Origin: Methanococcoides sp. AM1
GTDB taxonomy: Archaea > Halobacteriota > Methanosarcinia > Methanosarcinales > Methanosarcinaceae
Reading direction: 5' to 3'
DNA: 64,000 bases
NCBI RefSeq assembly: GCF_900774055.1
Contig: NZ_CAAGSW010000001.1
Span: forward strand, 327,797 to 391,796
Shown here: positions 1-64,000 of the stretch, piece by piece
Numbering within the stretch: position 1 is the first letter of the stretch
Layout: every line of letters starts with the position of its first letter
Position numbers and translations under genes: made by a program
Notes under the pieces: generated by a model
What the model was told of the DNA's origin: nothing
Database searches by the model: none
What the model saw: only the letters and a program-made list of their open reading frames with translations

Positions 1-379
1 ATATCTAAATAGATAGTGTTAAATATTTCCACATTTTAACTATTTTCAGGTTACCAGCAGACTTCACTCCGGCTTCACCCACAAAAGCAAGGAGATACCA
101 GGAAAGCTGCCCGGAACCACATTGTCAGAGAACCGAAACGAGATGAGGAAATGAGAGAAGAACCCGAACAACCAATGGAAACATGTAAGCAGAACAGTGA
201 CAGAAACCTGTGCGTGTACATACGTACCACAAAGAACTATCATAAGCTCGCAAAGGAGCAGGATTATTATACCGGACCGAAGTAATCGAACTGAACCGGT
301 GGTATTGGGGAGATTAAGGGGATAGTAGCGGAGCTTTTGTATATGGGGTTTGGAAAAACGGAAATCAAGTCTAAATTCA
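1..379. other. No supported gene at left edge
   Basis: Nothing convincing is coded here. A 119-residue minus-strand reading frame (64-423) runs into the 3' end of the helicase gene, has no recognisable domain, and its sequence does not look like a conserved protein. The stretch is 3' of the helicase and may hold its terminator, but I see no clear hairpin plus T-tract. Confidence 0.5.
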
Positions 380-3304
380 TTAACTACTTGGTGCTGTAAT
401 GTACTCATAAATAGAGTCTTCAACAGGGTGATTCATCCTATACCTTACTTTTACAACTGGAACAGCTTTATTGTTGTCATCTAACAAAGTAGCCTCTTCG
501 AAACTTTCATCAATGGGAGTCACATCACCCATATAGTAGAAATCGTTACTTTCACCATTACTTTTTTTGATGAATAAAGGCAATCTTAGTCCGTCTCTGT
601 AATTCCTAATGGTAGCAACATCATCACTCTTCAGTGTTCTGTTAGACTTAGACATCCATTCAAATTCAGAACTATCGACAAAGCCTTCTTCGTATTTCGT
701 AGTACTCGAGATATCTTCTTCTTTGTGATAGTTTACGAATATTGGACAATTTGTCTTCTGATTATTAGTACGGTAACCTCCAACATTCTGTGCTAACGGA
801 TTCTGATCCCAATTCAGAATTCTAAAGACATCTTTCCGGGAATATTTCTGATACAATATGAAGCCATCAACATACTTATTTTTGTCAAATTTTCGATTAT
901 AAATTGTTTCGGAATAATCCAGCATGTCATTAAGAAAACGCGAGAAAGTGTCATTTTTTAGTGAATCCATAAATTCATCACTAAATGAGATAAGTCCATT
1001 TGTATAAGAAACAATATTTAAATCATATATTTCTCTGACACTAACTAGATTGCCATTGTGTTTTTTAGTTACAAATTCAAAATTGATATTTTTAATACAC
1101 GATTCTATTGTTTCATCGGAAACTGAAAATCCATATTTATCAAAAATAATTGCTTTAAATTCTTCCTTTAGCAGAATATCTCCAGCAATCAATTTCTTAA
1201 GAATAATAACTTCCTCGACCCTCTTAGTATTTGCAATTTCATTGGAGAACAATTCGAGAAGCTTGATTTCATTTTCAGATAGTTTGTTCTGTAAGGATTC
1301 TTCTTGACTCGATACAAAGTTAAAATAGGATTTTGAATAGTTTGCATACAATTGCGGATCTCGAGAACCATGTTCTACAAAGTCCATCATCATAGGATAT
1401 CTGCCAATCTTGAATTTTAAGAGTTCGTAGCCTTTCACAAGATCTTTTTTGAGATGTAAATTCGCTTTATCTATTGCTGTGAAGATCCTATCATGTGTAA
1501 TTTTATCAAAATTGATAGTTGAAGAACCCGGAATTAAACTGCTTCCACTTAACATCAATTTACGCAATGTGTCCTTGTTGTAGGTAGTATCACCATATAA
1601 TGCAATTGGAACTAAGTAGTTATTACTATAATTACCTATGAAATCAATCACAGTAAGGAATTCTTTGTCGTTAGCTTTACGCAATCCTCTTCCTAATTGC
1701 TGTACAAAGATTATGGCTGATGCAGTGGGTCTCAACATAATAATTTGATTTACTTTTGGAATATCCACTCCCTCATTGAAGATATCAACAGTAAAGATAT
1801 AATCCAATTTTTCAGAAGAATCATAGCTTTCCAATCTGTCTATCGCATCAATCCTCTCTTCTTCACGATTTTTACCAGACAATGAAACCGTTTTGTAACC
1901 CCTTGCATTAAATGCATCAGACAATCCCTGACTTTCAGCTACACTGCTACAAAAGATAAGCCCTCTCACACAGCCGTTATCACAGCCATAAAATTCAGCT
2001 TTTTCAATAATCCTATCTACACGTTCTTTTGCTGTCAATAAAGAAAACGCTGCATCTTCATCTAAAACTTGATCATCTACAGTAACGTCTTTTACACCAA
2101 AATAATGAAAAGTCGATAACATTTTTTCTTCTAAAGCCCTATGCAAACGTATTTCGTATGCAATATTGTGTTCAAACTGAGAAAAGATGTCAAAACCATC
2201 TGTCCTTTCAGGAGTAGCAGTCATACCCAACAGAAATTCTGGTTTAAAATGATTGAGGATTTTTTGATAGCTTTCTGCCCCTGCTCGATGAGTTTCATCT
2301 ATAACTATGTAATCAAAATATTTTTGATGGAACTGGCTTAAATGTTCATCTCTGGAAATCGTTTGAATCGTAGAAAATATAAAATCAGCATCAATTTCTC
2401 TTTCGTTTCCTGAGTAAAGACCCATACTTCGGCTATTGCCAAAAATCTTTTTGAAGCTCTGCATAGCTTTTTCAGCAATATTTCTTCGATGTACTACAAA
2501 TAAAAACTTTTTCGGATTATATGATTTCACATCAAATGCAGACAGATATGTTTTCCCTGTCCCTGTTGCAGAAATTAGTAGAGCTTTATCTTTATTATTT
2601 GACCTTAAAGATTTCAGGTTTCCCAATGCTTCCTTTTGCATTGCATTTGGAGTTATTGAATCATTGTGGTGAGATTCGATGCTGTTTCTTGAACTTGAAA
2701 TGAACTTCTTTTTCAAATTATAATCTAATGCATAAGAATCAATGAATTCATCATCCACCAATACAGCATTTTCAAATTCATTTCTGAATTCGTTAATAGA
2801 ATCAGCTATCAATTTTGAGTCACAAGTAGCTGAAATTTTTAGGTTCCATTCTCTATTTGAACATAATGCATTAGCTGTAAGATTACTGCTCCCAATAATC
2901 AGATTATATCGATTGCTTTTTTTGAATAGGTATCCTTTTGCATGGAAATCACAGTTTACTGCTATCTTTAAGTCAATATTATTGAACTTTGACAAAGATC
3001 TCAATGCTTCTGGTTGAGTAAAATATTGATATTGGGACACCAATATTTTTCCTTTAATTCCAGCATTTTGAAGTTCTTCAAATGAATTAATTAGACTAGT
3101 TACACCACTTTTTGTTGCAAAAGCTACTGAAAACCAAAATTCGTCACAATTTTTTAGTTCTCTAGATATAGTCTGTAGTACCTTTTTCCCATTATCAGTA
3201 TCATTTACTAGTAACTCTGGGAGATACTCTTTTTTTGAAGCTAAGGACTGGTCAATAAAACCAGTTTTCAAGCTATCTAATAAAGACACAGGAAAGTTAT
3301 CCAT
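380..3304 (-). CDS. PLD-like nuclease / SF2 helicase / DUF3427 fusion protein
   Basis: A 974-residue protein. Residues about 40-190 look like a phospholipase D-type domain with a single HxK motif (H121, K123) followed by GSSNLT at 138-143. A superfamily 2 helicase core follows: Walker A ATGTGKT (246-252), a DEAH-like box DETH (336-339), MTATPER, and QQLGRGLR near residue 545. The remaining ~400 residues fit the DUF3427 extension seen in this family. Such proteins resemble restriction or DNA-repair helicases, acting on DNA with ATP, and are often in defence islands. A Nudix gene starts just upstream in the same orientation, so the two are probably co-transcribed. The gene is clearly more AT-rich than the core genes, which suggests transfer. 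Family assignment is firm; a defence role is inferred. Confidence 0.85.
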   Translation of the reverse strand: MDNFPVSLLDSLKTGFIDQSLASKKEYLPELLVNDTDNGKKVLQTISRELKNCDEFWFSVAFATKSGVTSLINSFEELQNAGIKGKILVSQYQYFTQPEALRSLSKFNNIDLKIAVNCDFHAKGYLFKKSNRYNLIIGSSNLTANALCSNREWNLKISATCDSKLIADSINEFRNEFENAVLVDDEFIDSYALDYNLKKKFISSSRNSIESHHNDSITPNAMQKEALGNLKSLRSNNKDKALLISATGTGKTYLSAFDVKSYNPKKFLFVVHRRNIAEKAMQSFKKIFGNSRSMGLYSGNEREIDADFIFSTIQTISRDEHLSQFHQKYFDYIVIDETHRAGAESYQKILNHFKPEFLLGMTATPERTDGFDIFSQFEHNIAYEIRLHRALEEKMLSTFHYFGVKDVTVDDQVLDEDAAFSLLTAKERVDRIIEKAEFYGCDNGCVRGLIFCSSVAESQGLSDAFNARGYKTVSLSGKNREEERIDAIDRLESYDSSEKLDYIFTVDIFNEGVDIPKVNQIIMLRPTASAIIFVQQLGRGLRKANDKEFLTVIDFIGNYSNNYLVPIALYGDTTYNKDTLRKLMLSGSSLIPGSSTINFDKITHDRIFTAIDKANLHLKKDLVKGYELLKFKIGRYPMMMDFVEHGSRDPQLYANYSKSYFNFVSSQEESLQNKLSENEIKLLELFSNEIANTKRVEEVIILKKLIAGDILLKEEFKAIIFDKYGFSVSDETIESCIKNINFEFVTKKHNGNLVSVREIYDLNIVSYTNGLISFSDEFMDSLKNDTFSRFLNDMLDYSETIYNRKFDKNKYVDGFILYQKYSRKDVFRILNWDQNPLAQNVGGYRTNNQKTNCPIFVNYHKEEDISSTTKYEEGFVDSSEFEWMSKSNRTLKSDDVATIRNYRDGLRLPLFIKKSNGESNDFYYMGDVTPIDESFEEATLLDDNNKAVPVVKVRYRMNHPVEDSIYEYITAPSS

Positions 3305-3305
3305 T

Positions 3306-3701
3306 TTAACATTCCTTCATTAATTTAGAGACAATTGGCAGATCTGCTTCAGCCCAATCCAAAATTGATAAATTTTCTGGATTTAACCATTTGAACGCAA
3401 TGTGTTCTTTTAGATTCAATGTTGGGTTTAAGGCACTGCAAATGAAAGTGTGCATAGTAACACTAAAATCAGGATACTGATGATTTACAGTTAGAAACTC
3501 CCTCTCAATTTCAATATTTAGATCAAGTTCCTCTAATAATTCGCGTTCTAATGCTTGTTCTTTAGATTCATCAGGTTCTATTTTTCCACCTGGGAATTCA
3601 TATTTTAAAGAAATGTAATCGTATTTTCCATGATTTCTTTGAACACATAGAACTTTATCATCATCCATGATTATTGCTGCAACTACTTCATAGTGCTTCA
3701 T
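3306..3701 (-). CDS. Nudix hydrolase (MutT-like nucleotide pyrophosphohydrolase)
   Basis: The protein carries a complete Nudix box, G-x5-E-x7-RE-x2-EE-L (GGKIEPDE...RELLEEL), which binds the metal and hydrolyses nucleoside diphosphate-linked substrates. The overall look (EVVAAIIMDDDKVLCVQR at the start) is that of 8-oxo-dGTP/CTP pyrophosphohydrolases. I place the start at the ATG ending at 3701, giving 131 residues. The longer frame back to 3806 would read into a decayed repeat (3749-3812) and adds 35 residues without family resemblance. A GGGATG element lies just upstream of the chosen start. The stop is 1 nt from the helicase start, so translation is likely coupled. The role may be nucleotide-pool or modified-nucleotide handling together with the helicase; that is inference. 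Confidence 0.85.
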   Translation of the reverse strand: MKHYEVVAAIIMDDDKVLCVQRNHGKYDYISLKYEFPGGKIEPDESKEQALERELLEELDLNIEIEREFLTVNHQYPDFSVTMHTFICSALNPTLNLKEHIAFKWLNPENLSILDWAEADLPIVSKLMKEC

Positions 3702-3748
3702 TTGTTTTGTACATCCCGGAAAATATGATAACTGAGATAATTTATAAA

Positions 3749-3946
3749 CCTTTTTAAAAATGTCGGGATAGTTTTGCAGATAGACTCGTCCTCTCAGCTG
3801 TTGCAACCCTCATACCAAGTATATCTCTCGGACTCATGTTTGCTATCTATCGTATCAGAAAGGAAGTAAATCAAATGGATACTACTTTTAAACAAGAAGT
3901 ATTAACCCAACCATCTTCCCTGAAATCGCTCACAATGACCATATGA
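3749..3946 (+). pseudogene. Decayed membrane-protein fragment (copy 1 of a diverged repeat)
   Basis: Read on the plus strand, 3785-3946 encodes a hydrophobic segment LVLSAVATLIPSISLGLM followed by a basic stretch and a stop at 3944-3946. Bases 3749-3812 match 6208-6272 at roughly three quarters of positions, including an identical run ending in GTTGCAACCCTCAT. With one frame change the similarity extends upstream (K/E-N-V-x-x-x-x-Q). It is probably the C-terminal relic of a small membrane protein present twice. The family is not recognised. Confidence 0.4.
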
Positions 3947-4102
3947 ATGCATTGATGCCACCATTTCTGTATTGATGTAGAAAAGTCTCGCCTTATGTTG
4001 TTTTACAATGCCTTTGTGCATAAATATCGAGGAATAATTATAAATAATACATTGTGTATTTTATACAAAAAAACTATAAAAATTTATATATAATGTTATG
4101 AC
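3813..4102. promoter_or_regulatory. Intergenic region with candidate TATA element
   Basis: The left part is the relic described separately. The right part is very AT-rich and contains TTTATATATAA at about 4081-4093, a good archaeal TATA-like element. It lies only ~15 nt from the GTG at 4103, so the next gene would be nearly leaderless if this box is used. No other gene is visible. Confidence 0.3.
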
Positions 4103-4312
4103 GTGGTGGTAATCATACAAGACAAAAAAGTAAAAACGATAATCATTTCGTTAGTTGCAATTTCTTTGCTGCTAATATACAATTTAAGCTCTTTTTTTGG
4201 AAGGAGTATAAGTTCATCGAAGACTATTCCATTGCTCTTAATTACAGTGGGATTTGTAACGATCGGGATAATCTATCTGCTGGAAAACAAGAGGAATAAA
4301 GCGGAAGAATGA
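4103..4312 (+). CDS. Small two-helix membrane protein, unknown
   Basis: A 69-residue frame starting at GTG. It has two hydrophobic stretches (about residues 11-28 and 41-60), a short linker, and a charged C-terminus (NKRNKAEE), so it would be a small integral membrane protein with two helices. There is no recognisable family. Support is the AT-rich promoter-like sequence just before it and the plausible membrane topology. Against it are the short length, the weak ribosome binding site and the non-ATG start. It converges on the histidine kinase gene at 4487. Existence is uncertain. Confidence 0.4.
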   Translation: MVVIIQDKKVKTIIISLVAISLLLIYNLSSFFGRSISSSKTIPLLLITVGFVTIGIIYLLENKRNKAEE

Positions 4313-4486
4313 CGATGGAAACAACCATATTGGCGAGGGTTGAGTCTTCCTGTCATCGCGCTGTGGTTTTCTTTGAAGATCCGGGATAAGATACTCCACA
4401 AGCATTTTGAAAACAAAAGGGAAAAGTAGGGTTGAAGTACTATTAAAAAAATAAAATGGGTATTCAGCAAATGATATACTGATATT

Positions 4487-5806
4487 TTAAAAGTCCGACT
4501 TTCGAGGATTTGTTGGTATACTAAATCCAAATGTACTTCCCTTTTCAACCTCACTTTCAACCCAAATCTCGCCACCATGCGTTTCTACGAAATTTTTAGC
4601 AATCGCAAGTCCGAGCCCTACACCCCCGTACTTTCGCGTAATTGAGCCATCAAGTTGTACAAAGGGTATGAAAAGTCTTTTTTGTTCTTCTGAAGAAATG
4701 CCAATACCCGTATCCATTACAGATATTTCCATAAACTGATTGGATTTTTTTGCTGTTACTGACACAGAGCCTTTTGTTGATGTGAACTTAATAGCATTTT
4801 CAGTAAGGTTGTATAAACTTTGCTTAATCTTTTCCTTATCTGCGTATATAGTTCCTAAATTTGTATCAACATCAAATGTCAGATTAATATCTTTTGATGT
4901 AGAGAAAGGCATTAGCGATGTTTCAACTTCCTTAACAACATCCGGTACACTGAATGGGTGGACCTCAAGGTTCATTTTCATAAGCTCAATATTGGAAATA
5001 CTCAATACATTGTTGAAGATACCCAATAATTGCTTCCCGTTCTTCAAAACGATTTTTGCACATTTCGTTTGTTTTTCAGTTAAATTTTCATCAACCAACA
5101 CATTCGAAAAACCTATGATTGAATTTAAAGGTGTTCTGAGTTCATGGCTTACATTCCTTAATAACTCAGTTTTTGCCTTGTTGGCAGCTTCAGCAGCAAA
5201 TTTTCCATCTATCATTGCTTTTTCTGCCTTTTTGAATTCGGTGATGTCCACCGACGAACCCATTATCCCAAGGGGTTCACCATCTTTATTCAATACCATG
5301 TTTACTGAAAGGAGTAACGGAAATTCCGTACCATCTTTTTTTACACCTATCACTTCCCCTTCCCACCTTTTTTCAGAGAGCAACGTTCCCAGAATTTTTT
5401 CGGCTCGTCCATTCCTTTTCCAAAATTCTAAAATGGGTCTTCCCAAAATTTGAGTTTCATCATCATATCCCCACAACCTGAGAAACGCAGGATTAACATA
5501 CGTCAAATTGGCATTGAGATCCGCAAAACCAATGGCATTGATGGAAGTTTCGACAGCATTTTCTTTTATTAAAAGTTTCTCTGACAACTGCTTTGTTTTA
5601 TGCTTCACTGATTGATAGCCCAGGATTGAAAAAATAGGCAAATAAACACAAAGCGCTGTGACCATTATCAGGAGATATGATAAAGGCAAGTCCGTCGCAA
5701 CATAAATAAGTGCAACTATAATTATGATTGAAAATACGACTATGCCATAACAGACAACCATAAATATTTTCCAAAGATCTCCTTCTCCCCAGAACTCCCG
5801 ATTCAT
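4487..5806 (-). CDS. Membrane PAS sensor histidine kinase
   Basis: A 439-residue protein. Two transmembrane helices lie at about 13-37 and 44-64. One PAS domain follows (about 80-195, ending in SSVDITEFKKAE). The HisKA domain carries the phospho-accepting H221 in NVSHELRTPLN. The HATPase domain has the N box (NLTENAIKFT), G1 (DTGIGIS) and G2 (GGVGLGLAIAKNF). It should sense a signal through PAS and autophosphorylate; no response regulator lies next to it. The extracellular loop between the helices is very short, so sensing is probably cytoplasmic or within the membrane. A related kinase C-terminus survives as a relic at 7001-7112. Function as a kinase is firm; signal and partner are unknown. 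Confidence 0.9.
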   Translation of the reverse strand: MNREFWGEGDLWKIFMVVCYGIVVFSIIIIVALIYVATDLPLSYLLIMVTALCVYLPIFSILGYQSVKHKTKQLSEKLLIKENAVETSINAIGFADLNANLTYVNPAFLRLWGYDDETQILGRPILEFWKRNGRAEKILGTLLSEKRWEGEVIGVKKDGTEFPLLLSVNMVLNKDGEPLGIMGSSVDITEFKKAEKAMIDGKFAAEAANKAKTELLRNVSHELRTPLNSIIGFSNVLVDENLTEKQTKCAKIVLKNGKQLLGIFNNVLSISNIELMKMNLEVHPFSVPDVVKEVETSLMPFSTSKDINLTFDVDTNLGTIYADKEKIKQSLYNLTENAIKFTSTKGSVSVTAKKSNQFMEISVMDTGIGISSEEQKRLFIPFVQLDGSITRKYGGVGLGLAIAKNFVETHGGEIWVESEVEKGSTFGFSIPTNPRKSDF

Positions 5807-6027
5807 AATAAATAATTGGAATTAAAAATATATAAGACGTGTTATTGACTGCATGAGTAATCCTCAATTGATGAGATCTCCAGCCAAAAACAGCTTATGG
5901 ATTATGCTTTGGGAATCTCGAGATTCAATTCACCATATTTCCAGATAACTGAGAAAAATACTTCATTCGTATAGAACAATTAAAAAAACCTATTGTAAAA
6001 CAATGAGAAGATCTAAAATAATTTGAT
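5807..6027. other. Intergenic, no gene seen
   Basis: AT-rich spacer upstream of the histidine kinase. It should hold that gene's promoter: the minus strand reads TATATTTTTAATTCC shortly before the start. A 5598-5867 minus-strand frame overlapping the kinase is a shadow. The right end (about 6010-6027) already resembles sequence 3' of the intact tRNA-Gln at 9764. Confidence 0.4.
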
Positions 6028-6099
6028 AGCCTCGTCCGAATTCGAACCGGGGTCCCAGACTCCAAAGTCTTGAAGGATTAAACGCTACCCTACGGAATC
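6028..6099 (-). pseudogene. Degenerate tRNA-Gln copy
   Basis: This 72-nt stretch aligns position by position with the intact tRNA-Gln(UUG) at 9764-9835. It keeps the TTTGG anticodon-loop core and the GGTTCGAAT T-loop. The acceptor stem is broken: the 5' GATTCCG no longer pairs with the 3' CGAGGCT (A-C and C-A mismatches). Two pairs in the anticodon stem are lost as well. It is therefore a decayed copy, not a second working tRNA. The flank as far as about 6170 is copied too, matching the 3' end of the DRG GTPase gene. Confidence 0.8.
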
Positions 6100-6272
6100 T
6101 CACATCCTGCATATTGTACAACAAAACCTATTTGCCGTGTAGAAATTAACTAATTTCTGGATAAGGACAGACCATCTCCATACGCCATCAAAGTGTCCGG
6201 CCAGGTCCTCCTTGAAAATGTCAGGATGCTTTTCCAGATGGTACTCGTATTCTCAACTGTTGCAACCCTCAT
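6100..6272. repeat. Decayed copy of DRG 3' end and diverged direct repeat
   Basis: Bases 6100-6170 match 9836-9906, the spacer between tRNA-Gln and the DRG gene plus its last codons (ATCCAGAAAT is shared). Bases 6208-6272 then match 3749-3812, giving a plus-strand hydrophobic read LVFSTVATLM. Two unrelated duplications thus abut here. No intact gene is present. Confidence 0.6.
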
Positions 6273-6424
6273 GATGTGGAAGAAATTTTTGTCTTATGCT
6301 AAATTGCAGTGACAAATGTATGGCAAACGTCATGAATGGGTGTGGAAGAGAGTAAAAACCTGATATTTTTTATCAAAAATGAAAATAGTGTGGTCAACAT
6401 TTGAACCAGATCACCAAATCGCTC

Positions 6425-6931
6425 TTAATGTTCCTCATCCGGTAAATACGCACAACCCTGGCGTCTAATTTTTGCAATACACTTTTCAGCAAGTTCTCGT
6501 CCAATATGTAAATTTGAAGCTTCCCGGTAAATATCTTCAAGTAAAACTTTATCGGAAGGAGAAGATGATCGGAGCTGGTCGATTATTTCACGTATGACCT
6601 CTATATCTCCACTTGACACTGTCACCTCTTTATTATCGGCAGACAGTTTCTTTTCTTTAATTTTTTCAATTGAGTTAGCTTCTAAAACAAAATCGCCGGT
6701 AGTGGATGTTGATCTGAAGTCTGCTTTTAGTACTCCGGTTGCAATGATCTTATCTTTAACATTTACAGTGTCCACCAGGTCTCCTTCCAGATGAACGATC
6801 AATGACCCTGGGTCATAAACATTATCGAATTCCCTGATCTCGATCTGCTGAGAATCATTTATGGTTGAAACTTCACCCTCAACAGATATTGTATTTGAAA
6901 TGTCCTTGCTTCTAATATCCCTTATTTTCAA
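6425..6931 (-). CDS. Mini-MCM: MCM-type OB fold plus winged helix, no AAA+ motor
   Basis: A 168-residue protein that I read as an MCM helicase with its centre removed. Residues 3-22 (IRDIRSKDISNTISVEGEV) match the start of the MCM OB domain. Residues 50-90 (GDLVDTVNVKDKI..TGVLK..FVLEANSIE) match its second half. Residues 110-168 resemble the winged-helix domain at the C-terminus of archaeal MCM (EVIREIIDQL, AEKCIAKIRRQG, AYLPDEEH). No zinc-binding cysteines, Walker A/B or arginine finger are present. It should bind DNA or an MCM hexamer, but cannot hydrolyse ATP. The start is a TTG with GGGAGTGG upstream. No replication gene is adjacent. The similarity is from pattern reading only. Confidence 0.65.
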   Translation of the reverse strand: MKIRDIRSKDISNTISVEGEVSTINDSQQIEIREFDNVYDPGSLIVHLEGDLVDTVNVKDKIIATGVLKADFRSTSTTGDFVLEANSIEKIKEKKLSADNKEVTVSSGDIEVIREIIDQLRSSSPSDKVLLEDIYREASNLHIGRELAEKCIAKIRRQGCAYLPDEEH

Positions 6932-7000
6932 AATTCCACTCCCACTAATATGAATAACATACTCAACTATTATTTATGTTGTATCGATACCTCGAATCAC
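6932..7000. promoter_or_regulatory. Upstream region of the mini-MCM gene
   Basis: A short AT-rich spacer. The minus strand carries a TATA-like ATAAATAATAG around 6969-6979, about 40 nt before the TTG start at 6931, suitable for an archaeal promoter with a short leader. This is placed by inspection only. Confidence 0.35.
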
Positions 7001-7112
7001 GCAGAACCAGAAATTTGTGGAAATGCATGGTGGCGATATTTGGGTTGAAAGCGAACTTGGGAAAGGAAGTACCTTCGGATTTAATATACCTATAGATAGC
7101 AAACCTCAATAA
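7001..7112 (+). pseudogene. Relic of a histidine kinase C-terminus
   Basis: The plus strand encodes [17 protein letters not shown], then [14 protein letters not shown], ending in a TAA at 7110-7112. This is the end of a HATPase domain, equivalent to the last ~35 residues of the kinase at 4487 (KNFVETHGGEIWVESE..). No upstream catalytic sequence remains; the frame is lost before about 7001. It points to a former kinase gene, probably removed by the rearrangements that shaped this region. Confidence 0.75.
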
Positions 7113-7238
7113 AGTACTATTCAGGAATATTTAGTGAAATCATCATTGAGCTTGCCCACACGATTTTAAAAACCAGAGTTAAGAGATTTACAATTAACTA
7201 CTATTCCTTTCAAAGAAAATTTATTATTTAGACAATAC

Positions 7239-7997
7239 TTATGCAAATGAAAAAGTGCCATAGACAAACCTCACAGGCACCTGGTAGACACCTCTTTTCT
7301 CCGCCTCAGTGCTGATAATCCGATACATTTCATCCATGGACGAAGTTCCGGGATCCACATCTGTCATTACCTGTATGTACCCGCTCTTTTGAGCATGTCC
7401 GAGACACATGGAAGAATTTTCTATAGGCGGGAATTCACTGAAATTTACACCGAAAACTATCTCACCAACGTTGTTCCGGTAAGACCTCTGTTCTTCGGTA
7501 AGCGGGTATGGAAGCTCACCATAGGTCCCATATACCTCATAGGTCTCATTCAACGGCGCGAGAACGTATGCCGCATGATACAGGATAAGTCCGTCTTCAC
7601 CATTGCTCAATCCCCTGAGAGATCCAAGTGACTCTTCGTCCCCGATATCCCCGAGAGCAAGGATCGAAGCCATCCTGAGATACTTATTTTCGGATTCGTT
7701 CATTGAAATATCCAGAAGCAGGTCCGTTGTGCTGTTATCACCGATCTTGCCAAGAGTGGTGATTGCATTTTTTCGCATTTCGATCGAATTGTTTTTGTTT
7801 TGCACGACCTGCACAAGTGATACGATTGTCTTTTCGTCACCCATGCCCACAAGCTCATCCATTGCACCGGAGCTGATACTCTCATTCTCGTGATCAAGAT
7901 CTTCGATAAGAGGATTCACATTAGTGTCCTCTACGCATCCCGGCGACATGATCACTAAAGCAAAAAGGATGATTGCAACAGATCGGGTGAATTTCAT
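7239..7997 (-). CDS. HEAT-repeat lipoprotein
   Basis: A 252-residue exported protein. Residues 1-21 form a signal peptide with lipobox SPGC, so it should be anchored to the outer face of the membrane by a lipid on C21. Residues about 28-160 are HEAT-type repeats (for example MRKNAITTLGKIGDNSTTDLL and MASILALGDIGDEESLGSL), a helical scaffold for protein-protein contact. The last ~80 residues are not recognised. The start has a GAGGTTTGG element upstream. It stands alone, with no linked partner. Function is unknown beyond a likely binding role. Confidence 0.85.
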   Translation of the reverse strand: MKFTRSVAIILFALVIMSPGCVEDTNVNPLIEDLDHENESISSGAMDELVGMGDEKTIVSLVQVVQNKNNSIEMRKNAITTLGKIGDNSTTDLLLDISMNESENKYLRMASILALGDIGDEESLGSLRGLSNGEDGLILYHAAYVLAPLNETYEVYGTYGELPYPLTEEQRSYRNNVGEIVFGVNFSEFPPIENSSMCLGHAQKSGYIQVMTDVDPGTSSMDEMYRIISTEAEKRGVYQVPVRFVYGTFSFA

Positions 7998-8183
7998 GTT
8001 GATCCAAACCTCAAATATTAAGTCAATAACTGTCCACTGTCACATACGCAGAATTGACAGATTGTTGTTGAACGATGTGAAGATAATAACTATGGACAAC
8101 TATTTAGAGATTTACTCAATTTTTTGATGTGAGAAAGAAAATAGGCTGAAGTACGGGAAGATAAAAAATAAAATAGCCGGATC

Positions 8184-9335
8184 TCAAATATTGTTCGTTC
8201 CCCTGCTGATAATACCTACATACTCTTCAAAAAGATATTTCTTGTATCTCTTCTTACCGGTGATCTCGGTCAATATACCGATCTCTTCGAATTTGATTAC
8301 GAGATTGTTTGCGGTAACGGTTGTTATATTAAGTCTGTCTACAACGTCCTTATTGCTAATGATAGGGATTTCAAAGAGCATATCTATCAATCTGATGGCA
8401 TGGATGCTTGAGATGGAGTGCTCATAAAGCCGTTTTGTCATTTCATCTTTTAGCTGTATGATCTCTCTTGCAGTATCGACGGCTTCCTGTGATGTTTCAC
8501 TGACACCCTTGAGGAAGAATTTGAGCCAATCCTCCCATGCACCTTCTGTACGCACCTTCATAAGCAGGTCATAGTAGTCATTCCTGTGGTTCTTGAGATA
8601 AAAACTCAGATACAGAAGGGGTTTTGACAGAATTTCTTTCCAGACCAGGTAGAATGTGATGAGCAACCTTCCCATTCTACCGTTTCCATCAAGGAATGGG
8701 TGAATCGTTTCGAACTGTGCATGAATAAGCCCTATCTTCACAAGATCCGGGATATGGTCTTTTTCCAGAAGGAAACTTTCAAGTGCTTCCATAGCAGGTA
8801 TCGTAATATCCGGCGTTGGTGGTACAAAAGTAGCCTGCCTTATTGATGCACCTGGAATGCCGATGTAGTTCTGGCAGTTTTTAAACTCTCCGGAATTCAG
8901 TCCGTCCCCTCTTGTACCTGCAAGTAATATCTTATGGATCTCCTTAATAAGTTCTAAGGACATTGGAGTCTCAGAAAGTCTCTTGATCCCATGGTCCAGG
9001 GCCGAGATATAATTCACAACTTCCTTTATCTCATTGACATCTTCTTTCGGCACAAGGTCGGCCTCAAACTCCAGAACTCCTTCAAGGGAAGCCTGCGTAC
9101 CTTCGATCTGTGAACTGAGAAGAGCCTCCTTCTTTACATACATTGCAATGAAAAGATCAGGATTAGGTAGAACTGATGTGATCCCGTCAAGTCTTGCAAG
9201 GTTTCTGTCCGCTTTAGAAAGCAGTAAATGAAGCTGATCGTCATATTCCAAAGGTGGGACCGGAGGTAACTCTTTAGGTATGAACGATCTGTATCCTTCA
9301 GGTGTCAGTACAAATTTTCCAGCTCTTTCATTCAT
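8184..9335 (-). CDS. Fic family protein with winged-helix C-terminus
   Basis: A 383-residue Fic protein. The active-site loop HPFLDGNGRMGR (212-223) is complete, so it can transfer AMP (or a related nucleotide part) from a nucleotide to a hydroxyl side chain of a target protein. The N-terminal helix carries SSQIEGT (74-80), matching the S-x-x-x-E-G/N inhibitory motif of class II Fic proteins, which blocks ATP binding until released. Residues ~300-375 form a winged helix (SNKDVVDRLNITTVTANNLVIKF). Two inverted repeats with the core ACTTAGA..TCTAAGT lie just upstream and are likely operators for this DNA-binding end, implying autoregulation. The target protein is unknown. It stands alone, without a separate antitoxin gene. 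Confidence 0.9.
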   Translation of the reverse strand: MNERAGKFVLTPEGYRSFIPKELPPVPPLEYDDQLHLLLSKADRNLARLDGITSVLPNPDLFIAMYVKKEALLSSQIEGTQASLEGVLEFEADLVPKEDVNEIKEVVNYISALDHGIKRLSETPMSLELIKEIHKILLAGTRGDGLNSGEFKNCQNYIGIPGASIRQATFVPPTPDITIPAMEALESFLLEKDHIPDLVKIGLIHAQFETIHPFLDGNGRMGRLLITFYLVWKEILSKPLLYLSFYLKNHRNDYYDLLMKVRTEGAWEDWLKFFLKGVSETSQEAVDTAREIIQLKDEMTKRLYEHSISSIHAIRLIDMLFEIPIISNKDVVDRLNITTVTANNLVIKFEEIGILTEITGKKRYKKYLFEEYVGIISRGTNNI

Positions 9336-9347
9336 AGGATAACTAAC

Positions 9348-9377
9348 CTTTACTTAGACCTGGTGTTCTAAGTTTAA
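9348..9377. promoter_or_regulatory. Operator-like inverted repeat, proximal to fic
   Basis: Arms CTTTACTTAGA and TTCTAAGT with a 7-nt centre begin 13 nt upstream of the fic start, where they would cover the ribosome binding site or transcription start. The half-site is the same as in the second palindrome at 9428-9463. It is a likely binding site for the Fic winged-helix domain. Confidence 0.6.
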
Positions 9378-9427
9378 ATTAAGCATTCTTTAGTTAACGT
9401 GATATCTTTGATTCTAATTAAATGTTC

Positions 9428-9463
9428 CTTTACTTAGAATGATCAAACGAGTTCTAAGTAAAG
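9428..9463. promoter_or_regulatory. Operator-like perfect inverted repeat, distal to fic
   Basis: Arms CTTTACTTAGAA (9428-9439) and TTCTAAGTAAAG (9452-9463) are perfectly complementary over 12 nt, with a 12-nt spacer. The centre-to-centre distance to the proximal palindrome is about 83 nt, close to eight helical turns. This would allow cooperative binding or looping across the fic promoter. Weaker half-sites (TTCTTTAGTTAA, GATTCTAATTAAA) lie between. Confidence 0.65.
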
Positions 9464-9468
9464 CCGTT

Positions 9469-9714
9469 TTAGTATTTTGTTGAATTTATTAGTAATGTTT
9501 CCATTGCTCTAAAGATACCGATAAAGGCTTTCATGTTTTCATCCCACCTTTTTTGCCAAACCTGCCGCTCATCCGACAACCCGAATTGTGATGTAACTAC
9601 TTTCATCTTATTTGGCATCTTTTGAGATATGAAGAAATGGATGTGATGCCTGCTAACCAAAATATGTCGTCGTGTGGATAATAGCATAATAGGAATCACT
9701 AAAGAGATACTCAA
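9469..9714 (-). CDS. Short unknown reading frame, possibly a gene fragment
   Basis: An 81-residue frame with no recognised family. The C-terminal half (QVWQKRWDENMKAFIGIFRAM) has ordinary protein-like composition with an amphipathic helix, while the N-terminal ~30 residues look like read-through of non-coding sequence. A shorter start at the Met about 50 residues from the end is possible. It lies between the fic operators and the tRNA-Gln, in the relic-rich zone, so it may be the tail of a lost gene. Confidence 0.25.
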   Translation of the reverse strand: MSISLVIPIMLLSTRRHILVSRHHIHFFISQKMPNKMKVVTSQFGLSDERQVWQKRWDENMKAFIGIFRAMETLLINSTKY

Positions 9715-9763
9715 ATCTTACGAAATATAGAGATCTGGTAAGGAATATCTAAAGAAATTATAT

Positions 9764-9835
9764 AGTCCCGCCCGGATTTGAACCGGGGTCCCAGGCTCCA
9801 AAGGCCTGAAGGATTGACCGCTACCCTACGGGACT
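9764..9835 (-). tRNA. tRNA-Gln (anticodon UUG)
   Basis: A full cloverleaf can be drawn: acceptor stem AGTCCCG with CGGGACT, T arm with loop GTTCAAATC, anticodon stem CAGGC with GCCTG around the loop CTTTGGA, giving anticodon TTG. There is no encoded CCA. It sits 52 nt downstream of the DRG GTPase gene on the same strand. A decayed copy with the same flank lies at 6028-6099. Confidence 0.92.
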
Positions 9836-9887
9836 TCACATCCTGCATATTGCACAATAATACTTATTTGTTGTGGAAAATTTCAGA

Positions 9888-10979
9888 TCATTTCTGGATA
9901 ATGAGGGTCAGCACATCACCATCTTCCAGATAGTGGTCAAGACCTGCTCGCTGCCCTGGATGCTTGGCTGATGGACCCCATATCTGGGAATACCTGAACT
10001 TATCACGGAAATCGCGGTGCAGGCGGTCACAGATGTCAGCTACTGTCACGCCGTTGGTCACGATCATTGGCTCATCCATGTCTGCGGGGCCACCCTGTGG
10101 TTTCAGGTACACCCTGATGAAATCCAGGGTTTCGTATATCAGGTCCTTGACGGCTTCAAGGTTCTTCTCCTCGTTAGCAGAAATGAATGTAGCATCAGGG
10201 AACTTTGTCTTGCAGAACTCCAGAGCCTCCTCAGTAGCCATATCCACCTTGTTGATGACGATCACAGCAGGGATATAAACCCTATTGGCCATCACAGAAT
10301 CAATAAGCTGGTCCATGTTGATGTTTTCCCTGAGAAGGAGGTGGGCATTGTGTATCTTGTACTCGCCCAGGATCGCCTTGATCAGGTCGTCGGACATCTC
10401 AAGCTCCATGGTCGTGCTGATGATAACACCACCCCTGTCCATCCTCTTGATAGTAACATCAGGAGATGACATGTTGATCCTGATACCTGCATCGTAGAGT
10501 TCCTGCATCAGCACCTTATGGTGCTCGGGCTGGAACACGTCCAGCAGGAAAAGCACAAGATTAGAGTTCCTCACCACGGCGATGACCTCCTTACCACGGC
10601 CACGACCACTGGCAGCGCCTCTTACAAGACCCGGCACATCCAATATCTGAATGGTCGCACCCTTATAATCCAGCACTCCCGGGATCACATCAAGGGTAGT
10701 GAACTCATACGCACCCACCTCAGAATTGGCACCGGTCAGCTTGTTCAGGAGGGTGGACTTACCCACAGAAGGGAATCCCACAAGTGCAACAGTAGCATCG
10801 CCTGACTTCCTAACAGAATAGCCCTCGCCGCCGGACTTGGCAGAAGCTCTCTTCTGCACATCTTCCCTCAGGCGTGCAAGCTTCGCCTTCAACTTACCGA
10901 TGTGATGGGATGTTGCCTTATTATAGGGAGTCTTACGGATCTCGTCCTCGACTGCCTGGATATCTTCGTGTAAACTCAT
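9888..10979 (-). CDS. DRG-family GTP-binding protein with TGS domain
   Basis: A 363-residue Obg/DRG GTPase, the usual length for this family. The GTPase motifs are GFPSVGKST (P-loop), TTLDVIPG (switch I), DVPGLVRGA (G3) and NKVD (G4). The N-terminus (residues 1-50) is the basic helical segment of DRG proteins. The C-terminal ~75 residues are a TGS domain ending DHYLEDGDVLTLIIQK. DRG proteins associate with ribosomes and are conserved in archaea and eukaryotes. It lies 55 nt after moeA on the same strand and is followed by tRNA-Gln. Assignment is firm; the exact cellular task is not settled for the family. Confidence 0.93.
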   Translation of the reverse strand: MSLHEDIQAVEDEIRKTPYNKATSHHIGKLKAKLARLREDVQKRASAKSGGEGYSVRKSGDATVALVGFPSVGKSTLLNKLTGANSEVGAYEFTTLDVIPGVLDYKGATIQILDVPGLVRGAASGRGRGKEVIAVVRNSNLVLFLLDVFQPEHHKVLMQELYDAGIRINMSSPDVTIKRMDRGGVIISTTMELEMSDDLIKAILGEYKIHNAHLLLRENINMDQLIDSVMANRVYIPAVIVINKVDMATEEALEFCKTKFPDATFISANEEKNLEAVKDLIYETLDFIRVYLKPQGGPADMDEPMIVTNGVTVADICDRLHRDFRDKFRYSQIWGPSAKHPGQRAGLDHYLEDGDVLTLIIQK

Positions 10980-11034
10980 CTGCTCCCTACCACAACTTCA
11001 ATATAAAAAAGATTTTCCTTAGAAGGCCCGGAAG

Positions 11035-12252
11035 TTACCTGTATACCCCTTCAAAAAGGATAACTTCTACCTCAGTTCCTTCCCTTGCCATCAGCTCACC
11101 TGCAGGTATCTCAATGAAACCATCCGCAGCTGCAAGAGTAGTGATCGAAGCCGAAGACTTATTGACAGAAAAGGCCCTGTTCCCCTCCAGCCGTACAGCA
11201 TGAAGCTCATGCCTGGTCTCAGAAATGACATCCTCTCCGAGGACTGCCAGTACCCTCTGCTTCACCGGTTCCGAAGCGCCCAGGCATCTCCTGACAAGCG
11301 GCAACAGAAACTCATAGAAAACCGTAAGCGAAGCCGTCGGATGACCGGGCAAGGCCACTATCGGAGTCTCATTTATGATCCCAATGATCACAGGCTTTCC
11401 CGGCTTGAAGTTAAGGCCATGTGCCAGTAGCTCGCCCTTTTCCTCAATGATATTGTACATGAAATCATCAGGTCCGGCTGACGTACTGCCCGATGTCAGC
11501 ACCAGGTCACACTCAGCAATTGCCCTATCCACCGCCTCCCTGACCGCTGCCCTGTCATCCCTCACAATGCCATAGGGGAAAGCATCCGCACCGCAAATCA
11601 CAACACTTGCATAGAGCGAATAGGAATTGCAGTCGTAGATCATGCCCGGGTCAAGAGTTTCTCCCGGAACTGTCAGCTCATTCCCGGTGGAAATTATCCC
11701 CACTTTCAGGGACCTGACATCCACATTCCTCTGCCCGATGGATGCAAGCACACCGACCTCACGTGCTCCGATCCGAATGCCTTTGCGAAGCACACGCTCG
11801 CCCTTTGCAACATCCACACCTGCATGTATCAGGTTCTGGCCTGCATTGGCTGCCACTTTGATGAGAACATTGCCGTCCTGAAGTTCAGTATCCTCCACCA
11901 TTACAACAGCATCGGCACCTTCAGGAATAGGACCGCCTGTTGCAACCTCCGCTGCCTCCATCTCATTCACACGATACCGGGGAAGCTGTCCTACCGGGGA
12001 GAATCCAACCAGCTTTAGAGATACTGGGCCTTCCTTTGCTGAAAGCAAGTCATCTGAACGCACAGCATACCCGTCTTTCAGGGATTTATCGAAATCCGGG
12101 ACAGCTATAGCTGAAATAACGTCCTTTGCAAGAACACGGCCTGTTGCAGCCTCAATGGGCATTGGCCTCACATGGGTCCGGACATCAAGTCCTTCAAAAA
12201 GGCGCCTTGCATCCTCAATGGACAGCAGGTCCCTCAGTATTTTTCGTGGCAT
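11035..12252 (-). CDS. moeA: Molybdopterin molybdenumtransferase
   Basis: A 405-residue MoeA, which inserts molybdate or tungstate into adenylylated molybdopterin in cofactor synthesis. The domain order is typical: N-terminal region with ATGRVLAKD and FDKSLKDGYAVRSDD, the central MoCF-binding domain with IISTGNELTVPG and TSGSTSAGPDDF, and KPGKPVIIG..ALPGHPTASL toward the C-terminus, followed by the C-terminal beta domain. In methanogens the product serves formylmethanofuran dehydrogenase. It starts at ATG 36 nt after the ilvE stop and is followed by the DRG gene. Because the ilvE terminator lies in the gap, moeA may depend on read-through or on a promoter inside that short gap. Confidence 0.93.
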   Translation of the reverse strand: MPRKILRDLLSIEDARRLFEGLDVRTHVRPMPIEAATGRVLAKDVISAIAVPDFDKSLKDGYAVRSDDLLSAKEGPVSLKLVGFSPVGQLPRYRVNEMEAAEVATGGPIPEGADAVVMVEDTELQDGNVLIKVAANAGQNLIHAGVDVAKGERVLRKGIRIGAREVGVLASIGQRNVDVRSLKVGIISTGNELTVPGETLDPGMIYDCNSYSLYASVVICGADAFPYGIVRDDRAAVREAVDRAIAECDLVLTSGSTSAGPDDFMYNIIEEKGELLAHGLNFKPGKPVIIGIINETPIVALPGHPTASLTVFYEFLLPLVRRCLGASEPVKQRVLAVLGEDVISETRHELHAVRLEGNRAFSVNKSSASITTLAAADGFIEIPAGELMAREGTEVEVILFEGVYR

Positions 12253-12288
12253 TGTTGGTTCAAAATAGTTAGATCAGGAAAGAAAAAA

Positions 12289-12310
12289 GAATGATCCCAG
12301 GAGATCATTC
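12289..12310 (-). terminator. Hairpin terminator of ilvE
   Basis: On the minus strand, GAATGATC and GATCATTC form a perfect 8-bp stem around TCCTGG, followed at once by six T (12283-12288). The stem includes the ilvE stop codon at 12305-12307. Confidence 0.75.
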
Positions 12311-13183
12311 GAAGATAGGAGTGCCTGTGCTGCCGGTAACTTCTTCAAAAGCAGCGACTGCTGCCTTGGTGATAGGACCGACTGAACCGTCGCCGATAGG
12401 ACGTCCGTCAAGCTTTGTGATAGGTGCAGCCTCTGCTGCGGTACCTGTGACGAAGATCTCATCTGCGGTGTACATATCGAACAAGCCGAGGTTTCCGACA
12501 ATGACCTCATACCCGCGCTCCTCAAGAAGCTCAATTGCAGTAGCCCTTGTGATACCCTTAAGGTTGTTGATAGTTGGAGGAGTGTAGACCTTGCCGTTCT
12601 TGATAACGAAAATGTTGTCTCCGGAACCTTCAGAAACGAAACCATTCTGGTCAAGGAAGATAGCCTCATCGCCACCCTTCGCGTTTGCCTCGATCTTTGC
12701 AAGGATGTTGTTCAGGTAGTTTAGTGACTTGATATTAGGGGACAGTGCATCCGGTGCATTACGTCTGATCCCGACTGTTATTGCTTTGAGACCGACCTCA
12801 TAGAGATCGCCATACATTGCACCCCATTCCTGTGAAACGATGTAGATGCTTGGCTTTGGGCACTTGCGTGGGTCAAGACCAAGGTCACCAATACCACGTG
12901 TAACGATAGGGCGGATGTATGCATCTGTGAGGTTGTTCTTCCTCAGGGTCTCAAGGATAGCCTCGCTCATCTCTTCCTTTGAGATCGGGACCTCAAGAGC
13001 AATAGCCTTTGCAGAATCATATAGCCTGTCAACATGCTCCTGAAGCTTGAAGACACGACCATTGTATGCCCTGATTCCCTCAAAGACACCATCACCATAC
13101 AGGAAACCGTGGTCGTAGATAGAAACCGTTGCATTTTCCTTTGTGACAAACTCACCGTTGTAATAGATCAGTAATTCGCTCAT
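12305..13183 (-). CDS. ilvE: Branched-chain amino acid aminotransferase
   Basis: A class IV PLP aminotransferase of 292 residues, catalysing the last step of leucine, isoleucine and valine synthesis with glutamate as amino donor. The family signatures are visible: the PLP lysine in [10 protein letters not shown], the [10 protein letters not shown] segment, GITR and FVTGTAAE. The start is set at the ATG ending at 13183 ([10 protein letters not shown]), which has AAAGAGGA five to six nt upstream. The in-frame codon at 13207 lies ahead of this site and adds eight atypical residues. The leu genes at 44-47 kb supply the 2-oxo acid substrate for leucine. Highly confident. Confidence 0.95.
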
Positions 13184-13204
13184 ATGAATCCTCTTTAATA
13201 ATAC

Positions 13205-13260
13205 CAATTAAAGGTACGTTTTGTAAATATTGTATTCCTGATGATATCTATGTTATATAT
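13205..13260 (-). promoter_or_regulatory. ilvE promoter region
   Basis: On the minus strand a TATA-like CATATATAAC sits at about 13249-13258. A start about 25 nt downstream would leave a leader of roughly 45 nt before the ilvE ribosome binding site. No hairpin or leader peptide is evident. Confidence 0.45.
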
Positions 13261-13350
13261 GAATATTTGTACCAGCCGAAATACTGAGGAGAGTAAAAGT
13301 GCTACTTAAACAGTAAATTACAAAAAATGAGAATGATTGTAAGGCCAGGG

Positions 13351-13908
13351 TCAGGAATGTTCCTGCTCAGTTGAACTTTTCATAGCCTGCTGTTCAGAAT
13401 ATTTCCTGAAGATCGATTCATACTCATACCATCCCATTACAAATATGACAATTGCAGCAGGAACCAGAACGAGCATATTCAGGGAAATATCAGAGAACAA
13501 CGTCATCACTACAAAAATGAAGAACATAAAACCGGTCTGGAATAAGGAACAGCCGAAAGCCGCCTTTCTTGGACCCTCTTTCATTGCATAAACACCCCAG
13601 AACCTTAAATTAAGAATATCCCTTAATGCAGGAGAGGAAATGTCCTCTATACCCTCCATTCCCTTCATGAATTGCCTCATCCTCATGTCTGAGATCGTTT
13701 TAGAATAGAAAAGGGACAGAAGCAAAATAATGACAAATCCAAAACTGCCGATCAGGGGCTGCCCAAGCAGGATAAGAAGGGTTGAGATAAACATGAGGAA
13801 ACCAAAGATCGCCGGGAGGTAGCTGGTCTTTTCTCTGACTGCTTTTTTCAGATTGTAAAGTGTCATTAGTGCGAAGAAGAGAATGCCTAAGATGAGGATT
13901 GTTGACAT
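13351..13908 (-). CDS. Membrane protein, unknown
   Basis: A protein of about 185 residues with five hydrophobic stretches: two near the N-terminus, one in the middle, and a pair near residues 140-175 separated by a short loop. Between them is a charged cytoplasmic-type segment (MRMRQFMKGMEGIEDISS). No family is recognised. I choose the ATG ending at 13908. The frame extends to a GTG at 13980, but a TATA-like TTTTTATATAA (about 13955-13965) lies inside that extension, and AAAGGT precedes the inner ATG. It is divergent from the tRNA-Arg. Confidence 0.7.
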   Translation of the reverse strand: MSTILILGILFFALMTLYNLKKAVREKTSYLPAIFGFLMFISTLLILLGQPLIGSFGFVIILLLSLFYSKTISDMRMRQFMKGMEGIEDISSPALRDILNLRFWGVYAMKEGPRKAAFGCSLFQTGFMFFIFVVMTLFSDISLNMLVLVPAAIVIFVMGWYEYESIFRKYSEQQAMKSSTEQEHS

Positions 13909-13954
13909 TATTGGTGGAACCTTTGTTATATTAGATACTGACCATATGACGAAG

Positions 13955-13965
13955 ACATTATATAA
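13955..13965 (-). promoter_or_regulatory. TATA box for the 13351-13908 membrane protein
   Basis: Minus-strand TTTTTATATAA lies ~50 nt upstream of the chosen ATG. With initiation ~25 nt downstream, the mRNA would start near 13930 and carry AAAGGT as ribosome binding site. Confidence 0.45.
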
Positions 13966-14071
13966 AAATAACATTGTCACATCAATTTGTTTTTACATAT
14001 GCCCATATAATGAGAATGAAAATTTACTTTTAACTCCCCAATTGACCCAACAAAACTCTCCTGTACAAAAG

Positions 14072-14086
14072 GCTTTTATGTATAAA
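14072..14086 (+). promoter_or_regulatory. TATA element for tRNA-Arg
   Basis: CTTTTATGTATAAAC is centred about 44 nt before the mature tRNA-Arg 5' end. This fits an archaeal tRNA promoter with a short 5' leader. Confidence 0.5.
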
Positions 14087-14122
14087 CACCCATGTCGTAT
14101 CTCATCCGCCCAAAATCATTTT

Positions 14123-14197
14123 GGGCCCGTGGCTTAGCCAGGATATAGCACCGGGCTTCTAACCCGGGGGTCGTGGGTTCAACTCCCACCGGGTCCG
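14123..14197 (+). tRNA. tRNA-Arg (anticodon UCU)
   Basis: The acceptor stem pairs GGGCCCG with CGGGTCC (one G-U), discriminator G. The anticodon stem CCGGG/CCCGG encloses CTTCTAA, giving anticodon TCT. The T loop is GTTCAACTC. No CCA is encoded. It stands alone and is followed by a terminator hairpin. Confidence 0.92.
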
Positions 14198-14208
14198 TTA
14201 GAATCGAC

Positions 14209-14231
14209 AGATAGTCCTCATACGACTATCT
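14209..14231 (+). terminator. Hairpin terminator after tRNA-Arg
   Basis: AGATAGTC and GACTATCT form a perfect 8-bp stem with a 7-nt loop, followed by a T-rich run (TTCTTTTTGCTTTTTT). It begins 11 nt after the tRNA. Confidence 0.75.
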
Positions 14232-14568
14232 TCTTTTTGCTTTTTTGAAATTGACATTTTGATATAGATCCATCTTACAATTCAACACTTGGAATTTGAC
14301 CATTGCATTTCGGTGCACGAACAATTCGTCCCCAATACATTATTATATTACTTTTTCATCTTCAAAGTTCGAACCTCAATATCGCTTTAACTTAAAGCTC
14401 CATCCGGTTACAATTAAGATCACTGGTTTTGAGAAGTATTCATTAATACAGGACTTTCCGAGATGGCTTTGAAGGATACACTGAAAAAAGAAAGGAGTGA
14501 AAGATGATAATTTTAAATATATGCAGAAATAGTTATAGAAATACATAAAAAAATTGGGTTTGAAAGAA
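14232..14568. promoter_or_regulatory. Intergenic region with glycosyltransferase promoter
   Basis: No gene is supported; a minus-strand 106-residue frame (14376-14696) overlaps the glycosyltransferase and is a shadow. TTTTAAATATATG at about 14511-14523 is a good TATA candidate for the gene starting at 14569, leaving a leader of ~25 nt. Confidence 0.45.
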
Positions 14569-16203
14569 ATGGGGAAATTTTTAAACATCGGGATGTTCTC
14601 CTGGGAGAGTTTACACTCGATAAAAGTAGGTGGCATAGCTCCGCATGTTTCCGAACTTGCGGAAGCTCTTGCTGAGAAGGGAAATTCGGTCCACATATTT
14701 ACCAGAAATTCAGGACTTGAAACAGATGAGAAAGTTAATGGAGTTCACTACCATCGGGTAGACCATTCTCTTGACGGAGGCATTGTCCAGCAAATGGATA
14801 ACATGTGTGATTCAATGTACTCGAAATTCCTTGAGGTTACCGGGGAATATGGCAAGTTCGATATATTGCATGTCCATGACTGGCATCCTTTTAATGTTGT
14901 CTCAAGGATAAAACATGAATTTGGAATACCCTTCATGGTCACATATCACAGTACCGAATGGGGACGAAACGGTAACGTACATGGGGACTGGTGGGAAGCC
15001 AGGGAAATATCCCACAGGGAATGGAAAGCCGGCTATGAATCTATAAAGGTCATATCCACCTCACAACAACTTACAGATGAGATCAAGTTCCTGTACCAGA
15101 TACCAAATGAGAAGATATCCATCGTTCCAAACGGCATATTCCATGGAAAAATTAAGAAGGACGTTAACCCCGGTGAAGTGAAAAAAAGATTAGGGATACA
15201 TCCTCTTGCACCGGTTGTTCTTTTCATAGGACGCATGAGCTACCAGAAAGGACCGGATCTGCTTGTTGAAGCAGTCCCTAAAGTATTGGATCATCGCTGG
15301 GATACTCAGTTTGTCTTCATTGGAGAAGGTGAAATGCGCCCTCACTGTGAGTCTCTTGCAAGTTCCGGAAAATGTTCTGATTATTGCCATTTCCTGGGTT
15401 ATGCGGATGATGAAACTGCCAGGGACTGGATAAATGCCTGTGATATTCTCTGTATCCCAAGCAGGAACGAACCTTTCGGGATAGTTGTACTTGAAGGATG
15501 GGATGCTGAAAGGACCATCGTTGCAACAGATGCTGTACAGATAATAGATAATTTCGTTGATGGAATCCTTGTATACAAAAATCCGGAGTCTATTGCATGG
15601 GGTTTGAATTACGTGCTTGATGATCTCTCCAATGGCAGCATGAGAAAGGCTGGTAAAGAACTTATCGGCACCAAATTCAACTGGCATAGGATCGCAGAAA
15701 AGACGATCGAAGCGTACGACCTGGATGAACAAGAGGAGTGGGTACCTGCGAAGACGCTTGGAAAAGCAAAAACATTCTGGTGGAAAATTGATAGTGACCT
15801 CAACCTTTCCATAACCAGGGAATTTAGTTCGCCAAATGGTAACCTCAAAGTTGATAAGCTCATAATGAAGGACGAATTGAGCAAACTGGATGATTATATG
15901 GCAGATGAGAAGTGGAAATGCCTGTCAAACAATGTGGCAAAATTAAGTGACGGGAGTGAAAAAGAAGGAATTGGGAAGTTCCTTTATCATGATCTTAACT
16001 GGACACAGACAGAATGCCAGCTATCAAGTCACATAGGATCAATATTCTATCAGGCCGGTGTTTGGGAATACAATGGTAAAAAGAGAGGGATTCAATTTAG
16101 AAAAGTAACAGACGATTGGCACAAATTGATGAAAACCTACTATGGAGAATGCATTAAAGAACTTGATGAAACAGAGCAATATAATAGCGTTGATCTTAAC
16201 TGA
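14569..16203 (+). CDS. GT4 glycosyltransferase with C-terminal extension
   Basis: A GT-B fold glycosyltransferase of 544 residues. The N-terminal domain starts NIGMFSWESLHSIKVGGIAPHVSELAEAL, as in glycogen synthase-like GT4 enzymes that use nucleotide sugars. The C-terminal Rossmann domain has FIGRMSYQKGPDLL and the donor-binding NEPFGIVVLEG (E-x7-E). The catalytic part ends near residue 390. About 150 more residues, rich in Trp and charged residues, match nothing I know. I start at the ATG at 14569 rather than the TTG at 14554. Possible roles are glycogen-like polymer or surface-glycan synthesis. It is a single gene, with a hairpin across its stop codon. Confidence 0.85.
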   Translation: MGKFLNIGMFSWESLHSIKVGGIAPHVSELAEALAEKGNSVHIFTRNSGLETDEKVNGVHYHRVDHSLDGGIVQQMDNMCDSMYSKFLEVTGEYGKFDILHVHDWHPFNVVSRIKHEFGIPFMVTYHSTEWGRNGNVHGDWWEAREISHREWKAGYESIKVISTSQQLTDEIKFLYQIPNEKISIVPNGIFHGKIKKDVNPGEVKKRLGIHPLAPVVLFIGRMSYQKGPDLLVEAVPKVLDHRWDTQFVFIGEGEMRPHCESLASSGKCSDYCHFLGYADDETARDWINACDILCIPSRNEPFGIVVLEGWDAERTIVATDAVQIIDNFVDGILVYKNPESIAWGLNYVLDDLSNGSMRKAGKELIGTKFNWHRIAEKTIEAYDLDEQEEWVPAKTLGKAKTFWWKIDSDLNLSITREFSSPNGNLKVDKLIMKDELSKLDDYMADEKWKCLSNNVAKLSDGSEKEGIGKFLYHDLNWTQTECQLSSHIGSIFYQAGVWEYNGKKRGIQFRKVTDDWHKLMKTYYGECIKELDETEQYNSVDLN

Positions 16204-16211
16204 TCAACGCT
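16186..16211 (+). terminator. Hairpin spanning the glycosyltransferase stop codon
   Basis: AGCGTTGATC and GATCAACGCT make a perfect 10-bp stem with loop TTAACT; the TGA stop (16201-16203) lies in the loop and the start of the 3' arm. It is followed by TTAAAGTTTCG rather than a clean T-run, so it may act in RNA stability as well as termination. Confidence 0.55.
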
Positions 16212-16401
16212 TAAAGTTTCGACCCTCTCGTTTTACGTATTAATTGTACGCATTATCCTTTTCATATCTTCAACCATTCTTTTTCATCAATATTCTTCAC
16301 GGACTCGGAGCTTTCAGGGTTAGATGAGGAAATTGCTTATTGAGAAGTAGTTTTGAGCTTGGATTTGTTTTAGTGTCGCCTTTTGATGAAAATGAAAAAC
16401 A

Positions 16402-17997
16402 TCAGGTTGAGCTGATTTTTGCATTCATTTTTTCCAGAGTATCGACCTCAGGTGAATAATGCTTATTATCTCCCATCCTGACCCTTCTTGAGATCTCAAT
16501 CTCCATCTGCCTCATGAAATCATCCACAGTATTGCCCATGAGAATAACAGGCAGACCTCTTTTTTCCATCTCATCGAGAACCATGGAAGCATTATCACCT
16601 GAACGGAACTGCCGCGTTGGTGCCTTGAGATTCATTGCAAACGGATCGATCGTGCGGCCACCAATGAAAACCTCATCTATGTAGCCTTTCTCAAAAAGGT
16701 GGTTCAGGTAGTTCACAAAAGAAAAGGACCTGCCCCTGCGCTCATCTCTCAGGTATACAAACGGAAGTATCTTGTTCTTTCCGACAAGCTGCTGGCGTAT
16801 CATCTCAGTGCTTTCCACATCGTTGACCTCAGCTGCATTGAAGATCGTACAACCCTCAAGTTCCATCCAGCGAGGCTGCATTGACCTTATATAAGAATCC
16901 AGCTCCTCAAACGGGATCGGAACACTGCCAACCTCCTCGAGAACGTAGTTTAAAGAATGTACAGTTTCAGAACCCAGAAGACCCCTGTGCTCATCAGGAA
17001 CCACCACATTCCGGACAGTAGCCCCGCGCTTCTCGATCTCTTTTTTCATGTAATCCTGCAAAACCTCATTCTGCTCACAATTGATAACAACAGTACCTTT
17101 CGGGATCGAACGGGCAAAGGCTCGTGCAATTTCACTCTTATCGCTGCCAAGTGTGGAAAGGTGGTCCTGCCTTACATTGGTGACCACCACAATATGTGGT
17201 TTTACAAATACCTCATTGACCATCCTTGTGGTATATTCAGTAATGGCCTGGTTTTCAAAGATAGCAACGTCCTTCCTTTCATCCGGGGAATAGGACTCGA
17301 TCATAGGCACGAACTCCTGATACCCATGGATGTTCTCATAAAGCGTTACATTGGGACCCATTCTTTCGATAGGTATCGAAAATCCATTGATGATAAGATG
17401 AGGACGGTTTCCTGTAACTTTTGCCAGGGTATTGTAACCGCGCCTTGTAAATATCTCAGAGAGACGGTGAACAGTGGAAGACTTACCGCGAATTCCCACC
17501 ACATCAATGCGCATATCGGTCATTTCCAGAAGGTCACGGTGCTTGACACCTCTTTTTAAGAAGCAGTTAAAGCAACCAAAAGGACCATGATCCCCAACCT
17601 TGAGAGTCAGCAGGTCATCACTTTCATCCATTACGAAAACCTTGAGCGCACCGATCATATCCAAAAGTAGTTCTTTACGCATCTCTTTAGCTTCTTCATG
17701 AACCTCGAAGTGCTTTGCACTGCATGCAATGGTATTGCCACTACAGAATGTCAGGTGCCAGTCCTTAGCATCAGCATTGGTAATTTCCATTGAAGGGACC
17801 TCGTCAAGGCTGATATCCTGATATGCATCTATTCCCGCAAGTTTTGCAGCCATTGCACGGACACGGTCTACTTCCCTCCAGGCTTCGGATGAGCTTGAGA
17901 ACATCTTTCCGCTGTAAGCAAGGATCTCCTCCTTATTCCGCAATCTCCACGTCCATCCACCGGACTTATTGTATATCTCATAAGTTGCCCGTTTCAT
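16402..17997 (-). CDS. CapB/PgsB-like Mur ligase with N-terminal DUF1508-like repeats
   Basis: A 531-residue ATP-dependent amide ligase. The core has the P-loop VVGIRGKSSTVHRL (G168-S174), ENQAITEYT, and VTNVRQDHLSTLG. The last is the signature shared with CapB/PgsB, the subunit that polymerises glutamate by gamma-carboxyl activation. The N-terminus is unusual: two short repeats (about 4-45 and 79-112), each with a W-x-L and an S-x-x-x-F-x-x-x-x-E-A pattern, resemble DUF1508/YegP units. A CxxC pair (GCFNCF, 141-145) follows. It overlaps the CapC-like gene by 4 nt (ATGA), so the two are translated together. The likely product is a poly-gamma-glutamate or another gamma-linked polymer; CapA is not next to it. 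Enzyme class is well supported, substrate is inferred. Confidence 0.8.
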   Translation of the reverse strand: MKRATYEIYNKSGGWTWRLRNKEEILAYSGKMFSSSSEAWREVDRVRAMAAKLAGIDAYQDISLDEVPSMEITNADAKDWHLTFCSGNTIACSAKHFEVHEEAKEMRKELLLDMIGALKVFVMDESDDLLTLKVGDHGPFGCFNCFLKRGVKHRDLLEMTDMRIDVVGIRGKSSTVHRLSEIFTRRGYNTLAKVTGNRPHLIINGFSIPIERMGPNVTLYENIHGYQEFVPMIESYSPDERKDVAIFENQAITEYTTRMVNEVFVKPHIVVVTNVRQDHLSTLGSDKSEIARAFARSIPKGTVVINCEQNEVLQDYMKKEIEKRGATVRNVVVPDEHRGLLGSETVHSLNYVLEEVGSVPIPFEELDSYIRSMQPRWMELEGCTIFNAAEVNDVESTEMIRQQLVGKNKILPFVYLRDERRGRSFSFVNYLNHLFEKGYIDEVFIGGRTIDPFAMNLKAPTRQFRSGDNASMVLDEMEKRGLPVILMGNTVDDFMRQMEIEISRRVRMGDNKHYSPEVDTLEKMNAKISST

Positions 17998-19163
17998 TCA
18001 TCTTCCTCCGAGAACAGTGAAGCATTCCATACATGCTCATCCAGCGGTTTGGGAACCCAGTTGTATTTTACAAACGCTATTGAGATAGCCGCTCCCAGAG
18101 CAACCACAAGTAACTGGGCAGCACCAAATTCATGGAACAGAACCTGTGGTTGTCCTTCTCCAAGAGCCCTTGCAAGAACTATAAGCGGTGCCAGCAAAGA
18201 TAGCTGCAAAGGCACGAACAATTTTCTCTCTGCAGGAGGAGTTACATGAAGGTTATATGCATTCAAGCCCGCGATCAAACCAAGGAAGAATATCGACAGG
18301 CCACGCGATATCGGGAAAATGAGTGCTAATGGAATTGTTAACAGCAGAGAAATACAGGTCCCAAGCCCGATAAGGTTCCTTCCATAGAGCAATGTTGCTT
18401 TTTGTATCAGACTGATACCAATAAAAGAAGCAAAAAGATTGACAAAATAAAGTACAAAGAACCACTGGTTCTCAAGTGAGAATATCGCAAGTATAGCCAT
18501 TGAGACAACACCCACACGTATCCCGGCAGTCTTCCTGACAAACTCCGAAAGTACCAGGGAGAACATGAAAAGGATAAATGCAGAAAATCGATCGATGATC
18601 GCAGGTGCAGGGTAAGTATCAACAGCTGCATTCTTTAAGACTGCCAGATCAGATGTCGGGCTAAAAAGAATTGCCGGGGTAAGACCACCTATTGCTTCGC
18701 TGACAGCGGGGTCCACAAGTAACCAGGCTGCTGCCAGAAGTCCAATGAATATGCATACAGATGCTGATATATCATGTAACCTGTACTCCGGCTTGATCCT
18801 GGAATAATTGTAAGCTGCAAGTCCCGGAAGGATGCTGCCAAAGAACACGACATCGGTAAGGTCATAGCCTACCCCTTTCATAAAAAAGAGAGCTATAACA
18901 GGCAATACAGAACCAAGCAACAGTGTTGCAACAAGCTCATCCCTTCCATAGATCATGGTCTTCTTCTGCAGGTAACGAAGCCCCAGATAAGCAATTATGG
19001 CACCTGCGAGAAACAACGGAAGCATAAGGAAATTCTTGCACGTATAGACCGCAAGGACCGGTACGACTATGACTCCTCCAAGACGGTAACCGAACAACTG
19101 GGTCAGGAGTATGACCGAAATAATCCCAATTAATGCAAGTAACACCGCGAGAAGCATAATCAA
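17994..19163 (-). CDS. CapC/PgsC-like membrane protein, doubled
   Basis: A 389-residue integral membrane protein with roughly ten to twelve helices. Two halves look homologous. The first has FGYRLGGVIVVPVLAVY and later LQKKTMIYGRDELVATLLLGSVLPV. The second has TAGIRVGVVSMAILAIF and IQKATLLYGRNLIGLGTCISLLLTIPL. This pattern (R-x-G then YGR) is typical of CapC/PgsC, which is ~150 residues in Bacillus, so this protein appears to be a tandem duplication fused in one chain. CapC forms the membrane part of the poly-gamma-glutamate synthetase with CapB. The stop overlap with the next gene (ATGA) supports a complex. It heads a two-gene unit. Confidence 0.78.
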   Translation of the reverse strand: MIMLLAVLLALIGIISVILLTQLFGYRLGGVIVVPVLAVYTCKNFLMLPLFLAGAIIAYLGLRYLQKKTMIYGRDELVATLLLGSVLPVIALFFMKGVGYDLTDVVFFGSILPGLAAYNYSRIKPEYRLHDISASVCIFIGLLAAAWLLVDPAVSEAIGGLTPAILFSPTSDLAVLKNAAVDTYPAPAIIDRFSAFILFMFSLVLSEFVRKTAGIRVGVVSMAILAIFSLENQWFFVLYFVNLFASFIGISLIQKATLLYGRNLIGLGTCISLLLTIPLALIFPISRGLSIFFLGLIAGLNAYNLHVTPPAERKLFVPLQLSLLAPLIVLARALGEGQPQVLFHEFGAAQLLVVALGAAISIAFVKYNWVPKPLDEHVWNASLFSEEDE

Positions 19164-19217
19164 TAGATGATTTGGGATTATATAATAAGTCTGGTATGTG
19201 AAATTGCATAAAGAAAT

Positions 19218-19739
19218 TCAGTCAAATATCTGCTCTTTTGTGGATTGGTTTTTTAATGAAAACACAAGTCCTGAGCTTTCATCCACCACCCTCTCAGCTC
19301 TGACAAAACTCCCTTTGATACCAACATTCTCCCCTTCATACCATGTCCCAAACACCCGGACATTGCCATCTTTTGAAACCGGGCAGATCCCCGAATAGAC
19401 AACAATAACAGAACCTTTATCGCTGCGGACAGTGAAAACACTTTCATATCTGCCGAATATTTTCCCCAATACGATACCTATCGGAATTCCAACAAAGGAA
19501 TTTGCCTTCTCATATATCCTTGAATCACCAAGTACCAGACCCTCAAATTCCTCCTGGGCAGAAGTTATTTTTGATGCTTTTATACCTCCAATATCCTTTA
19601 CCGGGATCAAAAATATAACTAAAACAAGTAAAGCTATCAAAACCCCTGAGAACAATTGTCCTATGTAATAGCTATAAGCCAGTATTGCCACTATCAATGC
19701 GATCCCAATGATGATCTTATTATCTGAAATACTACCCAT
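19218..19739 (-). CDS. Membrane-anchored protein, unknown
   Basis: A 173-residue protein with two N-terminal hydrophobic helices (about 9-25 and 27-46) separated by a tight turn, followed by a beta-rich soluble domain (SVIVVYSGICPV, VRVFGTWYEG). The layout resembles small NfeD-like or OB-type membrane proteins, but I cannot place it in a family. AGGTGATTAA precedes the ATG closely, a strong ribosome binding site. The start is 17 nt from the stop of the upstream secreted-protein gene (19757), so they form an operon with it. Confidence 0.7.
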   Translation of the reverse strand: MGSISDNKIIIGIALIVAILAYSYYIGQLFSGVLIALLVLVIFLIPVKDIGGIKASKITSAQEEFEGLVLGDSRIYEKANSFVGIPIGIVLGKIFGRYESVFTVRSDKGSVIVVYSGICPVSKDGNVRVFGTWYEGENVGIKGSFVRAERVVDESSGLVFSLKNQSTKEQIFD

Positions 19740-19756
19740 TTAATCACCTGAACTCA

Positions 19757-20569
19757 TTATTTGTACACGCCCTCGCCGGTAACTACCTGACCTTTTACAG
19801 TTACCCAGCCATCCTGTTCTCCAGTAAGTTCTGCAAAAATACGGTCATTGTAACCATTGTAGCTCCAGCCATACACCCACCACTGGTTCAGGCCTTCCAT
19901 TCTCACTGAGATCCGTACATTGTTGTCAGAACTTGTTTCATAATCCGCATAGATACGGCTCTCATATTCGTAGAACTGAGTTTCTTCTCCCCGGGATACA
20001 GGATGTGCAGGATCGTACACCGTCATCTCCAGACCATACTTTGGGCCTAACATCGATTCGTTCCCAAAAGGACATATAGTATTTATTTCCGGCTCCACCT
20101 CTAGGTTCATCCCAAAGCCAAATAGATCCAGAACCGGAGTTTCATCCGAGTATTTATCAGAGGTCATCCACTCATCTTCAACACTAGGATCATTTACAGG
20201 AGCATCTTCAGGAACCGCAACAGGATACGAATGATAGGTCGGGACGATCTCATCTGCACTAATACCAAGCATAGGACCGTACTCCGTATCGACAAGACTA
20301 AAATTCCACCCTTTCGGCATATTATGAAGGTTCTCAGAAATTAGACTTTCAGCAACTACTGACCTGTTTTCAAAGACAGGAACCGGCAGGTAAAATGTAA
20401 CATTTTCCAGTGTAGAAGTGGTCGAAATAATTACATTATACTCATAGTCGCTTCTGTAACTGTCCTCATAGGACTTTTCACCGCTGTAAATTCCTATAGC
20501 AGCAATTACAACCAGCACTAAAACAAAAAATAAAATAACTCCTGCTGCCAATTTCCCAAACCAGTTCAT
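19757..20569 (-). CDS. Membrane-anchored extracellular protein, unknown
   Basis: A protein of 270 residues with one N-terminal transmembrane anchor (about residues 8-27) and a long outer domain rich in Asp/Glu, Tyr and Asn. Repeated aromatic and acidic patches (for example WWVYGWSYNGYNDRIF) are typical of surface beta domains. No family is recognised. I use the ATG ending at 20569 because GGTGATT lies four nt upstream. It belongs to a short operon with the membrane protein at 19218 and perhaps the secreted protein at 20599. Confidence 0.7.
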   Translation of the reverse strand: MNWFGKLAAGVILFFVLVLVVIAAIGIYSGEKSYEDSYRSDYEYNVIISTTSTLENVTFYLPVPVFENRSVVAESLISENLHNMPKGWNFSLVDTEYGPMLGISADEIVPTYHSYPVAVPEDAPVNDPSVEDEWMTSDKYSDETPVLDLFGFGMNLEVEPEINTICPFGNESMLGPKYGLEMTVYDPAHPVSRGEETQFYEYESRIYADYETSSDNNVRISVRMEGLNQWWVYGWSYNGYNDRIFAELTGEQDGWVTVKGQVVTGEGVYK

Positions 20570-20598
20570 AAGCAATCACCAAAAATATGCCATCCCGT

Positions 20599-21072
20599 TC
20601 AATAATCAAATGCTAACGAAGGGTTTGTGAGGATAAGTAGTTCTACTTCCCCCACAGGTAACAGATATCCATATACCTCATCCAGCTTTGGGTTTGAAGG
20701 GTCAACACCGTATGTCTCATTATATCGTTGCCTTGCATCCGCTTCGATCGCAAGCATTTCCTCTTGAGTTATGACCATATCATAGTCCTCCCCTTCCACC
20801 ATACCTTCAGGAGGCACTCCTGTTTCAGTTACGATTAACCTCACATCACTCTTCAGCACAGTACCCTCCAGATAATGAGGAAGTTGCCCCTTTGCAAATT
20901 TTATATCGTTCTCAGAAATGTTGTATTTATGATAAAGCTCCTGCAATTCATCATCATTATAACTTATATCCGCTGACGTATTGCCATCTTCACCGTGATC
21001 TAAACCCACAGCCAGAATAACAATCGAGCACAATGAGATAAACAGAAGAAGTGCTGCCAATACTTTTCTCAT
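20599..21072 (-). CDS. Secreted or anchored small protein, unknown
   Basis: A 157-residue protein with a signal-anchor (KVLAALLLFISLCSIVILAV) and an acidic outer domain. There is no lipobox cysteine in the usual position and no known domain. A GGGTGTAT ribosome binding element precedes the ATG. It lies 29 nt upstream of the gene starting at 20569 and probably heads the same transcript. The three-gene set probably makes surface components, but nothing in the sequence reveals the task. Confidence 0.65.
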   Translation of the reverse strand: MRKVLAALLLFISLCSIVILAVGLDHGEDGNTSADISYNDDELQELYHKYNISENDIKFAKGQLPHYLEGTVLKSDVRLIVTETGVPPEGMVEGEDYDMVITQEEMLAIEADARQRYNETYGVDPSNPKLDEVYGYLLPVGEVELLILTNPSLAFDY

Positions 21073-21148
21073 ATAATATACACCCTTAAAAATCCATAAA
21101 TCTGCATCGGGCAGCCGACCAAAAAGACCGGTTGCCCTAATGTCAACA

Positions 21149-22237
21149 TCAGTTCATCGATCCTGCGATTTCCAACAACTCATCCTTATCCAGGGAACCA
21201 GTTATCGTCAGATCGATGCCATCCACATCCCATCGAAGCATTTTATTTCCATAAACTTCGACAAAGTCCCCGGGAGAGCCATTGACATCAACACTCTCGG
21301 AACCAGAGAACTCCGTTGGTCCGGGAAAACCGGATTCATAGAAAATTTCAGTTATATGAAGATTTGAGTCGTCATTTTTGTACATCAGGGTTACTCTTTG
21401 CAGAACCTGACTCCCGGAAGTGAACTCACTGTTATCGAACAATGATGCATGGTCGAACTCGTAACCCTCTGGCACATAGGACGGGAGGAGGATCTCAAAA
21501 TCTGCTTTTTCCTGTGCTTCCTCTAATGTAATATCCTCAGGAAGTGCAAACTCATTCATGTCAATGGTAGTAACTTCTGCACCTTCAGGGATATCGAACT
21601 CGAATACTTCATCTGAAATACCGGTATTCACCTGCAAATTGCGGACCTCTGCTGAAATAATTACATTTCCATCAGGATCATATATATCATACTTCAACGG
21701 CATCCAGGTCTCTTCGTCAACCCAGACCTTGATATTGCCGGTAAATATAGAACCGGATGATTCTTCCTCTTTTGGCCCCAGGGTCATTATGAAAGTATTT
21801 CTACCGTCGATCTTTTCCATTCCGGAAAAAGAAACATCACTTTCATTAAGGAAATTCGCAATAAGACCAGCATAATTTAGTTCCTGACCCAGATCAACAT
21901 CCGGCATTTCCATGACTACGACCGAGTTCTGCCGGGGATCATATGTCCACATGGTCTCACCATTGGAAACAACAATTGTACCTGCCTGTTCTGCAGGCTG
22001 TTTAGTGAATGACCTCATCTTCTCTTTTTTCTGAACCATATCCTGCTCCATAACGGATTCCTGGCCCATGAGTGACATTGTCATATACAACGTGAATGAA
22101 GAGTCCTCAATAAGGTCATTTTTCTGTTGCATTTGTTCTGCGATCTCTTCTGCTGAGACCTGATCATCCACACACCCTGCTGATAAAAATGCAGAGAATA
22201 CCATAAGGAAAATAAACAAGATCTTGGTTCTTTTCAT
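21149..22237 (-). CDS. LolA-like lipoprotein with DUF4367-type C-terminus
   Basis: A 362-residue lipoprotein. The signal peptide ends in lipobox LSAGC (cysteine near residue 22). Residues ~30-220 resemble the LolA/LppX-like fold used for lipid or signal binding: QDMVQKKEKMRSF, TMWTYDPRQNSVVVMEM, KVWVDEETWMPLKYDIYD. Residues ~240-362 match the DUF4367 pattern (FEILLPSYVPEGYEF, GIDLTITGSLDKDELLEIAGSM), seen in regulators of extracytoplasmic factors. The start at 22237 follows AGTGAT at good spacing; the upstream Met at 22249 lies before it. Its partner is unknown. Confidence 0.75.
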   Translation of the reverse strand: MKRTKILFIFLMVFSAFLSAGCVDDQVSAEEIAEQMQQKNDLIEDSSFTLYMTMSLMGQESVMEQDMVQKKEKMRSFTKQPAEQAGTIVVSNGETMWTYDPRQNSVVVMEMPDVDLGQELNYAGLIANFLNESDVSFSGMEKIDGRNTFIMTLGPKEEESSGSIFTGNIKVWVDEETWMPLKYDIYDPDGNVIISAEVRNLQVNTGISDEVFEFDIPEGAEVTTIDMNEFALPEDITLEEAQEKADFEILLPSYVPEGYEFDHASLFDNSEFTSGSQVLQRVTLMYKNDDSNLHITEIFYESGFPGPTEFSGSESVDVNGSPGDFVEVYGNKMLRWDVDGIDLTITGSLDKDELLEIAGSMN

Positions 22238-22395
22238 ATTGATCATCACTTCAATTCACGACATATTTTATGCCGGAAGGTTTATGTTTGAATTTTACAA
22301 TGTAAGTAAACATAATAAAAGTTTTGCTTCTGAGTGAAAATTAATTGGAGAAAGTATTTTAATTTAAGAATAAGAATATCCGGAAGAAGTTGATC

Positions 22396-22764
22396 ATGCA
22401 ACGAAAAGTAGGAAAAACATTAGGGATCACAAGCGGCCTGTTAGTGATCATCACAGGTGTATATATGTTTGCAGTTACAGTCGGCGGTCTAAGAATAGGT
22501 GGAAGCGGCATAATATATGGGGTGCCTTCTGTATTTGGAATTTACGACCCCGAAATTATCATGTCAGGATTCTGCCTTTTGATAATGATCTTTGGAGCGA
22601 TGGGGATTGCAGGAGGAATATATGCTGAAAAGGATCATCGGCTTGCAGGCATATTAATGATCATACCAGGCATCTTCGGATTTGCATTACTAAGTGTGAT
22701 GTGGACACCGATTGGGGCCATGCTTATTCTGGGAGGGGGACTGACCCTAAGGTCGGGCAAATGA
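22396..22764 (+). CDS. Small membrane protein with four helices
   Basis: A protein of 122 residues that is almost wholly hydrophobic: helices at about 8-28, 47-68, 76-93 and 97-115, separated by short Gly-rich loops (VGGLRIGGSG, GAMGIAGG). No family is recognised. I choose the ATG at 22396 with GGAAG upstream rather than the TTG two codons earlier. It is transcribed away from the LolA-like lipoprotein gene and ends 18 nt from the stop of a convergent gene. Confidence 0.65.
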   Translation: MQRKVGKTLGITSGLLVIITGVYMFAVTVGGLRIGGSGIIYGVPSVFGIYDPEIIMSGFCLLIMIFGAMGIAGGIYAEKDHRLAGILMIIPGIFGFALLSVMWTPIGAMLILGGGLTLRSGK

Positions 22765-22781
22765 AGACTTCCGGGATAAAA

Positions 22782-23204
22782 TCAATATTTTCCCGTCAAT
22801 TTGGCGATAGCCCTGTGTACACCATGAATGCTCAGATCACTGCCTAAGTACATCATTGGACACCTGCCCGTAAAACAGGTGTGTTCAGCACATAATTCCC
22901 GTACGGCAGGCGTATCGGTTCTCCAGTGGATCCAGGTATTGACAACACCCTTTTCAAAGAGTTCCTTCATTGCATCTGCGGGTTCCATTGTTGTCAGCCC
23001 TATCACTGCATTCTCAACACCATCCGGGACTTCTCCTACGGACTTGATAGCATCCAGCCCCGGCCTGTCGGAAAGATCTACATAATGGACAGTTTTACCA
23101 CGCTTTTTCATCTCATTGGCCGCCCACTTGATCGCAGGTTTTGTTTTGTCATCTACCACGACATACTCATCTGCATTCCAGAACTCTGAATAATCCATTC
23201 CCAT
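22782..23204 (-). CDS. CoA-binding (Rossmann) domain protein
   Basis: A 140-residue single-domain protein with a Rossmann-like alternation of strand and helix: YVVVDD, WAANEMKKRGKTVHYVDLS, ENAVIGLTTMEPADAMKELFEKGVVNTWIH. This resembles CoA_binding domain proteins, in which a nucleotide or CoA is bound without catalysis. The tail carries cysteines in a C-x4-C-x4-C pattern (AEHTCFTGRCPMMYL), not usual in bacterial relatives. The start at 23204 has GGGGAGTG six nt upstream. A TATA-like TTTATTATAAATC at about 23236-23248 gives a leader of under 25 nt. Substrate unknown. Confidence 0.65.
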   Translation of the reverse strand: MGMDYSEFWNADEYVVVDDKTKPAIKWAANEMKKRGKTVHYVDLSDRPGLDAIKSVGEVPDGVENAVIGLTTMEPADAMKELFEKGVVNTWIHWRTDTPAVRELCAEHTCFTGRCPMMYLGSDLSIHGVHRAIAKLTGKY

Positions 23205-23575
23205 ATGTAGCACTCCCCGCATAATAAAAAATAATTGATTTATAATAAAATGTAATTAATTGCTTAAATCAATCTTATACCTCGTCCTTTAAAATACCTT
23301 CTATTTGCTTTTTTGTCAGGTTCACACCCCTTAAATTGCCTAATATTACACAGATCTATCCGAAAAATGCAAAATATCTTGTCCTGAATAATAATCTCCA
23401 GTGGAAATGAGGGGGTTTATGCGGACGTACATCCGCTTTCTCATTAATGGACAATGCTTTCCTAACCCGGTATGTTTATTAATAACATATAGAATCCTTA
23501 CAGATAACAATGGAAACCAAAATATAGCACATACAAACAACTACGTACCTGTTAAAACAAAAAAGAGGAGATAAA
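23205..23575. promoter_or_regulatory. Divergent intergenic region with a structured element
   Basis: Besides the minus-strand TATA (about 23236-23248) and a plus-strand TTTATTAATAAC near 23478, it has a two-part hairpin at 23406-23445. AATGAG/CTCATT is the outer stem and GCGGA/TCCGC the inner stem around CGTACA. No open reading frame is convincing. The hairpin could be a small RNA or part of a 5' leader. Confidence 0.4.
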
Positions 23576-23989
23576 TTGGATCAGATAAAAGAGTTCTTCA
23601 AAAGAGACAAATTTGCAGAATACATCAACGCCGAGCTTCTGGAAGTCTCAGAAGGATACGCAAAAGCAAAAATGGACATTCAGGAACACCACCTCAATGG
23701 GGTAGGCATTGTACAGGGAGGAGCAACATTCACCCTTGCAGACTTCACTTTTGCAGCTGCTGCCAATTCCCACGGAACAGTTGCAGTTGCCATAAATGCA
23801 ACAATTTCCTTTGTAACAGCTGCAACCTCAGGAACCCTTATAGCCGAAGCACAGGAGACCTCAAGGAACCCGAAGATAGCAACCTATACAATCGAAGTTA
23901 CCGATGACAACAGAAATACCATTGCCATCTTCCAGGGAATGGTATACAGGAAAAAACAGACATTAGAATCATTTATTGGTCAGGCGTAA
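23576..23989 (+). CDS. PaaI-type hotdog-fold thioesterase
   Basis: A 137-residue hotdog protein of the PaaI/YbgC group, which hydrolyses acyl-CoA thioesters. The central helix and active region read HLNGVGIVQGGATFTLADFTFAAAAN, where the acidic residue in LADF is the usual catalytic aspartate, and the strand AINATISFVTAATSGTLIAEA follows. The start is a TTG with a strong GGAGAT site six nt upstream; no ATG is available nearby. The last 21 nt overlap the convergent HAD phosphatase gene. Possible roles are clearing CoA esters of aromatic or fatty acids; substrate not predicted. Confidence 0.88.
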   Translation: MDQIKEFFKRDKFAEYINAELLEVSEGYAKAKMDIQEHHLNGVGIVQGGATFTLADFTFAAAANSHGTVAVAINATISFVTAATSGTLIAEAQETSRNPKIATYTIEVTDDNRNTIAIFQGMVYRKKQTLESFIGQA

Positions 23990-24655
23990 GGATTCGACCT
24001 CGTCTTTTTCCAGATGTTCGAGCCCAAGCAGGAATTCCTTCAGCACCCGGTGATCGTCCACTATTTTGTCAGCATTGATAATGCTTTCTTTACTGACATA
24101 AGTAGGCACACCCACACAGAACATACCGGCCCTGTTCGCAGCCTCCACGCCCATTGGTGCATTCTCCACCACAAGGCAATCACTCCGGTCAATATTCAAC
24201 ATCTCAGCAACTTTAAGGAAAGGGTCGGGTGCAGGTTTTCCATTTTCTACATCCTCGCCACTGAGAACAATGTCGAAAATACCATCGAACAATCTGCCAA
24301 TAACATCATGCACGATATTCCTGTCAGCACCTGAGACCACTGAAAGGATGAAACGCTCCCTCAATATCGGAAGGCACTCATCGATTTCCCTGAAAGACTT
24401 CAACACAAGTATCCTTGCAAACTCTGCCCTGTATCTTTTTATCAGGCCATCGACATCAAAATCAAGAGGATCGATCCCTTCCTTCTCAAGCAGGAAACTG
24501 ACGATCTCTACGGTCTTCGACCCTTCTTTGTCGTAGATGTCCTGTTTATCCATATTGATGCCCAATTCATCAAAGATATGCTGCATAGCCTCGGTATGGT
24601 AGGACATAGAGTCCACCAGCACACCATCCATATCGAATATCAGAACTTTTAGCAC
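23969..24655 (-). CDS. HAD phosphatase (beta-phosphoglucomutase-like)
   Basis: A 228-residue HAD-superfamily hydrolase. The catalytic motif FDMDGVLVDS is at residues 6-15, motif II sits in LSVVSGADRN, motif III is GKPAPDPFLKVAEML, and motif IV lies in CLVVENAPMGVEAANRAGM. The helical cap between motifs I and II places it with PGM/phosphoglycolate-type phosphatases, acting on small sugar phosphates. The start is GTG with AGGTGT upstream. Its 3' end overlaps the convergent thioesterase gene by 21 bp. The real substrate cannot be told from sequence. Confidence 0.88.
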   Translation of the reverse strand: MLKVLIFDMDGVLVDSMSYHTEAMQHIFDELGINMDKQDIYDKEGSKTVEIVSFLLEKEGIDPLDFDVDGLIKRYRAEFARILVLKSFREIDECLPILRERFILSVVSGADRNIVHDVIGRLFDGIFDIVLSGEDVENGKPAPDPFLKVAEMLNIDRSDCLVVENAPMGVEAANRAGMFCVGVPTYVSKESIINADKIVDDHRVLKEFLLGLEHLEKDEVESLRLTNK

Positions 24656-24802
24656 AACTTACACCTGGAATAGATAAAACTCTAAAAATAATCAGGATCC
24701 ATGTTTAAATTAACATAATTTACTGATGTGAACAATAATAAAAAGCATACACTGTAAATGCAGATATATCTGAAACATATACAGACACGATCTGCCCTAC
24801 AA

Positions 24803-25195
24803 TTATTTTAACCTGATCTCGTTCTCATGCTTGTGAAGAGCCATCTCGATATTGGACTTTAGGTCCTGTTCCTTGAACGGCTTTGAGATGTAACCATAAG
24901 GTTCGGCGAGTTTCGCCCTTTCGAGGGTCTTATCATCAGTATATGCTGTAAGGAAGATCACCGGGATATCAAATTTTTCCCTAATCTTTTCAGCTGCCTC
25001 AATGCCGTCCATTTCACCTCTGAGCATGACATCCATTAACACAAGATCAGGATAGAATAAATCCGCTTTTACAATAGCATCCTCACCTGAAGAAGCCGTG
25101 CCGACTACGGAATACCCCATCATTTCAAGCTTGTTCTTTATGCTTAAAGCAACGATATTCTCATCCTCGACGACTAAAATATTTGCCTGTTTCAT
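24803..25195 (-). CDS. Response regulator, receiver domain only
   Basis: A 130-residue CheY-like receiver domain. Acidic pocket VVEDEN, the phospho-accepting aspartate in LVLMDVML, the T/A switch in FLTAYTD, and the lysine in YISKPFKE are all there. There is no output domain, so it acts by protein contact or passes phosphate on. I start at the Met at 25195 ([11 protein letters not shown]), which has AAGGTCAC upstream; the longer frame to 25228 overlaps the kinase. It directly follows the sensor kinase (11-nt gap), so the two form a cognate pair. Confidence 0.9.
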
Positions 25196-25205
25196 CTTGT
25201 GACCT

Positions 25206-27503
25206 TCATATCCTTCCTTTTTCATCAAACATTATAGTAAAAGCTGTCCCAGCAGTGCAATCCATAGTAATGGACCCTCCGATCTGATCGACCAGCGTGT
25301 TCAACAGCTGTAAACCCAATGAAGTACATTTCTTATAATCAATACCTTCAGGGAATCCTATACCATTATCAGTCACGATTAGTATAAATTTATTTTCATT
25401 CCCATGATGTAGATCAATGTATATCTTACCAGACCTTTCCTTAAAAGCATGCTTCAAAGAATTGGTTATCAACTCGTTTATGATGATACCAAGAGGGATC
25501 GCCGTATCCATACTCAAAAAGATATCCTCTACATTAAGCTCCAGTTCAATATCCTTATCAACAGAATACGAGCTAATAAGTTCAGCTGAGAGCTTCTGTA
25601 TATAATCAGCAAAATTGATACGTTCCATATCCTTTGACTGGTATAGCTCCTCGTGTATCAGTGACATCGACATAACACGGGTCTGGCTATCCATAAAAGC
25701 CTGGACTACAGCTGCATCATCAAACTCCATACAACAAAGGTCGAGCAAACTGCAGATTATCTGGAGGTTGTTCTTTATACGATGATGGATCTCCTTTTTA
25801 CGCATCATCTCGACCTCCATCAAAGCCTTTTCTGCATCCTTGCGCTCAGTAATATCATGTATAGTGATGATGATGCGTTCCTTTCCGCCAATTATCGCGG
25901 ATCTTGCCATGACATCGGTCCAGAATAGATCACCGCTTTTTTTCCGGGCCTGCCATTCAGCATTCGCAAAACCATATTCAGATGCATGATCGATCAACCA
26001 TGTGGTCTGTTCCAATGAATAAAGCGCCTTACCCTGTTTTATATCCTCAGCGGTCCTGCCCATCACTTCTTCCCTTGAATAACCAGACATCTCACACCCC
26101 CTGTCATTGATGTCGAGCATCCTGTAGTTCTCCCTTTCATGGATAGTGATCCCATCAAGAGAACCATTAAAAACAACACGATATTTTTCCTCAGAGCTTT
26201 TAAGCGCTGCCTCTGTATTTCTGAACTCGGTCACATCTTCACCGGAGCATAACAGACCTTTGATCCCGCCTTCATCATCCCCCAGAACCACAGTATGCCA
26301 TGCAATGATCCATTCATCCCCCGTTCCGGTTACAATACTGCTCTCTGAATATTCCATAACGTTCGTATCGCCATCCATTAGTTTCGGGAAGGCTTTTCGG
26401 CCCTGTTCACTGAACTCTTCTGAAAAACCCAGATCATACCATTTTCTCCCAATAATATCGAACTCCGGGCGACCGAACATTTTGCAACCTTTCTGGTTGA
26501 TACTTATCACATTTTGATCACGATCGACTGCAAAAATGATTACACCAACTATATCAAGATAATTCTGGAGCTTGTCCTTTTCCTTTTTGAGCAGGTATTC
26601 AGCATGTTCCCGATCGGATATATCCCTGCATATACAAAAATAGGCATCTTTTCCATCCCATTTACCGGGACTTACTTTCACTTCAACAGGAATGGAGAAA
26701 CCGTTTTTTGTGAGCATGGGGATCGAAAAGGAAGCATGGGGATCGAAAAGGACCACCTTAATGGCTTTCATGACCTCACTACGATCTTTTTCAGAATGTA
26801 ACTCTGGTGGACTTAATCTGCGAAACTCTTCTAGAGTATAACCCAATCTATCAAGGGTCTTTTTGTTGGCATCGAGGATGTTACCCGCCAGATCTACCAC
26901 AAAAAAAAGATCTTCAATGCTTTCAAACAGAGTCTGCAGGTCTTTTTGCCTTTTTTCCAGTTTCATTTCGGACCGGATCCTTGCAATGAACCCGCCGATT
27001 TGTACAGCAATGGCTTCCAGGGAATCCTGGATTTCAGAAGGTAATGCATAATGGCTATGTGAAGCAACGTTTAGACTGCCTATCACTTTACCACCGTACG
27101 ATATAGGAATAATGCCACACCCACGAAAACCATTTGTAAAAGAATCGTCAGGGACGTTATCCATAAAATCAGAACACATCCCATAAAAGACCAAACCTCT
27201 TTCGAGGATCTCATGTTGATGTGAATCAGCACCATAATGGGAATTTCTGCGGATGAACTCCTCTGAAAGGTTCTTCTGCATTACAAGATATATCTCACCG
27301 GTATCCTCATCGACGAAATATATGCCACCGCAATCAATGATCCCAATATTAAGGGTGGTTTCCAGCAACCTTTCAAGACTGGTGAGAAGATTACTGCTGG
27401 AACACAAGGCAATGCCTATATCTCGCTGGATACGCAACAACTCATCAGACACGGGAACATTTATGTAAGTCTCTTTCTCCGGCATGATCCCAAACCCTTT
27501 CAT
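25206..27503 (-). CDS. Multi-PAS sensor histidine kinase (HisKA_2 type)
   Basis: A soluble kinase of about 765 residues with no membrane segment. An N-terminal GAF-like domain (about 30-180) is followed by three PAS domains (ending [21 protein letters not shown] and [16 protein letters not shown]). The HisKA_2 dimerisation domain carries the phospho-histidine in [17 protein letters not shown]. The HATPase domain has [24 protein letters not shown] and [16 protein letters not shown]. It should phosphorylate the receiver protein encoded next. In the first PAS domain a 20-bp tandem duplication (26713-26752) is read in two frames. The start at the Met at 27503 follows GTGGGGATT; the frame reaches 27557, and a shorter start at MPEKE is possible. 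Confidence 0.88.
26713..26752. repeat. 20-bp tandem duplication within the kinase gene
   Basis: Two identical 20-bp units (26713-26732 and 26733-26752, plus strand beginning AGCATGGGGATC) lie head to tail in the first PAS domain. Since 20 is not a multiple of three, the copies are read in different frames, giving LFDPHA and then FSIPML. The downstream frame is the conserved PAS one. Confidence 0.9.
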
Positions 27504-27627
27504 ACTAATCCCCACAGTAAAAACACAGGTACTGAATATTAAGTTACCGAAGTGCATATAAATGGATCTATTTTCCCAGAGGGAAATTAATTATTAATAG
27601 AAAACCATTATAATTCTCCGTGATACT

Positions 27628-28251
27628 ATGCCAGAAAACGTTGAAGCAAATCCTATAACTTCATGGAATCCGGAAAGCAAGCATCCGAATATCTCTGAGA
27701 CCGCATACATACATCCCCAGGCAACAGTCATCGGGGCAGTTTCCATCGGTGAAAGAGTTATGGTCGCACCCTATGCCTCCATAAGGGGAGACGAGGGGTT
27801 GGACATCAGGATCGATGACCAGAGCAATGTGCAGGATGCAGTTGTCCTTCACGGCCGCCAGACCATTGACCAAAATGGCAATCCGATAAAAGAGAACCAG
27901 GTAGAAGTTGAGGGGAAGAATTATTCGATCTACATAGGGAAGCGTGTCTCTCTTGCCCACCAGGCACAGGTACACGGACCAGCTGTTGTTTTCGACGATG
28001 TGTTCGTAGGAATGCAGACATTTGTCTATAAGGCAACGATTGGAAAGAACTCAGTACTTGAACCAAAAGCCTGCGTGATCGGTGCGAATGTCCCGGAAAA
28101 CAGATACGTACCTGCAGGAGTTACCATCACATCCCAGAAAGATGCAGACAACCTGCCTGAAATATACGAAGGATATACATTTGAGCACACCAACCAAGAG
28201 GTTATTGAAGTAAACGTAGAGCTGGCAGATGGATATAACCAGATGAAATAA
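27628..28251 (+). CDS. Gamma-class carbonic anhydrase, Cam type, variant shuttle residue
   Basis: A 207-residue left-handed beta-helix protein for CO2/bicarbonate interconversion. Compared with Cam of Methanosarcina thermophila from memory, the metal ligands H81, H117 and H122 are H75, H111 and H116 here, and R59, D61 and E62 are R53, D55 and E56. The acidic loop that defines Cam against CamH is present (QTIDQNGNPIKENQ). The proton-shuttle E84 is replaced by Q78. There is also no signal peptide, whereas Cam is exported. It should be cytoplasmic and either slower, using another shuttle, or altered in function. The start ATG has GTGAT upstream. The stop lies in a TAAA repeat shared with the convergent rhodanese gene. 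Confidence 0.85.
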   Translation: MPENVEANPITSWNPESKHPNISETAYIHPQATVIGAVSIGERVMVAPYASIRGDEGLDIRIDDQSNVQDAVVLHGRQTIDQNGNPIKENQVEVEGKNYSIYIGKRVSLAHQAQVHGPAVVFDDVFVGMQTFVYKATIGKNSVLEPKACVIGANVPENRYVPAGVTITSQKDADNLPEIYEGYTFEHTNQEVIEVNVELADGYNQMK

Positions 28252-28273
28252 ATAAATAAATAAATAAATAAAG
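28248..28273. repeat. TAAA microsatellite between convergent genes
   Basis: About six copies of a 4-bp AAAT/TAAA unit fill nearly all of the 23-nt space between the carbonic anhydrase stop and the rhodanese stop. The first stop codon lies inside the repeat. Slippage here would not change either protein by much. Confidence 0.85.
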
Positions 28274-28274
28274 G

Positions 28275-28712
28275 TCAGGGCCCGCTCACGTACGGGTAAC
28301 CTTTTGCTTTCCACTGGCTTATGCCACCAAGCATGTTATACACATCAGTATAACCAGCATCAACAAGAATATTGCTTGCTGCAGCACTTCTTACACCTGT
28401 GCGACAGTAGACAAGTATCGTTTCATCCTGGGGAACTTCGTCCAGCCTTGAGCCGAGTTCGTTAACATCGATGTTCACAGCACCTTCAATGTGCTCAGTT
28501 TCGAATTCATTGACAGTACGAACATCCAGCAGGAAAACATCCCCGGAATCGATCATCTCTTTTGCTTCCTGTACCGATACATCCGTGTATCCTGCAGTGG
28601 CATTATCCCCATCCACCTGATCTGACATACCAGGGTCAGCACAACCTAAAATGACAACGGAAACTACCAGAATTGCTAAAACCAATACAATTTTCTCAGA
28701 GATCATATTCAT
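28275..28712 (-). CDS. Rhodanese-domain lipoprotein
   Basis: A 145-residue exported protein. The signal peptide ends in lipobox ILGC with the lipid-bearing cysteine at 24. One rhodanese domain follows (about 45-143): FLLDVRTVNEFETEHIEGAVNI and the active-site loop C103-RTGVRS. It should carry a persulfide and transfer sulfur, or act on arsenate-like anions, outside the membrane. Its start overlaps the stop of the DUF2769 gene by 4 nt (ATGA), so both are made together. Other surface rhodaneses serve thiosulfate or sulfide detoxification; no specific role is shown here. Confidence 0.88.
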   Translation of the reverse strand: MNMISEKIVLVLAILVVSVVILGCADPGMSDQVDGDNATAGYTDVSVQEAKEMIDSGDVFLLDVRTVNEFETEHIEGAVNIDVNELGSRLDEVPQDETILVYCRTGVRSAAASNILVDAGYTDVYNMLGGISQWKAKGYPYVSGP

Positions 28713-28954
28713 TCATCCTTCCCTCTGCAAAAATAATCACCTTCAAGAGCGAACTGACCATAAACATAACATTCTTTACAGAGACAAACCACCTTTTCAG
28801 GAACAGGTGACTTATTACCCCTTGCACAAAACATATACCCTTCTCCCGGGGATGATGGACAATGTTTACAGTTACAGGCTTTGGAATGATGATATGAGGG
28901 GCATATCCCAAAGTATTTCCCGCCGATCTTTTCTCCTTCAATATCAGACATCAT
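28709..28954 (-). CDS. DUF2769-like small cysteine-rich protein
   Basis: An 81-residue protein with nine cysteines, in patterns such as C-x9-C-x-C-x2-C (GICPSYHHSKACNCKHC), FCARGNKS and CLCKEC followed by YFCRGK. This matches the DUF2769 pattern common in methanogens and suggests binding of zinc or an iron-sulfur centre. A second Met one codon later may be the true start. It overlaps the rhodanese lipoprotein gene by 4 nt and lies 40 nt after fibrillarin. The overlapping frame 28696-28941 is a shadow and lacks the cysteine pattern. Function unknown. Confidence 0.75.
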   Translation of the reverse strand: MMSDIEGEKIGGKYFGICPSYHHSKACNCKHCPSSPGEGYMFCARGNKSPVPEKVVCLCKECYVYGQFALEGDYFCRGKDE

Positions 28955-28994
28955 TGATTCCCATAAAAGATATGGGAATAACTTACCTTTATGT

Positions 28995-29681
28995 TTATCT
29001 GATGATCTTTTGTGCGATCAAACCGAGGTGATCCTCGTGGAAAGGTGCAATATCCTGTTTTTTAAGAACATGGAATTTGGCATCAAATTCCTTTTCCAGC
29101 TTCTTGACCTCTTCCTTGAACACCTTTCCGGGATTTGCCACAGTATCAATGCTCCTTGCCTTGATAGACAGGAGAAGATGGCCATCTCCTTTAAGGAATT
29201 GTCCGCAATTCGCTGCTGCGATCTGTGCCTGGTTAGGCTGTGCCACATCCTGGAAGACCACATCGACCTGTTCAACGATATGTGCATATGAAGCGGGATG
29301 GTTAGCATCTGCAAGAATCGGGATTATGTTCGGTCTTGTATCACATAACTGTATCAGTTCCCTCATGGTTCGCGGAGAAAATTCCACAGCATAGACCAGT
29401 CCATCGGTGACAATATCGGAAACGTGGCTTACAGTTGTTCCGGATGCTGCGCCCAGATACAGGACATGGGAATCATTTTTGATAGGAATGCTCATCTTCT
29501 TGAGAACCATGGCAGCAAGCTTGCTCCTGCGGGCATCCCATATACGATACTCATCCCCTTCAGCCTCTACGAGTCTTTCCCCATAGACAGCTGAACCGGG
29601 TACTGCGTTCTTTGTACCGATGAACCTTTTACCACTTTTCTGTACTTCGAAAATGCCATCTGAAAGTTCTTTTACAGCCAT
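28995..29681 (-). CDS. flpA: Fibrillarin-like rRNA/tRNA 2'-O-methyltransferase
   Basis: A 228-residue archaeal fibrillarin, the catalytic subunit of the C/D box RNP that 2'-O-methylates rRNA and tRNA at sites set by guide RNAs. The SAM-binding motif is LYLGAASGTTVSHVSDIV, followed by YAVEFSPRTMRELI and DVVFQDVAQPNQA, with the catalytic lysine in LLLSIKARSID. It begins directly after the nop5 stop (TAA then ATG), its partner in the complex. Length and order match other archaea. Very confident. Confidence 0.96.
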   Translation of the reverse strand: MAVKELSDGIFEVQKSGKRFIGTKNAVPGSAVYGERLVEAEGDEYRIWDARRSKLAAMVLKKMSIPIKNDSHVLYLGAASGTTVSHVSDIVTDGLVYAVEFSPRTMRELIQLCDTRPNIIPILADANHPASYAHIVEQVDVVFQDVAQPNQAQIAAANCGQFLKGDGHLLLSIKARSIDTVANPGKVFKEEVKKLEKEFDAKFHVLKKQDIAPFHEDHLGLIAQKIIR

Positions 29682-30704
29682 TTAACGCCTGCCCCCTGGA
29701 TTTTTATTCCCCTTGATCCGACCTTTTCCGGAAGGTTTCTCCCTTGCAGGAGGTTTGGGGTTGGAACTTTTTATTGAATTTACCTTCTTCTCAAGACCGA
29801 CCTTTATAGCAGGGCTCAGTTCTCCTGAATATACATCTGTGCGGCAGGCCAGACTGATCTTTGCAGCCAGTGCACGTGCGATCTTACCCCTCTGCCACCA
29901 CGGAGAGTTCTTGATGAGTGGATGATTGAATATCAGGCCGTGCTTTGGAGAGGGTGCACGTGACCGTAGGTGCTTGAAGAGTGCCCTGCTGGCACCCATG
30001 ACCTGCACCGTGCTGGAAGGTAATTGTGAAAGCCTCCCAAGGCCACCTGTCATACTGATCAGGCGTGCACCAATGAGAGGACCTGCTATATTGGTAAGGT
30101 TGGGAGCTATCTCTTCCATGTTCCTGAGAATGCTTTCCTCAATATTGTGCCGGTTATCATAAAGATCACATATGTTCGAAGCAAACTGCTTCACAAGTTC
30201 CTCATCAGCAGAAGGAAGTTCAGCACCCATGGAGGATGAAGCCTTATCGAACATCGGGTCATCAGCAGGTATGTTGGAACGTGCACCATGCTCTTTCACG
30301 AATCTTGCAAGCTGCTCTGAATTTAATCCCAGTTCCGGGAAATGCAGGCCATACCACTCGGACAGGCGCTCAGAAAGTGCATTTGCTGCATCATCGATAT
30401 CATCCAGTGCTTCAACTGCCTGAATGATACGCATATCCGGCGTGTTGGTTCGGGAAATACGCAATTTCCCTGCACGAATGCTCACATCACGAAGCAGGGA
30501 ATCGTATTCCCGGTCATCTGCCACAAAATCGAAGGAAATCGCCGGAGCGCGGATATCAAAACCTGCTGCAGGGGGCTGTGAACCTGCTACATTTCGTTGA
30601 AGCAGGCCTTCTGCAAGCTCCTCGACGTCCTTATTGAAAAGTTCACAATCGACAACAACATTTTCCTCAAGGGTTAGGATCCCATACCATGTAATGATCT
30701 TCAA
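29682..30704 (-). CDS. Nop5/Nop56-type C/D box RNP scaffold protein
   Basis: A 340-residue protein with the NOP5 N-terminal domain, a coiled-coil part (EELVKQFASNICDLYDNRHNIEESI) and the Nop domain (NLTNIAGPLIGARLISMTGGLGRLSQLPSSTVQVMGA, split here as in the family). It ends in a basic Lys/Gly/Pro tail. It bridges fibrillarin and L7Ae on the C/D guide RNA. I take the TTG ending at 30704 as start: the protein then begins KIITWYG as in relatives, GGAAGGA lies just upstream, and the codon is 1 nt from the RFAP synthase stop at 30706. The longer frame to 30743 overlaps that gene without homology. Confidence 0.93.
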   Translation of the reverse strand: MKIITWYGILTLEENVVVDCELFNKDVEELAEGLLQRNVAGSQPPAAGFDIRAPAISFDFVADDREYDSLLRDVSIRAGKLRISRTNTPDMRIIQAVEALDDIDDAANALSERLSEWYGLHFPELGLNSEQLARFVKEHGARSNIPADDPMFDKASSSMGAELPSADEELVKQFASNICDLYDNRHNIEESILRNMEEIAPNLTNIAGPLIGARLISMTGGLGRLSQLPSSTVQVMGASRALFKHLRSRAPSPKHGLIFNHPLIKNSPWWQRGKIARALAAKISLACRTDVYSGELSPAIKVGLEKKVNSIKSSNPKPPAREKPSGKGRIKGNKNPGGRR

Positions 30705-30705
30705 A

Positions 30706-31665
30706 TCAATCCTTCCATATTTTTGCACCGGAGTTGTTCGCACGTGTCAGGACAACGTTACCGCCAACGGTCTCATCCAGGAAAAGCTGTGCTTCCTTTC
30801 TTATCTGTTCAGCTATACGCCTGTGGTCCACAACACCAAAAACCACAGGCCCAAAAGAGCTCATACCTGCACCTGCTGCACCAAGGTCCTGCATGAACTC
30901 GATAAGGTCCCGCACAGCCGGTGACTGCAAAGCAACCTCCCGCTTCTTGAAACCAACTGTCTGCAAATGGTTCAGAGCCATCCCGAAGTTCTCAATATCG
31001 CCCTCTATGATCGAAGGCATCATCTGCATCAGCACAACATGACTGACTTCCTGCACTTCCTGAAGAGGGATAGGACACTCTTTTTTGAATATATCCACTT
31101 CCTGTGCATCGTGTGCACCCTTTGAATCCGGAAGTGCCAGTATGATGTCCCAGTCAGGAAGATCGTTCCTGAAAATCACCGGCGCAGGGTCCGCCCTGCT
31201 GGCAGATGAAGGAGAAAAGGAACCTTTCTCACTGAACTTATGACCACAATCAACAAGGAAACCGCCATTCTCAAAGGAAGCAACCCCTATACCGGAGGTT
31301 CCACCTCTGCCAACCCTGATAGCAAGCTCTTTGACGCTCATCCCGAGCCCGTAAAGTTCGTTCACTGCTGCTGCAGCGCTCAGGGCGATCTGGGTACCTG
31401 ATCCCAGGCCAACATGGGGGGGCATGTCCTCTTCAACATGAACCTTTATTCCCTCACCTTCGGGAAGTAAAGCTTCTACAGCCCCATAGACCCGGTCTGA
31501 AAGACTCGAACCACCTGTTATTTCGATCCCATCGTGCTTTTCAGCACTCAGTGTGATGTTAGGCGAATCAAGGGTGATCCCTACGCCGCCATCTACCCTC
31601 CCGATCTCTGCATTCATGTCTATAAGAGACAGATGCAATCTGGATGGGGATCTTATTTTTATCAT
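30706..31665 (-). CDS. Beta-ribofuranosylaminobenzene 5'-phosphate synthase
   Basis: A 319-residue GHMP-superfamily enzyme that joins 4-hydroxybenzoate (or pABA) to PRPP with release of CO2 and pyrophosphate. This is the first committed step toward the aromatic part of tetrahydromethanopterin. The N-terminus SPSRLHLSLIDMN followed by GRVDGGVGI and the GHMP motif PPHVGLGSGTQIALS are typical of this branch, as are GRGGTSGIGVA and GAAGAGMSSFGPVVFG. The gene is specific to methanogens and other H4MPT users, which supports the organism call. It is cytoplasmic and lies in one series with ytfJ-like, DUF2953, nop5 and flpA. Confidence 0.92.
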   Translation of the reverse strand: MIKIRSPSRLHLSLIDMNAEIGRVDGGVGITLDSPNITLSAEKHDGIEITGGSSLSDRVYGAVEALLPEGEGIKVHVEEDMPPHVGLGSGTQIALSAAAAVNELYGLGMSVKELAIRVGRGGTSGIGVASFENGGFLVDCGHKFSEKGSFSPSSASRADPAPVIFRNDLPDWDIILALPDSKGAHDAQEVDIFKKECPIPLQEVQEVSHVVLMQMMPSIIEGDIENFGMALNHLQTVGFKKREVALQSPAVRDLIEFMQDLGAAGAGMSSFGPVVFGVVDHRRIAEQIRKEAQLFLDETVGGNVVLTRANNSGAKIWKD

Positions 31666-31689
31666 GCTCGTTTATCAGCGTTCATAATA

Positions 31690-32484
31690 TTAAACACTAG
31701 CACCCGAACGGGAAGAGCGTTTGTTTTTCACAAACCACCACCCTGTCCTCAACACTTCCCTGCTGAATATGAACATCAGCAGAGGGGGAATAAAAGAAGC
31801 TATCCTGAACCGAATATCGCCTGTCATTCTCACATCAAGCTGCTCATCGAAGAACTGTGGAGTGACAGAATAATGGAACTTCCTGCAGCAACTGTGAACG
31901 ATAGAGGCCAGAGTGTGAAGATATCCGCAAAGCATCCCCGTATCTGCAGGGTCAGGTAGCCCATAGGCCAGATCACAGGACAATTCACGGATATGTATAC
32001 TGGAAAAAATACCCTTCAGCAGACGAAAGATATTATTTTGGATTCCGTAGACCATTCGACCCTTTAAGCGAATATCATCGAATGACTCACGTAAACCGGA
32101 TCCATCCTCGCTACTACTTTCGCTACTACTCTCGCTACTACTCTCGCTACTACTCTCGCTACTACTCTCGCTACTACTCTCGCTACTACTCTCGCTACTA
32201 CTCTCGCTACTACTCTCGCCATAAGCCTCTTTTCTACCCTTATCATCTTCCCTACTACCATCTTCACCCACCTTATCCAATGGCTTGCTTGTTGGGACTG
32301 ATGCTTTTTCAGAACCTTTCTTTCGTGGGAAACGCATCGACAAAAAACTCCACTTCACATCTGCTCTGCTATCAACGCCATTCAGGTTTCCCTTTACATT
32401 GAAAACAACGTCTATCGGGGCGAACAACACAAGCCCCACTAAAAAAATAATGCAAAGGCTAAGCGAGTAGATGAGAAGTGACAT
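31690..32484 (-). CDS. DUF2953-like membrane protein with SSSE repeats
   Basis: A protein of 264 residues. An N-terminal transmembrane helix (about 5-24) is followed by a beta strand region (PIDVVFNVKGNL, ADVKWSFLSMRF). A long linker made of nine SSSE units comes next (encoded by 12-bp tandem repeats). The C-terminal part has IHIRELSCDLAYGLPDPADTGMLCGYLHTL and a further hydrophobic segment. This order matches DUF2953, called YtfI in Bacillus, where it neighbours ytfJ as it does here. I start at the ATG at 32484. The linker length may vary by strain but stays in frame. Function unknown. Confidence 0.78.
   Translation of the reverse strand: MSLLIYSLSLCIIFLVGLVLFAPIDVVFNVKGNLNGVDSRADVKWSFLSMRFPRKKGSEKASVPTSKPLDKVGEDGSREDDKGRKEAYGESSSESSSESSSESSSESSSESSSESSSESSSESSSEDGSGLRESFDDIRLKGRMVYGIQNNIFRLLKGIFSSIHIRELSCDLAYGLPDPADTGMLCGYLHTLASIVHSCCRKFHYSVTPQFFDEQLDVRMTGDIRFRIASFIPPLLMFIFSREVLRTGWWFVKNKRSSRSGASV
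32107..32216. repeat. 12-bp tandem repeat (SSSE units)
   Basis: About nine 12-bp units (plus strand CTACTACTCTCG with one variant near the left end) encode repeated Ser-Ser-Ser-Glu. Near-identity of the units suggests recent slippage expansion. On the plus strand the same tract yields a meaningless Tyr-Tyr-Ser-Arg frame. Confidence 0.9.
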
Positions 32485-32526
32485 ATTCAACTGCTTACGG
32501 CATTAATCAAAAGAGAGATCACAGGA

Positions 32527-32940
32527 TCACTCTTTATCAACATCTTCCGGAACATCACTTTCACCGCCATGTTCCTTCCCTTCACTTTTTTTCATCTTCC
32601 CTTTTGCGGATTTGATCTTCTCAAAAACTTCCGGAACAGCTTCGATCAGCTTCCCGATATCACTCTTGCCGGAAAGGGTCAGCAGACGCACACCTTCTTC
32701 TTCGATCACGATGAAAGCAACCGGCTCGATCTTAGCACCACCGCCGCCACCGCCACCGAATCCGGATTCATTGCCGTCTTTTTTGCCTTCTCCGCCACCA
32801 CTTCCAAAACCGAAAGAAACCTTCGTGACAGGAATTATGGTCTTATTCCCGGCAACTACTGCATCTCCGATTACTGTCTTTGCGCTGACCAGATGTTCAA
32901 GCTCACTGCTCACTTCTTTCATGAAATCTTCAAGACCCAT
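32527..32940 (-). CDS. YtfJ/GerW-family protein
   Basis: A protein of 137 residues. The N-terminal part (LEHLVSAKTVIGDAVVAGNKTIIPVTKVSFGFGSGGG, in two segments) and the Gly-rich stretch before AKIEPVAFIVIEEEGVRLL are hallmarks of the YtfJ (GerW) family, known from spore-forming bacteria but also found in archaea. The start is the ATG at 32940, with GGGGAGGT upstream at the right spacing. The frame to 32988 is an artefact. It lies just before the DUF2953 gene, the same pairing as ytfJ and ytfI in Bacillus. The C-terminal tail is highly charged. Biochemical role unknown. Confidence 0.85.
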   Translation of the reverse strand: MGLEDFMKEVSSELEHLVSAKTVIGDAVVAGNKTIIPVTKVSFGFGSGGGEGKKDGNESGFGGGGGGGAKIEPVAFIVIEEEGVRLLTLSGKSDIGKLIEAVPEVFEKIKSAKGKMKKSEGKEHGGESDVPEDVDKE

Positions 32941-33080
32941 ATAGAGAACCTCCCCATTATCCTGAAGCCGAACCACAGGCACGACCACAGTTCATGGATT
33001 TTAATCTATTAAAGAAATTATGGGAGACTACAGTATAAATGTATTCCCATGGGAACTCCTGACAAAAAGCAAAAGTAGCT

Positions 33081-35261
33081 TTACTGCCCCTCGTTATCCA
33101 TAAAGAAGTTCATCAGTGAATACTTCACCTTCTCAGGGTCCACGTCCACGAACTCGCTCCTTTCTGCAGGCGGGAACACATCGAATACCGCGAATTTCCC
33201 AAATTTCTGCTTTGAATCGGTCAGGAACCTGCCATCGAGAAGTATGCGTGCACCGTAATCCTCAGGGGAACGGACAACCCTGCCCATGGCCTGCCGGATC
33301 TTGCGAATGGTCGGTACCTGTATGGCATATTCCCAGCCAGCACCGTAACCAAAAACATGATCATACGCCGATTCCACTGCATTCATCCTGTCATTGAGTG
33401 CCGGATAGCCCACTCCTACGATAATAACAGTGCGACCCCTGCCATCGCGGTAGTCTATACCTTCGCTTAAAGTTCCCCAAAGGTAAGACATCAGCACAGC
33501 CTTTCCACCGGACTCACCTATAGAAAAGAAATCAGTCCTAACTTCCTGGGAAGAAATGCCGACCTCATCAAGGAAGATAGGCACATCTATACCTGGTTCC
33601 AGTTTTGAATAGAACCTCTTTGCCTCAAAGGAGCTCTGGAAAAAGATGATAACGTTGCCCTTTGAATGCTCAATTGAATCCAGAAGGACCTGTTCCAGCA
33701 ACTCAACTGTATGTGGATCGTCACGATTCTTGGCAAAGAGAGGAGGGATGGATACTGCAATTGAAAGGCGCTTTTCTTCAGGGAAGGATGTGCCATAGGA
33801 GATCTCACAGGTTTCCCGTGTGATCCCAAGTGTTTTCTTCACCATCTCGAACGGATGAAGTGTAGCTGACATCAGTACCCCTGAGAACAGGGAATTGAAG
33901 AGCGGTTCTGTAACGTTTTTGGGAATACATGTGAACAGTTCCACACGACCGTATATCTCATCGTTCATATCCCTGCGGACGTTCAGTATCGGGTAGTAGT
34001 TAGGATTGTGGGACAGCTCCAGATAAGCTGAAAGGAAGTCTGCAACATACCGAATGTGAGAGCGCTTCATAACACCAGTCAAACCTTTCTTGTACTGGTC
34101 ACGGTAGGTCTCATCAAGTTTCGCCCCGATCTCGCTTGCCTCTGAAAGAAGTATCTGTATCTCATCCTTGTCACCGAAATCTTCCTTTGCATTGCGAAGG
34201 AACCTTGCGCGTACGATGTCATTGCGGTCATAAGGATCACTGATACGCATGTCATACCAGTTCTTCCTGACACGCTCACGTTCACCGAACTTGAACCTGG
34301 AATTATAGGTCTCAGTAATAACATCCTGGAAAACTTTGAACAGGTTATGGATATTGTCATCTGCCAGAAGGTCGATGTTGGCTTCAAGTTCTGCCCTTGC
34401 TTTTTCAATAGAATGCTCGGTCAGGGAGATAGATGAATGGGAACGCGCTGCAGATTCGATATTATGCGCTTCATCAAAGATAGCGATGACATCCTGGGGC
34501 TCCTTTTCCAGCCAGCCCAATACAGTTGAGAAAATATCCGCATTCAGCACATGGTGATAATTGCAGATCAGGAGGTCCGCGTGCTTAAGCTCACGCTTTA
34601 GTAATTCATATCCGCACATGCCGTTCTGGAGAGCATGGTCATTGACCTCTTCGGGAGTGCGCACTTCTTTAAAGAGCCAGTCACGGAACTTTTCACTGTC
34701 AGATCTTAGCACTTCATAGAGATCGTTACAGGATCGATCACGCATGCCTTTGGCCTTCTCTTCCAGAGCATCAAGCTCTTTTGCAAGTTCATCGCGAAGT
34801 GCTACAAAGGCCTGATCATGGGATTTCTTATAGCTTTCTCTTGCCGACCTGAGCTCCTGTCGCTTAAGATGCATTTCCCGCTCGGTTTCCATAAGCTCGA
34901 AGGTGTTCTCCCTTTTGACAGAACACTCCTCATAATCTGCCTCATGTGGACACATTGTGGTCTTTCCTTTCACAATAGCAACCTTGACATCGCGTATCTT
35001 CTTGATGTCACGAGCTTCATTGATGAACTGGACCATCTGCTGATGTACATTCGTAGCTATAATGACAGTCTTATCAAGCTGTTTACCCACGTGCAGTGAT
35101 GGTGACAGAGCACTCAGCGTCTTGCCAGTCCCGCATGCGCCCTCAAATAGTACGAACTGCTTCTGGAAAAGGGCAGAGTGGATCCTATCCATTGCCTCCT
35201 GCTGGTTATTATAACATGAACTTTTTGGGAAATATTTCATATACGCGGGATTGTCACTCAT
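33081..35261 (-). CDS. XPD/Rad3-like iron-sulfur DNA helicase
   Basis: A 726-residue superfamily 2B helicase. Walker A GACGTGKT is at 41-48, the DEAH box appears as FDEAHN, and helicase motifs IV-VI read VIIFFQSSFEAKRF, VLMSYLWGTLSEGIDY and QAMGRVVRSPEDYG. Cysteines C104, C113, C178 and C216 (the last in GMCGYELLKRE) are candidates for the 4Fe-4S ligands of XPD. Between C113 and C178 lies a highly charged helical insert (about 121-175), longer than in the usual archaeal XPD. The family unwinds DNA 5' to 3' in repair. It is longer than Thermoplasma-type XPD (~620). It is encoded alone. Confidence 0.88.
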   Translation of the reverse strand: MSDNPAYMKYFPKSSCYNNQQEAMDRIHSALFQKQFVLFEGACGTGKTLSALSPSLHVGKQLDKTVIIATNVHQQMVQFINEARDIKKIRDVKVAIVKGKTTMCPHEADYEECSVKRENTFELMETEREMHLKRQELRSARESYKKSHDQAFVALRDELAKELDALEEKAKGMRDRSCNDLYEVLRSDSEKFRDWLFKEVRTPEEVNDHALQNGMCGYELLKRELKHADLLICNYHHVLNADIFSTVLGWLEKEPQDVIAIFDEAHNIESAARSHSSISLTEHSIEKARAELEANIDLLADDNIHNLFKVFQDVITETYNSRFKFGERERVRKNWYDMRISDPYDRNDIVRARFLRNAKEDFGDKDEIQILLSEASEIGAKLDETYRDQYKKGLTGVMKRSHIRYVADFLSAYLELSHNPNYYPILNVRRDMNDEIYGRVELFTCIPKNVTEPLFNSLFSGVLMSATLHPFEMVKKTLGITRETCEISYGTSFPEEKRLSIAVSIPPLFAKNRDDPHTVELLEQVLLDSIEHSKGNVIIFFQSSFEAKRFYSKLEPGIDVPIFLDEVGISSQEVRTDFFSIGESGGKAVLMSYLWGTLSEGIDYRDGRGRTVIIVGVGYPALNDRMNAVESAYDHVFGYGAGWEYAIQVPTIRKIRQAMGRVVRSPEDYGARILLDGRFLTDSKQKFGKFAVFDVFPPAERSEFVDVDPEKVKYSLMNFFMDNEGQ

Positions 35262-35307
35262 CGCACACCCTATGTATTCACCCTACTTTAATGGTAGTGA
35301 TGGATCT

Positions 35308-35940
35308 TCACTCCAGAGGTCTTACCGATACAATATCCTCTGCAATAACGCGATCTGTAGTACTATCAAACACCTTAACCGTGATCGGACTTCCTTGCCT
35401 GAACCCATAGTTGTTGGAAGTATCAGAGTAACCTCCGACACTAACCCGGACCGTTGAAGCATCCGTGCCATTGATACTGTCATCACCATTAAGCACCAGG
35501 AACTCACCGGCAGACCACACACCATCGTCGATACAAGGATTGTTGCTCTTGTACGTTGCACATGTGCCGGAAGGGGTCAGATCGAAGTATTTGGCAATTA
35601 CTTCCCCGTAAACCTTGAAGCCGCCATGTCCCACTTTACCGACATAGCTGCTACCATCGCCACTGAGAACCACAAAAGTGGAATCAAGGTCCAGCGGGTC
35701 TCCGCCTTTGTGTTCAAGAATTACAAAATTCTCTTTATACTGCACTGCATTCGGCACGCCACCAACAGCATCTTTGACCTCTATCATCGCCATAGGTGTG
35801 GAAGAGGAAATGCTACCAAAGACACCATTACCCATTACTGCTGCTGCTACTACACCTCCTAGAAGCACGGTCAGCAGGACCAGCAGAAGCGCTCCGATTA
35901 TTGGTGCCACCGCACCATCGTTTTTTAGGATCGCTACCAT
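35308..35940 (-). CDS. Archaeal type IV pilin-like protein
   Basis: A protein of 210 residues with the archaeal pilin N-terminal domain: a short leader, KNDGAVAPIIGALLLVLLTV, and further hydrophobic helix. The cut site would lie before AVAPIIG, giving the alpha-1 helix that packs pilus cores. The remaining part is a Gly/Ser/Asp-rich beta domain (FVVLSGDGSSYVG, VRVSVGGYSDTSN). I start at the ATG at 35940, after GGTTGAAATT; the frame beyond it to 35982 has no homology. The same fold group as archaellins and adhesion pilins. The archaellum operon is 1.6 kb away, but this is not an archaellin. Confidence 0.82.
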   Translation of the reverse strand: MVAILKNDGAVAPIIGALLLVLLTVLLGGVVAAAVMGNGVFGSISSSTPMAMIEVKDAVGGVPNAVQYKENFVILEHKGGDPLDLDSTFVVLSGDGSSYVGKVGHGGFKVYGEVIAKYFDLTPSGTCATYKSNNPCIDDGVWSAGEFLVLNGDDSINGTDASTVRVSVGGYSDTSNNYGFRQGSPITVKVFDSTTDRVIAEDIVSVRPLE

Positions 35941-36242
35941 AATTTCAACCAAACGGGTAGACAGCAGAGGAATATTAAACAATTTTGTCAGACAGTTGCT
36001 ATATATAATATAAGAACTTGAATTGAGCTCTTTTTTTGAAAATATGCGAACATAATTATTGAAAATTTTGGAATTAAATGGCTATGTATAGCCGGAAATT
36101 GACAGTACCGATTTTAATACTTTCCTAAAAGTGAAAAGTATGTTTGGATAATCGATACCTTTTTATCCAACTTATTTAATGGGTATATTGCAAAATTTGC
36201 AATTAATACAAGTTAAACCAACTTGAATAGGAGAGAATAATA
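35941..36242. promoter_or_regulatory. Divergent promoter region between pilin and ferredoxin
   Basis: The minus strand has TATATTATATATAG at about 36000-36013, ~60 nt from the pilin start. On the plus strand CCTTTTTATCC (about 36156-36166) is a TATA candidate. A perfect 6-bp hairpin CAAGTT/AACTTG (36209-36225) sits just before the ferredoxin ribosome binding site and may tune its translation. Confidence 0.45.
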
Positions 36243-36419
36243 ATGGTAGCAGTAATTAACAGAGATGAATGTGTAGGATGCGGAACATGTGTAGATGACT
36301 GCCCATCCGAAGCAATTTCAATGGACGGCGACAACATCGCTGTAGTAGATGCTGACGAATGTCTTGACTGTGGTGCATGCGTGGACTCCTGTCCAACAGA
36401 TGCAATCACAATGGAATAA
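36243..36419 (+). CDS. 2[4Fe-4S] ferredoxin
   Basis: A short protein of 58 residues with two canonical cluster-binding motifs, [12 protein letters not shown] and [12 protein letters not shown], spaced as in clostridial-type ferredoxins, and the expected symmetry of two halves. Each cluster takes three cysteines from one motif and the fourth from the other. It carries electrons in the cytoplasm, in methanogens for example between CO dehydrogenase/Ech/Rnf and other enzymes. GGAGAG lies upstream of the ATG at normal spacing. It stands as a single gene with its own promoter and hairpin leader. Very acidic, as usual. Confidence 0.95.
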
Positions 36420-36586
36420 GCCTGCTTATTCCATTTATATTTCTATTTTTCATATCGCTTCTTTGTATTGTTTTTTCCATACTGATCATTTCAAAATGTA
36501 TATTTCATATTGAGTATGACCAGATGAGTTACGTTTCAAATCTGATCGTACATTTAAAATAAATAACACCGTTGGGCGAGTGCTAA

Positions 36587-36597
36587 CTTTTTATACC
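36587..36597 (+). promoter_or_regulatory. TATA element for pyrH
   Basis: CTTTTTATACC lies ~85 nt before the chosen pyrH start. A start site ~25 nt downstream would give a leader of ~60 nt containing AGGAG. Confidence 0.45.
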
Positions 36598-36680
36598 CAC
36601 ACCCCAAAATAAAACCAGAGGATGTTATTCATTGTGGCGATAGATTTAAAGCATTGACAACATTAGGAGTAAAGATCATC

Positions 36681-37385
36681 ATGTTAGTTGTATTATCAGT
36701 AGGTGGATCCATACTCGCAAAGGACCTGGATCCTGAGCATTTTGTTGCTTATGCTTCCGCACTCAGGGAACTGGGACGTGAACACAAATTAGTGATCGTT
36801 ACCGGTGGCGGTGTTGCAGCAAGGAATTACATAGACGTTGCAAGAAGCGTCGGAGCAAACGAAGTAGTATGTGATTTTATTGGAATTGACATAACAAGAC
36901 TGAACGCCCAGCTCCTGATCGCAGCACTTGGAAAAGATGCGTATCCTGAACCACCTACCAGCTACAAGGAAGCTGAATCTGCCCTTGCATCAGGGAAGAT
37001 CGTGGTAATGGGAGGAGTAATTCCGGGACAGACCACAGATGCAGTTTCCGCAGTTCTTGCTGAATATCTCAATGCAGACATGATGGTGATCGCAACATCT
37101 GTCGATGGCGTATATTCAAGTGATCCAAGAGAAGATCCGGACGCCAAAAAATATGATGTAATGACAGCAAAGGAACTTGTCAGCGTTGTAATTTCAACAG
37201 AAATGAAAGCCGGATCCAAATCACCTGTTGACCCTCTTGCTTCCAAGATCATCGAACGCTGCAACATCGACACCATCGTAATGGATGGAACTGATCCGGA
37301 AGATGTACTTCAGGTCATACTCCAGGAATGCTCAAAAGTCGGCGAGATAACCGGAGTGCGCCTTGGCACACGTATAATCGGCTGA
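36681..37385 (+). CDS. pyrH: UMP kinase
   Basis: A 234-residue amino-acid-kinase-fold protein that phosphorylates UMP to UDP with ATP. The N-terminal MLVVLSVGGSILAKDLDPEH, the VIVTGGGVAARNYI segment, and ATSVDGVYSSDPREDPDAKKYD are those of archaeal PyrH. I use the ATG at 36681, which matches family starts; nine extra residues from 36654 do not. It supplies UDP for UTP and hence UDP-glucose made by galU at 46.9 kb. It is encoded alone on the plus strand ahead of the archaellum operon. Confidence 0.93.
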   Translation: MLVVLSVGGSILAKDLDPEHFVAYASALRELGREHKLVIVTGGGVAARNYIDVARSVGANEVVCDFIGIDITRLNAQLLIAALGKDAYPEPPTSYKEAESALASGKIVVMGGVIPGQTTDAVSAVLAEYLNADMMVIATSVDGVYSSDPREDPDAKKYDVMTAKELVSVVISTEMKAGSKSPVDPLASKIIERCNIDTIVMDGTDPEDVLQVILQECSKVGEITGVRLGTRIIG

Positions 37386-37497
37386 CCTATAAAGGCTAAG
37401 TGCTGATCTGATGATCAATAACTTTTATTGATCTTAAAATGAACTTGTGATGGTGAAAGAATAAAATCCATTACAGGGAAGCATCTTTTTTTGGAAT

Positions 37498-37512
37498 ATT
37501 TTTATATAATAG
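37498..37512 (+). promoter_or_regulatory. TATA box of the archaellum operon
   Basis: ATTTTTATATAATAG is a strong archaeal TATA element ~75 nt before arlD/E. The expected mRNA start near 37535 leaves a leader of ~50 nt. This suggests that the motor genes have their own promoter, apart from any archaellin genes. Confidence 0.5.
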
Positions 37513-37585
37513 CATGGTACATCTATATTAATACATATATGTTTGAGGTTAAATTTACAGTCTAATTATAGCAGTCCGTGAAAAT

Positions 37586-38908
37586 ATGGCTGGATTCAGT
37601 AATAAATTGAAGAATCTTACAAAGGGAATTCTTCGAAAAAAAGGGAGCAACGGACAGGAAGGTTCACCTTTCGATTCACAAGCGTCTCCATTTGATTCGC
37701 CACAATCCCCTTTTGCAGCAGGCCCCCCTGATTTTGGTGATGCCACTAATTCTCCCGGAGGGACTACTTCGGGATCACCTGCAGGTCCGTCTTTTGGAGC
37801 TGCATCCTCATTTCCGTCCCCACCAGGTGCTGGCGGACCGGGTGGAGAAAGCCCCAAGGAAACTGAATCTGTTGACAATAAACAGGTCAGCGAGAATGCC
37901 GAAAAGATCAAAGCGCTTGAGACCAAGCTCTCAAAAGTAGACACGGCGATCTCTACAGTACAGAGAGAAAGCCAGAGTGTGAAAACAACAGTCGAAAAGA
38001 TAGACCAGAGCGTACTGGAACTACTTTCTCTTTACGAGCTGGTTTCGAATCAGGTAAATCCTTTTGTTGGAGATGAGCTTGGAGGTCGTGCCACTATTGA
38101 ACGGTTTGACAAAGCTGAAAAAAGGATAGCTGAAGTTGCAGATTTTGTAATGATGCTCCAGAACGAAGTAGAAGGACTTAGCCAGAGCATGCAGATGCCA
38201 GGACTTCCTGCTGAAGCAGAATCAAAAATCGAGGATATAACTACAAAAATGGACGTTTTTGCAGATTCTCTCGTCACACTTCAGGAAAGCGTTACGGAGA
38301 TCTCCTACCAGGTCAGGGATGCATATGAACGACAAAAGCAACTTGACATGGACATCGTGGATATTGCACAAACAACAAGCACCTTTGCAGGCAGGATAGG
38401 TGAACTTGAGAAGATCGACCTTTCCGAACTACAGGAAAAAGTGGAACAGGCAATTCTAAAAAGATCGCAGGCGACCAATGGTGAGCTTTCAAACCAGACC
38501 GATGAATACGGGGAACCGATCCGTGAAGGAAAGCAAGCAGGCGAGAAAGCACCTATAGTGCGTCTGGAATCCATTAAGAAGAACCCTATGAGTGTCGTGG
38601 TCCTGCTGAACTGGATCGAATTCCTGATGGAACGCGTCGGCAGAAACAACCTCATGGATGCTCTTGATTATTATGTTGATATTGGCTGGATAAGTGAAGA
38701 GGTCAGATCAGAGATCATGGCCTATGCCAGAGGAATAGACTACTATGTGGAAAAACCCACATGGAGGCTTTTACCGGAAGACCACACAAAATCACTCCTA
38801 TTCATCGAAAGGCTTTGCGGACGCAAGATCGACAGGAACATGCTCAGCATGGTCGACAGGGAAATGGCAAAAGTGAAGCATGGCCTGGAGGAACTTTATG
38901 GGATTTGA
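37586..38908 (+). CDS. Archaellum protein FlaD/E (ArlD/E)
   Basis: A 440-residue protein. Residues ~20-95 form a flexible Ser/Pro/Gly/Phe-rich linker with SPFDS repeats. Residues ~95-310 are long coiled coils (ENAEKIKALETKLSKVD, AEKRIAEVADFVMMLQNEVE). The last ~120 residues are the conserved FlaD/E domain (NPMSVVVLLNWIEFLMERVG, MDALDYYVDIGWISEEV). ArlC/D/E form a cytoplasmic ring around the motor and link it to chemotaxis. No separate flaC is seen, so its function may be included here. It overlaps the next gene by 11 nt. Confidence 0.88.
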   Translation: MAGFSNKLKNLTKGILRKKGSNGQEGSPFDSQASPFDSPQSPFAAGPPDFGDATNSPGGTTSGSPAGPSFGAASSFPSPPGAGGPGGESPKETESVDNKQVSENAEKIKALETKLSKVDTAISTVQRESQSVKTTVEKIDQSVLELLSLYELVSNQVNPFVGDELGGRATIERFDKAEKRIAEVADFVMMLQNEVEGLSQSMQMPGLPAEAESKIEDITTKMDVFADSLVTLQESVTEISYQVRDAYERQKQLDMDIVDIAQTTSTFAGRIGELEKIDLSELQEKVEQAILKRSQATNGELSNQTDEYGEPIREGKQAGEKAPIVRLESIKKNPMSVVVLLNWIEFLMERVGRNNLMDALDYYVDIGWISEEVRSEIMAYARGIDYYVEKPTWRLLPEDHTKSLLFIERLCGRKIDRNMLSMVDREMAKVKHGLEELYGI

Positions 38909-39668
38909 GACCACTGTTGTCATTTCCATATTCTTTGTCTCAGTCCTTGTCCTCGGCACAAACTCCTACGCTGTGATGAGCAGTTCAAATGATGTCATCA
39001 GCGATGCTGAAGACATAAGGTATGAAATGCAATATAACAAGCTCAACAGTGGAGTACATCTTGGTTCAATGACCTTCGACAATGAAAGTTCCATATTGAT
39101 GGTCGAGGCAACCAACAGCGGGAATATTGTCCTTGATTCCGATGAGATAAGTATACTTGTGGATGGATATCTCCTGAATTATGACTACTATCCGGAAACT
39201 GCAAAATGGTATCCGGGAGAAACAAAGATCTATGCAGTGGAAGATCTTTCCGGATCTGCCAGTAAAAGAGTGAAAATTGTCACCGATAGTGGCGTATCCG
39301 GGTATATAGGTGGTGTTCCGGGAAGTGGAAATGGTACCATTCCAGACATCGATTGGGATATTGACCCACCTGAAGGCAACACCGAGGAGATCATTACAAT
39401 CGATTCAATGAAAAGTGACAAACCAAACTCAATATTGATAATCGAGGCCACTAATCACGGAGATGAAGTACTCTATGCAGATGAACTAAGCACACTGGTA
39501 GACGGAAAAGTCAAGCTCTATAGTTACTCACCAGACACGAGAACCTGGTATTCGGGAGAAACGAAGACCTTTGCGATCGAGGGTGTTTCAGGATCTCGCT
39601 ATATGAAAGTTGAGATCATTACCGATAGCGGCATATCCGCATCTTTCAGCGGAGTTCCGGAAAAATAA
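38898..39668 (+). CDS. Archaellum stator protein FlaF (ArlF), doubled domain
   Basis: A 256-residue protein with an N-terminal membrane helix (TTVVISIFFVSVLVLGTNSYAV) and two similar outer beta domains. Each has SSILMVEATNSGN / NSILIIEATNHGD, then WYPGETKIYAVE / WYSGETKTFAIE, and ends KIVTDSGVSG / EIITDSGISA. ArlF anchors the motor to the S-layer through such a domain, normally present once. The start at 38898 has GAGGAA upstream and overlaps the previous stop. A Pro/Gly/Asn linker separates the halves. Confidence 0.85.
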   Translation: MGFETTVVISIFFVSVLVLGTNSYAVMSSSNDVISDAEDIRYEMQYNKLNSGVHLGSMTFDNESSILMVEATNSGNIVLDSDEISILVDGYLLNYDYYPETAKWYPGETKIYAVEDLSGSASKRVKIVTDSGVSGYIGGVPGSGNGTIPDIDWDIDPPEGNTEEIITIDSMKSDKPNSILIIEATNHGDEVLYADELSTLVDGKVKLYSYSPDTRTWYSGETKTFAIEGVSGSRYMKVEIITDSGISASFSGVPEK

Positions 39669-39736
39669 CGAAGGGTAAATAAATAATAAATAATTGAACT
39701 GAGATTATAATTACTGGATCATAAAAAGGTGTACAG

Positions 39737-40240
39737 ATGGCATTCCTAAAAAGATCAGATAACTCCAGCTTTATCAAAGACAGGAAGGCTGAGACTGCAA
39801 TTACACACATGATATTTTTCATAGCTGCCATCCTTATAGCTATGACAGTCATCGTAGTCATGACTTCCAATGTCCAGTCACTTACAGGTGCTACTGCATC
39901 AAGTAGCAAGGTTCTGTCAGAACAGATAAAGACAGATATAACCATCATCAGTGATCCGGAGATCATACCATACAACAGCACCTCAAAAGAGTATACATTC
40001 TATGCTAAGAACACTGGCAGGACTGATCTGGATACCGAATACCTTGATGTATTCATAGACGGCCTGTATGTTGATCAGGAAAACCTTGAAATGGACTTTT
40101 TTGACCAGGATGTACTCTGGCGACCCGGAGATACCCTAGAGATCAATATGAAAGTCACAACTGAGATGACAGAAGGCGATCACAGGATATTGATAGCTGC
40201 GGAAAACGGAAAATCCGACTCAATGGATTTCAGAATATAA
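39737..40240 (+). CDS. Archaellum stator protein FlaG (ArlG)
   Basis: A 167-residue protein with one N-terminal membrane helix (ITHMIFFIAAILIAMTVIVV) and an outer beta-sandwich (EYTFYAKNTGRTDLD, DVFIDGLYVDQENL, LEINMKVTTEM). ArlG pairs with ArlF to form the filament that links the motor to the S-layer. AGGTGT precedes the ATG. It sits between arlF and arlH, the standard order. Confidence 0.88.
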   Translation: MAFLKRSDNSSFIKDRKAETAITHMIFFIAAILIAMTVIVVMTSNVQSLTGATASSSKVLSEQIKTDITIISDPEIIPYNSTSKEYTFYAKNTGRTDLDTEYLDVFIDGLYVDQENLEMDFFDQDVLWRPGDTLEINMKVTTEMTEGDHRILIAAENGKSDSMDFRI

Positions 40241-40249
40241 AGAGGAAAT

Positions 40250-40945
40250 ATGTCATCAATTCGTTCTTTTGAAATTTCCAGAGATGAGTTCAATGGAAAA
40301 CTTGGAGGAGGATTCCCAAAGGGCTCCCTCATCGTGATCGAAGGAGGTAGCGGAGGAGGTAAAAGCACCATATGCCAGCGAATCACCTATGGCATGATCG
40401 AGGAAGATACAAGTGTTACCTTTATCTCCACACAACTCACAACAAAGGGATATATCAACCAGATGTACTCACTTGACTATCCGATCGCACCACATCTGCT
40501 GAAAGGGAGACTGCTCTATATTCCGGTAATACCACTTATGCAATCTGCAAAGTCAAGGATCGATTTCATTGAAAGGTTAATGGGTGCAGAAGAATTATTC
40601 GAGAAGGATGTCATAGTAATAGACACAATATCTGCCCTCATAAAATACAGCGCAAACGCTGAAAAAAGCCTGGACCTGATATCGTTCTTCAAGAAACTGA
40701 ACGGAATGGGAAAAGTAATAATCCTCACCATCGAACCCAGTGAGCTGGGTGAGGAACTGGCATCTATGTTCCGCTCGTCCTGTGATATTTATATGACACT
40801 TCGTTCAAAAGCAATGGGTGCTGAAGTAAAACGTACAGTTGTAGTGAATAAGTTCACCGGAGCAAAAGGTCCTGTGGGACAGATGATCGGCTTCAGGATC
40901 GAACCAAAAGTAGGACTTGTCGTCGAAATTGCATCCGTTTCATAA
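40250..40945 (+). CDS. Archaellum ATP-binding protein FlaH (ArlH)
   Basis: A 231-residue RecA/KaiC-like protein. Walker A EGGSGGGKST lies at 31-40 and the Walker B strand is DVIVIDTISALI. ArlH binds nucleotide and ArlI beneath the platform, regulating motor assembly and switching. It starts 9 nt after the arlG stop with AGAGGAAAT as ribosome binding site. Length and motifs are normal for the family. Confidence 0.93.
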   Translation: MSSIRSFEISRDEFNGKLGGGFPKGSLIVIEGGSGGGKSTICQRITYGMIEEDTSVTFISTQLTTKGYINQMYSLDYPIAPHLLKGRLLYIPVIPLMQSAKSRIDFIERLMGAEELFEKDVIVIDTISALIKYSANAEKSLDLISFFKKLNGMGKVIILTIEPSELGEELASMFRSSCDIYMTLRSKAMGAEVKRTVVVNKFTGAKGPVGQMIGFRIEPKVGLVVEIASVS

Positions 40946-40968
40946 AAAGATAAGCTGAGGTATATTAA

Positions 40969-42621
40969 GTGGAAGCTGAGTATCAAAAAGCATTACAAAG
41001 AAACCCCCATCTGGGAGTATATATACAGGACTTTGTAAAAAGGACAGGCAATAACCCTGAATTCGTGACCAGCCTCTCAAAAGATATACAGGACGATGAA
41101 TACATCAACCTGATACTCCCTGTGGGAGACCCTGTTTTCATTCACCTTTATGGGACCGCTGAAATGGGGGAGATCGGATACTATACAATAGAACCTCCTC
41201 TTAATGATCTCGAAAAAGCGAAGTATGATGCTATAATGGACCTGATCCTTGAAAGGTCTGCAAATGAGCCTGTACCAAAGAACGAAGATAAATTGAAGGA
41301 ACTCATTTCAAAGCTTTTGAACGAAGCAGTTGAGATTGGTGCCGGCGGTCAGATCGCCACTAATGAAAAGGTAAATATAATCGAAAAACTGATCCCGAAA
41401 CAAAAGACAATTCCGGTCACCCAGCACGAGTTCAACAATCTTCAGTATCATATTGAGAGAAATATCATTGGATCCGGACCTATAGAACCAATAATAAGGG
41501 ACCCCCACCTTGAGGATATACACAGTATCGGCGTAGCCGGGGTCTTTATCGTTCACAAGATACTGGGCATGATGCGAACAGATCTTTCATTTGGAAATGA
41601 AGAAGGTCTTGACCACTGGCTCAGAAGTATGAGTGAAAGGATCGGCAGACCTGTAAGTGATGCCAGGCCTATCGCCGACGGTGCACTTCCTGACGGGTCC
41701 CGTATCAATATTATTTACAGTCTTGATGTCAGTAAACGTGGAAGCAGTTTCACTATGCGTAAGTTCAGTGAGGTTCCGGTAAGTATTATCGAACTTATCA
41801 TGTGGGGAGCTATCAGTTGTGAGATGGCCGCATACATGTGGATGTGCCTTGAGAACGGTATGAGTGTCTTCTTCAGTGGAGAAACTGCAAGTGGTAAGAC
41901 CACCATGCTAAACGCATGCCTTGCTTTTGTTAACCCGAAGTCCAAGATGTTCACCGCAGAAGATACCGCAGAGGTGCAGCCACCCCAGCCAGTCTGGCAA
42001 CAGTTGATCACCCGTGAAGACGGACCACCTGACTCAAGGGTCGACACTTTCGCACTCCTGAAAGCAGCTCTCAGATCCAGGCCGAACTACATCATAGTTG
42101 GTGAGATACGTGGTGCAGAAGGAGCTGTAGCGTTTCAGGGAATGCAGACAGGTCACCCTGTAATGGCAACTTTCCACGCATCTGCTGTCACAAAGATGAT
42201 ACAGCGTCTTACCGGTGACCCGATCAACGTCCCGGTCACTTTCATTGACAACCTCAATGTCGCAATGATATTGCAGGCAGTATATCGAAAAGGGAAGTTC
42301 CTCAGGCGTTGCCTTGCTATTGAAGAGATTGAAGGATACTATGAAGATGCAGGCGGAGTCGTTACAAGAGCCGTCTTCCAGTGGGACCCGGATACTGACA
42401 CTCATAATTTCAGAGGTCTTAATAATAGCTTCATCCTTGAGAACAAGATCGCGACAAAGCTGGGATATGAGGACAAGAGGCAGATATACAGCGACCTGAT
42501 GTTGCGGGCAAGGATACTGGAAGAAATGAAAGAAAGAGGAATCAAGGACTACTACGATGTTCTTGAGATCATTATCAACTTCTACAAGTATGGTGTTGAA
42601 GGACTTCCTTTCGCAATATGA
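40969..42621 (+). CDS. Archaellum motor ATPase FlaI (ArlI)
   Basis: A 550-residue secretion-type ATPase that powers both assembly and rotation of the archaellum. The C-terminal domain has Walker A SGETASGKTTM (near residue 304), the Asp box region FTAEDTAEVQPP, Walker B YIIVGEIRGAEG and the His box GMQTGHPVMATFHA. The N-terminal ~200 residues are the conserved mobile domain. The start is GTG with GAGGT upstream. It follows arlH by 23 nt and precedes arlJ by 10 nt. Confidence 0.95.
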   Translation: MEAEYQKALQRNPHLGVYIQDFVKRTGNNPEFVTSLSKDIQDDEYINLILPVGDPVFIHLYGTAEMGEIGYYTIEPPLNDLEKAKYDAIMDLILERSANEPVPKNEDKLKELISKLLNEAVEIGAGGQIATNEKVNIIEKLIPKQKTIPVTQHEFNNLQYHIERNIIGSGPIEPIIRDPHLEDIHSIGVAGVFIVHKILGMMRTDLSFGNEEGLDHWLRSMSERIGRPVSDARPIADGALPDGSRINIIYSLDVSKRGSSFTMRKFSEVPVSIIELIMWGAISCEMAAYMWMCLENGMSVFFSGETASGKTTMLNACLAFVNPKSKMFTAEDTAEVQPPQPVWQQLITREDGPPDSRVDTFALLKAALRSRPNYIIVGEIRGAEGAVAFQGMQTGHPVMATFHASAVTKMIQRLTGDPINVPVTFIDNLNVAMILQAVYRKGKFLRRCLAIEEIEGYYEDAGGVVTRAVFQWDPDTDTHNFRGLNNSFILENKIATKLGYEDKRQIYSDLMLRARILEEMKERGIKDYYDVLEIIINFYKYGVEGLPFAI

Positions 42622-42631
42622 GGAGAGATAA

Positions 42632-44287
42632 ATGGACTTTCAAAAGGCATTCATCGCACTTGAAATGGAACCAAAGGCTTATGCAAAAAAGATAGCTTTG
42701 CCAGTGGTGTCTTTTGGATTTATTTTCTCGATCCTCATCTATGTGTTGTTGCCGGACCTATTCACCGGAAGCACACAGATAATACCTGCACTAATTCCAG
42801 TGATATGTATCTTTTTTGCATTTTACTACCCATTCACAGCGCTTGGAAGCAAAGCTGCACAGATTGATAACAACATGCACTATTACATCACACAGATGGG
42901 TGCGATATCTACAGCAGAGACCCCAAGACTAGATATCATAAAGATAGTTTCCAAGAATGAGAGTTACAAGTTCCTTGCAAAAGAAAGTGAAAAGATATAC
43001 AACCTTGTCACAGTATGGAACATGAGCCTTTCCGATGCATGCAGATTCGCATCAAAGAGGACACCATCTGTACTTTATGAGGACTTCCTGGACAGGTTTG
43101 CACATGGCCTCCAGTCCGGAGAGGATATCAAGTCATTCCTTGCAGCAGAACAGAATGTCGTTATGAACGAGTACGAATCAATGTACAACGGTGCACTCTA
43201 TGCAATAGAGGTTATCAAGGAACTGTTCGTCTCCCTTATTATGGCATTGATATTCCTTGCATCTTTTGCAGTGATCATGCCCATACTGACCGGGATGGAT
43301 GCGGTCGTGCTAATGTCCATAGTTGTTGTTGTTTTCGTGGCAACTGATATAGTGATGATCAGTTTTACAAAATCAAAGGTCCCGAAGGACCCTATCTGGC
43401 AACAGACAAAGATAACGACAAAGGCCAAGACCAAATTATACCAATCCATACCTATCGCACTTGTAGGTTGTGTCATCGTCGCTATAGCAGTCATACTATA
43501 CGGAAAACTTGAGCTGCCCATTGCCGTTGCAGCAGTAATGACACCACTGGTCTACATTGGCCATACTGCAAAGAAGATCGAAAAGGATATCAAGCGTAAG
43601 GATGAGAACTACCCCTCATTTATACGATCTCTTGGAAGTTCTGCAGGCGCAAGAGGAGGACTTATCGATGAGGCACTTAAATCATTGCGTATACATGACT
43701 TTGGCCCGCTTACCAAAGATGTCAATGACCTTTTCAAGAGAATAAATACCCGTGTGGACAAAACTAAATCATGGAACTTCTTTTCAGCCAACACAGGAAG
43801 CAATCTCATACAGCGCTTTAGCGCCATGTTCGTTGAAGCAACCAATCTGGGAGGACAACCGGAAGTTATCGGTGACATGATCGCTACGAACTTCCACCGC
43901 ATCGTTAACCTGAGAAAGAAGAGATACCAGTCCGCATCCAGTCTTGTGGGAGTTCTATACGGACTTACAGCAGGTATCGGTTTTACCCTTTACATTTCAC
44001 TCGGGGTTGTTGGTTTGATGCAGGACATGTTCACGACCATTTCGATGCCGGAAGGTATGGGTATGGGAATGATCCTGAGCACAGAAATAGGTAATCTGGA
44101 ACTTCTGTCGGCCATGGTATTGTTCATCATGATATCACATTCGCTTATGTCAGCCCTGCTTATACGATTTGTTGATGGTGGACATATCCTCAGTTCAACG
44201 ACCGATTTTGTGATCATGTCATGGATATCAGCCTTCAGTGCAGTGTTCACGACATCCGGTGTGGCATCCCTACTTGGAACTACGTGA
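42632..44287 (+). CDS. Archaellum platform protein FlaJ (ArlJ)
   Basis: A 551-residue membrane platform protein with helices in groups: two near the N-terminus, two in the middle (ELFVSLIMALIFLASFAVIM and following), two around 295-330, and three at the C-terminus. Two cytoplasmic TadC/GspF-like domains lie between. It is the membrane ring turned by ArlI. GGAGAGA precedes the ATG. It ends the operon; no preflagellin peptidase or archaellin follows. Confidence 0.93.
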   Translation: MDFQKAFIALEMEPKAYAKKIALPVVSFGFIFSILIYVLLPDLFTGSTQIIPALIPVICIFFAFYYPFTALGSKAAQIDNNMHYYITQMGAISTAETPRLDIIKIVSKNESYKFLAKESEKIYNLVTVWNMSLSDACRFASKRTPSVLYEDFLDRFAHGLQSGEDIKSFLAAEQNVVMNEYESMYNGALYAIEVIKELFVSLIMALIFLASFAVIMPILTGMDAVVLMSIVVVVFVATDIVMISFTKSKVPKDPIWQQTKITTKAKTKLYQSIPIALVGCVIVAIAVILYGKLELPIAVAAVMTPLVYIGHTAKKIEKDIKRKDENYPSFIRSLGSSAGARGGLIDEALKSLRIHDFGPLTKDVNDLFKRINTRVDKTKSWNFFSANTGSNLIQRFSAMFVEATNLGGQPEVIGDMIATNFHRIVNLRKKRYQSASSLVGVLYGLTAGIGFTLYISLGVVGLMQDMFTTISMPEGMGMGMILSTEIGNLELLSAMVLFIMISHSLMSALLIRFVDGGHILSSTTDFVIMSWISAFSAVFTTSGVASLLGTT

Positions 44288-44428
44288 CTGAAGAAAAGGA
44301 AATATCCTAATATTTTCAAATTGGCATAGCTGAGGCTAGACTCAATGACCATCAGGCTTTCAAAATCATTGGATCAGGACTTTAATAAAAATAGATCGAT
44401 CGATAATAACAAAATGAACCGGATAGCA

Positions 44429-45442
44429 TCAGCTATCCAGCATATTCTTAACATACCCTGCAATTGCCCTGCCAACCTCAATGGTACTGGCATTCCCACC
44501 AAGGTCGGGAGTCATTATCTCTTCGAGTATACTCTTACCTACGGCATCTTCAACGATCTCTGCTTCTCTCTGGTAGCCCATCCATTCCAGCATCATCTTC
44601 ATACTCAGGATAGCTGCTATCGGGTTTGCAATGCCTTTACCTGCAATATCAGGACCACTTCCATGTACCGGCTCAAAGAAAGCATACTTATCACCAATAT
44701 TTGCACTGGGAGCAAGCCCCAGACTGCCTACAAGTGCTGCTGACATGTCACTCAGTATATCACCAAATAGATTGGTTGTGACCACAACATCATACCTTTC
44801 AGGATAGCTCATAAGGCTGTAGGCCATGGCATCCACCAGCATATCCCTATACTCCACACCTTCTGATCTTGCGGCCTCACGGCAGACATTCAGGAATAAA
44901 GTATCTGACTTTAGCACATTGGATTTATGAACGATCGTGAGATCATTTCGACGCTCTTTAGCCAGCCTGCAGGCACTCTTTGCAATTCTCTCTGAACCTT
45001 TTCGGGACACAACCCTTTTCGTATATGCCACATCATCATGTATCTCCTCTATGGATGAATACATGCCTTCGGTATTTTCCCTCACGATCACAAAATCGAA
45101 ATCACTTTTCCCGGTCACACCTGTAACACCGGGAAGAGGTTTGATCGGACGAATATTCGCATACATGTCAAGCTCTTTGCGTATTGTCAGAAGAACACTC
45201 TTGTAATTGGGATCGGCTGGTGTGGTGATCGCTCCAAAAAGAACACAATCGCAGCTTTTCAACACATCAAGGTCATTATCATCGATGGCTACCCCGCATT
45301 TCTCCCACTTGCCATATCCCAGCTCAAGCGGAACCTTTTCGAGGGGAAGACCAAATGCATCAAGAACCTCTACAGCTGCAGGAATGACCTCCTTGCCGAT
45401 GCCATCACCTTCAACTACTGCAACTCTCATTTTTTCAGCCAT
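44429..45442 (-). CDS. leuB: 3-Isopropylmalate dehydrogenase family protein
   Basis: A 337-residue NAD-dependent beta-hydroxyacid oxidative decarboxylase. Motifs: VVEGDGIGKEVIPAA at the N-terminus, VIVRENTEGMYSS, VHKSNVLKSD, the metal-binding VVTTNLFGDILSDMSAALVGSLG and FEPVHGSGPDIAGKG. In methanogens close paralogs act on isopropylmalate (leucine) or on threo-isocitrate homologues of coenzyme B synthesis; placement with leuD favours leucine, though the homologous pathway cannot be excluded. It lies 4 nt after the preceding unknown gene on the same strand. Assignment to the family is firm. Confidence 0.9.
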   Translation of the reverse strand: MAEKMRVAVVEGDGIGKEVIPAAVEVLDAFGLPLEKVPLELGYGKWEKCGVAIDDNDLDVLKSCDCVLFGAITTPADPNYKSVLLTIRKELDMYANIRPIKPLPGVTGVTGKSDFDFVIVRENTEGMYSSIEEIHDDVAYTKRVVSRKGSERIAKSACRLAKERRNDLTIVHKSNVLKSDTLFLNVCREAARSEGVEYRDMLVDAMAYSLMSYPERYDVVVTTNLFGDILSDMSAALVGSLGLAPSANIGDKYAFFEPVHGSGPDIAGKGIANPIAAILSMKMMLEWMGYQREAEIVEDAVGKSILEEIMTPDLGGNASTIEVGRAIAGYVKNMLDS

Positions 45443-45445
45443 GCT

Positions 45446-46306
45446 TCACTTCCTTTTCTCCGCAAGGTCCAGTGCCAGGTCCCTGACAGCTTCTGCCACA
45501 AAGAACTCAGATGCACCCCAGTGGACTACAACACCTTCTATACCGTTAATGGTAACCCGTCCTGACTTCTCGGAGCGGCAGCATCTGGTGATGAAAGGCT
45601 TTGTCGGTTTGAAGATATCGGACTTGAATGGACAGATGTTCACCAGCGAATACTCAACATCCGGGAATCGAGTCTCAAAAAGCTTTTTCGATATCTCACA
45701 TCCTACGAGCAAAGTGCCATCCTCTGTTATTGTATCGCAATCAAGGAACTTGCCTTTAAGCCCGGAACAGGAACATGGGAAAACCGTATTAGGTCCCTCG
45801 AACTGTGAAAGGTCGATAACATTTTCAGTAAAACGCACTCCGAAGTCCCCGAATATACCACTTACCTCAAGTCTTCTTATCACTTGGGAAAGCCACGATG
45901 GTTCCGGAGGCACTACATCAACGATCTCGATCTCTACGATCTCAGACAATGATGGCTCATGCACGAACGTCACGTGATTGTCAACACCTGTGAAAATGAC
46001 AGTATTGACACCATCCTTACAGAGACCTGCTGCTGTTTCGATAAGAAGAGCACGGTCCTTTATGTTCAGTTTTTGGTCATACTTTATGACCTGCTCCTTC
46101 GATGCAATGAGGTCAAGCTTTTCCACCTCACGCAAAAGGTCATCGCCCTGCTTTTTCACATAATAAACAGAATGTTCGACATCATCCTCCCCCACACGAT
46201 CCTCAACGATCATGTATTCGGAAAGGAAATAAATGATGTTCTCCTCTGCATCATCCGGGTGTATCTCGGTTACTCCGACACACTTGTATTCATCTGGAAA
46301 TATCAT
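45446..46306 (-). CDS. Conserved unknown protein in the leu operon
   Basis: A 286-residue soluble protein encoded between leuD and leuB, with 8-nt and 3-nt gaps, which marks it as part of the operon. The C-terminal half has a cysteine series: FPCSCSGLKGKFLDCD, LLVGCE, NICPFK and ITRCCRSEK, suggesting a metal or iron-sulfur site. The N-terminal half is acidic with VFHEP- and VVPPEPSW-type segments. I do not recognise a characterised family; similar genes are likely in other methanogens. It might help maturation or repair of the iron-sulfur isopropylmalate isomerase. That is inference from position and cysteines. Confidence 0.75.
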   Translation of the reverse strand: MIFPDEYKCVGVTEIHPDDAEENIIYFLSEYMIVEDRVGEDDVEHSVYYVKKQGDDLLREVEKLDLIASKEQVIKYDQKLNIKDRALLIETAAGLCKDGVNTVIFTGVDNHVTFVHEPSLSEIVEIEIVDVVPPEPSWLSQVIRRLEVSGIFGDFGVRFTENVIDLSQFEGPNTVFPCSCSGLKGKFLDCDTITEDGTLLVGCEISKKLFETRFPDVEYSLVNICPFKSDIFKPTKPFITRCCRSEKSGRVTINGIEGVVVHWGASEFFVAEAVRDLALDLAEKRK

Positions 46307-46314
46307 AGCTCACT

Positions 46315-46806
46315 TTATTTGTTCTGTTCTTGTAAAGCCTTGCGATGCTCAACAAGGCCGCCGTCTGTGAGGATCTCAAGCAGGAAATCCGGAAGTTTGT
46401 TGCCCTTGAAATGTTTCCCGTTGACGCTGACATTTCCTTCAAGCAGGTCAACTTCAACAATATCACCTTTCTTACATTCAATATCAGCTTCCATTAAAGG
46501 AAGTCCGACATTGATAGAATTACGGAAAAAGATGCGACCGAACGACTTTGCGACGACACATGAAACCCCTGCATACTTAAGGGCAAGAGCTGCCTGCTCC
46601 CTTGAGGAACCACAGCCGAAATTGTTCCCGCCAACCACAACGTCTCCCCTCTCAATCTTTTTAGAAAAATCAGGGTCAATGCCTTCCATTGCATGATCAG
46701 CAAATACCTGCATATCAGTGGTCCTGAGATATTTTCCCGGAATGATAACATCCGTGTCGATATCATCGCCAAAAATCCATGCCTTTCCTTTGATCTTACT
46801 TTCCAA
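46315..46806 (-). CDS. leuD: 3-Isopropylmalate dehydratase small subunit
   Basis: A protein of 163 residues, the swivelling small subunit of isopropylmalate (or homoaconitate) isomerase. Typical motifs are [42 protein letters not shown] and [16 protein letters not shown]. The Fe-S large subunit LeuC is not in the window. I choose the TTG ending at 46806 as start, because AGGTGAC lies five nt before it; the GTG at 46815 is itself part of that ribosome binding site. It begins the operon with the unknown gene and leuB. Substrate specificity (YLRT type) fits leucine or coenzyme B synthesis. Confidence 0.92.
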
Positions 46807-46893
46807 TGTTGTCACCTGTGATGTAGGTTTTACATGATAATATTTGTAAGTAGCGGAAAATAAAAGAATTGTGTGACCGAAATAACGGAACGA

Positions 46894-47760
46894 TCACAGG
46901 TCCTGAATTGTCTTAAGGTAATCCCTTACCTGAGGACCGAAATCATCACTGCAAAGTGCAAAATCAATAATTGCCTGGACATATCCGAGCTTGTCGCCGG
47001 TATCATATCGTTTACCTGCAAACTTGTAGGCATATACTTTCTGCATATCGTTGAGCATACGAATACCGTCGGTAAGCTGGATCTCACCGCCAACACCCTT
47101 CCCGGCATCCCTGATGCAATCGAATATCTCAGGAGTGAACACATACCTTCCTATGGCACCGATGTTCGATGGAGCTTCTTCAATAGAAGGCTTTTCCACA
47201 ATGTCCTCAAGGATGCATAGTGACTCTTCCACGGGCCTGCCCTTTATGATACCATAACTGCTGACCTTCTCCCGCGGGACCTCTTCAACTGCAATGGTAG
47301 AACATCTGTATTTTTGGAACACATCGATTAGCTGGCGGATACAGGGTGTATGGTTAACAATGATATCATCACCAAGGAGGACTGCGAAAGGATCTCCACT
47401 GACATGTTTCCTGGCAGTCATGATGGCATCCCCGAGCCCTCTTGGTTCCTTCTGCCTTATGTAGTGAATATCCACCATGGAAGAGATATCCTCCACCATT
47501 TTCAGAAGCGCATCCTTGTGTTGCTCTTTAAGGTGCATCTCCAGTTCAGGGGAATCATCAAAATAGTCCTCGATAGAACGCTTGCTCCTTCCTGTGACAA
47601 AGATAATATCATCGATACCCGCTGCAATGGCCTCCTCCACAACATAATGGATTACCGGCTTGTCGATTATCGGAAGCATTTCTTTTGGCATGGACTTGGT
47701 CACCGGCAGGAACCGGGTCCCAAGCCCTGCAGCGGGAATTACAGCTTTTTTAATATCCAT
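46894..47760 (-). CDS. galU: UTP-glucose-1-phosphate uridylyltransferase
   Basis: A 288-residue nucleotidyltransferase. AVIPAAGLGTRFLPVTKSMPKEMLPIIDKP (in two pieces, the nucleotide-binding loop) and VEKPSIEEAPSNIGAIGRYVF are GalU signatures; FVTGRSKRSIEDYFD is typical as well. It makes UDP-glucose for glycan synthesis, fitting its place beside aglB and the glycan cluster. It is a single gene between the leu operon and aglB, with GGATGT before its ATG. Length and motifs are normal. Confidence 0.94.
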   Translation of the reverse strand: MDIKKAVIPAAGLGTRFLPVTKSMPKEMLPIIDKPVIHYVVEEAIAAGIDDIIFVTGRSKRSIEDYFDDSPELEMHLKEQHKDALLKMVEDISSMVDIHYIRQKEPRGLGDAIMTARKHVSGDPFAVLLGDDIIVNHTPCIRQLIDVFQKYRCSTIAVEEVPREKVSSYGIIKGRPVEESLCILEDIVEKPSIEEAPSNIGAIGRYVFTPEIFDCIRDAGKGVGGEIQLTDGIRMLNDMQKVYAYKFAGKRYDTGDKLGYVQAIIDFALCSDDFGPQVRDYLKTIQDL

Positions 47761-47896
47761 CTAAACATCCCTTATAAAGATATAACATTGATATTTATCA
47801 ATCCTTCAATAAACATTAGTTCTCAAACAATAAGAGATCAGCCCCACCAAACCATCAGAAAATGAATTGAGGAAGAGGATGCACAAAACCTGTGCA
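47761..47896. terminator. Spacer with candidate aglB terminator
   Basis: On the minus strand, ATGCACA and TGTGCAT (47879-47897) form a 7-bp stem just at the aglB stop. No long T-run follows, only a pyrimidine-rich CCTCTTCC. A weak terminator or stability hairpin. Confidence 0.35.
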
Positions 47897-50353
47897 TTAT
47901 ACCTCTATCATATTCCCATCCAGTACATCCCTTTCACTGACATTTACTTCTTCCACAACGTCAACATAGGTTACCTTGTAAGGTCCAACCGGCATAGTAT
48001 CGAATTGTGTCTCCCCTTCAATTGGCCCTTGAGTGGAATATGGCACCGTAAATGAATATGTTCCATCCGAAACGGTTGACTGGGAATATACGAAGGTCCT
48101 TCCAATGTTGGTCAGTATGGTTACCGAAATGGTCACATCCTCGCCTTCAGGTGCTTCACCAACGACCTGTGCGCCCTCAGCATACTCGAATATCTTGACA
48201 TATCCGGTGTTTTCCAGAGCGAGATTGCCTTCAAAGAGCGCATTGTAAACATTCTTGTAACCAGTCTCTGCAGAATTGCCAACAGGAGATTCGTGTACCA
48301 TACGATACTGTTTCAATCCCCTTGCATCAAAGATATGTAGACGTGATTCCATGGAATTGAAATACCTTGGACCAGGCACTGTCTGCATTCCCATATCTGT
48401 TTGTACAGAAATGTAATAGTCAGCCGTATCAAGGGTCCATGCACTCATTGCATAGAACTTACCTGTTGCCATCTCCACATCAGAGACGATGTATCTTGCA
48501 CCGGCCTTCTCCGGGTCAGGGTGTACTGCCTCAAGAACTGCCGTAGCTTCTTCTTCGGATTGGGCTGTGAAGAATGTTGATGCACCGGGCTTGTTCTCTT
48601 CCTCAATGCTGTTTCTGCGACCTCCGACTCCCTGCTGGAACGGATTGGCATTTGGAATACGGTGTCCGATCACTTCTATCCAGTGGCCATAGTCCCACCA
48701 GGACATCACACCGTACGCAGTGTCAGGGTACTGGTAACTTTCACCTTCTGCAGGAATATCATAGCTCTCGTAATAGTCCAATCCCGGATCAGGAGTGTTG
48801 GAATTCAGCCACATGGTAGATTCGATCCAGTAGCCGTTAGGACCACCTGTGTACTGGGACTGTTGCATTGACATGTTGTAACTTGGATACATGAAGACCA
48901 GTATGATCACCAGAACTGAGAGCAAATGCCATATCTTGATGTTTTTAATATCAAACTTGTCCTTTAATTTGAGATCCTCAAGAAGGTCTTTCCAGCCCGC
49001 AAGCTCCAGGATCTTGATACCAACGAAGGCAGACAGAATTGCAGCGTTCACTGAATAATAGTATGCGAAACGGTTCTGCTGGAGCATTGCCCAGATGATC
49101 ATGAAGGTCCAGACCAGCAAGAAGGTTCTTTCAGGAGTATTGTTCTTCTTGTATGCCTCGTAACCGAGGTAGATTATTGCAATGAGGGAGATATATCCGA
49201 GGGTTGTGAAGTTGCTCCAGAAGGGAGCGAGGGAGAACTGACCGCCTACGGAGAGTAATGGGGATGCTTCGGCTATGGTGAGGCCGCCTCCGGTTCGTGT
49301 GAAGTAACTTGCTAAACTTGATATTAATCCGTAAGTTGATGGAGAGAATATTTTTGCAAGCCCGATCCCTACGATGGATAATAATGCTATTGAAAGTGGA
49401 TAGTAGTATTTTTTAAGATTTCGTTTATTTAACTCAATGGAGATGAGGGTGAAGAGAGGGAATGCTATGATTCCTGCGAAGAGACCTTTTATCAAGAGGC
49501 CTTTGGAGGAAAGGTTAGGCACCATGAGTACCATTAGTAAGGCAATACCAAATAGTATCACGCCTCCGACTGCCAGATGATCGGTCGAGCGGTTGTGCAT
49601 GTGATCTATTACATGCTGCACTGTGATGTAGATACCAAGTATAAAACTGAAGAATATTGCCCCATACCATGCGAGTGAATAAGCACCAAGTGAAACTCCT
49701 GCAAGTATAAAGTACGGGAGGGTAGATCTTAATGAATCAAAGTTCCTGTTACTGATGCTTTCAAAGGTAATCGGATGTTCACGGCCAACCTTCAATGCCA
49801 TTATCATGAACATAGCTACAATAGTGGTGAGCAGGGTCTCAGCGATGTGGTGATCATTGAACCCCAGTATAGACCTTGAGAGAAACTGCCCCGGTGCAAT
49901 TGCTATTAATAAAGCTGCAAGCAAACCGACCCTGCGATCAAACAACCACTTAGCTACGAAGTATGTTGGGATTACTACTATTGCACCCAGAAATGCAGGG
50001 TAATATGCACAAACTTTGTAGATCAGATCTTGACTTGGGTTTCCAGATCCGAGAATCCAGATGATTGCAGAGAGGACCAGATCGAACAAGGGTGCAAAGA
50101 TTTGAACTGTACCACTAGGATATTGTGTGTAAGCATCAAACCATAGAATATTCGGGAAATTATGCACAATGGATTCTACGTTCCGCAAGTGATACCAGGG
50201 ATCGTTGCCACCAAAGCGTACAAATCCATTTGATAGAAATACGCTTGCTTTGGGTATAGTTCTGATATATAATGCTATCAGGAATGAGATAAGCACCCCT
50301 GCAATATAAGGTAAGGATTTAATAATTTGGGTTTTTTTGTTTTCACCAGTCAT
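47897..50353 (-). CDS. aglB: AglB oligosaccharyltransferase (STT3 family)
   Basis: A protein of 818 residues. The N-terminal half has about eleven to thirteen membrane helices, with the FVRFGGNDPWYHLRNVE segment holding the first DxD-like acidic site and ILGFNDHHIAETLL the second. The outer domain carries the WWDYG motif (VMSWWDYGHWIEVIG) that binds the Asn-X-Ser/Thr acceptor. A beta-rich C-terminal domain follows. AglB transfers the finished glycan from a dolichol carrier to S-layer proteins, archaellins and pilins outside the cell. I start at the ATG at 50353 (MTGENKK), with GAGTGA upstream. It is next to the glycan synthesis genes on the same strand. Confidence 0.95.
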   Translation of the reverse strand: MTGENKKTQIIKSLPYIAGVLISFLIALYIRTIPKASVFLSNGFVRFGGNDPWYHLRNVESIVHNFPNILWFDAYTQYPSGTVQIFAPLFDLVLSAIIWILGSGNPSQDLIYKVCAYYPAFLGAIVVIPTYFVAKWLFDRRVGLLAALLIAIAPGQFLSRSILGFNDHHIAETLLTTIVAMFMIMALKVGREHPITFESISNRNFDSLRSTLPYFILAGVSLGAYSLAWYGAIFFSFILGIYITVQHVIDHMHNRSTDHLAVGGVILFGIALLMVLMVPNLSSKGLLIKGLFAGIIAFPLFTLISIELNKRNLKKYYYPLSIALLSIVGIGLAKIFSPSTYGLISSLASYFTRTGGGLTIAEASPLLSVGGQFSLAPFWSNFTTLGYISLIAIIYLGYEAYKKNNTPERTFLLVWTFMIIWAMLQQNRFAYYYSVNAAILSAFVGIKILELAGWKDLLEDLKLKDKFDIKNIKIWHLLSVLVIILVFMYPSYNMSMQQSQYTGGPNGYWIESTMWLNSNTPDPGLDYYESYDIPAEGESYQYPDTAYGVMSWWDYGHWIEVIGHRIPNANPFQQGVGGRRNSIEEENKPGASTFFTAQSEEEATAVLEAVHPDPEKAGARYIVSDVEMATGKFYAMSAWTLDTADYYISVQTDMGMQTVPGPRYFNSMESRLHIFDARGLKQYRMVHESPVGNSAETGYKNVYNALFEGNLALENTGYVKIFEYAEGAQVVGEAPEGEDVTISVTILTNIGRTFVYSQSTVSDGTYSFTVPYSTQGPIEGETQFDTMPVGPYKVTYVDVVEEVNVSERDVLDGNMIEV

Positions 50354-50690
50354 ATGCTTCACTCGCATTAAGTGCATATTGATTATTTCCAACACTGAAG
50401 AGATAGATAACAAAATGTACAGGATCTAGATTTCGATTTTACCTCGCAATCTAGCAAACCCTACACGTTAACTCAGGTAATGAACTTTTATGATACAGAC
50501 TTACCTGAATAATGAAGATATCCACACGATGTTAAAGGAAACTTTCTTTTAAATTTGCAATGTATTAATTCATCATTCGATATATAACTATTAGTGAATG
50601 ACTATACATTTATTACAAATATATTGTTACAAATTAGAGATTATAGCTCCAAACATACACAATTAATTTTAAAATCCGATGATCATTAAA
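50354..50690. promoter_or_regulatory. Intergenic region upstream of aglB
   Basis: AT-rich and without a gene. On the minus strand a TATA-like TTATATATC lies near 50579-50587, but that would give a leader of >200 nt; another AT-rich run near 50480-50500 is nearer. aglB therefore seems to have its own promoter, apart from the glycan operon upstream. Confidence 0.35.
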
Positions 50691-51557
50691 TTAATCATTC
50701 TTGGGTTCTAGAATAGCATTCTTTTTGTGAGAGAGACCTGTCACAAAACGTTTACCAAAATTAACTAAATACCGGGTATTCTTATCTCCAAGTATATGAT
50801 TTAAAGATGGATAACAGATCGCCCATGCATACGATATGAGCCAGGGAATCGTGACCACTTTTAGATGGTTATTTCGTCTTGCCCTAGCAGTTTCCTTAAC
50901 TAACTCTGTGCAGTTGGCAGTGACTCCTCCGGTTTGCATCCCTGCTACGATAAATCCATTTACAAAAAGAGCATCCCCCCCTTCCTTAAAAGCCCTAACA
51001 AGTAATTCATAGTCCCCTACGATCCTATAAGATTCATCAAACTTCCCATATATTTCAAAGAGACTGCGATGGTGAAACATCCCCTGATGCGTAAAAGTAC
51101 ATACCCCATCTACAATAATGCCATTGCGTGTATAATCCCACGCATTACCATCAACGCAACATAGTTCATCAGCTTCTGTTACTCTTGCAACCTGCCCATA
51201 GACCAACTGAATATTTTCAGATTCCGCCTTTATCAAATGTGGTGCCATTTCTTCAAATACACTGCTTTTCCAAAGATAATCGTCAGATCCCAAAAAGTAT
51301 ATCCATTCTCCACTGGCATGATCCAGTGCCTTATTCCAGGCATTGTAAATACCAGTATCCGGTTCTGATTTCCAGTAAGCTATTTTATCTTTGTTGGTCA
51401 TCAAAATATCGATGCTGCCATCTGTAGAGCCCCCATCCACAATAATAAGCTCTTTATTGGGATAAGTCTGATCAGATACACTATCGATACAACGCTGTAA
51501 GGTCTTGTCACCATTATAAACGGCCACAATAACGGAAATCAAGGGTTGTGATGTCAT
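50691..51557 (-). CDS. GT2 family glycosyltransferase
   Basis: A 288-residue GT-A enzyme. ISVIVAVYNGDKTLQRCIDSV, ELIIVDGGSTDGS and the DxD-like FLGSDDYLW are typical; EPDTGIYNAWNKAL is found in WcaA/WcaE-like transferases. There is no C-terminal membrane segment, so it is cytoplasmic or peripheral. It adds one sugar to a lipid-linked glycan using a nucleotide sugar, possibly GDP-fucose made by the neighbouring reductase. It starts 40 nt after the fcl-like stop and ends the cluster before aglB. Specificity is not predictable. Confidence 0.88.
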   Translation of the reverse strand: MTSQPLISVIVAVYNGDKTLQRCIDSVSDQTYPNKELIIVDGGSTDGSIDILMTNKDKIAYWKSEPDTGIYNAWNKALDHASGEWIYFLGSDDYLWKSSVFEEMAPHLIKAESENIQLVYGQVARVTEADELCCVDGNAWDYTRNGIIVDGVCTFTHQGMFHHRSLFEIYGKFDESYRIVGDYELLVRAFKEGGDALFVNGFIVAGMQTGGVTANCTELVKETARARRNNHLKVVTIPWLISYAWAICYPSLNHILGDKNTRYLVNFGKRFVTGLSHKKNAILEPKND

Positions 51558-51597
51558 TTACTTCGCCATTGAATATAGCATTCATTGGTATATTGTT

Positions 51598-52533
51598 TTA
51601 TTTCTCACTTTTATACCACTCATACGTTTGCATAATTCCATTTCTGAGCGGTATCTTAGCTTCCCATCCAAGCCTATTCAGCCTGCTAACATCCAACAAC
51701 TTCTGAGGAGTACCGTCAGGTTTCGATTTATCATAAACGATCTCACCCTCATATCCAACAATATCTCCTATGAGTTCAGCAAGCTCCCGAATGGTGATAT
51801 CTTTTCCAACACCTATATTAACAAACTCACCTATGTCGGACTCATCGTAGTTTTCCATAAGGTGAACACAGGCATCTGCCATATCATCCACGTGCAGGAA
51901 CTCGCGCCTTGGTGAACCTGTACCCCAGATTACAATCTCCGGTTCATCATCGATCTTTGCCTCATGGAACTTGCGGATAAGTGCAGGCATCACGTGGGAT
52001 GATTCAAGGTCAAAATTGTCATTCTGTCCATAAAGGTTTGTGGGCATTACCGACATGAAGTTTGTTCCATATTGCTGATTATAGTGCTTGCACAACCTTA
52101 TGCCTGCTATCTTTGCTATTGCATATGCTTCATTTGTAACTTCCAGTTCCCCGGTAAGCAGGTATTCTTCCTTCATAGGCTGAGGTGCAAACTTGGGATA
52201 GATGCAGGATGAACCAAGGAAAAGAAGCTTTTTGACCCCATAGGTGTATGCAGCATGGATCACGTTTGCCTCGATCATGAGGTTCTCATAGATGAATTCG
52301 GCCGGATATGTGCTGTTTGCAAAGATACCACCTACTTTAGCTGCTGCCAGAAAGACATATTCAGGTTTTTCGGTTTCGAAAAAATTGTTGACAGCCTGCT
52401 GGTTTATGAGGTCGAGATCGTTGTGAGTGCGGGTTATGAGGTTTGTGTAACCTTTGGATTCCAGTTTTCTTATTATGCCCGAACCCACCATGCCACGGTG
52501 GCCAGCGATATAGATTTTAGAGTTGAGGTTCAT
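51598..52533 (-). CDS. GDP-L-fucose synthase-like epimerase/reductase
   Basis: A 311-residue short-chain dehydrogenase fold. NAD(P)-binding GHRGMVGSG at 11-19, the catalytic serine in [16 protein letters not shown], and Y136-x3-K140 (YAIAK) match Fcl/WcaG, which converts GDP-4-keto-6-deoxy-mannose to GDP-L-fucose. The [11 protein letters not shown] and [14 protein letters not shown] segments also fit. The partner GDP-mannose 4,6-dehydratase is not in the window. It follows the HAD phosphatase by 38 nt. Specific product could be another 6-deoxy sugar. Confidence 0.9.
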
Positions 52534-52571
52534 ATTAATTCACTTTCTATTGGATTGGATAGCATATCCAG

Positions 52572-53210
52572 TTATTTCAACAATTCTGGTAATTCGCGTA
52601 AATCTGATATGATTGCTATATTATATTCTTTGAATGGATTGTTATGCTCAGCTGAAACCCTTCCAATAAAAGGAATATCTGCTTCAAGTGCACCATTTAA
52701 ATCTGTAATTGCATCACCAATAAAGACGACCTGATCTTTTGTATAACCCCTATCTTCTAATATACATTTTATTAAATTTCCTTTGGTTTCAGGTGACCCA
52801 TAAGTTCCTTTGAAGTATTTATTAATACATTTTCTATCAACTATATCTATTAATTCATCTTCCGGAGTACCTGATACAATATACAAATCAATTTTTTGAT
52901 AGTAATCTTCAAGGAAATCTTTTGCTCCAAAGACCCATGGTGCATCTATCACATTTTGAATTACAAGATTTGAAAATTTATTCCCTAAATCAGTTCTGAT
53001 TTCATCGTTTATAGCCTTTTCAAGAAAGTTTTCGTAAATGTAATCAAATTTCTTAAACCTTGAAACCCCGCCATTTGCTAAATGGTATTCTACAACTTGA
53101 TCTACAATTTCTGTCCCTTCATCTTCAAAGAGTTTAGCAAATGCTTTCGTTTTGATATCAACAGATTCTACAAGCACTCCATCAAAATCAAACAATATCG
53201 CCTTTAACAT
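52572..53210 (-). CDS. HAD-superfamily phosphatase of the glycan cluster
   Basis: A 212-residue HAD hydrolase. Motif I LFDFDGVLVES opens the protein, LYIVSGTPEDE is motif II, GSPETKGNLIKCIL motif III and VVFIGDAITDLNGALEAD motif IV. The start is the ATG at 53210, after AGGTGT; it overlaps the cyclase stop (53204). In sialic and Kdo-type pathways a HAD enzyme removes phosphate from the 3-deoxy-ulosonic acid phosphate before CMP activation. This one could do an equivalent job here. The substrate is not shown by sequence. Confidence 0.85.
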   Translation of the reverse strand: MLKAILFDFDGVLVESVDIKTKAFAKLFEDEGTEIVDQVVEYHLANGGVSRFKKFDYIYENFLEKAINDEIRTDLGNKFSNLVIQNVIDAPWVFGAKDFLEDYYQKIDLYIVSGTPEDELIDIVDRKCINKYFKGTYGSPETKGNLIKCILEDRGYTKDQVVFIGDAITDLNGALEADIPFIGRVSAEHNNPFKEYNIAIISDLRELPELLK

Positions 53211-53893
53211 TTTTTTACACCTGCAACTATTGTACAAGGAGCACCATCTGCACCTTTTACCCTAATTGGTAATGCACAACAAGATACTATTTCCACATCA
53301 TCTTCCAATATACTTAAGTCCATATCTTCAATCAACAAGATCGGATTGCCGTAATCGTCTGGATCTAAGAAGGAACGATGCGCTTTGCGACCTTCATCTC
53401 TGTTTTGCCAGGAGGATATGGATATGGAATCTATTCCAATTGCACGAAGATTTGGATAATTCTTTCTTAAAAAGATCCCTAGTTCAGAAGATAAACCCGG
53501 ATTTTCACTCCAGTACTTTGTTTTGTTTCTGTTTTTGCAGAATCCTGTATAGATAAGGAGTAAATCTGTTTCTTTTGGTATTTTTTCAAAACTTTCATCT
53601 ACTTCTACACACATAGTTCCATTTATTGTTGGTTCTTTTATTACCGAAATTTTTGAAAAGTTCCAAAATGTGGGTGGAAACTCATCAATTGATTTGCCAT
53701 TTGAATAAAAATGATTTGGGGTATCGATATGGGTTCCTATATGATTTGCCAATTGCCAACGAGAGGTATTGCAACTGTCTCCTTTTGTTACGTTTTTTAT
53801 AAATTCTCTTTTAAACCCCTCACTATTTCCATATGAGGGTGTAGAAGTATCTAAAGGATAAGACAACCAAACAAAATCGATATTGTCATTCAT
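53204..53893 (-). CDS. Cyclase-family metal-dependent hydrolase
   Basis: A 229-residue protein with the cyclase/kynurenine formamidase metal site NHIGTHIDTPNHF, where His and Asp residues bind zinc or manganese. Further family features are LLLIYTGF and AIGIDSISISS near residue 155. Known members open amides or lactones (for example N-formylkynurenine, isatin). Within a sugar-acid cluster it might open or form a lactone or lactam, or remove an N-acyl group. It overlaps the epimerase gene before it (8 nt) and the HAD gene after it, so it belongs to the pathway. Exact reaction unknown. Confidence 0.8.
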   Translation of the reverse strand: MNDNIDFVWLSYPLDTSTPSYGNSEGFKREFIKNVTKGDSCNTSRWQLANHIGTHIDTPNHFYSNGKSIDEFPPTFWNFSKISVIKEPTINGTMCVEVDESFEKIPKETDLLLIYTGFCKNRNKTKYWSENPGLSSELGIFLRKNYPNLRAIGIDSISISSWQNRDEGRKAHRSFLDPDDYGNPILLIEDMDLSILEDDVEIVSCCALPIRVKGADGAPCTIVAGVKKC

Positions 53894-54815
53894 TTTTTGT
53901 TCCTTCTTCGATTAAATACCCCAATTCTTCGTGCACATTTTCGTGAATTGAAGCATAGATCTCAGACATAATGTTCAACAATCCCTGACCCATGTCTACG
54001 TAATAATTGCTTGTAAGCTTTTTACCTATCCTTGGATTAAATGAATAAGGAGTCACCTGATAATGAGTTTCAGATTTTGAATTTTCATAAATAATTTCAA
54101 CATCTCCACCTGACATTTCGTTGACCATATTTAACAGATCTTTATACTTCAACGTCTGGTTTCCAGTCAATATAACATGTTGATTTTCATAATCAGGATC
54201 AAGAATCTCTACGCTGGATCTTGCCGCATCTTCCACGTGGATATACTCCCGTATCTCTTCGCCTGTCCCGTGATATTCTATTTTTTTGGTTGTGAGAGCT
54301 TCTTTTATTAAACGATATATGCTATTGCGTTCGTCTGCACGATTGCCATACAAGGAGCCATAACGCAAAATTGTGTAGGGCAGATCAAACAGCTTGTTAT
54401 AATCATCGATGAATGATTCCGCGGATTGTTTGCTGCTCCGATAAAAAGAACCTGTCTGACTGTATACATAAACTGAACTGGAGAAAATAAATCGTTCAAC
54501 GCCTGCATTTTTTGCAGCTTCGAGAACCATCACATTCCCCAAAATATTATATTTAATTGTGTCAATAGGCCTTTTAACACATTCATCGATGTCGGCAATA
54601 CCTGCCAAATTATATACTATGTCACAACCTGCCACCGCATTTTCAACTGATTCTTTGTCCAGTATATCACCAACGATCATCTCCTGCCCATCTTTGAGAT
54701 GCGGAGAAGTTGTGATGTCAAATATGGTTACATGATATCCACTATCCGTTAAAGCATCTGCAATATGGCTTCCCAAAAACCCTGACCCGCCAAAAACAAT
54801 TACTTTTTTGCTCAA
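53886..54815 (-). CDS. NAD-dependent sugar epimerase/dehydratase
   Basis: A 309-residue extended SDR. The Rossmann start VIVFGGSGFLGSHIADAL, the catalytic serine in IFSSSVYVYSQ and the YRSSK pair fit nucleotide-sugar epimerases or dehydratases. GSLYGNRADERNS and HGTGEEIREYIHVEDAA (near 170-195) are also characteristic. The start is TTG with GAGGTG upstream and overlaps the stop of the 2-hydroxyacid dehydrogenase. It probably modifies a nucleotide-linked sugar of the glycan; the direction and substrate cannot be told. Confidence 0.87.
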   Translation of the reverse strand: MSKKVIVFGGSGFLGSHIADALTDSGYHVTIFDITTSPHLKDGQEMIVGDILDKESVENAVAGCDIVYNLAGIADIDECVKRPIDTIKYNILGNVMVLEAAKNAGVERFIFSSSVYVYSQTGSFYRSSKQSAESFIDDYNKLFDLPYTILRYGSLYGNRADERNSIYRLIKEALTTKKIEYHGTGEEIREYIHVEDAARSSVEILDPDYENQHVILTGNQTLKYKDLLNMVNEMSGGDVEIIYENSKSETHYQVTPYSFNPRIGKKLTSNYYVDMGQGLLNIMSEIYASIHENVHEELGYLIEEGTKNE

Positions 54816-55783
54816 AACAACACCTCGTTTTTCAATTTTTCATTACTGTTATATCGAATAATTTCATCTGTAGCTTCAAGTTCCATCCTTTGCCTGGACT
54901 CTTTTGTGCTTGCTCCCATGTGACATGTGAGCACCACTGTTTCACATTGATTTAATGGACCATCATATGGCTCATTTTCGAAAACATCAACCGCTGCTCC
55001 TGCAATCATTCCTTGTTGCAATGCATCAACCAAAGCAGATTCATCCACTATTGGCCCCCTAGCAGTGTTGATTAGTATTGCAGTAGGTTTCATCTTTTCA
55101 ATTGCCTTATCATCAACTAAATGATATGTGCTTTTAGTGAGTGGTACATTTAAAGAAATTACATCAGAGTTTTCCAGTAAAGTCCTTTTGTCGACCCATT
55201 CAATTCCCATCATGTGACCAAAGGCCATATCCGGTTCTATGTCATTGGCCATTATTTTAACATTGAAAGGCTGCAGCAGGTGTGCCAGTGTTTTTCCGAT
55301 ACGCCCCATGCCGATAATTCCCACAGTCTTGCCATATAACAGTCCGCCCATATGGCGATGCCATTTCCCTTCCCTTAAATGACGATCTGTAGCAGTTATC
55401 ATTCGCAGACAATCAAACATAAGTCCTATACAGAGTTCTGCCACAGCCAATGTTGGTGCATCAGGTGTAAATGCTATTTTCACATCATGCATCTTTGCAA
55501 GATCAAAATCAATTCCATCCAACCCAATTCCCACACGTGAAATCAATTTGAGATTCGGTGCATTTTCAAATACAGAAGAATCGATTATCTCAGTACCAGC
55601 TATGAGTGCATCGCAATCTTTTATCTGTGTTGCTAACTCTGATGTCGTTATTTTACGACCATATGGATTGAGTCCATAGCTTATTCCTTGTGCTTCCAAA
55701 AGATCTAGAGGCTTACTGGAAATTTCACCAAATGGATGAGTTGAGATAAACACTTTCTTTATAGATGACGCTTTATCCATCAT
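54812..55783 (-). CDS. D-2-hydroxyacid dehydrogenase
   Basis: A 323-residue NAD-dependent dehydrogenase of the phosphoglycerate/glycerate type. Key regions: ISRVGIGLDGIDF, the dinucleotide fold GKTVGIIGMGRIGKTLAHLL, NTARGPIVDESALV and the catalytic His in LTCHMGAST. It reduces a 2-oxo acid or oxidises the D-2-hydroxy acid. Next to an HpaI-type aldolase this hints at handling of pyruvate-, glycerate- or ulosonate-like compounds rather than serine synthesis. It starts 1 nt after the aldolase stop and overlaps the epimerase start. Its true substrate is unknown. Confidence 0.87.
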   Translation of the reverse strand: MMDKASSIKKVFISTHPFGEISSKPLDLLEAQGISYGLNPYGRKITTSELATQIKDCDALIAGTEIIDSSVFENAPNLKLISRVGIGLDGIDFDLAKMHDVKIAFTPDAPTLAVAELCIGLMFDCLRMITATDRHLREGKWHRHMGGLLYGKTVGIIGMGRIGKTLAHLLQPFNVKIMANDIEPDMAFGHMMGIEWVDKRTLLENSDVISLNVPLTKSTYHLVDDKAIEKMKPTAILINTARGPIVDESALVDALQQGMIAGAAVDVFENEPYDGPLNQCETVVLTCHMGASTKESRQRMELEATDEIIRYNSNEKLKNEVLF

Positions 55784-55784
55784 A

Positions 55785-56543
55785 TCACATCTCTTTTATT
55801 TTCTCAATCGAATTCCTGCACCCTTCTCCTAAAAACAAGATATCCAAACTATGTGCTATAAAGCGATAGCCTTCGTCTACCTTTTCTTTAAAATCATCAA
55901 CTGTTGGTGGTATCACATGATAACCGGAAAGTGCATCGAGCCTATTAGATATCTCTTTTACTTTTTCGAGTGCCTCCACTACATCAGGATGATCAAACTG
56001 CCCTGGCACTCCAAGTGAACCTGAAAGATCATAAGGACCTATGATAAAACCATCAACGCCATCTACAGAGAGGATCTCTTCTAAGTTTTCAACAGCTTTT
56101 ATATGTTCCACTTGCACAATAACAATACTTTCTTCATCATTCCATTCTTTGTATTCTTCGAATGATTCTCCATACCCCTGTGCACGGGCCAGACCAACAC
56201 CACGTATGCCTTTTGGCGGATACTTGACAGATGATACAGCTTGTTCTGCATCTTCACGGCAGTTTACCATAGGCACTATAACACCGTGAGCTCCCGCATC
56301 CATTACTCTTTTTATGAGATTTGGATCATTTTTACCTACCCTGACAAGAGGCACACACCCTGCAAGTTCAATTATCTGGATCAATTGTTGGGCTTGGTGC
56401 AATGTGATCGCACTGTGTTCCATATCCACGGTAAGCCAATCATATCCTGCTCTGACCATAATTTCAGCTATTGAGGGGTGCCCCAATGTGATCCAAGAAC
56501 CAATTGTTAATTCCTTATTTTTTAATTTTTCCTTCAGCGTCAT
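55785..56543 (-). CDS. HpcH/HpaI-type class II aldolase
   Basis: A 252-residue TIM-barrel aldolase. The active-site residues are visible: His in VDMEHSAITLHQ, Arg in PLVRVGKNDP, and the metal-binding acidic residues in VQVEHI and GPYDLSGSLG; KGIRGVGLARAQGYG is another signature. HpaI enzymes join or split pyruvate (or related oxo acids) and an aldehyde, giving 4-hydroxy-2-oxo acids, the skeleton of 3-deoxy-ulosonic acids. The ATG at 56543 follows GAGGAG at good spacing, 3 nt after the previous stop. In this cluster it may take the place of NeuB/KdsA-type synthases. Confidence 0.88.
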   Translation of the reverse strand: MTLKEKLKNKELTIGSWITLGHPSIAEIMVRAGYDWLTVDMEHSAITLHQAQQLIQIIELAGCVPLVRVGKNDPNLIKRVMDAGAHGVIVPMVNCREDAEQAVSSVKYPPKGIRGVGLARAQGYGESFEEYKEWNDEESIVIVQVEHIKAVENLEEILSVDGVDGFIIGPYDLSGSLGVPGQFDHPDVVEALEKVKEISNRLDALSGYHVIPPTVDDFKEKVDEGYRFIAHSLDILFLGEGCRNSIEKIKEM

Positions 56544-56545
56544 TG

Positions 56546-57823
56546 TCACTCCTCACCAGTTTCGATTTGTCTCTTATTTAATGCTGGAACATATGAAGGT
56601 GTTAAAGAATAGTATTGTATCCCCATAGACTCACCATATGAAATCAGTTTCTCAAGATATTTGCAATGGGTTTCATAATAATCTTTATAATCCCTATCTC
56701 TGAAAAAAGAAGGATGGGTTTCAAAAGCCGTTTTCATAAGGTCATCATATTGCACAGAAGAACTGTGTTTCCAGAAATATTTTTCATTTGGTTCTCTTCC
56801 ATCTGCACCAATAATGAACACTTTTTTGGCTACTGCAGAAGCAATTGGCACCATTAAAAAAGTTAAAATGTTCGAGGATTTTTTTACATAAAATTTATCA
56901 ATTGAGGGTATATTCAAAGATCTAACAGAAGGCATGCCTATTAATTTACTTTTAAGTTCAGGATAATGAGCAAGTAATAGAGGCATGGCCATATCAGGAA
57001 CCATCACAAAGCATCCATATTCCCTGACCACATCCAGAACATGATCCCTGAATTGTGCTGAATATTCACAAGGGCTAAAATGGAACACAGGATCCGCAAA
57101 AACCAGTAGATCAGGTCCATTTACAGACTCCAAAAAAGTATCATTTTTCACAGTACTATTGCAGATTACCTTGAAACAATCGTCCCCATAATCAAATTCC
57201 TTGTATCGATCAAAAGAAGGACCTGTTGCGAAACAACAGGCTTTATGTTTATACTTATTCTCTTCGAGTAGGTAAGAGAGATTTTGTTTTGAAATTGATC
57301 TGAATTGTTCAATTTCTTTTTTATCAAATGTCTTATAGTATCCATCTTTCCATATGTTAGCTTCTTCAAAAGAGAAACAATATGGATCGATTATCATTGT
57401 TTTATGTAATCTCAAAAATATAGCAGGGTCGCGAAAAGCTTCAGTTCTCGTAACGAGTATTAAATCGGAATTAAATTTATCTCTTGCTTCATTTTCGTCA
57501 ATAAAGACAACATTGCTTAGACTATTCAGATAACACCGTTGGTTAGGCGTAGCGGATAGTGATTTAGGATCGATATCTTTCAAATTTTCAGATACCGTCA
57601 CAAATATCGAAAGATTCTCCTTAGAAGGGAATCCCCAAGCCAACCGATTGATATAGTCTGCTAATTTATTCTTATCATCAATTGCCGGATAAACTAAAAT
57701 GGAATTTACAGACCCGCCTATGAATTTATCTGCGATTATTCTAGTACCAGCATAAAGCAAGTAAATCCGGAATTTTCTTTTAATAGCTGGAAGATCTCTT
57801 TTTCCATACGCCACTTCACTCAT
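56546..57823 (-). CDS. DUF115/sialyltransferase-like glycan protein, copy 1
   Basis: A 425-residue protein with a clear paralog at 59928. Around residue 195-206 is ACCFATGPSFDRYKE and near residue 350 FIIGADGREPNEKYFWKHSS. A GxGPS motif followed by a nucleotide-fold domain recalls DUF115/MAF proteins and GT42 sialyltransferases, which use CMP-activated acids. The N-terminal ~190 residues form a separate domain of unknown type. It overlaps the CMP-sugar synthetase gene by 4 nt (ATGA), the natural supplier of donor. I therefore suggest a transferase for the CMP-activated sugar. The family link is tentative, from short motifs only. Confidence 0.6.
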   Translation of the reverse strand: MSEVAYGKRDLPAIKRKFRIYLLYAGTRIIADKFIGGSVNSILVYPAIDDKNKLADYINRLAWGFPSKENLSIFVTVSENLKDIDPKSLSATPNQRCYLNSLSNVVFIDENEARDKFNSDLILVTRTEAFRDPAIFLRLHKTMIIDPYCFSFEEANIWKDGYYKTFDKKEIEQFRSISKQNLSYLLEENKYKHKACCFATGPSFDRYKEFDYGDDCFKVICNSTVKNDTFLESVNGPDLLVFADPVFHFSPCEYSAQFRDHVLDVVREYGCFVMVPDMAMPLLLAHYPELKSKLIGMPSVRSLNIPSIDKFYVKKSSNILTFLMVPIASAVAKKVFIIGADGREPNEKYFWKHSSSVQYDDLMKTAFETHPSFFRDRDYKDYYETHCKYLEKLISYGESMGIQYYSLTPSYVPALNKRQIETGEE

Positions 57824-58500
57824 AATTTATTCCTTAATTGTTTATAAAGTGTCTCAGCCAGTATAAAATCTTCCGGTTCATCTATATCAATGGATTCAAG
57901 CTTGTTCATTTCAAACATCTGTGGTTTCAAGCCAATTCGCCGATTCCCAGTATTTTTGAAAGATTCTCTGGAAAAAATATAGACGTTCGAATTTTCCTCA
58001 AACAAAGGAGGTAAATCCTGTGTTCGGAGAAGTTCCTGAGGATTATGATTAACTGGTTCACCATTTTGCCAGTAAAGACGTGTTTGTAAACGATTTACAG
58101 AAAACAAAGAGTCGAATTTGCTCAAATTTCTAAAATATGTCTCTATGGCACAATCAATGGTATCTGTTGTCAGCAGTGGATTAGTACTGTGAGTCTGAAG
58201 AAAATGTTCTCCTTCAAATTTTGATATGTCATGGCCTATGATATCGTTCATAGCCACGAGATCACCCATTAATTCTTCAGGACGTTCAATTATTCTCACA
58301 TTGTCAAAATGGGATATTGCATCCTCTGAGATCTGTTTGCTGTCAGTGTTGATGCACACTTCTTTTATGTATTTGGATTGAGTCAAGGATTCCATTATTC
58401 GATGGAAGAGAGGTTTGCCGCAGAAGTCTCTCATATTCTTGTTAGGGACTCTTTCTGAATGTTTTTTCATTGGGAGGAGAGCTATAATATTTTTGTTCAT
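57820..58500 (-). CDS. CMP-sugar (acylneuraminate-type) cytidylyltransferase
   Basis: A 226-residue nucleotidyltransferase of the NeuA/KdsB kind. ALLPMKKHSERVPNKNMRDF carries the R-x-P-x-K-N signature; FCGKPLFHRIMESL follows, and the acidic site QTHSTNPLLTTDTID and IDIDEPEDFILAE lies as in CMP-NeuAc synthetases. It activates a sugar acid with CTP. The start at ATG 58500 has GAGG upstream; the longer frame begins inside the overlap with the GT4 gene. A decayed second copy lies at 61200-61638. The identity of the sugar is open: no NeuB or KdsA is present nearby. Confidence 0.85.
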   Translation of the reverse strand: MNKNIIALLPMKKHSERVPNKNMRDFCGKPLFHRIMESLTQSKYIKEVCINTDSKQISEDAISHFDNVRIIERPEELMGDLVAMNDIIGHDISKFEGEHFLQTHSTNPLLTTDTIDCAIETYFRNLSKFDSLFSVNRLQTRLYWQNGEPVNHNPQELLRTQDLPPLFEENSNVYIFSRESFKNTGNRRIGLKPQMFEMNKLESIDIDEPEDFILAETLYKQLRNKL

Positions 58501-58508
58501 TATATGCC

Positions 58509-59783
58509 TCAATTAATTGTTTTGGAAATTTCGATCAATTTACTTGCAACATTTGACCAACTTTGTTCTTGCTTCATATTAGATAGGCCAATTTTGAAAG
58601 ATTCAATCTCCTTTTTGTCCAGTTCAAAAAACCTCTCAATTGAATCTACAAAACTGTTGATATTTTCAGCTTCAAAAGTAAGTCCTAAATTAAATTTATT
58701 AATAAATTCACCAATCTGCCCATGTTCTGGTCCTATGACAGGTAGACCAAACTCCGCAGCATTTGCCAGAACGCCACTCGCACCTATAAAACTTTTGTTA
58801 TAAGGTAGTACTAATACATCTGCTGCAGAAAAATAATTCTGGTAATCTCCGTATGAAGAATTATCTTCTAGTGATATTCGTGTGTAGGAATTATCCCATC
58901 CAATAGAACTGATCAACGAATCAACACTGTAATCTAGAATATGAGACATTGATCCTGCGAGTAGGAAGAAATATTTTTGCTCATCTATTTTTTTCAAAGA
59001 TTCAATTATTAGATCAATACCTTTGTCCTTTCGCATGGTTCCAATAAACAAAATAATTTTCTTATTCGTATCTATATTTAAGTTTTTTAATGCTACCTTT
59101 TTGTCAATCATTTCACAATTTGTTGCCAGACCATAGGGTGTATAGAATAATTTGTCAGGTTTCAGCTGTACCTTATCTTCATAAAATTCATACAGTGCTT
59201 TGCTATGAAATAGAATATTTATCTTATTTAGCATTATATAGTAATATATTCTGTACAAGAAGTTGATTCTTTTTGGTAGTTTTGTATTTCCATTTGTGTA
59301 TACATGGACGTCTACTAATGTATTCTTAGGAATTATACCAAAAAGTGATGATATGAAAAGTCCAATATTGCGGGGGAAATCATGAATGAATATTAAATCG
59401 TAGTTTTGACAGTCATTATTTAGTTTGATTGTAATAAAAATAAGAACCGTTTCCAGACTATCTTTTATTCTTAATGTGACATGCCGCGATACTTTTAAGA
59501 GATTTTTCGAAATTATACCTATAGAGCTGATGTTGTTCAATATATTGTTAAATCTCCCCATTGTATTTACAAAAAAAGGGAACATAATATAATCAGAAAT
59601 AAGTTTGTTCTTTAAATCATATTCGCTAATCCAATTGTGTCCAGTAAAACCATTATGCATACCTTCATTTATTACACCTTTAATAGTGAGTTCTTTTACA
59701 ACATTATTTGAAAAAGATGAATGGTGTCCAGGTAAATGTAGTTGAGGCATTAAGTGGAATATTTTTGTATTTTTCCCATTCAT
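58509..59783 (-). CDS. GT4-like glycosyltransferase
   Basis: A 424-residue GT-B transferase. The C-terminal domain has ILFIGTMRKDKGIDLIIESL, the YFSAADVLVLPYNKSFIGASGVLANAAEFGLPVI region, where the usual E-x7-E is altered, and EFINKFNLGLTFEAEN. The N-terminal domain is AT-rich coded and shows HLPGHHSSFSNNVVKEL. It adds one sugar to the lipid-linked glycan in the cytoplasm. It is the first gene of the overlapping series that continues with the CMP-sugar synthetase 8 nt downstream. Sugar unknown. Confidence 0.82.
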   Translation of the reverse strand: MNGKNTKIFHLMPQLHLPGHHSSFSNNVVKELTIKGVINEGMHNGFTGHNWISEYDLKNKLISDYIMFPFFVNTMGRFNNILNNISSIGIISKNLLKVSRHVTLRIKDSLETVLIFITIKLNNDCQNYDLIFIHDFPRNIGLFISSLFGIIPKNTLVDVHVYTNGNTKLPKRINFLYRIYYYIMLNKINILFHSKALYEFYEDKVQLKPDKLFYTPYGLATNCEMIDKKVALKNLNIDTNKKIILFIGTMRKDKGIDLIIESLKKIDEQKYFFLLAGSMSHILDYSVDSLISSIGWDNSYTRISLEDNSSYGDYQNYFSAADVLVLPYNKSFIGASGVLANAAEFGLPVIGPEHGQIGEFINKFNLGLTFEAENINSFVDSIERFFELDKKEIESFKIGLSNMKQEQSWSNVASKLIEISKTIN

Positions 59784-59927
59784 AGTTTAACACTCGCAAT
59801 ATCTTACTGGGTATTGAATTGCATTAATTAATTTCAAGAGATAAATTAGATGATAAAAGTATTATCTGGTTTAAGTATTTAATCAAGAAAATGAATCTTG
59901 TATATTAGTATTGTTATCCCAAAAGTG

Positions 59928-61196
59928 TTACTTTTGTCTTTTTCCCAGTGCTGGAATGAAGGATAGCGTCAAAGAAATATATTTTTTGCCTAATGATTCT
60001 CCATATTCTACTAATTTCTCCAAAAATAAACAATGTTCTTCATAATAATCTTTGTAATCCCTGTCTCTAAAAAATGAGGGATGGGTTTCAAATGCTGTCT
60101 GCATTAAATCACTATATTGTGCTGAAGAACTGTGTTTCCAAAAGTATTTTTCATCGGGATTTCTTCCATCGGCTCCAATTATAAAAATTTCATTTGCAAT
60201 TGCTGAAGCTACTGGAAGCATAAAAAGTGTCAATATATTAGAAGATCCTTTTAGTACATAGTTTTCAGGAGTTGGGAAATTGAACTTACTTCCAACTGGC
60301 ATCCCAATTAAATAATCCGTGAGTTCAGGGTAATGGGCAAGCAACAACGGAACAGTAACATGCGGTACCATCACGAAACATTTATATTTTTCAACTACTG
60401 CTAATACATCGTCCCTAAAACAAGCTGAATACTCACAGGGACTAAAGTGAAAGACAGGATCGGCAAATACCAATAAATCTGGTTTTTTAATGTGCTTTAA
60501 AAACTTTTCGTTTTTCACCGTACTGTTACAAATGACCTTGAAGCTCTTTTCTTCAAAATCAAAGTCTCCATATCGGTCAAATGAAGGACCTGTAGCAAAA
60601 CAGTATGCTTTTGTATTATGTTTATTTTTTTGTAATAAATTTATATAATTTCTCTTAGAAAGAGATTCAAATTCTAGTAGCTCACTCTGAGTGAATGCCT
60701 TATAAAATCCAGATTTCCAAACATTTGATTCTTCTAATGAAAAATATTGCTTGTCAGCTACGATTGTTTTATTGAGGTTCAGGAGGATTGATAGATCCAA
60801 TAAAGAAGAAGATTTAGTTATTAAGATTAAATCAGCTTCTGACATTTTGGTTTCATCTGGGCTAACAAGATCAATATATATGGAATCTTTCAAATAATTT
60901 CTTTGAGTAGAAGGAGGTTTTAATTTACTAATATCAATATCTTTGAGTTCTTTTGTAACACTTACCTTTAGATCTAAACCATCTTTATTTGGAAATCCCC
61001 ATGCCAGACGATTGAGGAAATCAGCCAATTCGTCTCTACTTTGAATTGATGGATATGTCATTATTTTATTAACTTGCCGATTATTATTTTTGGTTAGGAT
61101 TTGAAAGACTTTGCGGAAACCAATGTAAAAAAAATTGACTATTGATCTACGTTTAATGGCCGCAGTATTCCTTTTCCCATATGCAATTTCACTCAT
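59928..61196 (-). CDS. DUF115/sialyltransferase-like glycan protein, copy 2
   Basis: A 422-residue paralog of the protein at 56546, alike over its whole length: same start (MSEIAYGKRN), CFATGPSFDRYGDF, DLLVFADPVFHFSPCEYSA and IIGADGRNPDEKYFWKHSS are shared. The catalytic-looking motifs are intact, so both copies may work, perhaps on different acceptors or linkages. Upstream lies a decayed copy of the CMP-sugar synthetase gene, in the same order as at copy 1. A segment containing both genes was therefore duplicated. Function is inferred as for copy 1. Confidence 0.6.
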   Translation of the reverse strand: MSEIAYGKRNTAAIKRRSIVNFFYIGFRKVFQILTKNNNRQVNKIMTYPSIQSRDELADFLNRLAWGFPNKDGLDLKVSVTKELKDIDISKLKPPSTQRNYLKDSIYIDLVSPDETKMSEADLILITKSSSLLDLSILLNLNKTIVADKQYFSLEESNVWKSGFYKAFTQSELLEFESLSKRNYINLLQKNKHNTKAYCFATGPSFDRYGDFDFEEKSFKVICNSTVKNEKFLKHIKKPDLLVFADPVFHFSPCEYSACFRDDVLAVVEKYKCFVMVPHVTVPLLLAHYPELTDYLIGMPVGSKFNFPTPENYVLKGSSNILTLFMLPVASAIANEIFIIGADGRNPDEKYFWKHSSSAQYSDLMQTAFETHPSFFRDRDYKDYYEEHCLFLEKLVEYGESLGKKYISLTLSFIPALGKRQK

Positions 61197-61638
61197 AATA
61201 TACCCTTAATTGTTTGTAAAGTGTCTCAGCCAGTATAAAATATTCCGGTTCATCAGTATCGATAGCTTCAAGTTTATTTATCTCAAAAATTTGTGGTAAA
61301 TCTTGAGTAAATAGTCATTTTGTGGATCATAGTTATTTGTGTTACATTTTACCACTATGATCTTGTTTCTACTATGTGTCTGAAGAAGATGTTTTCCTTT
61401 AATTGTAAATCATGGGTAATAATTTTGTTTATGGAGACAAGGTATCCAATAATTGTAGGTGAGCTATTAATAATCTAAACATTTGCAAAAATTCCCCCAC
61501 GATATGTTTTGAGAACTTCGCCATAAGTATCTATAGAAGCTTTCTCGACATATTTTGGATTAATAAAGTTTACCTTGTATAATGATAAAGAGGTTTGTTA
61601 GCAAAACTTTTCATCTTTTTCTTAGGCACACTTTCAGA
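61197..61638 (-). pseudogene. Decayed CMP-sugar cytidylyltransferase copy
   Basis: The right part (61200-61300) matches 57826-57925, the C-terminal coding end of the intact gene: TTAATTGTTT.TAAAGTGTC and CAGCCAGTATAAAAT are shared. Further matches follow near 61370-61400 (TGTGTCTGAAGAAGATG against 58190-58206), near 61480 and near 61590. The frame is broken by stops and indels, and the middle part is deleted or rearranged. It is a dead copy from the duplication that also produced the second DUF115-like gene. Confidence 0.75.
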
Positions 61639-62442
61639 TTAGTTCTTTTCATTTTTTCTTTTAAAAAGTATGTCTGCACCGTATTTTACTTCGTTAATAA
61701 TTTGGGATATTTCAAAATAGACATCCAACACTTGCAGAGTTTTTAAGATGTTTTTGTCTAGAAAACTCATTTCGAAAATAGCATATTCAGTTTTAGCTAG
61801 ACTCTCCTTTGCACCTTCCAGCATATAATACTCATGACCTTGAATATCTACTTTCAGTAAATCGATATGGTTTATATTATTCTCACGGCAAAACCTGTCA
61901 ATAGTGATTGATTTTACATTTTCTTTGATTATTGAATCATTTGTTGTAAAGGGCAATACGTTCTCCTTGATTAACGAATTTGTTTGTTGACTGCAAGGAT
62001 TGATATAAAATTCTAACTCCTTATTATCAGAATCGGAAACTACTTTTTGAATTATTTCCCATTTTTCAAATGCAAATAAGTTATGTTTAATTACTTGATT
62101 AAGATGCTCTGAAGGCTCAAATATATATAGTTTTGCTTGAGGGTGCCTTTTTTTTACAAAGTATGCAAAGATACCACAATTTCCACCAACGTCTACAATA
62201 ATATTGAGATCTTTACGCAACACATCTGCCATTTTTTCCATTTTTTGTGTTGAATGCATGATGTGATAATAACTAGAATTATCATTATTTATATATAATT
62301 TGTGATATTTATACTTATACTTAATAATCGGTTTTTTCATAATCTTTTGATACATGACATAAGAAGAATAAAAAAAACCCATGAATTTAATAAGTTTGTA
62401 ATATGTGCTTAAGGTTCCTAAAATATTTCTTACAGCTATCAT
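61639..62442 (-). CDS. FkbM-family methyltransferase
   Basis: A SAM-dependent methyltransferase of 267 residues. IIVDVGGNCGIFAYFVKK is the SAM-binding motif, LYIFEPSEHLNQVIKHNL and SITIDRFCRENNINHIDLLKVDIQGHEYYMLEG are the FkbM signatures. Such enzymes O-methylate glycans in many surface-polysaccharide clusters. The N-terminal ~60 residues are basic and hydrophobic, possibly a membrane-associating helix. I start at the Met at 62442 with GGTGC upstream; the frame reaches 62475. Strongly AT-rich coding. Confidence 0.83.
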   Translation of the reverse strand: MIAVRNILGTLSTYYKLIKFMGFFYSSYVMYQKIMKKPIIKYKYKYHKLYINNDNSSYYHIMHSTQKMEKMADVLRKDLNIIVDVGGNCGIFAYFVKKRHPQAKLYIFEPSEHLNQVIKHNLFAFEKWEIIQKVVSDSDNKELEFYINPCSQQTNSLIKENVLPFTTNDSIIKENVKSITIDRFCRENNINHIDLLKVDIQGHEYYMLEGAKESLAKTEYAIFEMSFLDKNILKTLQVLDVYFEISQIINEVKYGADILFKRKNEKN

Positions 62443-62984
62443 TTTGCACCAGCATTTTTTAAAATCAAATATCATATATATAAGTGTTTATGCTCTATAG
62501 GGAGTCTATATTCATATTTTATTTTTTAAACTATAAAGTTGTTTAAGAATTATTGCTTTTTTCATTTATATATTCCAAAAATAACAGTTGGATTGTTTAT
62601 AATAAGTTTTATTGATATTTTTAATAATTTAAAAACTACTTAAATCGGTCCTATATTCTTGCAAGTGTTCAAAGAGAACTTATAATCAATATCATTTACT
62701 AGTTCTCATTTTGGAAAGTATTATTTTAATAAACTATTAAATTCAGTTGAAGTTATCACTATCAGAAATATAGCTTGAGTTTGATAAAGTTAATTGCAAA
62801 TGTTGATTCAGATTTGTATCATAGAAGAACGCTGTTAAAACTCCATTTGTCCTTATAAAATTATATGATATATTATAATTGTAAGATTTTTTCTGGCATA
62901 AAGTTATGAAATCAAATAAGATTATCATTGCGTAACATTAGAATATTATATTAGTATAGCTTTTCTAGAAATTTGGATTCCATC
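62443..62984. other. AT-rich spacer, no gene seen
   Basis: Over 75 percent A/T by eye. The 62743-62928 minus-strand frame of 61 residues has no support. It separates the FkbM gene from the flippase gene, so the two may be transcribed apart. There is no recognisable repeat or tRNA. Confidence 0.5.
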
Positions 62985-64000
62985 TCAAACTTTAATTATT
63001 TCTTTTAATAAATTAAATTCCTTATTTTCAAACCCTTTTAGGAAAAATAAGATTACAAAATAAATTGCAGCGCCAATTCCAACTGAAAATATGATATCAA
63101 GTAATCCTTTTGGATTTAATTCCAGAATAATTAAAGACATAAACAATGAAGCTAAGATGGTTTTTATTATGAACCTCCTATTTATGTCGAATCTTAAATG
63201 CTTAGATGAATAATAGGAGACAAAAATAAGACTAAATGTAAATGCAAACACCGTTGTAATAGCTGCCCCCATCATCCCCATATAAGGTATAAGTATAAAG
63301 TTTAGCATAATATTTAATATTGCAGAAATTATCCAAATTTTACCTAAAATCATTGTTTTCTTTTCCAAAATAATTATTTGTTGAACAATCGTATAAATTC
63401 CAAAAAGCAATGTCCCTAGTGCAATGAAAGGTGTGATCAAGTAACTCTCAGAAGCAATTTCGGAGGTCGATAATGCTACTAGTATGGGCCTTGATAATAA
63501 AGAGATTCCAAATACACATGGAATTGCAATTGTTAGAAAATATTTCATAGAATAACTTAATATTATTTTTACTTCTTCTAGGTTGCCTTCATCATAAGAC
63601 TTCGATAAAACTGCAGGAAGTATAAAATTAAGTGGAACAAAAAACATACTTATTAGAGCCCCAAGTGAATATCCGGGAGAGTAATATCCAACATATGCAG
63701 TTCCTAATAAGATTCCAATTATGTAACGATCGCTAGAATTTACTATCCACTTCGATAGTGTATCAGGTATAGTTGGTACTCCAAAATTAAGATATTCTTT
63801 TAAATTGGAAAATCTTGGAATTTTTATGCCTATTTCTGATATTAGGAAAATGTAAGTAATTATCAATATTATAATTGAAGCTAACAATAGTCCTATTGTG
63901 GCTCCAATTATGCCTTTGCCCAATAACACATAAAATGAAACTAAGGAAATACTGAGGCAAGTTTTTGAAAATGATAGAATGGAATACTTTTTTATCTGCT
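62985..64000 (-). CDS. Polysaccharide flippase (Wzx/RfbX type), partial
   Basis: At least 338 residues. The frame stays open to the window edge, so the N-terminus is missing; a GTG at 63929 is not the true start. About nine to ten membrane helices are visible, with the family pattern FSNLKEYLNFGVPTIPDTLSKWIVNSSDRYIIGILLG (split over two helices) and YVGYYSPGYSLGALISMFFVPL. It would move the lipid-linked glycan across the membrane so that AglB can use it. It heads the part of the glycan locus seen here. Confidence in family is good. Confidence 0.87.
   Translation of the reverse strand, partial: QIKKYSILSFSKTCLSISLVSFYVLLGKGIIGATIGLLLASIIILIITYIFLISEIGIKIPRFSNLKEYLNFGVPTIPDTLSKWIVNSSDRYIIGILLGTAYVGYYSPGYSLGALISMFFVPLNFILPAVLSKSYDEGNLEEVKIILSYSMKYFLTIAIPCVFGISLLSRPILVALSTSEIASESYLITPFIALGTLLFGIYTIVQQIIILEKKTMILGKIWIISAILNIMLNFILIPYMGMMGAAITTVFAFTFSLIFVSYYSSKHLRFDINRRFIIKTILASLFMSLIILELNPKGLLDIIFSVGIGAAIYFVILFFLKGFENKEFNLLKEIIKV

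Follow-up and report, generated by a model that had tools for sequence, protein, structure and literature searches.

Acidic activated sugars are normally built by enzymes of the NeuB or KdsA families, and two described pathways are among the systems closest to the gene cluster reported here. The NeuB-type nonulosonic acid pathways (Neu5Ac, legionaminic acid and pseudaminic acid) share with it a PseF/NeuA-family CTP-transferase and a candidate CMP-sugar transferase of the Maf/GT42-like kind, but the cluster lacks NeuB and the amino-sugar enzymes, whose place is taken by a metal aldolase of the HpaI family together with a 2-hydroxyacid dehydrogenase. The Kdo pathway (KdsD, KdsA, KdsC and KdsB) likewise includes a HAD phosphatase, and a KdsB-like CTP-transferase is encoded beside the aldolase in many relatives of the cluster; however, the HpaI aldolase takes the place of KdsA, and there is an extra oxidative branch.

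The cluster lies in a 64,000-nucleotide stretch of Methanococcoides sp. AM1 DNA (the window). An ORF check recovered, at the stated coordinates, the eight overlapping or nearly adjacent genes listed in an earlier note on this DNA, tightly packed on the minus strand and with intact catalytic motifs (Table 1). Pfam and NCBIfam searches assigned families to seven of them (GT4, PseF-like CTP_transf_3, HpcH_HpaI, 2-Hacid_dh, Epimerase SDR, Cyclase PF04199 and HAD_2), the exception being the DUF115-like gene. From the HAD gene up to the GT4 gene the spacings are -34, -8, -4, +1, -4, -4 and -4 nt; the first overlap would shrink to about -7 nt if the HAD protein starts at Met10. For brevity, the genes for the CTP-transferase, HpaI aldolase, D-2-hydroxyacid dehydrogenase and PF04199 cyclase-type hydrolase are called CMP, ALD, DHD and CYC, and the 6-phosphogluconolactonase homologue found elsewhere is called Pgl. 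The oligosaccharyltransferase AglB, encoded on the same strand downstream of the cassette, is probably the end user of the module's glycan. Among the module loci of the order, a close match to the GT4 protein is limited to the locus of the sister genome (83% identity). A second DUF115-like copy lies directly upstream of the cassette, with FkbM and flippase genes farther out. The cassette is flanked on the opposite side by fcl; Fcl, whose partners Gmd and ManC are encoded just past the window end, is a neighbouring sugar supply outside the module. The glycan locus is AT-rich relative to its flank.

Table 1. Features of the cassette and its neighbourhood (positions in the window)
Feature	Coordinates	Strand	Evidence
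AglB oligosaccharyltransferase (STT3/AglB domains)	47897..50413	-	PF02516 1.9e-33, AglB_core-like, AglB_L1
GDP-L-fucose synthase (Fcl)	51598..52533	-	NF047922 518.5 bits vs cut-off 500
HAD_2 phosphatase	52572..53237	-	PF13419 5.6e-15; likely start Met10, 53210
PF04199 'cyclase'/kynurenine-formamidase-like metal hydrolase	53204..53893	-	PF04199 1.2e-17
Extended SDR (Epimerase family)	53886..54815	-	PF01370 9.4e-43
D-2-hydroxyacid dehydrogenase, PGDH/glyoxylate-hydroxypyruvate reductase-like; core	54812..55783	-	PF02826 4.4e-57
HpcH/HpaI class II 2-oxoacid aldolase, module-specific clade; core	55785..56549	-	PF03328 1.3e-39
DUF115/MptE-like protein, Maf/GT42 fold	56546..57823	-	AlphaFold2 model and fold matches
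CMP-sugar synthetase (CTP_transf_3, PseF/NeuA-like); core	57820..58512	-	PF02348 4.7e-26
GT4 glycosyltransferase, locus-specific	58509..59783	-	PF00534 8.5e-16
Second DUF115-like protein	59928..61196	-	57% identical, full length, to the 56546-57823 paralogue

The earlier note had proposed a CMP-acid-sugar supply line that works without NeuB or KdsA, to be given up if a homologue of either were encoded elsewhere in the genome and co-conserved with the cluster. Family and protein searches, on which all our genome-wide statements about the host are based, gave no match to NeuB (PF03102) or to KdsA/DAHP_synth_1 (PF00793) in the host genome, which is 99.9% complete; control searches were positive in 9 of 14 and 11 of 14 genomes, respectively. 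Where a NeuB pathway does occur in a module locus, it can bring its own separate CTP-transferase (L029, L034, L035, L050, L064 and L077).

Conservation of the genes as a unit, also anticipated in that note, was found as co-occurrence in shuffled order across archaea and many bacterial phyla, which places the gene set far from chance. The hosts include methanogens, anaerobic methane oxidisers, anammox relatives, Campylobacterota, Bacteroidota and others, among them the cultured Winogradskyella tangerina, Syntrophomonas wolfei subsp. methylbutyratica and Mucilaginibacter segetis. The supposed tie between aldolase and CTP-transferase proved close: CMP was present in 54 of 56 loci carrying a module-clade aldolase and absent from all 22 HpaI loci outside the clade (Fisher 1.9e-17). 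DHD was present in 47 of the 56 versus 3 of the 22, and all 275 module genes in the 56 loci share the aldolase's strand. CMP, ALD and DHD form a core that is combined with either of two supply modules, never both: type A, found in the window, comprises an SDR, the cyclase-type hydrolase and a HAD, and type B comprises MocA, SIS, SDR and an AroB-like protein. The core swaps between them, its proteins being 85% (ALD), 81% (CMP) and 74% (DHD) identical between L025 (type A) and L028 (type B). A phage search with the CMP protein and a DNA-level plasmid search with the whole cassette gave no matches. A literature search confined to open-access papers found no description of the module, and papers on Bradyrhizobium (bradyrhizose), read for a possible connection to the module version with AroB, gave no link.

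The CTP-transferase is a CTP_transf_3 member (PF02348, 92.4 bits against a cut-off of 22.6) in which R21, K25, N26, Q106 and D209xD211 are invariant in 26 copies. Its nearest solved structures are CMP-Neu5Ac synthetases, and it scores below the PseF equivalog TIGR03584 (85.3 versus 205.7 bits). Two unlike subfamilies, PseF-like and KdsB-like, occupy the same slot of the module; the substrates of characterised KdsB and NeuA/PseF enzymes are 2-ulosonic acids.

The aldolase belongs to the class II pyruvate aldolases (PF03328, 136.3 bits against a cut-off of 25) and agrees with HpaI, GarL and RhmA (YfaU) in fold family, in its metal site and in its catalytic residues, with D42, H45, R70, D84 and E148 kept in 62 of 62 module-clade sequences and D174 in 61. 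Unlike those enzymes, it stands in a biosynthetic gene context, forms its own clade in the tree (marked by L120, Y173 and H211) and falls below the NCBI functional cut-offs of the catabolic equivalogs (HpaI TIGR02311, 199/368.8 bits; GarL TIGR03239, 180.3/406.75; RhmA NF007521, 157.8/441). Within the clade, divergence that tracks the module type was considered and rejected, type B labels being scattered over the tree (14 changes, a number as low in 298 of 500 shuffles). In vitro, HpcH aldolases join pyruvate, and some of them hydroxypyruvate, to 2-hydroxyaldehydes and certain ketones (PMC7610986). The module aldolase would likely form the ulosonate.

In several phyla the gene for the DUF115-like protein separates CMP from ALD. 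The window protein has no Pfam match of its own, PF01973 (MptE-like) included, and weak PF01973 matches, below the gathering score, occur in three of seven family members (best E 0.0022). An AlphaFold2 model built from an alignment of five sequences (pLDDT 83; a single-sequence model of pLDDT 41 was discarded) matched, among solved structures, Maf best (Z 12.6), followed by MptE (Z 11.5), Cst-I (Z 11.4) and Cst-II (Z 10.6); for residues 160-425 these Z scores exceed those of most unrelated structures. Residues 160-425 thus have the fold of the Maf flagellin glycosyltransferases, MptE and the Cst sialyltransferases, but identity to these is 10-17% and the N-terminal half is different. The gene occurs in only 3 of 186 genomes of the order, all three of which carry a module-type CMP. 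The protein is probably the transferase of the CMP-sugar.

Of the type A supply enzymes, the SDR keeps GGxGFxG and Y125xxxK129 in all 41 copies and is probably a sugar(-phosphate) dehydrogenase, although its nearest relatives by sequence, nucleotide-sugar epimerases, do not favour such a role. The metal-binding motif HxGTHxDxPxH of the cyclase-type hydrolase is invariant in 26 copies, and the protein scores below the arylformamidase (kynurenine formamidase) equivalog TIGR03035 (48.6 versus 223.05 bits). In six loci Pgl occupies its slot between SDR and HAD, and the two never occur in one locus; the type A set of Winogradskyella tangerina (L056), for example, comprises CMP, ALD, SDR, Pgl, HAD and DHD. 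The module 'cyclase' is therefore probably a lactonase, although we know of no characterised sugar lactonase in PF04199 and 8 of 30 type A loci have no lactonase in view. The HAD protein, whose DxD (D17, D19), K152, D175, D179 and GxSR cap motif are invariant in 37 module copies, would remove phosphate from a sugar-acid intermediate. The earlier note had these two enzymes finish the product; the replacement by Pgl points instead to an upstream SDR-lactonase-phosphatase branch, so that they more likely prepare an aldonate. In other respects its outline holds, except that the dehydrogenase, to which it gave no role, is a conserved core gene and that the aldolase may have help, as aldolase-free relatives (below) show.

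Taking these results together, we consider it probable that CMP, ALD, DHD, SDR, CYC and HAD constitute a mobile module for a CMP-activated ulosonic-type acid sugar made without NeuB or KdsA and transferred by the DUF115/Maf-like protein. Oxidation of a sugar (phosphate) by the SDR would give the lactone, which the cyclase-type hydrolase (6-phosphogluconolactonase elsewhere) would open to the aldonate; the HAD would dephosphorylate it and the dehydrogenase would yield a 2-oxo acid. The aldolase, using pyruvate or hydroxypyruvate as donor, would then form the C-C bond of the 2-oxo acid head, the CTP-transferase would activate the product, the DUF115/Maf-like protein would transfer the CMP-sugar to the glycan and AglB would place the glycan on protein. 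Co-conservation on one strand, intact motifs, the absence of NeuB and KdsA, the hydrolase-lactonase replacement and the transferase fold are observed; from them, and from the two CTP-transferase subfamilies in one slot, the separate CTP-transferases of co-resident NeuB pathways, the position and rarity of the DUF115-like gene and the range of HpcH aldolases, we infer the reactions, their order and the sugar structure for these predicted enzymes. Against this pathway stand, besides the epimerase-like SDR and the doubts about the lactonase, the aldolase-free relatives described below and the proposed order itself, which hands the aldolase a ketone and no obvious aldehyde acceptor. More tentatively, the module may represent a third general route to CMP-ulosonic acids beside NeuB and KdsA, in which a sugar is converted via aldonate to 2-oxo acid and joined by a metal aldolase to a pyruvate-type donor; the product would be an acid sugar that is C-branched or undescribed in some other way. 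If so, the AroB-like version would yield a carbocyclic one.

It is also conceivable, though unlikely, that the dehydrogenase makes the ulosonate (aldose to lactone by SDR, to aldonate by CYC/Pgl and HAD, to 2-ulosonate by DHD and to CMP-2-ulosonate by CMP), leaving the aldolase a side role, for instance in trimming, exchange or recycling. Type C relatives combine cyclase, CMP and DHD with a classic SDR (aldose/glucose 1-dehydrogenase-like) and have no aldolase, and plasmids of Thalassovita, Gemmobacter and Pararhizobium carry a CMP-DHD pair with no aldolase beside it. DHD thus accompanies CMP even where the aldolase is missing, so the aldolase is not always required for the pair and may not act alone. 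The D-2-hydroxyacid dehydrogenases also include 2-ketogluconate reductases, and DHD matches a PDB entry of that name. However, type C DHDs form a separate clade and may have another substrate, the aldolase's catalytic residues are fully kept, and no gene of types A and B is a closer partner of the CTP-transferase than the aldolase (no more than 150 nt apart in 34 of 54 loci).

It is doubtful that DHD instead acts on glycerate or 3-phosphoglycerate to provide hydroxypyruvate as the aldolase donor, with modules A and B providing different acceptors for one ALD-DHD-CTP core and non-3-deoxy ulosonic acids as products. The nearest solved structures of DHD, in which R242, E271 and H288 are invariant in 51 copies, are indeed PGDH and glyoxylate (hydroxypyruvate) reductase, some HpcH/HpaI aldolases use hydroxypyruvate (PMC7610986), and the core does swap supply modules, but an acid rather than an aldehyde acceptor is expected from SDR plus lactonase, and hydroxypyruvate use is putative for the module clade. 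That the genes are bystanders, a catabolic or acyl-decoration set travelling with surface-polysaccharide loci and sharing no single pathway with the CTP-transferase, is very improbable: HpaI aldolases and D-2-hydroxyacid dehydrogenases are mainly catabolic elsewhere, and glycan loci are patchworks, as the AT-richness here recalls, but cross-phylum co-occurrence, strict strand agreement, mutually exclusive modules and the lack of CMP at non-clade HpaI loci argue against it.

Genome surveys for acidic surface sugars commonly proceed via NeuB or KdsA. A widespread module that has neither suggests that acid-sugar glycans may be overlooked in the host groups named above. The glycan fed by the module should bear an acid sugar of a kind that we did not find described in the open-access literature, and the module offers concrete candidate enzymes for a new ulosonic acid route and a new kind of CMP-sugar.

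The eight minus-strand genes of the AglB glycan locus proved to lie where the earlier note had placed them, with the families it assigned, and to be packed as tightly as it described, their junctions being overlaps or gaps of -34 to +1 nt. The G+C content of the glycan locus (50-64 kb of the window) is 24-41%, against 42-47% over 40-50 kb, an AT-richness as in acquired glycan loci. A search of the host genome, which is 99.9% complete, gave no match to NeuB or to DAHP_synth_1/KdsA, so the finding that would chiefly have refuted the proposal of the earlier note is absent, and the CMP-sugar synthetase (CMP) of the cassette is the sole member of its family there at E 1e-20.

Features of the window and of the compared loci (L)
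Feature	Location	Remark
Eight-gene cassette	52572-59783	minus strand
AT-rich glycan locus	50000-64000	
AglB	downstream of cassette	same glycan locus
Fcl	adjoining cassette	
Gmd, ManC, flippase	far end of glycan locus (Gmd and ManC past the window end)	
DUF115-like gene	56546-57823	
Second DUF115-like gene	59928-61196	57% identical to the first
AroB-like "sugar phosphate phospholyase" (TIGR04425)	L028, L034, L048, L050, L052, L054, L055, L058, L063, L071, L080	with MocA, GmhA-like SIS and SDR, in place of SDR/HAD beside the same aldolase core
Aldolase-free CMP + DHD, order genomes	L124:7832-10850, L125:7430-10477	with cyclase and classic SDR
Aldolase-free CMP + DHD, alphaproteobacterial plasmids	L021, L022, L023	
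TIGR04326-like and TIGR04331 transferases	e.g. L076:5453-7255, L029:6692-8458	beside KdsB-like version
Class I methyltransferases, B12-radical SAM proteins	L015, L016, L017, L018, L037, L047, others	near module

At E 1e-20, the HpcH/HpaI aldolase (ALD) is present in nine of 186 genomes of the order; seven of the other eight carry the close type, flanked by the same genes in shuffled orders. Six genes are contiguous in a genome of the same genus (G091), as CMP-ALD-D-2-hydroxyacid dehydrogenase (DHD)-Epimerase-family SDR-cyclase-type hydrolase (CYC)-HAD phosphatase, and in the alphaproteobacterium Acuticoccus a plasmid carries the series ALD-CMP-DHD-HAD-SDR. The aldolase alignment was scanned against one genome per species (84,980 species) and the best 80 loci were taken; among the matches listed, module genes almost always flank aldolases above ~44% identity, but not those below. 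Profile searches of the neighbourhoods found a CTP-transferase in 54 of 56 loci of the aldolase clade and in none of 22 other HpaI loci, DHD in 47/56 versus 3/22, SDR and HAD each in 33/56 versus 0/22, and a lactonase-type gene in 29/56 versus 0/22; these count loci, mostly from metagenome-assembled genomes, rather than independent events, and p-values are indicative only, because the cut-off on the aldolase's own profile score that bounds the clade was picked after the neighbourhoods were seen. All 275 module genes share the aldolase's strand, and the clade extends over archaea and many bacterial phyla.

The constant core consists of the aldolase, DHD and a CTP-transferase of one of two kinds, PseF-like (the window's) or KdsB-like. 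Supply module A (30 loci) comprises SDR and HAD, mostly with CYC, and module B (15 loci) at least two of the three genes MocA, GmhA-like SIS and AroB-like TIGR04425, usually accompanied by a classic SDR; at the thresholds applied, A and B never share a locus. The two types are not separated on the aldolase phylogeny, and the Dehalococcoidia loci L025 (A) and L028 (B) share 85% (ALD), 81% (CMP) and 74% (DHD) identity; therefore, the core behaves as a unit whose supply side is swapped. HAD occurs in one of the 15 B loci, consistent with the phospholyase itself shedding phosphate; the TIGR04425 version could yield carbocyclic sugars.

Catalytic residues of ALD, DHD, SDR, HAD, CYC and CMP are kept across module copies. 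HpcH/HpaI aldolases use pyruvate, or for some hydroxypyruvate, as donor and hydroxyaldehydes such as D-erythrose, or for some ketones, as acceptors (PMC7610986), which makes the proposed C-C bond chemically reasonable. CMP-DHD pairs without aldolase occur in two further genomes of the order, G071 and G158 (CYC-CMP-DHD-classic SDR), and on plasmids of Thalassovita and Gemmobacter (with MptE-like genes) and Pararhizobium, which suggests an oxidative path with the 2-oxo acid made by DHD itself. The DHDs of these relatives form a clade of their own. Mainly because of these relatives, we do not credit the aldolase alone.

A 6-phosphogluconolactonase (Pgl) homologue lies between SDR and HAD, CYC's place in close relatives, at L051, L053, L056, L057, L059 and L069, five of the six scoring above the NCBI curated cut-off. 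Among the type A loci, 17 have CYC and five have Pgl, and none has both. The most economical interpretation is lactone hydrolysis by CYC, in which case SDR-CYC-HAD would convert a sugar phosphate to an aldonate, although the SDR's nearest solved relatives, nucleotide-sugar epimerases, count against this. At L074, a MocA dehydrogenase takes SDR's place beside HAD.

The likely user of the CMP-sugar is the DUF115-like protein, a putative transferase. An alignment of five gave a confident model of this two-copy protein; over its C-terminal 265 residues, the structural matches are Maf (Z 12.6), MptE (11.5), Cst-I (11.4), Cst-II (10.6) and human sialyltransferases (8-9). Homologues lie between CMP and ALD at L026, L036 and L038, and MptE-like genes recur in further module loci. 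Only three of the 186 order genomes encode the protein, all with module-type CMP. The presence of two DUF115-like genes in the window suggests two transfer steps or two acceptors. Next to the KdsB-like version, large surface-carbohydrate transferases are found repeatedly and may act as its transferases instead of DUF115. The recurrent methyltransferases and B12-radical SAM proteins suggest that the sugar is often methylated.

The outline of the earlier note is correct: the gene set is a real and conserved module, free of NeuB and KdsA, for the supply of an acid sugar activated with CMP, which most probably belongs to the ulosonic type.
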